Source of the DNA: a virus
Direction: 5' to 3' (one strand)
Virus record (IMG/VR): IMGVR_UViG_3300025293_001613
Location: 1-25,261 of that record
Length of the DNA stretch: 25,261 nucleotides
Below, one piece after another: positions 1 to 25,261 of the stretch (position 1 is its first letter; every line of letters starts with the position of its first letter). The translations under genes were made by a program, and so were the position numbers. The notes below the pieces were generated by a model. It worked only from the letters and a program-made list of their open reading frames with translations. It was not told the DNA's origin and did no database searches.

Positions 1-801
1 TCACGGGCTTCCTTCTTGTGCTTTTTTCTCCTCGCAGTTTTGGTTCCAGATGATCAGCTCTTTTGCGGGCGTTGGTTTGCCGTTTGCTGATGAGTATTTG
101 ATGCCGACTTCCTGACATCTGAAGCCCTGAAAAACCCGTCTTATATCGGGGTGGTCGTTGATGCTGATGACTACCGATCCCTGTGCTTCTCGCGCCATTT
201 GCGCCATGCGCTCGTACTGATCGAACTCGAACGGGACGCCGTAGCCGGCGGTTTGCCAGTACGGTGGGTCGAGGTAGAACAGCGTGTGGGGCCGGTCGTA
301 GCGTTCGATCAGTTTGTCCCACTGCATTTGCTCGATGTAAGCGGATGCAAGGCGCAGGTGGGCCTGGCTGAGATCCTCTTCCAGTCGCAAAAGATTGAAT
401 CTGGGCCTTGAGGTCGTGGCGGTTCCGAAATTGTGACTGGCGACACTGCCTCCGAACCCTAGTTTTTGCAGGTAGAAGAATCGGGCGGCGCGCTGGATAT
501 CGGTCAGGGTTTCGCCCCGGCTCATCTTTTCCCATTCGTAGATCTGACGGCTGGCTAAGGCCCATTTAAACTGCCTTAAAAACTCCTCTAAGTGGTGTTT
601 AACGACGCGGTAAAGGTTCACTAGGTCGCCGTTGATGTCGTTGATCACTTCCACTTTTGCGGGCTCTTTGGCCCAAAATATGGCAGCACCACCGGCAAAA
701 GGTTCGACGTAGCAGGTGTGCTTTGGGAATCGCTTCATGATCTCGTTAGAGATGCGTTTTTTACCGCCAATCCAAGGGATAATCGGTTTGCAATGTGTCA
801 T
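1..801 (-). CDS. dam: DNA N6-adenine methyltransferase, Dam/D12 class
   Basis: This 266-aa protein transfers a methyl group from S-adenosylmethionine to adenine N6 in DNA. Visible motifs are PWIGGKK (residues 9-15), the SAM-binding PFAGGAA (34-40), the NDIN segment (55-58) and the catalytic DPPY (178-181), in the order of the D12 class, and the length fits stand-alone Dam enzymes. I chose the ATG at 801 because it begins just before the family's PWIGGK block and has an AGAGG-like Shine-Dalgarno. The frame stays open to 1242, but that extension is Arg/Pro-rich and overlaps the upstream gene. The gene is separated from the tail genes by a structured spacer and looks less GC-rich than its neighbours, suggesting an accessory (moron-like) cargo gene. 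Likely role by inference: protecting phage DNA from host restriction or altering regulation. Target sequence cannot be read from the protein. Confidence 0.93.
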   Translation of the reverse strand: MTHCKPIIPWIGGKKRISNEIMKRFPKHTCYVEPFAGGAAIFWAKEPAKVEVINDINGDLVNLYRVVKHHLEEFLRQFKWALASRQIYEWEKMSRGETLTDIQRAARFFYLQKLGFGGSVASHNFGTATTSRPRFNLLRLEEDLSQAHLRLASAYIEQMQWDKLIERYDRPHTLFYLDPPYWQTAGYGVPFEFDQYERMAQMAREAQGSVVISINDHPDIRRVFQGFRCQEVGIKYSSANGKPTPAKELIIWNQNCEEKKAQEGSP

Positions 802-953
802 GTGGGCCTCTGTTTTGATAGGCTCCGCCCGCTGCGTGCACGCGGCAGGGGGCCTTGCTGGGCTCACAGTCTCAAGCACTGTGGGTCTAGGTCCGGTCTG
901 TGCTACAACACTGACCGGTCGCCTCCTTCTCCTTTCTTCCTTTATTCCTTCCT
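802..953. other. Structured intergenic spacer before dam
   Basis: This 152-bp spacer has no convincing ORF. It holds three successive dyad symmetries: a perfect 10-bp palindrome GCGTGCACGC (834-843); a hairpin with CACAGT/ACTGTG arms and a 7-nt loop (865-883); and a hairpin with CCGGTC/GACCGG arms plus an inner GTG/CAC stem across one T-T mismatch (893-918). On the minus strand the part near 919-953 is almost pure purine, with repeated AAGGA-type words. None of the hairpins is followed by a U tract on the minus strand, so a classical terminator is not supported. Confidence 0.5.
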
Positions 954-1280
954 TTACGGCTGCCATTCGACCACGCGGATTTGAACCTGTGTCCAGGCTA
1001 TGCCGCCGGGGTTTGCGGTGTCGTAGATGGTCAGAAATCCGGTGTGTCGGCCTGGGGTCAGGCCGCGATTGCCGGGTTTGAGTCGTACTCGGGTGGCACC
1101 GGATGTGAGCGTGATGTCTGTATCTGTGTCGGTGTCGAACACAACTGGCTCGCCGCTGACCGCCGCGCTGCCCGGTAGCCAGAAGACGGCGCGGGTGACG
1201 GCGTTGGCTTCGATGGGGCTGCTGTCTGTGCGCAGCTCCCACTCGATCCAGTTCTCGCGATCCAGATAGACGGTGCTCAC
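954..1280 (-). CDS. Small beta-rich tail-module protein, unknown function
   Basis: This 108-aa protein is not recognised with confidence. It is rich in alternating hydrophobic and polar residues with many Thr, Val and Gly, and contains a short Asp-Thr repeat (DTDTDTD). Its pattern resembles a single immunoglobulin-like beta-sandwich domain, a common add-on in phage tail and capsid proteins. There is no signal peptide, membrane segment or catalytic motif. The ATG at 1280 overlaps the stop of the upstream gene as ATGA, which implies translational coupling and supports this start. It is the last gene of the tail block before the spacer in front of dam. A virion accessory or receptor-contact role is inference from position only. 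Confidence 0.75.
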   Translation of the reverse strand: MSTVYLDRENWIEWELRTDSSPIEANAVTRAVFWLPGSAAVSGEPVVFDTDTDTDITLTSGATRVRLKPGNRGLTPGRHTGFLTIYDTANPGGIAWTQVQIRVVEWQP

Positions 1281-1708
1281 GCGGCGTTGATCCGGTAGAT
1301 GCCGTTAGGGGTGTTTACGGTGAATACGCTGTTAGTGCTGGCACTGGGATCGGCCATTTCACGCGCGAACACCAGCGCGTCGCCGGCTGCTGGGGAGGCG
1401 GCTGAGCCCTGTAGGATGATCAGGTGGCCGCCGCTGGCGTTGATGCTCACATTGGAGCCGAAGCTGATGTTGTCGCAGTCGTAGAGCACGTCGTCGGTAT
1501 CGACCAGCGCCACCGACGCGCCGGTGATCTCGACTGGGGCGTAGTCGTCATCGGTGATTTCGTCGCCTGAGACGTTGGCGTAGGTGGTGTGCGCTGCGCT
1601 AAATGCGTAGTCAGAGTCGACCAGAATGGCGTAGAACGAGCCGGCTTCCCAGTCGATATCGCCGTTGGCGAGCGCGAGGCGGGCTGCGTTGTAGGCTTTG
1701 GTAGTCAT
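1277..1708 (-). CDS. Small tail-module structural protein, unknown function
   Basis: This 143-aa protein begins MTTKAYNAARLALANGDID and continues with a Ser/Thr/Asp/Ala-rich sequence dominated by predicted beta strands. It resembles small conserved proteins that follow tail fibre genes in many siphoviruses, whose N-terminus reads like 'number of units made, response to interval'; no enzymatic motif is visible. Starts and stops are coupled on both sides: ATGA with the repeat fibre gene upstream (1705-1708) and ATGA with the 108-aa gene downstream (1277-1280). Function is unknown; a structural or fibre-associated role is inferred from context. The coding call is strong because of the coupling and the strand and codon pattern. 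Confidence 0.75.
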   Translation of the reverse strand: MTTKAYNAARLALANGDIDWEAGSFYAILVDSDYAFSAAHTTYANVSGDEITDDDYAPVEITGASVALVDTDDVLYDCDNISFGSNVSINASGGHLIILQGSAASPAAGDALVFAREMADPSASTNSVFTVNTPNGIYRINAA

Positions 1709-3519
1709 GAGAGCACCTTTATAGAGTATCGCGGTTGATGAGCCACCAGGCTCCGGTTTGGGGTTCTGTCGACGAGGCTGGTAGTGCGGAATCGTCCGAT
1801 TACCAGGCCGGTAAATAGTTGTAGTGGCTGGCCCTGGGCGGCGGCCTGAGCCGGTGCCAGGGTGAGCCGCTGGCCGGTGGTTGCATCCAGTGTTAGATGC
1901 CCGGTGGTCGCCGGGGCTGCAGTGGCTGATTCGGCTACGCCGGACACCAGGTTAAGCGGCAGCAGGGTCGCGGTTGCGGCTTGCGGGGCCAACGTGGCCA
2001 GCATTGCGGAACCGGCGATGGTGGTTAGCGGCACTGTGGTGCCTTGCGCCAGGGTTGTGGCCAGGGACTGGATCTGGCCGATCTGCTGGCCCAGCTCGGT
2101 GCCCTGGGCGCTGGCTTGGGCCGGTGCCAGGGCGACCAGGAATTGCTCGTTATTGCCGGTTACTACGGCCAGCGACAGGCCGTTGCCGGTGGATAGCGCG
2201 GGCTCGGCGCTGGTGCTCATTCCCGCCAGCAGCTCCAGGAGCCGGCCTTGGGCGTTAGCGATTACCGAATGGGCCTGTGCGCTGTGGCCGATGCTGGCCA
2301 GCGTCGCCTGCAGATTCGATTGGCCAGTTGAGGCGGTCGTGCCGTCGTTGAAACCGACGTTGAGCACCAGCAGTGGCGATTGAGCCGTCGCCAGGCTTGG
2401 GACCAGGTTGGCGGTGAAATCGCTGGAGGTGCCGGCTGTAATACCAAGATTCTGGCCGTTGGCGGTCGCCAGGGCTGGGGCCAGGCTTGCCGATACGCCG
2501 CCCTGAGCGGAGAGCGCGACCGTGACGCTTTGAGCTGCCGATGGCGTTGGAGTGGCGGTGAATCCGGCGCTTAGATTCAGCGGCTGAGCGACGGCGCTGG
2601 CCAGCGTTGGAGTGATTGCCGGGGCATTGCCTGCCTGTGCCGCCAGTGGCTGGCCGGTCGCGTTGGATGCAGAAACCGCAGCGGTGGCGCTCACGCCGAA
2701 TTGAGCGGCCAGCGCGATAGTGGACGACTGAGCCAGAACCGGAGTCGCCTGGGTGTTGAGGCCAGCGGAGAGACCTGCCGGGGCGGCGATGGCCTGGGCA
2801 ATCGTGGGGATCGCTGCAGATGCCGTGCCGATGGCTGACGTTGACGGCTGAAGCGCTGCGGCGGCAAGGGTTGGGGCTAGCGCTGTGCTGAATCCGGTTC
2901 CCGTGGTGGGGGCGCTGGTGGGTGCTGGGTCGCCGTTGGTGCCAATGCCGATTCCGGCGATGTACACCGCATTGCGCTCACGAATGAAAACGCCGGTTTG
3001 ACCAGGGGCAGCAAGCACTGAATCAGCTTCCTCTGTGATCCAGCCAGCCGGTTCCGGTGCTCCTAAATCCCAAGCTTTATATTTGAGGAGTGCTTCGCCG
3101 CCCGCCCCCTGCGTGACGCGGAATCGGCTGTTGAAATACACAATGCCCCGCGCATAACCAGCGTTCGCGAAATTCGAACGGCTGCCACCATCGAAACGGA
3201 AAAAATAGGCGCTGTCGTCGTAGTTCTGATCGATGTAATAAGCATCACCTGCCGTCGGGTCCGCCCATACTACTCCACCGGCCTTACCTGTCCCGTCCTG
3301 ATCTGTGATTCTCATCAGCAGGAACACTTCCGCGTTTGCCGATCCGCCGGCGGGCGTGTAAAGGGCTGCGGTGTAATCGAATGCTCCGCCGCCCACAAAC
3401 TGGAGCGCAGGAGTGCCGCCATCGTCCCCAACAACTAAGTTGCGCGGACTGCCCTGCATGGCCCAGTAGGACCAGTTGGCTCCGTCGAAATTGCTGGGGT
3501 CGATCCAGAACTGAGCCAT
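1705..3519 (-). CDS. Tail fibre-like protein with lectin-like head and Ala-rich repeats
   Basis: This 604-aa protein has two parts. Residues about 1-200 are Gly/Asp/aromatic-rich with a beta-sandwich look, resembling a concanavalin/laminin-G-like domain. Residues about 205-575 are low-complexity Ala/Thr/Leu/Gln/Gly sequence made of roughly 24-26-residue degenerate units, with a core like LAPxLAxAxGQxLxLxAG repeated about a dozen times. Such units are compatible with a fibrous beta shaft. The short C-terminus is basic (RTPNRSLVAHQPR). There is no signal peptide. The start ATG lies 3 nt after the upstream stop, and the downstream gene overlaps by ATGA. It is probably a fibre or adhesin contacting the host. 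The repeats make it unlike the more ordinary composition of its neighbours. No exact family is recognised. Confidence 0.8.
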   Translation of the reverse strand: MAQFWIDPSNFDGANWSYWAMQGSPRNLVVGDDGGTPALQFVGGGAFDYTAALYTPAGGSANAEVFLLMRITDQDGTGKAGGVVWADPTAGDAYYIDQNYDDSAYFFRFDGGSRSNFANAGYARGIVYFNSRFRVTQGAGGEALLKYKAWDLGAPEPAGWITEEADSVLAAPGQTGVFIRERNAVYIAGIGIGTNGDPAPTSAPTTGTGFSTALAPTLAAAALQPSTSAIGTASAAIPTIAQAIAAPAGLSAGLNTQATPVLAQSSTIALAAQFGVSATAAVSASNATGQPLAAQAGNAPAITPTLASAVAQPLNLSAGFTATPTPSAAQSVTVALSAQGGVSASLAPALATANGQNLGITAGTSSDFTANLVPSLATAQSPLLVLNVGFNDGTTASTGQSNLQATLASIGHSAQAHSVIANAQGRLLELLAGMSTSAEPALSTGNGLSLAVVTGNNEQFLVALAPAQASAQGTELGQQIGQIQSLATTLAQGTTVPLTTIAGSAMLATLAPQAATATLLPLNLVSGVAESATAAPATTGHLTLDATTGQRLTLAPAQAAAQGQPLQLFTGLVIGRFRTTSLVDRTPNRSLVAHQPRYSIKVLS

Positions 3520-3522
3520 AAA

Positions 3523-4506
3523 TTACTGCCCTGAGATCTCGATGAAGTCGAGCCCGTAGCCCGGCCCGCGTGACTCGTTGTAACCCTTCAGGCCAAACCC
3601 GGTGCCTGCCGACGGCCCGATCGCCTCATCGGCGAGCAGGTAGGAGCCTGCCGTTACGGTGATGCGGCCAGGCTCAACCGCGATTACGATCGGCGCAGAT
3701 ACCTCGCCATCCACCAGGTCCGGCATAGCCGTTTCGGTTAGCAACCTGGTGCTGCCTTTAACGCGCTCGTAAAGGCGCATTACCTGGCCTGTAAACAGCA
3801 CTGAAATATGGTTGTCGTCGTCGTCAAAGCCCAGCAGCAGCGCCATGTAACTCGCTGGTTTCGATCCCACAGTCTTGTCCAGCCCGGCCACGGCTAACGC
3901 GGTTTGCACCGTGTAGGCGTCAGGCAGATCGAAACCGGCGATGTGAGCTGAACCGCTGTACTTGCGCGTGTAGCGCACGGCTCCGTCTGCCGCCACGAAA
4001 TACGGCCCGGCCTCCCAGTGCTGGCCGCTGCTCGCGGTGCGACCGTCCAGGGGCGATGGCTCTGATTCGGCGAATTCGTCTGCGAATAGCACAGGGCCGG
4101 CGTCGTCGATTTCGCAGGTGGGTCTGCACCCGAGCTGATCGATTGCGGTGGGCGCTTCGTGCCATATCACGGTGACGCTATCAGACTCTCGGGACCGCAT
4201 ATCGGCCTGGTCGATAGCGACCACTGTGCAGCGATATTCGCCGGGGCCTGGCAGCATCGGCTTCAGCGGCAGGCTGTAATCCCCGCTTGCATTGAGTTCG
4301 CCGGGCGTCCAGTCAGTTGAATTTTCTCCGCATTTTATGCGGTAACTCTTTATGTCGATCGGTGCCAATGCGCTGCCATCGGTCCGGGCCAGTGGTGGGG
4401 CGAAATACAGATGTGAATCGCTGCGCAGGTCAGCTTCGGTAGTGGTCTGGGCACTGGCGCAGGACCACGCAAGGCTAACCAGAATAAACAGGATCACGCG
4501 TTTCAT
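3523..4506 (-). CDS. Exported lectin-like protein in the tail module
   Basis: This 327-aa protein has an N-terminal Sec signal peptide: MKR, a hydrophobic core (residues 4-13) and a small-residue cleavage site ASA|Q after residue 19. Cys16 is in a poor lipobox context (AWSC), so signal peptidase I is likelier than lipoprotein processing. Residues about 35-115 look like a fibronectin-III-type domain with Cys59 and Cys93; Cys127 and Cys131 follow; residues about 138-327 look like a concanavalin-like lectin domain. The start ATG overlaps the preceding stop as TAATG. The frame is open upstream to 4950, but that part shadows the SGNH gene. A signal peptide is unusual in a tail operon. The protein may be exported to the periplasm or surface, for example to block superinfection or help attachment, rather than packaged. 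Function is inference. Confidence 0.83.
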   Translation of the reverse strand: MKRVILFILVSLAWSCASAQTTTEADLRSDSHLYFAPPLARTDGSALAPIDIKSYRIKCGENSTDWTPGELNASGDYSLPLKPMLPGPGEYRCTVVAIDQADMRSRESDSVTVIWHEAPTAIDQLGCRPTCEIDDAGPVLFADEFAESEPSPLDGRTASSGQHWEAGPYFVAADGAVRYTRKYSGSAHIAGFDLPDAYTVQTALAVAGLDKTVGSKPASYMALLLGFDDDDNHISVLFTGQVMRLYERVKGSTRLLTETAMPDLVDGEVSAPIVIAVEPGRITVTAGSYLLADEAIGPSAGTGFGLKGYNESRGPGYGLDFIEISGQ

Positions 4507-5909
4507 TAGATAGCTCCTGACTGATATTTGCGGATGATGTTGCGGCGGCATTTGATCGTCGCACTGGCGGCTGAGGCCCCGCTGACGGGGGTGATGTAGA
4601 GCGCCATCTGGACGTAGCTGGTACCTGCTGGAACGGCGATTTTGTTGGTGTGCAGCACGCCTGAGAAGTCGCTCATTTCCTCGGCTGGGTCGCTGTAGAT
4701 GTTGGCGCGGGAGCGGGCGAGGATGCCGCCGCCGGAGTCTTTGCAGGTGAGTTCCAGATGCACGCCGGCCATTTCGGTCATGCCCTGGGCGTCGACCTCC
4801 ATCATCGTGAAAAGCTCTTCTCCGATGCTGTAGCCGGAGTTTTCGGAGGTATAAAGGATGGCGTAAGAGCCGCCCACGCCTGCGGATACGGCAATCTGCT
4901 GCCACTCGCCCTGGAAGTCGTCGTCGGCGTCTGCCGCTACCTTCGAACACGCGACGGTGATGGAGCCGATTCCGCGCACTGAGAACTGATCCGCCACCTG
5001 GCCGGTGGCGTCTTGCAGGCCGCCGCCGGTGCCGTAGAGCAGCGCATTATCGGAGACGTTCGGGGTGGTGCCGTGGCCGTCATTAAGGGAGACGTACCAC
5101 GGGTCAACTACTGGCAGCAGCGGGGCCAGGGTTTTGGCCGCTTTTTTGCCGACGATTTGAGCGCCCAGGCAGCTGTAGTGCACGTTCGCGTCAAAGAGGT
5201 ATTCGGGTACGGGCTTACCTTCCAGGCTGGTTGGGTCCAGAACGCACATGAAGCCGTCGACGGTCACAATGTTGCCCTGCTGTGCGGCGTAGTCCCGTAG
5301 CCAGTGGAAGTAGCTGTAGAGGCCCGACCGAAGGTTGTTATCGAGGGCTGCGTCGATCGCGCCGCCCAGCAGGATTACCGGGATAATGCCCGCGCCGAGT
5401 ACATCCGCGATCAGGTCCACGGTTTTGGTCTTGAGCGCATCGACAGCGGTGGCGCTGTCGTCGTCCAGCAGATCGTTGCCGCCTGCGCTGATAAACAGCC
5501 ATCCGGGTTTTTGGTCCAGCTCTTTGATGTGGTCGGTGAACTGGGCGCGGATTGCGTCGATGCGGCTGCCGCCGGCGGCGAAAGAATCGATCACGCGAAT
5601 GCGTTGGTGTAGCGCGACGCATATCCAGTTGACCCAGCCCCTGGCTTTCGCGTTTTTGCTTGTTGGCGTACTTAGGTCGTAGCCGTTTCCGATCAGCGAG
5701 TCGCCGATGCACATGGCTGTGGAACGTGCGATTGATGATGTGCCGCCGCCGGCGATGCCTTCGGTTGTCAGAGCCGCTGAGTAGGCGTTGAGTTCGGAGC
5801 GCAACTGCGGCAAGGCTGCGACGAAGGCATCCGCTTTATCCGCGAACGTTTCGCCGTCGTCGTTTCGGCTTGGGGCCGGTGGCAGTGCTGAGATGGTTGG
5901 CAATGGCAT
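4506..5909 (-). CDS. SGNH/GDSL hydrolase-family tail protein
   Basis: This 467-aa protein begins with a phage-tail adaptor segment (PLPTISALPPAPSRNDD, then a Phe/Ala/Leu helix to about residue 50). An SGNH hydrolase domain follows: block I IGDS (Ser71), block II glycine in AAGGSR (111-116), block III GGND (Asn145) and the C-terminal catalytic segment FDANVHYS (Asp240, His244). The Asp-His spacing is DxxxH rather than the usual DxxH, so activity should be tested. The family removes acyl groups, often acetyl, from esters or polysaccharides, and in phage tails it typically trims capsule or O-antigen at the surface. Residues 280-467 are beta-rich and probably bind carbohydrate or form the trimer. 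Start and stop are coupled as TAATG on both sides. Confidence 0.88.
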   Translation of the reverse strand: MPLPTISALPPAPSRNDDGETFADKADAFVAALPQLRSELNAYSAALTTEGIAGGGTSSIARSTAMCIGDSLIGNGYDLSTPTSKNAKARGWVNWICVALHQRIRVIDSFAAGGSRIDAIRAQFTDHIKELDQKPGWLFISAGGNDLLDDDSATAVDALKTKTVDLIADVLGAGIIPVILLGGAIDAALDNNLRSGLYSYFHWLRDYAAQQGNIVTVDGFMCVLDPTSLEGKPVPEYLFDANVHYSCLGAQIVGKKAAKTLAPLLPVVDPWYVSLNDGHGTTPNVSDNALLYGTGGGLQDATGQVADQFSVRGIGSITVACSKVAADADDDFQGEWQQIAVSAGVGGSYAILYTSENSGYSIGEELFTMMEVDAQGMTEMAGVHLELTCKDSGGGILARSRANIYSDPAEEMSDFSGVLHTNKIAVPAGTSYVQMALYITPVSGASAASATIKCRRNIIRKYQSGAI

Positions 5910-7810
5910 TAGGTGAGGCCCTCAACTTCCAGGGAAAATTCGCTGAATCTCGGGCCGGTGGCGACCAGCTCGAACGATCGATAAAACCCGTAAATGAGCG
6001 TTTCCGGCAGGTTTTCGGCACCGATGTAGACGGCAGGCGTGGCCCGCAGGCCGGCAAGCAGGGACTGGGTGCCGGCCACGCGGCGGGCGCTGATTGAGAC
6101 GGGGAAATCGGCGCGCTTGCTGAAGCCTCGCTCTATAACGCGGAAATTACCGAATTCGTCGCGCTCTTTACGCGAGAAATCCAACACGCCGGTGCGGATA
6201 CCGAACACGGTGTCGCCGATATCGAAAACGCTGCCCACCACCAGCTCGCCCAGTTGGGCCTGGCCCGCCACGTCTTGCAGGGTGACTCGAACGGTCGCGC
6301 CCTGGTACCGGGGCAGATTGGTTAGCACCGTGTCGGTTTGCAGGCCAGTCGGCTCGTAGAAGTAGTCGTGCCAGTTGCCGATGGCGGAGTTGTCGGCCAG
6401 CGACTTGCGCCCAGTGGTGTATGCCAGGCCCTGAATCGGGTCGATGATGTCGACGGTGATGGCTGACGCCTGGACGTTGAACAGCGCCAAACCGTCAATA
6501 GCCGTGGCCGGCAGAATGTCGATAACGAACGGGCCTGCTGCGGTAGAGACGCTGCCGACCTTGCCGTCAATCATGCGCACGGCGTTGGTTTTGCGAACCT
6601 CCAGCCAGGTGGCGGGGTTTGCGGCCGCGCCGATGTCGGGCTGCTCGGCGTTGTCTGCAAGCACCTCCCAGATGGCATCGCGGAACGTGTAGCGCTCGCC
6701 GGTTTTTACATCGGGATTAAACTGAGAAATCGCGGCGTTAGTGGCGCGATCTACGATTTGGTAGGGGTAGTTGTTGCGCAGGAATACTGCGTAATCGGTG
6801 CCGTAGAGCATCTGCTTTACAGGCTGCTCGGCGGTCGTGGCTGGGAAGGCGTCCAGCTCGGTGTAGTCAGCGGCGGCGAAGCGGCGGTGCTGGGGTAGTG
6901 TTGAGCCCGCCTGGAAGTAGAATTCTGAGCCGTCCTGGCTGCGGGTGCCCTGCACGAAGTTTCCTGGGATTGTCTGAACTGGCGGCGGGAAGCTATCCGG
7001 GATCGGTAGCGTGTAAACCCGGACCCCGTCGGCGAAGCCCATCAGCAATTCATTCCGACTGGCGTTGGTCAGCAGGAAGTTTAAATCGCCGAAACCCAGG
7101 AACGTGTCCCCGACTACGGGTTCACCAGCCGGCTGAGTCCATTGCCATTGCCAGCCCCAGTTATCGTCAGCGGCTCCCACCCTCGGGATATCACCCACTA
7201 GCCATACCGCTGTTGCATACAGATAGTCGATGGCTTTGATCGGATACAGCCGCGGTGTTGAACGACCGTCGGGCGAATCCTCCATCAATAGCGCGCGGAC
7301 ATACGCAGTGCCCAGAAAATCGACCAGCGGCGCAACGTGGTAGGGCTTGCCGTCATCCGCACCAACGTTCCTCTGCGTGTAGACCATGGACAGCGAATCC
7401 GGAGCCCAGGCGATTGGCCCGGCTGATTCCACGTTGGCCTCCCGCTTAAACAGCACTGCGCCTGTTGAGAGGTTGAACACCTCAATACCAGGGCCGAGGG
7501 CGTTGACGCGGGTGAGCGCGGCTTTTGTGCCGTCCGGACTCACCACCAGCTGGACCGGGTCGCCGTCAAAACTGGCGATGGTCCCGGAGATGGTGCCGGT
7601 TGAAAGATCCTGGCGGCGGATGGTGTTTTTGCCCGAGCTGACGCCGATGTAGCTGGTGAAATACAGGAAATCATCAACAATGCCAGCCACGATGCCGGTG
7701 AGTGAGCCCAGGCGGTCCAGGCCCTGCGGTTCCCAGGCTGCGATGCCGTCTGCGCTGGCGTTGCTGGAGATTTTCTGGGCGTCGAGGGCTTGGGGCTTGA
7801 TCAGTTTCAC
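5909..7810 (-). CDS. Tail protein: beta-propeller fused to carbohydrate-binding tail domain
   Basis: This 633-aa protein directly follows the tape measure gene. Residues about 30-330 contain repeated propeller-like blades (for example LVVSPDGTKAALTRV and IAWAPDSLSMVYTQ), as in WD40/TolB-type domains. The C-terminal half (about 380-633) matches the common phage tail protein type ending in a carbohydrate-binding-like domain. Marks seen are W/Y-rich strands, GELVVGSVFDIGDTVFGI, DFSRKERDEFGNF, an FSKR segment, LRATPAVYIG, LIYGFYRSF and the terminal LEVEGLT. The start is GTG, overlapping the previous stop as GTGA. It is probably the distal tail or adhesin component. No separate J-like hub gene is visible, so this protein may provide part of the tail tip; that is inference. 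Confidence 0.85.
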   Translation of the reverse strand: MKLIKPQALDAQKISSNASADGIAAWEPQGLDRLGSLTGIVAGIVDDFLYFTSYIGVSSGKNTIRRQDLSTGTISGTIASFDGDPVQLVVSPDGTKAALTRVNALGPGIEVFNLSTGAVLFKREANVESAGPIAWAPDSLSMVYTQRNVGADDGKPYHVAPLVDFLGTAYVRALLMEDSPDGRSTPRLYPIKAIDYLYATAVWLVGDIPRVGAADDNWGWQWQWTQPAGEPVVGDTFLGFGDLNFLLTNASRNELLMGFADGVRVYTLPIPDSFPPPVQTIPGNFVQGTRSQDGSEFYFQAGSTLPQHRRFAAADYTELDAFPATTAEQPVKQMLYGTDYAVFLRNNYPYQIVDRATNAAISQFNPDVKTGERYTFRDAIWEVLADNAEQPDIGAAANPATWLEVRKTNAVRMIDGKVGSVSTAAGPFVIDILPATAIDGLALFNVQASAITVDIIDPIQGLAYTTGRKSLADNSAIGNWHDYFYEPTGLQTDTVLTNLPRYQGATVRVTLQDVAGQAQLGELVVGSVFDIGDTVFGIRTGVLDFSRKERDEFGNFRVIERGFSKRADFPVSISARRVAGTQSLLAGLRATPAVYIGAENLPETLIYGFYRSFELVATGPRFSEFSLEVEGLT

Positions 7811-10800
7811 TGGCGCACCTCGATGCCATCGATTTCGATGCGCTCAAGAATGCGCGCAGCGCGCTGGGTGTGGCGGGCGATGATGAGCTGGGAGCCTTCG
7901 AGCTGAGCGGCCAGTTCACTGATCAGGCGTTCTAGCCCGTCGACAGACAGCACCTGGCTCGATTGCCGGGCAACGGGCGCAGCGGATGCGGTGCCACTGC
8001 CGGCTACGGCGGCGGTGTTGCGATCCACTGCGGCTTGCAGGTTAACAATGGCCTCTACCTGCTCTGCGTTGCCTTCTTCAAGCAGCTCGATTTGTCGGTC
8101 GAGCGAGTTCAGCATTTGCTGCTCTACGGTGACCTGCTCCTGGGTGATGCCGTCCAGCTCGTTGAGCACGTTGCCGGTGAGGCTGATCTGGCGCACGTAA
8201 TCCGCGAGCGTAGCGAAATCAGCCTGGTCGATTTGAGTGGCACCAGTCAGCGCACTGTTGAGACGATCACCCGGTGTCACAACGCCGGACGCGGCGATGT
8301 CGCGCAGGGTTTGTAGGGACTGGGACTGGCTGGCCAGCGGATCCGCATTCAGGCCGTTGAGGGTTTTCAGGGCGTCGGTGACGCTTTGGGCGGCAGCCTC
8401 GGCGCTTGCCAGGCGTTCGCCGGTCGTGCGGCGCTGTTCGTTGAGCAGGTCGAGCTGTGCCCGGCGGGCGTCTTCTGCGGCGCGCCGGGCTTCTTCTTGT
8501 GCTCGCAGCTCGGCCTGGTGCGCCTCTTCCTGCTGGTCTTCCAGGCGGGTGTAGTACTCATCGGCAGCCGATTGGAGCCGCAGGAGTGTTGCGATCGCTT
8601 CGCGCCCGGATTCGGTGGCACCGTTCTGGGCTTGGAGCAAATCAACATAGCCCGCCCGCGTCTCGGGTAGCGCCAGCCCTTGCTGCTCCAGAGCGCGGGT
8701 GATATCGGACTGAGCCAGCGTGAATTGCTCGGCCTCGGTGTAGAAGTTGCGGATGAACGACTGCATGGAGCCAAGGAATTGATCGACGCCGCCGGCGGCT
8801 TCTACCAGCGCCTCGGAAAGCCGCGCCACTTTTGCCGCTTCCAGATCAGAGAACACGCCCTGGGTCGGGAGAAGGTCGAAACGTGCGAGGCCGGCAAACC
8901 GCGTGGGCTCCGGATCAAAATCGAAATTCAGCCGGTCGGCGGCTTCCTGGGCGACTTGTACTTGAGTCGCAACGCGCGCCAGGGTTTCGCCCAGGCCCTC
9001 ACCGGCGCGCTGCATGGATGCGGCAAACGGCACCACCACGCCCACCAGGTCATCGAACACCTTGCCGAATACGGCTTCAAGCTCGGCGCGCTGTTCTTCC
9101 GGATTCAGGTCTTCCAGGCTGATTCGTGTGGTTTCCAGCACAAAGCTGTTCAGCTTCGCTTGCGTGCGGGCCGGCAGCAGGCCCAGCGCATTGGCCCCGG
9201 CTTCAACTGAGTCGAAAATGCCGCCGAACACCGCTTCAAACTGGTTTGAAACCTGTTCATCCAGCGCCACGCGGCGCTCGAACGTGTCGTAATCGTCCAG
9301 GAAATTTTTCTTGGTGCGGAATGTGCCGTATGCCTCAACGAGAGTGTCGTCGACCAGGTCGGCAATGCGCCCGCCGATGATGCGGATGCCTTCATCTTTT
9401 TTCTTTGTTTTGCCGCCAAGGGCTTTGCCGATTTTTCCGAGCAGGCCGAACGTCAGGTCGTCCACAAATCCAACGATGTCTCCCGCGATATCGTCGCCAA
9501 ATAGCAGTGCCGGGATTCCGAAGGCGGGATTTGATAGCAAAGTGGCCGCAGATCCCAGCGCCGCACCGGGGAACAGCGCGCCAAGGCCAGCGGCCTGCTG
9601 CTGGCTTTCCGTTAGAGTCGAGCCGGTTCTAACGCCGAAGTCCTGCCCCAGGGCATCGCGCGCAATCAGTCCGGAGGCTCCGGTAATGCCGTTCTGAACC
9701 GTCTGCAGAGCGGTGAGCATGGATCGGTTTATGCCCACCAACTGCTCTGAACTATTCTGGGTTCCCTCTACTGCCCGCTGAATGCTGAGGCTTTTTGCGT
9801 TGATGTCACCCAAAACCGAGCCGGTGCCCTGCGTTGCCTGGCGTTGGGCCGTCGGGTCGAAGTTGTCGCTGAAATAATCATCCAGCTCGCGAATGGCCAA
9901 CTGGACCGCGCCGCCCACAACAGCCCCGGCGATTGGCCCGGCAAAGGCCGCACCGGCCTGAGCCAGCAAGCCGCTTTCGGCGCTGACGCTGGATGCCAGC
10001 GACTGGCTGATCTGTTCGCTAACGGCTGCCGCCGCCGTGGTGGCGATCGCATTGCCGATGCCTTCGCCGAGCGTATCCCAGTCGCCGGCGGCGATGGCGT
10101 TCTGCAATGCCTGGGAAACCGTTTGCGCGGCGCTGCTGAAGCGGTTCTCGAACTTATCGGCGGCTTCGTCGCCGCCTTGCTCTGCACCTTGCGCGAAGCC
10201 GGTGACCAACTGCTCGATGAGTGAATCGCGCCGGGCCGGTGAAATCAGCCCAGCGCTGCTCGCTGCAATCAGTAGCTGCTGTTTCTGGTAAAGGGATTCA
10301 AACTCCGCGCCGAGCGGGTCCAGCTCGTTGATCAGTGACTGGGCGGAGCGTTCCAGGTCTGCCTGGGTGCGGGCGGCTTCCTTCTCCGCTTCCACCGTGC
10401 TGCGGATGGTTTGCTCCAGCGCCAGCAGTTGGCCTACTCGCTGGGCATCCACACCGCTGCTGATCAGCTTCTCGCGGCGCAGCTCACGTTCTGCCACTGC
10501 TGCCGCTTCAGTCGCTTCCGTACCACTTTTGATCAGCTTCTGCTGGCGCTGTAAGCGGGTGAGTTCTTCGGCTACGGAATCGCTGGCCTTTTGCTGCGCC
10601 TGGCGTTTGCGTTCAGCGGCACTGGCCGCGTCGATGGCGTCCTCCAGGCTGAACAGCTTTTCAATTCGCTCAGACTCAATGCCGGCGCTTTGCAAGCGCT
10701 CGCGGCGAAGCTCGCGCTCGGCGGCGGCAGCGGCTTGTTTTACAGACAGCCGGGATTGCAGCAGTGACTGCTGGCGTTCGAGCAGGGCCAGCTCTTCTTC

Positions 10801-12162
10801 GAAGGACTCGATGAGACGATCGCGGGATTCCGTATCGCGGCCACCATCGGGCTGCTCCAGGCCCTCACCCTTGCTCAGCTTTTCCAGTCGTTCCTGCAGG
10901 AACTTGGCGCGCTCTTCGGCATCTCGTGCGGAATCGAAAAACTCGCCCAGGTCGCCTACCAGGGCTTTGAGCACATCGCTGGTTTTGCCGCTGTTTCTGG
11001 CGATTCCGGCAATAGTGTTTTCCAGCGCGGTGAAGTTTTCCGTTGTTGGGGTGGCATCCAGCTGGCGCAAGGCTTCAAATATTTCTCTGGCTGCTGTGTT
11101 GCCATCTTCTCCCGCTAGCCCCAAGGACTCCGCTAAGTCGTCAACGGCATTTTGCAGTTCTTTAGCAGGCGTGGTTGCACCAGACAAAAACTGGCCAGTG
11201 GTGTAGAAAAGCTTCGCTCGTGAAGCAATATCTTGACTGAAGAAATCCGAGAGATCTGACAGCCCAGCGGTATCAGCGACACTATCAAACGCATCTCGAA
11301 TGCTGCCGGCAGCCGCTTTAGCCGCAGATTCAGCAGCAAGAATTCCAGATTCGATCCGCGCCTCGGCGGCCAACGCGCTCACCTCAGCCAGCTCGCGAAT
11401 CTCACGCGCCAGTTCTGGCACGCCGTCATTGGATTTGACAACGTTATCCAGCCGCTCCAGCGAGTCTGCCAGCGCGTCGGTGGCGTCCTCAGCGTCGCCG
11501 AGGGATGAGTAAAGAATGCCGCCAACGATGGATGCGACGGCAACCACACCACCGAGGATCGCACCGCCAGGACCGAGAAAGCCGAGGAGCTGAGGAGCTT
11601 GCTGCCCAAACGCCACGAACGCGGACGTCCCGGCACCGATTTGCACCGCCAGATCCTGAAACTGGAAACCGGCCTGCTGGACGATGCCCTTTTGCACACG
11701 GAAGCTGCTGGTGACCCGCTGAGTCAGTCCATTCAAACGGCCAAACAGCCCAGCGGAATTCGCCGCTTGGGCATTCTGGGCGGCCTGAGCAGCGGAGAGT
11801 TGGCCCAGCGCACTGGCGCTTTGTTGAGTCGCCTGTTGTTGCGCGGACATAACCCGTGCGGATTGGAGCGTGGCCACGTTAGAGCGCTCAAGCGCACCGG
11901 TACCGAAATTCAGATCGGCGGCGTAATCCCGTAATTGAATGGTGGCCTGGGCGACGGTGGCCCGCTGCTCGCGTAGCGCGCGGGCCGCTTCATCGCCTGC
12001 GGTAGTGATCTGGGCAAAACCGCTGGCGCTTTGCTGGGTCTGCCGATTGGTTGAGTCGAGCGCCGAACCCAAACCCTGGACGTCACGAGTCACGCCCTGC
12101 ACCACGGCGGGCGCGCCGTCCGTGTTGGCCGTAATCCGGAGTTTGAGTTCCATGTCGCTCAT
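7807..12162 (-). CDS. Tail tape measure protein
   Basis: This 1451-aa protein sets tail length and fills the tail tube before DNA ejection. It is the longest gene of the window and follows the frameshifting chaperone pair, as expected for siphovirus tails. The N-terminus (MELKLRITANTDGA) is typical. A hydrophobic segment at about 191-220 (LLGFLGPGGAILGG then VVAV) is the usual tape measure membrane-active region. Long coiled coils rich in Arg, Glu and Gln occupy about 440-640, and more helices occupy about 1230-1380. A near-tandem repeat of about 75 residues (about 455-600), each copy with an AERELRRE motif, indicates internal duplication. At the usual rough value of 0.15 nm per residue the tail would be about 215 nm. 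Its ATG overlaps the chaperone stop as ATGA. Confidence 0.95.
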   Translation of the reverse strand: MSDMELKLRITANTDGAPAVVQGVTRDVQGLGSALDSTNRQTQQSASGFAQITTAGDEAARALREQRATVAQATIQLRDYAADLNFGTGALERSNVATLQSARVMSAQQQATQQSASALGQLSAAQAAQNAQAANSAGLFGRLNGLTQRVTSSFRVQKGIVQQAGFQFQDLAVQIGAGTSAFVAFGQQAPQLLGFLGPGGAILGGVVAVASIVGGILYSSLGDAEDATDALADSLERLDNVVKSNDGVPELAREIRELAEVSALAAEARIESGILAAESAAKAAAGSIRDAFDSVADTAGLSDLSDFFSQDIASRAKLFYTTGQFLSGATTPAKELQNAVDDLAESLGLAGEDGNTAAREIFEALRQLDATPTTENFTALENTIAGIARNSGKTSDVLKALVGDLGEFFDSARDAEERAKFLQERLEKLSKGEGLEQPDGGRDTESRDRLIESFEEELALLERQQSLLQSRLSVKQAAAAAERELRRERLQSAGIESERIEKLFSLEDAIDAASAAERKRQAQQKASDSVAEELTRLQRQQKLIKSGTEATEAAAVAERELRREKLISSGVDAQRVGQLLALEQTIRSTVEAEKEAARTQADLERSAQSLINELDPLGAEFESLYQKQQLLIAASSAGLISPARRDSLIEQLVTGFAQGAEQGGDEAADKFENRFSSAAQTVSQALQNAIAAGDWDTLGEGIGNAIATTAAAAVSEQISQSLASSVSAESGLLAQAGAAFAGPIAGAVVGGAVQLAIRELDDYFSDNFDPTAQRQATQGTGSVLGDINAKSLSIQRAVEGTQNSSEQLVGINRSMLTALQTVQNGITGASGLIARDALGQDFGVRTGSTLTESQQQAAGLGALFPGAALGSAATLLSNPAFGIPALLFGDDIAGDIVGFVDDLTFGLLGKIGKALGGKTKKKDEGIRIIGGRIADLVDDTLVEAYGTFRTKKNFLDDYDTFERRVALDEQVSNQFEAVFGGIFDSVEAGANALGLLPARTQAKLNSFVLETTRISLEDLNPEEQRAELEAVFGKVFDDLVGVVVPFAASMQRAGEGLGETLARVATQVQVAQEAADRLNFDFDPEPTRFAGLARFDLLPTQGVFSDLEAAKVARLSEALVEAAGGVDQFLGSMQSFIRNFYTEAEQFTLAQSDITRALEQQGLALPETRAGYVDLLQAQNGATESGREAIATLLRLQSAADEYYTRLEDQQEEAHQAELRAQEEARRAAEDARRAQLDLLNEQRRTTGERLASAEAAAQSVTDALKTLNGLNADPLASQSQSLQTLRDIAASGVVTPGDRLNSALTGATQIDQADFATLADYVRQISLTGNVLNELDGITQEQVTVEQQMLNSLDRQIELLEEGNAEQVEAIVNLQAAVDRNTAAVAGSGTASAAPVARQSSQVLSVDGLERLISELAAQLEGSQLIIARHTQRAARILERIEIDGIEVRQ

Positions 12163-12820
12163 TCAGCTTGCTCGCGTAGTGCGTTGAGGGCGGCGCGTTC
12201 GATTTCCTGGATTCGCCAGAGCGCATCTTGCAGGTCTTGCGTTTGGCGGATCCGCATCACCACATCCAGTGCGGTGTAGTCCAGCCCGGTGCGGACTCCG
12301 GTCATTCCGGCGTAGCGCCACTGGGTCTGGCATGCGAGGAAAACTTGCAGTGCCTCCCAGTTTTCCGGCAAAACGGCGGTGCCGTCATCTGGCTCCGCCG
12401 CTCGTGCTCCGAGATCGATGCCGAAGGCCGCCGCGTCGGCCTCCAGACCACCAGGGTCGGCTTGCGGGCCGTTTACCCAGGCGGTGCCAATTTCTTTTAG
12501 ATTCGCGGTCGGTTCTTTTTTGTGACGCTTTCCTGGTAGGCCGCGACCAAAGCGGTGCTGACGGCTGGGTCCGCTTTTACGGCGGCGAGCAGTGCCGGGC
12601 CGGTGAGCGCCTGGCCGTCTTTTCCGGTCACTTCGATGTCGTGCACATCGACCAACACCAGGTCGAGCAGGGTTTTATCTGCGTTTTCAGGGGCTCTTAA
12701 AACGTCGTTAGAGACCACCTTATAGGTGGCTGTGAATTTGCCCTGCTGTTCCACGTCGCCGGTGAATACGGTAACGGTGACGGGGTATTGGTAGGTGCGT
12801 TCGGTGTTGAGCTTGAACAT
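12159..12820 (-). CDS. Tail assembly chaperone frameshift fusion (G-T type), via -1 frameshift
   Basis: This is the extended chaperone made when ribosomes slip back one base at A AAA AAG (12515-12521). Residues 1-102 are the shared G-type part. Reading resumes in the -1 frame at 12515 and runs 118 further residues to the TGA at 12159-12161, giving about 220 aa. The -1 part (EPTANLKEIG..., then LPENWEALQVF, TQWRYAGMTGVRTGLDY) resembles DUF1799 tail chaperone C-termini. It has no credible start of its own: its first in-frame candidate is a TTG inside the domain at 12371. Lambda G/GT is the classic precedent, where the fusion loads tail tube subunits and the tape measure. The next gene is the tape measure, as expected. 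Confidence 0.85.
12497..12820 (-). CDS. Tail assembly chaperone, short (G-type) form
   Basis: This is the 107-aa zero-frame product, lying between the tail tube and tape measure genes where the lambda-G-type chaperone belongs. It begins MFKLNTERTYQYPVTVTVF, has an N-terminal beta-rich domain and a helical C-terminal part, and ends SVTKKNRPRI. The slippery codons encode its Lys-Lys pair near residues 101-102. It is expected to act in the cytoplasm during tail assembly and to be absent from the finished virion, usually in excess over the fusion form. The ATG at 12820 follows a 34-bp spacer after the tail tube gene. Family assignment rests on length, position and the frameshift rather than on a strong motif. 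Confidence 0.85.
   Translation of the reverse strand: MFKLNTERTYQYPVTVTVFTGDVEQQGKFTATYKVVSNDVLRAPENADKTLLDLVLVDVHDIEVTGKDGQALTGPALLAAVKADPAVSTALVAAYQESVTKKNRPRI
12515..12521 (-). promoter_or_regulatory. Programmed -1 ribosomal frameshift site (A AAA AAG)
   Basis: On the mRNA strand the zero-frame codons read GTC ACA AAA AAG AAC, which gives the ideal bacterial heptamer A AAA AAG. The -1 frame entered here is open to 12159 and encodes the DUF1799-like domain. A Shine-Dalgarno-like AGGAA lies 8 nt upstream (12530-12534), a known stimulator type. The zero-frame stop TAA is at 12497-12499. I do not see a clear downstream hairpin or pseudoknot. Confidence 0.85.
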
Positions 12821-12854
12821 GTGAAAAACGCCTGTTCGTTAATGGGTTAGCGGC

Positions 12855-13787
12855 TTAGCTGACGGTTATCACCAGCTCGTCGTTACCGCTATCCGGGTTA
12901 ATGGTGAGCGGCACAGAGAGCATCTGCGTTCCGTTCAAGTCCTGTTCGGAAGGTGAGCCGGTGGCGACCTTCGGGCCGGTGAACGAGACGATGTTGCCGG
13001 CGACAGTGCCGTGGATGAGCGAAAATACTCCGGAGTCGCCGGCCAGGGCTTTGGCGTACAGGTCCAGGGTGGCCAGGTCGGGCTCTTGAATTACGGCGGT
13101 ACCGGAGGGGCTGCGGCCTGAAATCTGGATGGCGGTGTCCTGACCCACGACCAGGTTCTTGTTGACGTCGACTGACATATCGACGCTGAGCCGTGAGAAC
13201 GTCAGGGACGTGCCGTGCAGGATGAGTGGCGACGTATTGCCATTGGTGACCGGCACCGCCGGTGTCCACGCGCTGTAGTCGCCGCTCGGGATAGCGGTTT
13301 GGGAAACCGGTGCGAACAGGCCCAGAAATCGAAACCGGATGAACGGGATGGTGTTCACGTCAGTAGTGAACTGAGCAGAACCCAGGCCGCCCGTGAATTT
13401 GTGCAAAATGCCGTCACGGTGGACGTAGCAGCTGATCGACTCTTCACCGCCGGTTATTGGGTTGTAGGTCACGTCCGATACAGCGGTGGTTTCTGCGAAG
13501 CCGCACGCACGCAGCAAGGTTCCCCAGGCTGGAGCAGTGCCGGGGGTTCCAGAGCCGGCAAGCTCGACCTCGACGGTCATCTCAACGTGTTTTTCACCTG
13601 CCACGCTCTGTGCATTGCCGTAATAGGATCGCAGCAGCTCACGCTGGATGTCCTCGCCGGCCAGGGGCGTAACTTCTACCGACCGTGCCAATACCGCGTC
13701 AGCCGCTGCTGTGGGCGATGAGTCGGTGCCATAGGTCGATTCAATTTTTGCGAGAATCAACCGTTTGCGCATTTTGAAGCCGGCCAT
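12855..13787 (-). CDS. Major tail tube protein (siphovirus type)
   Basis: This 310-aa protein is the likely subunit of the non-contractile tail tube. It begins MAGFKMRKRLILAKIESTYG and contains TDSSPTAAADAVL and GEKHVEMTVEVEL, features of the tail tube group found beside frameshifting chaperones. The middle is beta-rich, and the C-terminal third is Ig-like and Ser/Thr/Gly-rich (PSGTAVIQ to ELVITVS). In Mu the corresponding place holds sheath and tube genes of a contractile tail; no sheath is present here. I prefer the ATG at 13787, which overlaps the previous TGA as TGATG, over a TTG three bases upstream. It lies directly after the head genes and before the chaperones. Confidence 0.88.
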   Translation of the reverse strand: MAGFKMRKRLILAKIESTYGTDSSPTAAADAVLARSVEVTPLAGEDIQRELLRSYYGNAQSVAGEKHVEMTVEVELAGSGTPGTAPAWGTLLRACGFAETTAVSDVTYNPITGGEESISCYVHRDGILHKFTGGLGSAQFTTDVNTIPFIRFRFLGLFAPVSQTAIPSGDYSAWTPAVPVTNGNTSPLILHGTSLTFSRLSVDMSVDVNKNLVVGQDTAIQISGRSPSGTAVIQEPDLATLDLYAKALAGDSGVFSLIHGTVAGNIVSFTGPKVATGSPSEQDLNGTQMLSVPLTINPDSGNDELVITVS

Positions 13788-13930
13788 CAAGCGTTCTCCT
13801 CAGTTTTTGGCTCGGCCTTTTCCGGCGCGGGCGCGGGCTTGCGGGTGAGTTTGCCAGTGGCGGCGCGCTGGTATTGCCCGCCTTCGCTTGGCAACTGCTT
13901 CGGTGTTTTGGGTGCGGCTGGCTTGGCCAT
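13787..13930 (-). CDS. Small Lys/Pro-rich protein at the gp38 position
   Basis: This 47-aa protein begins MAKPAAPKTPKQLPSEGGQY and ends in a Lys/Pro/Glu-rich tail (KPAPAPEKAEPKTEENA). It has no catalytic motif or membrane segment. Its position after the gp37-like gene is that of Mu gp38 (DUF2635). The LPSEGG stretch slightly resembles the LPAEG part of that family, but similarity is too short for assignment. Both ends are coupled as TGATG, which supports the start at 13930 rather than the longer frame beginning at 14014, which would overlap the upstream gene. It is small and charged, perhaps disordered; a role in head-tail joining is only positional inference. Confidence 0.7.
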   Translation of the reverse strand: MAKPAAPKTPKQLPSEGGQYQRAATGKLTRKPAPAPEKAEPKTEENA

Positions 13931-14346
13931 CAGTTTCTCCAGTACTCGGTTTTGTAGGCGTCTACCCACCAGTAAGCGTCGGCGGTTAAATCGAGGATTT
14001 GCCCGCCTGCCCATTCGATTTCGGTTTCCGCGCCCGGCGGAAGCCAGTCGATCAGTTGGTCTTTTGTGGCGGTTCGGATGGCCTCGCTCTTTTCGACCAT
14101 CTCCCCGCCCAGAGCCGCATTGCCCCGGCGAACGCCGGTCAGCACCAGTACTTCGATCTCAACGCGGTGGCGATTGGGGCCGATCATGTGCGAGGTTTTC
14201 ACCCGCTCCCGACCCGGCACGACCAGCACGGCGGGAAGGCGAACTTGGCCTAGAGCTTTGTCGTCTGCCGCAATTTCGGCAGTCAGGCCCAGGGCCTGAT
14301 CGTCTGCGGCGGTTTTAATTCGTTCGCGCCAGTGATCGAGGTCCAT
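13930..14346 (-). CDS. Mu gp37-like protein (DUF1834 family), head-tail connector region
   Basis: This 138-aa protein lies at the Mu gp37 position. It starts MDLDHWRERIKTAADD, has a central segment LPAVLVVPGRERV, then IEVLVLTGVRRGN and a C-terminal TKDQLIDWLPPGAE, TADAYWWVDAY. The layout matches the DUF1834 type, probably a tail terminator or head-tail joining protein. The ATG overlaps the previous stop as TGATG, and the downstream gene starts the same way. It functions in virion assembly in the cytoplasm. Family assignment is good from gene order and the W-rich, D/Y-containing C-terminus, but I could not align it. Confidence 0.82.
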   Translation of the reverse strand: MDLDHWRERIKTAADDQALGLTAEIAADDKALGQVRLPAVLVVPGRERVKTSHMIGPNRHRVEIEVLVLTGVRRGNAALGGEMVEKSEAIRTATKDQLIDWLPPGAETEIEWAGGQILDLTADAYWWVDAYKTEYWRN

Positions 14347-14768
14347 CAGATGTACCCTTTGCTGTCGTCGCGGCCCCAGATGCGGCCACCGGACACAATC
14401 TCTGCGCCATCGGTCGCTTCAGGCGCGTCACCCATGCCCCCGCTGCCGATAGACACTTGCCCCGAGGAGACCTTTCTGAGCAGTTCCGTAGAAGCTTTAT
14501 GGCGAGCGGCAACGGTTTCCGGCAGGTTGTCGTCGTGCAGGTAGTAGCGGGCCATGTCGGCGCACAGCCGCACCAGCACCCGAGGGACGCTGGTCAGCGG
14601 CAGTTCGTAACGGGTTGCCAGGTGGCTGTCGATTTCCGCCGTGGCATCTGAGAGAGCACGCTCCAGAACCTCGGTGTTAATCGCGCCGGTGCGGTCGCGG
14701 TCGGTGAGCGAGATCATCTCCTGCTCACCGAACCGATCGACCATGTCCGCCTGGCTGGCGTAGCTCAC
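14346..14768 (-). CDS. Mu gp36-like protein (DUF1320 family), head completion
   Basis: This 140-aa protein is the DUF1320 type. It opens MSYASQADMVDRFGEQEMI and contains LTDRDRTGAIN, an ALSDATAEIDSHLATRYELP segment and an LCADMARYYLHDD helix. These are hallmarks of small helical head-completion/adaptor proteins, the gp6/gp36 kind that sit under the portal. The C-terminus (GSGGMGDAPEATDGAEIVSG) is Gly-rich and flexible. The start is GTG at 14768, overlapping the upstream stop as GTGA. The downstream gene is coupled as TGATG. Acts in head-tail joining by family inference. Confidence 0.88.
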   Translation of the reverse strand: MSYASQADMVDRFGEQEMISLTDRDRTGAINTEVLERALSDATAEIDSHLATRYELPLTSVPRVLVRLCADMARYYLHDDNLPETVAARHKASTELLRKVSSGQVSIGSGGMGDAPEATDGAEIVSGGRIWGRDDSKGYI

Positions 14769-15142
14769 TGACGTACCGCTGAGATGTAGGGATCCGCCTC
14801 AATCTTTCTGGCGGTCCGCTCGTCCACCTCAATCACGCGCGGCTCCTTCGTTACCTCAACGCCGGCGCGCACACGGCGGTTCAGCGTGGTAACGACGCGC
14901 AGCTTGACCCCTTTCCCGGCACCAGAGGATTGAGCAGCATCCTTGGTGCCGGGGGCAGCATTGTCGCCAGCGGCGACTTTTGGCTGGGTGGTATCCTTCG
15001 CGTCGTCGGCCTTTGCAGTGCCTGCGGCTTTTTCCTGCGCACCGCTCGCCTGCGTGCTCGCTGCCGGCTGTGCCGAATCTTTCTCTGCAGCCGCTGCGGC
15101 TTCGTCTTTCTTTGCAGCGGCTGCGGTTTTGGTCGTAGCCAT
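14765..15142 (-). CDS. Mu gp35-like protein with long Ala-rich N-terminus
   Basis: This 125-aa protein immediately follows the capsid gene. Residues 1-78 are Ala/Lys/Asp/Gln low-complexity sequence and probably disordered. Residues about 79-125 form a compact basic/acidic domain (KLRVVTTLNRRVRAGVE, then EPRVIEVDERTARKIEADP) resembling the C-terminal domain of FluMu/Mu gp35-type proteins. The ATG at 15142 has an AAGGAA Shine-Dalgarno. A capsid decoration or head-accessory role is likely from position, but no direct activity can be read. The disordered tail is long compared with the ordered domain. Its stop overlaps the next GTG start. Confidence 0.78.
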   Translation of the reverse strand: MATTKTAAAAKKDEAAAAAEKDSAQPAASTQASGAQEKAAGTAKADDAKDTTQPKVAAGDNAAPGTKDAAQSSGAGKGVKLRVVTTLNRRVRAGVEVTKEPRVIEVDERTARKIEADPYISAVRQ

Positions 15143-15176
15143 ATCGGTTCCTTATTTACCGGGGGTCAGCCCTGGC

Positions 15177-16085
15177 TTAGTTCAGCCAGGGGGTGACCAG
15201 CAGTTCAGCGGAGTTGTGGTAGACGTTGGTGGCCCCGGCGGCATCCCGCTCTTTCTTGAGCACTTCAAGCGCCTGGCTTTCCAGCGTTGAGGGCACCACC
15301 AGCAGGGTTGGGCGGATGGCCAGCGGGCGACCGCCGTCAGCTTTGAAGCCCATCATGGCCTGGCGGGCCGCAGCGTATGTGGTGGCGTTCAGCGGCTGCT
15401 GGCTCTTGTATGCCATTTGCCAGAACCCGAAGCCGACGTTGTTGCGGGCGTCAATGCCGTAACGGTATTCATTGCGGTTGAACACACGCTCGTCGTCGTT
15501 GCTCGTCATGGCCGTGAACACGGGCGGCTTGCGCTGCTGGTAGATCAGCGGCTTGATGGCGCGGCTGACGTCCAGCAGATACCACGGCGTTTGCGGGGTG
15601 CCGGGAATGTCCTGATTGCTGGTGGCCGTCATTGCGCCTGTGCCATCGACGTTGGCGTAAACCGGGTGATCGTCGTCGAAGAAGTTCTGGCCGTCGTAGC
15701 ACAGCGTGCTGCCGCCGGCAGCCAGTAGCGGGTAAATCAACTCGTCCGGGTGAATGGCCGCAGCGCGGCCCATCTCACGCATGATCGGCAGATAGATGCC
15801 GAGGTTGTCGTCCTCAATATCCGGGCGCGGCACGCCAACGGTGCTTTCCCAGTTTTTATTGAGGATTTCGTAGCCGTGGGCCTGCATGTCTTTTACAACA
15901 CGATCGCCGATCCATTCCCGCATCTGCGGAAACTGGCCCAGCCAGCCGTAGGTGTTGCCCTTGGTGGTGCTGGGCACCAGCGTGGCGACCTTGTTCCAGG
16001 CGGGCTCTACGGAGGTGACGCCGGCGTCGAACTCACGGCGGAACGTCGTCATAAGGGCGGTTAATGTTGCCGGGGTTATAATCAC
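15177..16085 (-). CDS. T: Major capsid protein, Mu gpT family
   Basis: This 302-aa protein forms the capsid shell. It begins MIITPATLTALMTTFRREFD and contains family-typical segments: STTKGNTYGWLGQFPQMREW, a KDMQAHGYEILNKNWESTV region, PRPDIEDDNLGIYLP and the YDGQNFFDDDHP motif. These match the Mu gpT-like group, and the length is near that of Mu gpT. The start is GTG at 16085, overlapping the protease stop as GTGA, so it is coupled to the scaffold. No N-terminal delta domain is seen, as expected with a separate scaffold. The C-terminus ends with TNVYHNSAELLVTPWLN, again typical of the family. Confidence 0.95.
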   Translation of the reverse strand: MIITPATLTALMTTFRREFDAGVTSVEPAWNKVATLVPSTTKGNTYGWLGQFPQMREWIGDRVVKDMQAHGYEILNKNWESTVGVPRPDIEDDNLGIYLPIMREMGRAAAIHPDELIYPLLAAGGSTLCYDGQNFFDDDHPVYANVDGTGAMTATSNQDIPGTPQTPWYLLDVSRAIKPLIYQQRKPPVFTAMTSNDDERVFNRNEYRYGIDARNNVGFGFWQMAYKSQQPLNATTYAAARQAMMGFKADGGRPLAIRPTLLVVPSTLESQALEVLKKERDAAGATNVYHNSAELLVTPWLN

Positions 16086-16594
16086 TGGGCTGTCTCCTCG
16101 GCTTTCTTAGCCTCGATGAATTGCGCCTGGCTGATGCCGGTGGCTCTGCACACAGCGATTTCATCGGCGGTGAGTGCTTCCGTTTCTGCCGGTAGCTTTT
16201 TGCCATCCGTTTGCCGACTGGTGAGGCTGGCGATGGGCTGAGCGCTGCCGAGGTAGGTACGCAGCGCGGCGATGTCGTTTTTGCCAAGCTCACGCGCCCA
16301 GGGCTCCAGGCTTTTGACCAGGCGGCCATCTTCCAGGCCCGCTTCGACCAGGCGGTCGACTTCGCCGCCGGTGACTTGAGCCGTCAGCGCGGCGATCTGG
16401 GTTTGCATTTGCGCGACGGCATCGGCGGGCACGTATTTGGCTGGGTCCGGCGATTTGCCGGCTTCGGCACGCAGGGCGGCCACTTCCTGCTCTGCTGCGG
16501 TCTGCTTTTGACTTTGCGACTTCAGAGCAGCGGTGATCTGCTCTTCCGTCGCGTCTTCCGGCAGGCCGAGCAGTTTCAATTGCTCTTTATTCAC
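16082..16594 (-). CDS. Z: Internal in-frame scaffold protein (Mu Z-like)
   Basis: Mu makes its scaffold Z from a start inside the protease gene I. Here the same plan is visible: an in-frame GTG at 16594 (codon 172 of I) is preceded by GAAGG at 8 nt, just after the protease domain and at the start of the helical part beginning VNKEQLKLLGLPEDATEEQ. A second GTG three codons earlier is also in frame. The product would be 170 aa, rich in Ala, Glu and Gln, and would guide capsid assembly before being degraded by the protease. The start is inferred, not proven. Confidence 0.6.
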   Translation of the reverse strand: MNKEQLKLLGLPEDATEEQITAALKSQSQKQTAAEQEVAALRAEAGKSPDPAKYVPADAVAQMQTQIAALTAQVTGGEVDRLVEAGLEDGRLVKSLEPWARELGKNDIAALRTYLGSAQPIASLTSRQTDGKKLPAETEALTADEIAVCRATGISQAQFIEAKKAEETAQ

Positions 16595-17107
16595 GGGTTT
16601 CACCTTCGCTTCGGGGTTGTGCTGGGATCGGGCGGCAGCGACGTCGCTGATGCCATCTATGGCCGGGTTGTTGGTAACGGCGGCCATTAACAGTTCGGTC
16701 ACCACGCCAGTTTTGGCGTCGTAACCGAACACGGGGGAGAGGTAGCGGTATTCGTCGCCCTCGATGAGCGCGGAAGCTCGGGCGGTCCACTCGACGTTGA
16801 TAGCGTAGAGACCATCGCCCTCGCGCCATTCAAGCTGATCAAACCACCCGGCGGCAGGCGCGGGCTGGCCAGAGGTTTCGGCGTAGAGGGTCTGGTGCTC
16901 GTAGTCGATGACGAATGGCGTTTGCCGGGCGGCGGCGCGCTCGATGAGGGCCTTGGCCGCTGCTTCGTCAAGTTGCCATCCGGTCAGCCCTTCGGGCCGA
17001 CCGTCACGGGCACGGATCAGCCCAGCAGGGAACAGCTGGATTTCGGATCCGGCTTTTCGGATGCGGGCCGTCAGTGCGGCGAATTGAATGGCAGATGATT
17101 TTTTCAT
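16082..17107 (-). CDS. I: Head maturation protease/scaffold, Mu gpI family
   Basis: This 341-aa protein combines the prohead protease (about residues 1-165) with a scaffold domain. Marks of the Mu I group are GWQLDEAAAKAL, the TPFVIDYEHQTLYAE segment (Asp68, Glu70, His71), AAGWFDQLEWRE, LSPVFGYDAKTG and AVTNNPAIDG. The C-terminal half is helical and charged, typical of a scaffold. I chose ATG 17107; the frame stays open to 17248, but the extra 47 residues are Arg/Ser-rich and unlike the family. The ATG has no good separate Shine-Dalgarno, since the only GGCGG is 1 nt away and lies in a hairpin (17110-17122). A large non-coding gap precedes it. Confidence 0.88.
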   Translation of the reverse strand: MKKSSAIQFAALTARIRKAGSEIQLFPAGLIRARDGRPEGLTGWQLDEAAAKALIERAAARQTPFVIDYEHQTLYAETSGQPAPAAGWFDQLEWREGDGLYAINVEWTARASALIEGDEYRYLSPVFGYDAKTGVVTELLMAAVTNNPAIDGISDVAAARSQHNPEAKVKPVNKEQLKLLGLPEDATEEQITAALKSQSQKQTAAEQEVAALRAEAGKSPDPAKYVPADAVAQMQTQIAALTAQVTGGEVDRLVEAGLEDGRLVKSLEPWARELGKNDIAALRTYLGSAQPIASLTSRQTDGKKLPAETEALTADEIAVCRATGISQAQFIEAKKAEETAQ

Positions 17108-17221
17108 GCCGCCAGTTTGGCGACTGAAACGCGAGCCCGGAACGTGAAGGGCTTCACGCGCGGCGGTAGATGTTGAGTGTGCCCGGCACTGACCCGAGCG
17201 AAGCGTGGAATAGGCCGAAGC

Positions 17222-17284
17222 CCTCAGAGGCTCTGGAAGGCGCTGCACCGGCCTGGCGGTACGTTGGCCTTAATTCTCAGAGAA
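17222..17284. repeat. Pair of CTCAGAG palindromes with 53-bp centre spacing
   Basis: CCTCAGAGG (17222-17230) and TTCTCAGAGAA (17274-17284) are perfect odd-length palindromes sharing the core CTCAGAG. Their centres at 17226 and 17279 are 53 bp apart, close to five helical turns, so the two sites would face the same side of the DNA. This is operator-like, but no protein is known to bind it. Confidence 0.5.
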
Positions 17285-17304
17285 ACCCCTTTTAAACCCC
17301 CTTT
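17283..17304. repeat. Tandem 11-bp repeat AAACCCCTTTT / AAACCCCCTTT
   Basis: Two adjacent copies of an 11-bp unit differ only at the C/T tract boundary (CCCCTTTT versus CCCCCTTT). The period is one helical turn, and the repeat abuts the second CTCAGAG palindrome. Phased repeats like this often mark activator sites upstream of a phage late promoter; that use is inference. Confidence 0.5.
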
Positions 17305-17478
17305 AACGGCGGCGAGAGCCGCGCATTCAGGGTATCTGGCAGAGCGGATACTACCGCACCGCGATGAGGGCGACCAGAACATTGATGCGGATGCGCGTTA
17401 GACGGGCGTTAGAATCGCCACTGCTGGGGTGATCGATTTTCAGTTGGGGCAATGGCCGCCCGGCGTGTTGCGGCACGC

Positions 17479-17970
17479 TCAGGCGGCCGTGACGGCGTTG
17501 CGCAGGAAACGGGTAGCAATGTCTAGAATATCCTGCTCGTCGTCCCTGCCGATGCCGAGGAACGGGCGGGCGGGGATATCTCCCCAGGGAATTGGGCCGC
17601 CGCGCTTGGTTTTGCCGAATGCGCCCCTGGCGGCACCAAACTGGTGAGTGGGGGCGTAGACTTTGTTGGAGCCGATTTCGGCGAAGTCGTCGCCTGCATC
17701 GCTGGTGATGTTGTTGGCCATCTGGGTGCTGGCCTGGAGGATTTTGCCGCCCCGGCGCTTGGGGTTGCGCAGTAGCGTGGTTTCTCTGAGCGGTGCCCAG
17801 GCTTCGCCGGTGGTTGGGTCTTGCTCCTGGCTGAACGCTGCCGCCGTGGCGGTTTCGAGTACCTGGGCGATTTCTTCCATGGCATCTCTTGGCCGCTCGA
17901 TACGGCGGACCAGTTCACGCAGGGAGTCGACCACTTCGGCATCGTTGGCGTTGATGTGGATGATGGACAT
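17479..17970 (-). CDS. G: Phage virion morphogenesis protein G (Mu gp31 / tail completion family)
   Basis: This 163-aa protein belongs to the phage virion morphogenesis family, needed for head-tail completion. Family marks are the N-terminal helix with SLRELVRRIERPRDAMEEIA, the DPTTGEAWAPLRETT segment, the basic loop PKRRGGKILQ, the YAPTHQFGA motif and the C-terminal IPARPFLGIGRDDEQDI. Its place directly after the MuF gene agrees with Mu G. The ATG at 17970 has AAGGA 8 nt upstream. Unlike its neighbours it is not overlapping: 131 bp holding the plus-strand tRNA-like element separates it from F, and the 371-bp gap follows it. Confidence 0.93.
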   Translation of the reverse strand: MSIIHINANDAEVVDSLRELVRRIERPRDAMEEIAQVLETATAAAFSQEQDPTTGEAWAPLRETTLLRNPKRRGGKILQASTQMANNITSDAGDDFAEIGSNKVYAPTHQFGAARGAFGKTKRGGPIPWGDIPARPFLGIGRDDEQDILDIATRFLRNAVTAA

Positions 17971-17999
17971 TGAAAAATCCTTGCTTTTGTGGTGATATT
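17970..17999 (+). promoter_or_regulatory. Candidate sigma70 promoter for the tRNA-like element
   Basis: TTGAAA (17970-17975, 5 of 6 matches to -35) and GATATT (17994-17999, 4 of 6 to -10) are 18 bp apart on the plus strand. Transcription would start near 18006, three bases before the acceptor stem of the tRNA-like element. The fit is moderate, and such matches occur by chance. Confidence 0.35.
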
Positions 18000-18008
18000 G
18001 GGGTTCCG

Positions 18009-18095
18009 GCAGGTGTAAGTCTCAACTGGTAGAGCCTATGTCGCTGCGCTTATGTGCAGCGGTATGTGTTGCGGGTTCGAGTCCCGCCACCTGCT
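18009..18095 (+). tRNA. tRNA-like element with abnormal anticodon arm
   Basis: Plus-strand 87-nt cloverleaf, antisense to the operon. The acceptor GCAGGTG (18009-18015) pairs perfectly with CACCTGC (18088-18094). A D-arm CTC/GAG encloses AACTGGTA (18024-18031), which keeps the conserved GG. The T-arm GCGGG-TTCGAGT-CCCGC (18071-18087) is canonical. The anticodon region instead folds into one long hairpin (18037-18066, up to 13 pairs including G-U). It offers an 8-nt loop GCUUAUGU on a 6-bp stem or a smaller loop, but no 7-nt loop on a paired stem. The linker before the D-arm is 5 nt instead of 2, and no CCA is encoded. It is a decayed tRNA or a derived tRNA-like RNA; amino acid identity cannot be assigned. 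Confidence 0.65.
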
Positions 18096-18101
18096 GGGCT
18101 C

Positions 18102-19526
18102 TCAATCCCTCGGGTAAACTCTTTCGTAGATCCCTGCATTTGTAAGTCTTGCGGACGTCGTCCAATAGGCGCTAATCAGCTTGTCCACCACTGACGATTG
18201 GCTCTTTTCCATTCGCTCTTCGGGGCCGACCACAGCAACGGCAACTTCGTCTGCATTCCGCTCCAGCACGTACAGCAACCGACCATTTCGCTTATCCCGG
18301 TAGACGCTCTCAGCATCAGCCATAAGCCTGGGCAGAGCCAGATACACTTCACGACTTACTGCAGCACCTTCTCGGATATGCCTGTCACTATCCAGATGCT
18401 CCACTTGGCTTTCGCTGACCACAATCAGCCGCGAAGGCATCAGCCCTGTTTTCTCAAAGTAAGCCGCGCCCAGCTCCTCTGGCATGAACATAACCGGCTG
18501 CCAGTTTTTCTGGCTCAGGCCGGTTTGCGCCAGGCTCTGTTGCAGCTCTCGCTGGCGTTCACGGCTGGGGTTCTGGGCGAGCTGTTCGCCGATATTCCGG
18601 CGAGTTTCCAGTTTGTACAGGGCGCTGCCCATCCACTGCTCAAATACGGCCTGCCGGGCTTCTGAATTGTTAAGGCTGTTGATGACCTGGCTGCGCAGGC
18701 CCGTGTGAGTCACCCGGCCTATGGACCGGGCAATGGCCGCATCCACGCCAAACGCAGCCGAACCGGGATTATGGTCCCAGCCGATATCGGGGATCATAAC
18801 GCTGCCGTCTGGCAGGCGCACCTGGCTGTGCTGCACGGTGATCACTTCGCCGGTCTGGTAGTCGATGCCGGCTTCGCGCTCTACGGTCTCTATCCAGTCC
18901 GCGCCGTTTTCTACAGTCAGACCCTCGCGCTCCAGGTTGCGGTCGGTGAGGTTTCTCACGCGGCAGCGGCAGCCCCAGCCGTTGGGGGGGTAGATCACGG
19001 CCCAGACTGGGTCGTCCCAGCGAAACACTTTCCCATGCAACAACCGATGCAGGGGCCGGGTCTCGGTGTCCATAACGGCCAGGTATTGCCAGTAAGGCCG
19101 GAACTCCACCGCAGCCAGCTGCCGGCGGTAGCGGCCTACGTTGTAGGCGGTGGACAGGTTGGTTCGGTAGATGTTCTTCAGCCGCCAGGGGCTGCCCAGC
19201 TGCACTTCGTAGTCGTTGCCCTGGGCGTCGGTGCGGGTTTCTTTGCCCCACCAGCCGGCTTTTTGCAGGCGCGGGGTCACTTCTTTAACGAAGGTTTCTT
19301 CGGTGGTGCCTTCGGCCAGGGCTTTATCCAAGCCGTTCCGAATCACTTCCAGCACGTCCATGCTGGCTGCTTTTGCCACGGTAAATGCCCTGGCGTGCGC
19401 CCGGCCCTCCATCTCCTGCCATTGGTCCGTGATCTGGTAGCCCTTGCTGCGGAAGTAAGCCACAGCGTCCTTGGGTTCCATGGCCATTGCGGCCCGCAGC
19501 TGAGCGGTTTTCTCACTGCTGGGCAT
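18102..19526 (-). CDS. F: Head morphogenesis protein, MuF family, with candidate C-terminal nuclease-like domain
   Basis: This 474-aa protein is the Mu gp30/SPP1 gp7-type minor head protein, probably ejected or placed inside the capsid by the portal. The MuF core covers about 40-200: KNIYRTNLSTAYNVGRYRR (117-135), PYWQYLAVMDTETRP (144-158), the HGKVF segment and the PPNGWGCRCRVR zinc-like motif (180-191). The C-terminal portion (about 345-474) is a separate alpha/beta segment with His377, His383, ALPRLMADAE, LLYVLERNADEVAVAVVG and a terminal SAYWTT. This resembles the phage-linked barnase/EndoU/colicin-like nuclease (PBECR) domains known to be fused to MuF. Catalysis is unproven. The ATG at 19526 overlaps the portal stop by 14 bases. 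Confidence 0.9.
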   Translation of the reverse strand: MPSSEKTAQLRAAMAMEPKDAVAYFRSKGYQITDQWQEMEGRAHARAFTVAKAASMDVLEVIRNGLDKALAEGTTEETFVKEVTPRLQKAGWWGKETRTDAQGNDYEVQLGSPWRLKNIYRTNLSTAYNVGRYRRQLAAVEFRPYWQYLAVMDTETRPLHRLLHGKVFRWDDPVWAVIYPPNGWGCRCRVRNLTDRNLEREGLTVENGADWIETVEREAGIDYQTGEVITVQHSQVRLPDGSVMIPDIGWDHNPGSAAFGVDAAIARSIGRVTHTGLRSQVINSLNNSEARQAVFEQWMGSALYKLETRRNIGEQLAQNPSRERQRELQQSLAQTGLSQKNWQPVMFMPEELGAAYFEKTGLMPSRLIVVSESQVEHLDSDRHIREGAAVSREVYLALPRLMADAESVYRDKRNGRLLYVLERNADEVAVAVVGPEERMEKSQSSVVDKLISAYWTTSARLTNAGIYERVYPRD

Positions 19527-21066
19527 GGATGCTACCCCACAGCTCGGCGGCGAACAGCGCTTTGCGCAGGCGGTTTTCGAGGGCTTCGGTGCTCATCTCC
19601 GGGTAAAGGTCCGCGAGGCCCTGCATGAGCGCCTCTGACCCTTGCTCGGCCAGCTTGAGCACGGGGGCCAGAACCGGGGTCAGGTCTTGCTGGTATTCGC
19701 CGCTGGCGATCAGTTCCAGCGCCTCATCGAGCGCGACCTGGTCCGGGAATTCTTTCTCGGTTTGGGTGCGCAGGGCGGCTCTGGCGGTGGTTGGCCCTGG
19801 GGTGGGCTGGGCGGCTCTGGGGGTGAAGTCCAGCACGTCGTCGTCGCTTTCCGGGGCCGGGATGCCGAGTTTCTCCCGTGCCCAGCGGGCGCTGATGGGA
19901 ATGCCGGCGGCGAGCTTGGGCAGCGCGTCGGCGAACAGCTTCAGGTCTTCAGGCTGGTCGGTTTCAAACACCCAGGTGGGCATTCGGGTTAACCCGGTGT
20001 TGAGGCGTGCCAGCGGGGTGATCAGGTGCTCGGTGAGCGTGCGAGCGATTTGCCGGGCATCGCTGATCATGATGTCGTGACGCACCTCGTTGTGCACCTC
20101 GCCCAGCGCGTAGGCTCCACCGCCGTTCTGGCCGGTTTGGCTGGTGAGCGTGCCGCCCAAAATGGCTTTGCTCATGCTGCTCTCGGCCCAGTGCATCATG
20201 GCCATGAACGGGTCGCTTGCGCCTTTTGCCGCTTCCTGGAACTCCAGTTCCATACCTTGCGGAATAATGCCGGCGGCGGCATGGCCGATATTCACCACGG
20301 CGCGCATGAGCGTGGATTTTTCATTATCGGTGGCCCCCGCCGGGTACTTACCGAGCCGCAGCGGCAGGCCGTAAATTTCCAGAAACTCTGCCAGGTCACG
20401 CGCAGAGTAGTTACGGAACAGGTACGGCCACGCGAGGATCCGCGCGAGGCCGCCACGGCTCAGGTAGCCGCTTTTGGCTTTGTGGGTATGCACCAGCCAG
20501 CCCCAGGGGCGCAGCAGCTCGCCCTGGCCATCTTCGGTGCGCAGGGCCAGCAGGTTGCGGTCGTGCGCTGGGCACATAAACCAGTCCGGCTGGCGGTACT
20601 GGGCGGCTTTGAGCAGCCACTGGCCCTCGCTGCGCTCCCAGTCGTATTCGAGGCACGAATAGCCGTAGAGGATCGCTGCGCTGGAATCGTAGACGACATC
20701 CTCCCAATCCATGTCGCGGATCGCGGATTCCAGGTCTTCCGTCGCTCGCTTTTCCTGGGCGGTGGCGTCTTTGGGTGGGCGCAGGTACCAGTTGAGGCCC
20801 AGCAAGGCCCGGCGGCGCTTGCTGAGTTCGGCAAACAGGTGGGCGTCTTTTTCTTCCATGTCCTCAGCCAGGCGGGCCTGGGTTTCGAGCCGGCCTTCTT
20901 CGCCATCCTGCAGAATGCTGGCGAGTTTGGCGGGCGTCAGGCCACGGCTGGGGTGGTCGCTGAATTCGCGGTACAGCTGGGCGATGCGGGCGGTTTGCGG
21001 CTCGGCGAGGTCGTCTGTGGGCTGGCGGGGCATGGGGTAGCCCCGGTGGTCGAGTATGCTCACCAT
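19513..21066 (-). CDS. Portal protein, Mu gp29 / DUF935 family
   Basis: This 517-aa protein forms the dodecameric portal through which DNA is packaged and ejected. It begins MVSILDHRGYPMPRQ, like the (R)IVD..GRPI opening of Mu gp29, then carries EPQTARIAQLYREF, HPSRGLTPAKLASIL, the MEEKDAHLFAELSKRRRALL helix, GLNWYLRPP, and ILYGYSCLEYDW. These are the strong DUF935 signatures. The length is near Mu gp29. The ATG at 21066 overlaps the terminase stop by 7 nt; a GTG one codon later would make a GTGA junction and cannot be excluded. It sits between large terminase and MuF, as in Mu. Confidence 0.95.
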   Translation of the reverse strand: MVSILDHRGYPMPRQPTDDLAEPQTARIAQLYREFSDHPSRGLTPAKLASILQDGEEGRLETQARLAEDMEEKDAHLFAELSKRRRALLGLNWYLRPPKDATAQEKRATEDLESAIRDMDWEDVVYDSSAAILYGYSCLEYDWERSEGQWLLKAAQYRQPDWFMCPAHDRNLLALRTEDGQGELLRPWGWLVHTHKAKSGYLSRGGLARILAWPYLFRNYSARDLAEFLEIYGLPLRLGKYPAGATDNEKSTLMRAVVNIGHAAAGIIPQGMELEFQEAAKGASDPFMAMMHWAESSMSKAILGGTLTSQTGQNGGGAYALGEVHNEVRHDIMISDARQIARTLTEHLITPLARLNTGLTRMPTWVFETDQPEDLKLFADALPKLAAGIPISARWAREKLGIPAPESDDDVLDFTPRAAQPTPGPTTARAALRTQTEKEFPDQVALDEALELIASGEYQQDLTPVLAPVLKLAEQGSEALMQGLADLYPEMSTEALENRLRKALFAAELWGSIHAQQ

Positions 21067-22616
21067 GCGCCGGTCTCCTCTAGGTAGTGGTTGTCGTCGT
21101 CATCGCTGGCGGGTTCGCCGTTCCAGCGGCTTTTGTAGTTGGGGGCCGGGGTGTATTCGATGGGGGCCGGATCCATTCGGCTGGCGTAGTAAGCCAGCGC
21201 TATGGCGATGGCGGCATCCCCGTGGCGGCCATTCTGGCGGCTGTTACGCGGAACCTTGGCCACGCCGTTGATCATCTGGATGGCCCTGAGATCGTCCACG
21301 ATGAAGTTATCTGCGGGGATCTCGATGGTGCCGTCTTCAAATGCGGCCTTGAGCGGGGGCATGTTGTCCCGGTACCAGGCATCTGAAAACTTGATCTCTT
21401 CGACTCTATGGGCTCCGAATGCCTGGGCGGTGACCTCGGCCAGGTATGCACCGTTACCGGTGGCATCCAGCGCGGCGGCCTGTAGCCTGGCGACTCGGCT
21501 GAGCACGTAATGCACGATCTGCCGCTGCTGTTCAAACGGGATGTTCTGCATTTCGATGACAAGCGGGCACCGGCGCACCAGGTCGCCACCGATGACCAGG
21601 GGCACGAGCACGGAAAGGTCGATGGTGCGCCCGAAGTCTTGCCCAAAAGCGACCCAGAGGGCCGGATCCAGCTCTAGTAGCAGCGGCCTGATGTGTTGCT
21701 CACACCAGTCATGGATTTCGGCCTCGCGCCAGCCAGCGGGCAGTTGCTTGAAGGCGTCATCTTTCTTGAGACGTAGCACCGGCAGGCCCTTGCGTGCCCG
21801 CGCTTCGATCAGCGATCTGGGCAGCCAATTGCCAGAGCCTTCTGCCGGGATGGCATCCAGTTCTTCTGTGGCGGCATCGCCGTAGAAGTCGTAAACGCCT
21901 TGGACCCATTCATCTTCCGCCGCTTGGCTCCATTCTTTGCCCAGGCGCATGCACACGCGCCGGTTAAGGCCCTGGTCAACCGCTTCGCGGAAGGTGATCC
22001 GCTGAACTGATCCTTTGCGCCGACCGGCGCGGATGTCGTTGATCAGCTGATTGAACGGGTTCTGGTCGCCGTTGTGGGTGCTGATCACCCGGACTTTTCC
22101 GCCCCAGATGAGCAGTGCCATGGCGGCCTTTAACAGCTCGCCGAGTTGATCGTGGAAAGCGGCCTCATCAATGATCACCACGCCCTGCTTGCCCCGCAGG
22201 TTGGCTGGCCGGCTGGAGAGCGCCACGATCCGGTGGCCGCTATTGGGGAATCTTATGGTGTAGGTCTTGATGTGCTTGTCGTCGGAATCGTCTTCCCAGA
22301 TTCCCTCTTCAACCGCGCCGGCAGCGTGATTGAACGCGCGCGCCCACATGGCGCAGGCGTCGATATACTCAATGGCCATGTCTTGGTTGTAGCCGATGTA
22401 ATAGCAGTTCTGCCCGCCGGCGGCTTTTTCGGAGGCGGCGATCAGTACGTTATCCGATGCCTCAGCCCAGGTGAGACCGGTTCGCCGGGACTTTTCAGAG
22501 ACTTTGAGCTGGCTGGGATCGGCTACCCAGCGCGCCTGGTAGCCCAGCAAAACAGCGGGCGGCGTGTTGGCTTTGCTGGTATCGGCGATGGCTTCGGAGA
22601 GGGGGTTCGGGCTCAC
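21060..22616 (-). CDS. Large terminase subunit, Mu gp28 family
   Basis: This 518-aa protein is the ATP-driven DNA packaging motor and nuclease. The N-terminal ATPase has a Walker-A-like SEKSRRTGLTW (40-50), a Walker B VVIIDEAAFHD (146-156) and coupling motif ISTHNGD (178-184). The C-terminal nuclease part starts near FGQDFGRTIDLSVL (about 318-331), where the acidic DFG is an expected catalytic residue, with a further acidic motif LDATGNGAYLAE. The Mu family packages by the headful mechanism from the transposed copy. The start is GTG at 22616, coupled as GTGA to a 33-codon ORF; the downstream portal overlaps it by 7 nt. Confidence 0.95.
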   Translation of the reverse strand: MSPNPLSEAIADTSKANTPPAVLLGYQARWVADPSQLKVSEKSRRTGLTWAEASDNVLIAASEKAAGGQNCYYIGYNQDMAIEYIDACAMWARAFNHAAGAVEEGIWEDDSDDKHIKTYTIRFPNSGHRIVALSSRPANLRGKQGVVIIDEAAFHDQLGELLKAAMALLIWGGKVRVISTHNGDQNPFNQLINDIRAGRRKGSVQRITFREAVDQGLNRRVCMRLGKEWSQAAEDEWVQGVYDFYGDAATEELDAIPAEGSGNWLPRSLIEARARKGLPVLRLKKDDAFKQLPAGWREAEIHDWCEQHIRPLLLELDPALWVAFGQDFGRTIDLSVLVPLVIGGDLVRRCPLVIEMQNIPFEQQRQIVHYVLSRVARLQAAALDATGNGAYLAEVTAQAFGAHRVEEIKFSDAWYRDNMPPLKAAFEDGTIEIPADNFIVDDLRAIQMINGVAKVPRNSRQNGRHGDAAIAIALAYYASRMDPAPIEYTPAPNYKSRWNGEPASDDDDNHYLEETGAW

Positions 22617-22714
22617 TTGTTCAAGAATCCTCTCACAAAGGCAGCTGCAACGATGGCAAACGCTATGCTGTCAGCGCCATCGGCGATCGCTTGGGCGATG
22701 GTGAGCGTTTCCAT
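22613..22714 (-). CDS. 33-residue ORF between small and large terminase genes
   Basis: This is a very short gene-like ORF: ATG at 22714 (overlapping the DUF3486 stop as TGATG) through TGA at 22613-22615 (overlapping the terminase GTG as GTGA). The protein starts METLTIAQAIADGADSIAFA and ends VRGFLNK. Its hydrophobic stretch (about residues 17-31) could be a short membrane or amphipathic helix. The only 97 bases between the two terminase genes are exactly filled by it. That double coupling supports translation, if only as a re-initiation bridge that feeds the terminase GTG. No family is recognised. Confidence 0.6.
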   Translation of the reverse strand: METLTIAQAIADGADSIAFAIVAAAFVRGFLNK

Positions 22715-23262
22715 CAGGCGATCCCCAGCAGCTCGCGCCGCAGATCGTTGACCACTTCAGCAGACAGGCCGCCACGCTTGGCCACTTCGGCTGCCTTGTC
22801 GGCGGCCTCTCGGGCCATTTCCTTGCGCAGTTCCCGCGCCCATTTCTTTTGGTTGATCGTCATGCGGCCCAGGTCTGCCAGTGCGTGGCTGATGGTGCCC
22901 ATGTGTTTGGCGGCCTTTTCCGGCTCGTGCTCTGCGCGGCTCAGTGCCAGTGTTATCTGCATAAGCTGGTGCTGCACCATCTGGCTGGTAGCGCCCATGA
23001 GCGCGCCCTTTGAGTCCTCGTCTGACTCGGACCATGCTTTGGCCATTTCGGTGCTTTTACGAACCGCACTCATCGCTTCATCGAACTCTTCCTGGAGCGC
23101 GCTACCGTAGCGGTGCACGGCTGAGCGGGAGAGCTTGAAACCGTTCTCTTCCAGCCAGTCAGTGAGACCCTTGTAGTCCTGAAATCCACTGCTGACGAGC
23201 CGCTCATTCAGCTCATCGCGTAGCTCCGGTGGGAGATCGTAGATCTTCGAGCGCGGCGGCAT
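22714..23262 (-). CDS. Small terminase-type protein, Mu gp27 / DUF3486 family
   Basis: This 182-aa protein is the DUF3486 type, proposed as the DNA-recognising small terminase subunit. It begins MPPRSKIYDLPPELRDELNE, then an N-terminal HTH-like region (YKGLTDWLEENGFKLSRSAV, about 28-47) and long helices rich in Ala, Glu and Lys, ending in LSAEVVNDLRRELLGIA. The motif order is that of Mu gp27. I chose ATG 23262 with GGGAG upstream, one base after the gp26-like stop. The frame is open to 23481, but the extension lacks similarity and overlaps the upstream gene. The stop is TGATG-coupled to the 33-codon ORF. Confidence 0.92.
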   Translation of the reverse strand: MPPRSKIYDLPPELRDELNERLVSSGFQDYKGLTDWLEENGFKLSRSAVHRYGSALQEEFDEAMSAVRKSTEMAKAWSESDEDSKGALMGATSQMVQHQLMQITLALSRAEHEPEKAAKHMGTISHALADLGRMTINQKKWARELRKEMAREAADKAAEVAKRGGLSAEVVNDLRRELLGIA

Positions 23263-23263
23263 A

Positions 23264-23563
23264 TCAGGCTCCCGGCTGGGGGGCGGCGACGCCTGGCGTG
23301 CATGCCCGGCCTGCGGCCACGTCGCTGCCTCGGCTGGTGAGGGTGATGAGCCAGCCGGCGCGGGGCTGCTGAACAATGACGAGGCCTTGCTCCTCCAGCC
23401 AGGCCAGCTCGCTGTGTAGGCGATCTTTGCCCAGATGATGGCCGTAATTGCCCTGTAACTCGTCGTTAAGGCTGTATTCATTGGCGGTGTACATGGTTCG
23501 GCGAGCGAGGATCCGGAGGATGCCGAGCCGCACGCCGCTGCTCTGAAACTCGTGGTAACTCAC
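23264..23563 (-). CDS. Mu gp26-like winged-helix protein
   Basis: This 99-aa protein lies at the Mu gp26 position just before the small terminase. It begins MSYHEFQSSGVRLGILRILA and carries a winged-helix-like pattern: SLNDELQGNYGHHLGKDRLH (recognition-like helix), then SELAWLEEQGLVIVQQ and GWLITLTSRGSDVAAGRAC (wing and C-terminal strand). This matches the VpaChn25_0724/gp26 family, described as ArsR-like. It may bind DNA for packaging or regulate late genes, but that is inference. The ATG at 23563 overlaps the previous stop by 4 nt (ATGA). Confidence 0.85.
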   Translation of the reverse strand: MSYHEFQSSGVRLGILRILARRTMYTANEYSLNDELQGNYGHHLGKDRLHSELAWLEEQGLVIVQQPRAGWLITLTSRGSDVAAGRACTPGVAAPQPGA

Positions 23564-23940
23564 TGTTTTGGCCCCTTTTCGGTAAGCAGGTACTGGTTAA
23601 TCATGGAAAGCTGAGTGCTGAGCTGGCGCATTTGCCCGCTCGATTTCGAGAGGTCTTCCGCCACAACGTTGAGCCGGTCGTAAATCCGCGATAGGTCGCT
23701 GTGCTTGGGCGCGTCTTCAAGCCGGCGCTCCATAACTGCACCGCGGCTCTCGCACATAGTCATTCGCGCTTCCAGCCCGTCGATGTGCTCGTGAATATCC
23801 GCGCGCAGCCCGGATATTGCGCTCTCGTTGGCTTTGCTCTTGTTCGTCAAATGCGTGTACACAAACAAGGCTATGAGCCCCAGCATTTGCAGTGCGCTCA
23901 GCCAGAAGGCGGCGGCTTTGTAGTCCATGGCTTCGAGCAT
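23560..23940 (-). CDS. DUF2730-like membrane/coiled-coil protein (Mu gp25 position)
   Basis: This 126-aa protein has one N-terminal transmembrane helix (AAFWLSALQMLGLIALFVY, about 10-28) and a long charged coiled coil afterwards (about 35-120). It resembles Mu gp25/DUF2730. Topology would be N-in or N-out with a helical rod, a layout also used by inner-membrane spanins, so a lysis role is possible but unproven. An internal ATG at codon 5 (MDYKAAAF) could also serve. The first ATG overlaps the upstream TGA as TGATG, which favours 23940. The 3' end overlaps gp26. Confidence 0.8.
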   Translation of the reverse strand: MLEAMDYKAAAFWLSALQMLGLIALFVYTHLTNKSKANESAISGLRADIHEHIDGLEARMTMCESRGAVMERRLEDAPKHSDLSRIYDRLNVVAEDLSKSSGQMRQLSTQLSMINQYLLTEKGPKQ

Positions 23941-24164
23941 CAGCGACTCCGTAGTTCATGATCCTGCTGACAGTCCGGACAGCGCGTGCAGCGCGGCAAA
24001 ACGGCGATGCGGCGCGGATCTATGATTGCTTCGCAGTCGTTGCAGTGCCGCTCGCCATTGATTTCCAGGGGTTTCCCGTGCTCCTGGTTGAGTGCGGCAC
24101 GGATGCCCTGACGAGTGAGCCTCTCGGTGTAATCCGCCGCCTGTTCAAAGTGCTTTTCGTCCAT
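23940..24164 (-). CDS. TraR/DksA-type zinc finger protein
   Basis: This 74-aa protein has the C4 zinc finger of the DksA/TraR family: Cys41-x2-Cys44 then Cys62-x2-Cys65 with 17 residues between, in the form CNDC...IIDPRRIAVLP...CPDCQ. Cys59 is an extra cysteine. The N-terminal helix (residues 1-30) is short like TraR, lacking most of the DksA coiled coil. TraR binds RNA polymerase through the secondary channel and changes promoter output without ppGpp. In a phage this could bias host transcription during late growth. Short stand-alone TraR-like proteins are common in Mu-like phages. The start ATG is 24164, a few bases after the holin stop; it is coupled to the downstream gene as TGATG. Confidence 0.9.
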   Translation of the reverse strand: MDEKHFEQAADYTERLTRQGIRAALNQEHGKPLEINGERHCNDCEAIIDPRRIAVLPRCTRCPDCQQDHELRSR

Positions 24165-24167
24165 GCC

Positions 24168-24770
24168 TCAATCCCGCGCCGGCCTGGCCAGGGCGTCTGC
24201 CAGGCGCTCCAGTGCGCCGGTTCCGTCTTGCCCTGCGCGGGCGCGCTTATCCCGGCTGCGGGCGCGAATGTTGATGCCGAGCACACCCAGGGCGATGCCC
24301 CAAAGGGTCAGCATTGAGCCCACCAGAGTGGCGATGCCACCGAGGATTTTGTCGGCATGCTCCGGGTACACAAACGCGGCACCGACGATTGCGGCCGCAA
24401 TAGCGAGGAAGGTGATCACCCAGCTCAGGCAGGTGGCATAACCCCACGTAGGCCGCCACCGGCGGACATACGGATCATCTGCCGCCGCTTCGGCGCGCAT
24501 GGTGGCGTTGATCTCCTGTAGGCGCACGGTTTCGGCTTCCAGGGTCATGGCTTCCAGGCGCTCTCGGTGGTCGTTTTGCAGTTGCTGTAGCTTGATCGCG
24601 GCGGTTGGGTCGCGCTCCAGGGCTTGAGCAATCGCGTTCGGTTCCGGCTCTACATCCAGTGCGGCGGCAATCAGCGACCCGGCTACGCCACCGGCAGGCC
24701 CCAGGGCGTTGCCGAGTATTGGCGCGGTTTTACTGACTACACGTTTGATGCCGTCCCAGTCCCAACTCAT
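24168..24770 (-). CDS. Holin, 3TM family
   Basis: This 200-aa protein likely forms the lethal hole in the inner membrane. Two strong membrane segments are visible at about 111-135 (TCLSWVITFLAIAAAIVG) and 142-166 (LGGIATLVGSMLTLWGIALG), with an amphipathic N-terminal helix (about 12-38, LGPAGGVAGSLIAAAL) as a possible third. A charged coiled stretch (about 55-95) and a basic, polar C-terminus follow the pattern of 3TM-type phage holins. It overlaps the endolysin stop as ATGA (24767-24770), so the two are translationally coupled. No obvious antiholin gene or dual start is visible. Confidence 0.88.
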   Translation of the reverse strand: MSWDWDGIKRVVSKTAPILGNALGPAGGVAGSLIAAALDVEPEPNAIAQALERDPTAAIKLQQLQNDHRERLEAMTLEAETVRLQEINATMRAEAAADDPYVRRWRPTWGYATCLSWVITFLAIAAAIVGAAFVYPEHADKILGGIATLVGSMLTLWGIALGVLGINIRARSRDKRARAGQDGTGALERLADALARPARD

Positions 24771-25261
24771 GCCTTCACCATTTTCAGCGCGTCCTGGGGC
24801 ATGTGAAGCCCCACTACGTAGTGGGTTTCACCATCCTTTCGAACCGATGTGAGCGCCTGCCGGCGCGGTATTTCGCCGGGTCTCGCAATGCCGACGTGTA
24901 CCCACCGGCCAAACTCGTGAATGATTTGGTCAAATGGCAGACCCATGTGAACGAACCATCGGGCAGCGCTGAGCGAGCTTGTTCCGGAGACTGCGATATC
25001 CGCAGCTAGACCAGAGATGTGATAGCTGTTTGGGCTGCCGCCAATCGCGCGATTAAGGAGCCTTGGGCGGTAGCCTGAGCTGATGAAAATCGGGCCAAGC
25101 GCATCGCGGGCGGGCTGAAGCACTTGCTCGCAAAGCGTTTTCAGGTTCCGGAATGTGTCGCTGTCTTGCTCAACGTTCACATCGAGCCCGAATCGCGCTG
25201 CTGTTTCAGAGCGGGTGAACTCGTCGAGGAAGAAGTTTCTGGAGAGAAGGATTCTGTTCAC
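24767..25261 (-). CDS. Endolysin, M15 peptidase family (D-Ala-D-Ala carboxypeptidase-like)
   Basis: This 164-aa protein cleaves peptidoglycan peptides during lysis. The zinc site of the M15 group is seen: His81 and Asp88 in SYHISGLAAD, His122 in RWVHVG, with catalytic-type Glu116 (IHEFG). The conserved SSGYRPRLLN (61-70) precedes it. The N-terminus (LSRNFFLDEFTRSETAARFG) is the typical family opening. No signal peptide or transmembrane segment is present, so release depends on the holin. The GTG at 25261 sits exactly on the window edge. It gives the usual family N-terminus, but I cannot see upstream sequence to confirm it. Confidence 0.92.
   Translation of the reverse strand: MNRILLSRNFFLDEFTRSETAARFGLDVNVEQDSDTFRNLKTLCEQVLQPARDALGPIFISSGYRPRLLNRAIGGSPNSYHISGLAADIAVSGTSSLSAARWFVHMGLPFDQIIHEFGRWVHVGIARPGEIPRRQALTSVRKDGETHYVVGLHMPQDALKMVKA

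What the first reader, a model, noticed from the sequence alone, without database searches (positions are those of the whole stretch)
18009..18095. Plus-strand tRNA-like element between head genes F and G
Sequence shows a perfect 7-bp acceptor stem, a D-loop AACTGGTA with the conserved GG, and a canonical T-arm with loop TTCGAGT, so the tertiary elbow contacts are preserved. The anticodon arm is replaced by one long hairpin of up to 13 pairs that gives no paired 7-nt loop. It lies on the only strand with no other genes, antisense to the late operon, inside an otherwise compact head module, and has a plausible promoter (17970-17999). Transposable phages do not normally use tRNA genes for integration. 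Possible meanings: a decaying tRNA, a tRNA mimic that binds RNase P, elongation factors or anticodon nucleases, or an antisense regulator of the F-G mRNA junction.
Basis: partly seen in the sequence, partly recalled or inferred. Interest (0 to 1): 0.72.

Follow-up and report, generated by a model that had tools for sequence, protein, structure and literature searches.

The report
Phage tRNA-mimic RNA beside nuclease toxin
Many Mu-like phages carry, beside a head protein whose tail end looks like an RNA-cutting toxin, a small backwards gene for an RNA shaped like a tRNA without an anticodon, which probably protects cells and phage from that toxin.

Summary
The element is not a decaying tRNA. 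About 30 distinct relatives sit at the same F-G junction, on the same antisense strand, and keep a closing ("acceptor") stem, D-arm, T-arm and an anticodon-less hairpin through many compensatory changes. A sigma70-like promoter placed so that transcription starts at the closing stem is significantly enriched on that strand only. Other transposable phages carry other structured RNAs in the same slot. The key to function lies next door. The RNA class follows the C-terminal domain of gene F, not F's N-terminus or gene G. Those domains belong to Pfam nuclease families of phage MuF proteins (MuF_C, PBECR2, PBECR3), and an AlphaFold model of the window's own domain weakly resembles RelE/BrnT RNase toxins. 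Phages without the RNA (Mu, D3112, H71 and others) have lost either the domain or a conserved motif in it. Best explanation: F is a virion-borne ribonuclease toxin, and the antisense RNA is its RNA immunity partner, like a type III antitoxin; the tRNA-like class would be an uncleavable mimic of a tRNA substrate. Expression, nuclease activity and inhibition are inferred, not shown. I found no earlier description in the literature searched.

The parts
17970..17999 (+). sigma70-type promoter: -35 TTGAAA 17970-17975, 18-nt spacer, -10 GATATT 17994-17999; predicted start about 18005-18007, at the first base of the closing stem
   Evidence: antisense promoter scores beat shuffles (p 2.7e-12) and the sense strand (p 1.2e-10) over 49 nonredundant junctions; -10 box 5-9 nt before the best closing stem in 23/49 against 5.4 expected
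18006..18097 (+). anticodon-less tRNA-like RNA, whole predicted structured part
18006..18015 (+). 5' strand of the closing (acceptor) stem, 10 bp, pairs with 18088-18097
   Evidence: compensatory changes across homologues
18021..18034 (+). D-arm, CTC-AACTGGTA-GAG with conserved GG
18037..18066 (+). 13-bp hairpin with 4-nt loop in place of the anticodon arm
18067..18070 (+). 4-nt variable region TGTT (GTAT/TGAT/GTGTT-like in relatives)
18071..18087 (+). T-arm GCGGG-TTCGAGT-CCCGC
18088..18097 (+). 3' strand of the closing (acceptor) stem
18102..19526 (-). gene F, minor head protein (MuF), 474 aa; MuF domain residues 61-190
   Evidence: Pfam PF04233 E 3.4e-26, PHROG 220
18102..18779 (-). C-terminal domain of F (residues 250-474), predicted nuclease toxin domain; homologues carry MuF_C PF18819
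   Evidence: alignments A10/A11, Pfam on relatives, AF2 pLDDT 90.2, RelE/BrnT-like structural rows
18378..18398 (-). motif HLDSDRH (F residues 377-383), intact in RNA-bearing phages and lost in RNA-less relatives
17479..17970 (-). gene G, 163 aa (PHROG 26 tail completion/Neck1), downstream neighbour in the late operon

Best explanation
The element is a small RNA gene, transcribed by host sigma70 polymerase from its own promoter against the late operon, and it is the cognate immunity RNA (antitoxin) of a nuclease domain at the C-terminus of the neighbouring head protein F. F is a MuF-type polymorphic toxin, as described for Firmicute phages by Jamet et al. 2017; its C-terminal domain is a predicted BECR/RelE-like ribonuclease. 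The RNA is made independently of late transcription. It would protect the lysogen or the producing cell from F until F is packaged, and lysogens from incoming particles. In the tRNA-like class the RNA keeps the parts of tRNA that proteins grip (acceptor stack, D/T elbow) but replaces the anticodon arm with a closed hairpin, so it could bind a tRNA-cutting domain without being cut. Shown by sequence: conserved antisense RNA, covariation, promoter enrichment, RNA class tracking the F C-terminal domain, domain exchange together with the RNA, and joint loss of the RNA and the conserved motif. Inferred: expression, nuclease activity, tRNA as substrate, direct binding and inhibition.
For: Covariation and conserved loops on the antisense strand. 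Antisense promoter placed to start at the closing stem. RNA class agrees with that of the nearest F C-terminal neighbour in 63/84 cases, against 52/84 for the F N-terminus and 48/84 for G. L041 and L044 share about 86-92% DNA in the F N-terminal part and G, but the F C-terminus and the RNA are replaced together, and L041's C-terminus and RNA match L142/L144. AFS-2018a and L257 share no alignable DNA in the region except 63 nt of the RNA. C-terminal domains of RNA-bearing phages match MuF_C, PBECR2 or PBECR3, the last two named phage-Barnase-EndoU-ColicinE5/D-RelE-like nucleases. The AF2 model of the window domain (pLDDT 90) has BrnT, YoeB, YafQ, RelE and HigB among its best structural rows, all over residues 116-217, Z up to 3.6. 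Phages without an F-G gap lack the domain (10/23 against 0/43 gapped, p 5e-6) or have lost the H..S.[KR]H-type motif: Mu, D3112, MuM16-1, and the sister pairs L021/L023 and L107-L108/L111, plus L024/L095, where the gap is filled by other sequence (automated Fisher p 3.4e-5). The same joint loss is seen by eye for PBECR2 in H71 and for another domain type in L286/L290.
Against: No expression, toxicity or binding data. The window's own C-terminal domain has no direct Pfam hit, and Foldseek gives nothing significant; the RelE-like rows have low Z. Two loci keep the RNA although the domain is damaged (L274 motif deleted, L132 frameshifted). The automated motif table mixes C-terminal types and treats long gaps crudely, and relatedness between phages makes the p-values optimistic. 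RNA-class labels were assigned with hand-made sequence patterns. The energy model prefers a rod for the window RNA.
Confidence: 0.66

Rival explanations
1. The RNA is a general tRNA decoy that counters host defence nucleases acting on tRNA (PrrC, PARIS, Septu, retron types), unrelated to F.
For: tRNA-like elbow without an anticodon; phage tRNAs can neutralise tRNA-cutting defences (Septu and retron-Eco7 work, PMC13096335).
Against: Other RNAs in the same slot are not tRNA-like; RNA class and presence track the F C-terminal domain and its motif.
Confidence: 0.12
2. It is an antisense or transcription-interference regulator that limits F and G expression (OOP- or C4-like), with structure for stability.
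For: Opposite strand to the late operon, own promoter; phage precedents are C4 antisense RNA, an RNase P substrate (PMC5320573, PMC11143913), and lambda OOP.
Against: Conserved features are tRNA stems and loops, not target complementarity; no complementarity elsewhere in three phages above chance; cis-antisense regulation does not need covarying stems or predict joint loss with a protein motif.
Confidence: 0.12
3. The RNA is a cofactor or guide that activates or positions the F nuclease, or is packaged or ejected with it, rather than inhibiting it.
For: The same pairing with the F C-terminal domain.
Against: A separate constitutive-type promoter and antisense orientation fit an antidote better; no packaging evidence.
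Confidence: 0.07
4. Relic of a host tRNA gene captured by the phage, now decaying.
For: Closest real tRNAs to the model include tRNA-Gly.
Against: Strong compensatory evolution and invariant loops across distant phages; promoter retained.
Confidence: 0.03

Closest known systems
MuF polymorphic toxins of temperate phages (Jamet et al. 2017, PMC5576092)
   Same: MuF domain of a head protein followed by a variable C-terminal toxin domain, temperate phages, partner encoded directly next to it
   Different: Described immunity candidates are small downstream ORFs, mostly in Firmicutes; here the candidate partner is an antisense-encoded structured RNA in Proteobacteria-type transposable phages, whose C-terminal extensions that paper left without known domains
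Type III toxin-antitoxin systems (ToxIN, CptIN, TenpIN; own knowledge)
   Same: An RNA paired with an endoribonuclease, with RNA type matched to toxin type
   Different: No tandem-repeat pseudoknot RNA, opposite strand, own promoter, toxin fused to a virion protein, tRNA mimicry
C4 antisense RNA of P1/P7 (Rfam motif named in PMC5320573) and P4 CI RNA
   Same: Small structured phage RNA; C4 is an RNase P substrate, so tRNA-like recognition of phage RNA has a precedent
   Different: No Rfam C4 match at the junction; starts at its own closing stem; no antisense target found; tracks a nuclease domain
tRNA (RF00005) and tRNA-Sec (RF01852)
   Same: D-loop GG, T-loop T[TG]C[AG]ANY, T-stem, acceptor coaxial with T-arm, 4-5 nt variable region
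   Different: No anticodon loop, acceptor 8-11 bp, ARAGORN and Rfam thresholds not reached in the window
Phage tRNAs that neutralise tRNA-cutting defences (T5, T6; PMC13096335)
   Same: tRNA-type RNA proposed to protect against a tRNA nuclease
   Different: Those are full tRNAs against host defences; this is anticodon-less and probably matched to the phage's own protein

Membership tests
tRNA gene | Detected as tRNA (ARAGORN, Rfam RF00005 gathering score) | tested here: not met
   for the window; homologue L024 reaches 35.7 bits, cut-off 29
tRNA gene | 7-nt anticodon loop on a 5-bp stem | tested here: not met
   13-bp hairpin with 4-nt loop; relatives also have closed hairpins
tRNA gene | D-loop GG and T-loop TTCRANY with T-stem | tested here: met
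tRNA gene | 7-bp acceptor with CCA end | tested here: not met
   acceptor 8-11 bp (window 10), no encoded CCA in the window
MuF polymorphic toxin | MuF domain (PF04233) head protein in the packaging module | tested here: met
   E 3.4e-26; portal and terminase genes adjacent
MuF polymorphic toxin | Variable C-terminal toxin domain exchanged as a module | tested here: met
   MuF_C, PBECR2, PBECR3 in the RNA-bearing set and module exchange L041/L044; window itself by homology only
MuF polymorphic toxin | Cognate immunity determinant next to the toxin | tested here: inconclusive
   RNA present or absent together with the domain and motif; protection not tested
BECR/RelE nuclease fold | Fold similarity of the window's C-terminal domain | tested here: inconclusive
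   AF2 model good; RelE/BrnT rows Z 2.2-3.6; Foldseek not significant
Type III toxin-antitoxin | RNA antitoxin of tandem repeats upstream of the toxin in one transcript | tested here: not met
   single non-repeated RNA, opposite strand
Type III toxin-antitoxin | RNA directly inhibits an endoribonuclease | not testable with these tools
   needs biochemistry
C4 antisense RNA | Match to the Rfam C4 model | tested here: not met
   no C4 match in the window or in the loci scanned

The most novel reading that the evidence does not exclude
Transposable phages carry a polymorphic toxin system whose immunity factor is RNA: each virion-borne MuF nuclease type comes with its own antisense-encoded structured RNA, and for the MuF_C type that RNA is an uncleavable, anticodon-less tRNA mimic.
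Probability: 0.55. Interest if true: 0.93.

Novelty: new variant of a known kind. Interest (0 to 1): 0.87.

Why it matters
It would be a first case, as far as I could find, of RNA immunity to a virion-borne polymorphic toxin. It would give a function to the unexplained C-terminal part of the Mu F protein family, and to a diverse set of unannotated phage RNAs found in one gene slot. Mu itself appears to be a derived case that lost both the motif and the RNA. The pairs are short, modular and testable in ordinary laboratory strains, and the tRNA mimic is a natural design for inhibiting a tRNA-cutting enzyme.

Tried and rejected
Nucleotide search for the RNA in phage records found only short matches to tRNA genes, and an exact T-arm pattern in IMG/VR found nothing. 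Genome scans with the covariance model are swamped by true tRNAs. An exact AFS-core pattern is absent from 369 gammaproteobacterial genomes, so it is not a common chromosomal RNA. MAFFT alignments of all tRNA-like classes together misalign, so a manual structural alignment was used for the divergent set and MAFFT only for the close set. In A5 two seeds were shortened by one base and one was given an extra leading base to help alignment; A5 was not used for any result. The idea of C4-like pairing to the phage's own mRNA was tested and not supported. G-U against A-C counts on closing stems favour the antisense strand only moderately (33 against 17). Sequence search of solved structures with the C-terminal profile gave nothing meaningful. 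Paper searches found no report on the F-G RNA of Mu-like phages.

Full report
What was checked. The window is a 25,261-base IMG/VR virus fragment carrying the late genes of a Mu-like phage on the minus strand. The described element is at the stated place on the plus strand, in a 131-bp gap between F (18102-19526) and G (17479-17970). Its acceptor stem is really 10 bp (18006-18015 with 18088-18097). D-arm, T-arm and the 13-bp hairpin with a 4-nt loop are as described. tRNA finders miss it at their thresholds, but folding is much stronger than shuffles.

It is a conserved family. Scans with F and G proteins gave 118 unique F-G junctions and later more. A strict tRNA descriptor finds 14 antisense hits, none in sense, with a background of about 0.1%. 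Members include the window, L002, L021, L022, L024, L041, L107, L108, L115, L122, L142/L144 and the Pasteurella phages Pmp9 and AFS-2018a, in whose records the stretch is not annotated. Looser members (L042, L043 group, L132, L134, L274, L295, the AFS group) were recognised by eye. A model from three members recovers Pmp9, L024, L142, L134, L042 and L107 at the slot, all antisense, and matches real tRNAs. Rfam in sensitive mode calls the L024 copy a tRNA at 35.7 bits.

Structure is under selection. In ten divergent members all 70 acceptor pairs are standard and six of seven positions show several pair types. In 14 closer members, 98.9% of cells pair, 11 pairs change on both sides, and sliding the partner by one column drops pairing to 44%. 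In the AFS group the D- and T-loop cores stay invariant while the stems change, from 99% to 37% identity of the neighbouring G protein. AFS-2018a and L257 share no alignable DNA around the slot except the RNA. The third hairpin is closed by short loops and without sequence conservation, so it does not decode.

It is a predicted transcription unit. Over 49 nonredundant junctions the antisense strand carries better sigma70 promoters than shuffles (p 2.7e-12) or the sense strand (p 1.2e-10), and the sense strand is not enriched. The -10 box lies 5-9 nt before the best closing stem in 23 of 49 (5.4 expected), so the RNA should begin with its closing stem. This holds for other RNA folds too: at the same slot other phages carry clearly different structured RNAs, and L123/L124 carry two in tandem with a promoter each. 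No transcript has been observed; this is inference from sequence.

The partner is F's C-terminal domain. RNA class agrees with the nearest neighbour in F C-terminal sequence in 63 of 84 cases, against 52 for the F N-terminus and 48 for G. L041 and L044 are 86-92% identical in the F N-terminal part and in G, yet differ completely in F C-terminus and RNA; L041's C-terminus and RNA resemble those of L142/L144. Pfam names these domains: MuF_C in the tRNA-like set (12 of 27 aligned members, best E 9e-7), PBECR3 in L036, L037, L046, L084, L112, L143 and L158, and PBECR2 in L015, L016, L061, L103, L104, L131, L141, RcapMu and RR1-B. PBECR stands for phage-Barnase-EndoU-ColicinE5/D-RelE-like nuclease. 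The window's own domain has no Pfam hit, but it aligns with L021 and L022 at 41-43% identity. Its AlphaFold model (pLDDT 90.2, pTM 0.86) has RNase toxins BrnT, YoeB, YafQ, RelE and HigB among its best structural rows over residues 116-217, at low Z; Foldseek alone was not significant.

Absence is informative. Among junctions without a gap, 10 of 23 F proteins lack the domain altogether, against 0 of 43 gapped (p 5e-6). Those that keep it have lost the H-x-x-S-x-[KR]-H-type motif: Mu, D3112, Shewanella MuM16-1, L004, L019/L020, L023, L086, L093, L111. Sister pairs L021/L023 and L107-L108/L111 show both losses together; L095, sister of L024, lost the first His and has other sequence in the gap. 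An automated table gives p 3.4e-5; it mixes domain types and misfiles long gaps that do hold RNA (L124, L220), so it is approximate, and phylogeny is not corrected. By eye the same joint loss appears in H71 (PBECR2) and in L286/L290. Exceptions: L274 and L132 keep the RNA with a damaged domain.

Interpretation. MuF proteins with C-terminal toxins, and neighbouring immunity ORFs, are known mainly from Firmicute phages; Proteobacteria have C-terminal extensions of unknown nature (PMC5576092). The data here suggest that in transposable phages these extensions are nucleases and that the immunity role is taken by RNA. It works like a type III toxin-antitoxin pair but is not a member by anatomy: single RNA, opposite strand, toxin fused to a head protein. 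An anticodon-less tRNA mimic is what one would expect as inhibitor of a tRNase of the colicin D/E5 kind, but the substrate is a guess.

Rivals. A defence decoy unrelated to F, an antisense regulator, and a guide or cofactor role remain possible at lower probability; the tracking of F's C-terminal domain and the joint losses argue against the first two. A decaying tRNA is excluded by covariation. No expression or activity has been shown.

Noticed in passing
window 1-1242 (-): D12-class adenine DNA methyltransferase gene (Pfam E 2e-29) at the window edge, downstream of the tail genes.
   Followed up: no
L123 and L124, F-G gap of 307 bp: Two tandem structured RNAs of the GGCAAAGTCTCCC class, each with its own TATACT or TATATT -10 box.
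   Followed up: partly
L112 4179-4266 (-): Rfam sRNA-Xcc1 (RF02221, 74.5 bits) in a Mu-like contig, outside the F-G junction.
   Followed up: no
L072 (phage Mu F, C-terminus): Mu's own F protein carries a degenerate MuF_C domain (E 1.2e-4, below the Pfam cut-off) without the conserved motif, and no F-G gap.
   Followed up: partly
L084 1651-1800 (Mannheimia phage 3927AP2): 12-bp closing stem TACGGTTATTAG/CTAATAACCGTA and strong TTGATT-17-TATATT promoter, different RNA fold, next to a PBECR3-type F C-terminus.
   Followed up: partly
L295 F-G gap: tRNA-like RNA with a Ser/Leu-type D-loop (CGAGCGGTTAAAG), suggesting capture from a different tRNA.
   Followed up: no
L036, L050, L064 F-G gap: Hairpin loop CGCTTATGTG shared with the window's third hairpin (identical CTGCGCTTATGTGCAG in L036 and L064), in an otherwise different RNA class.
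   Followed up: no
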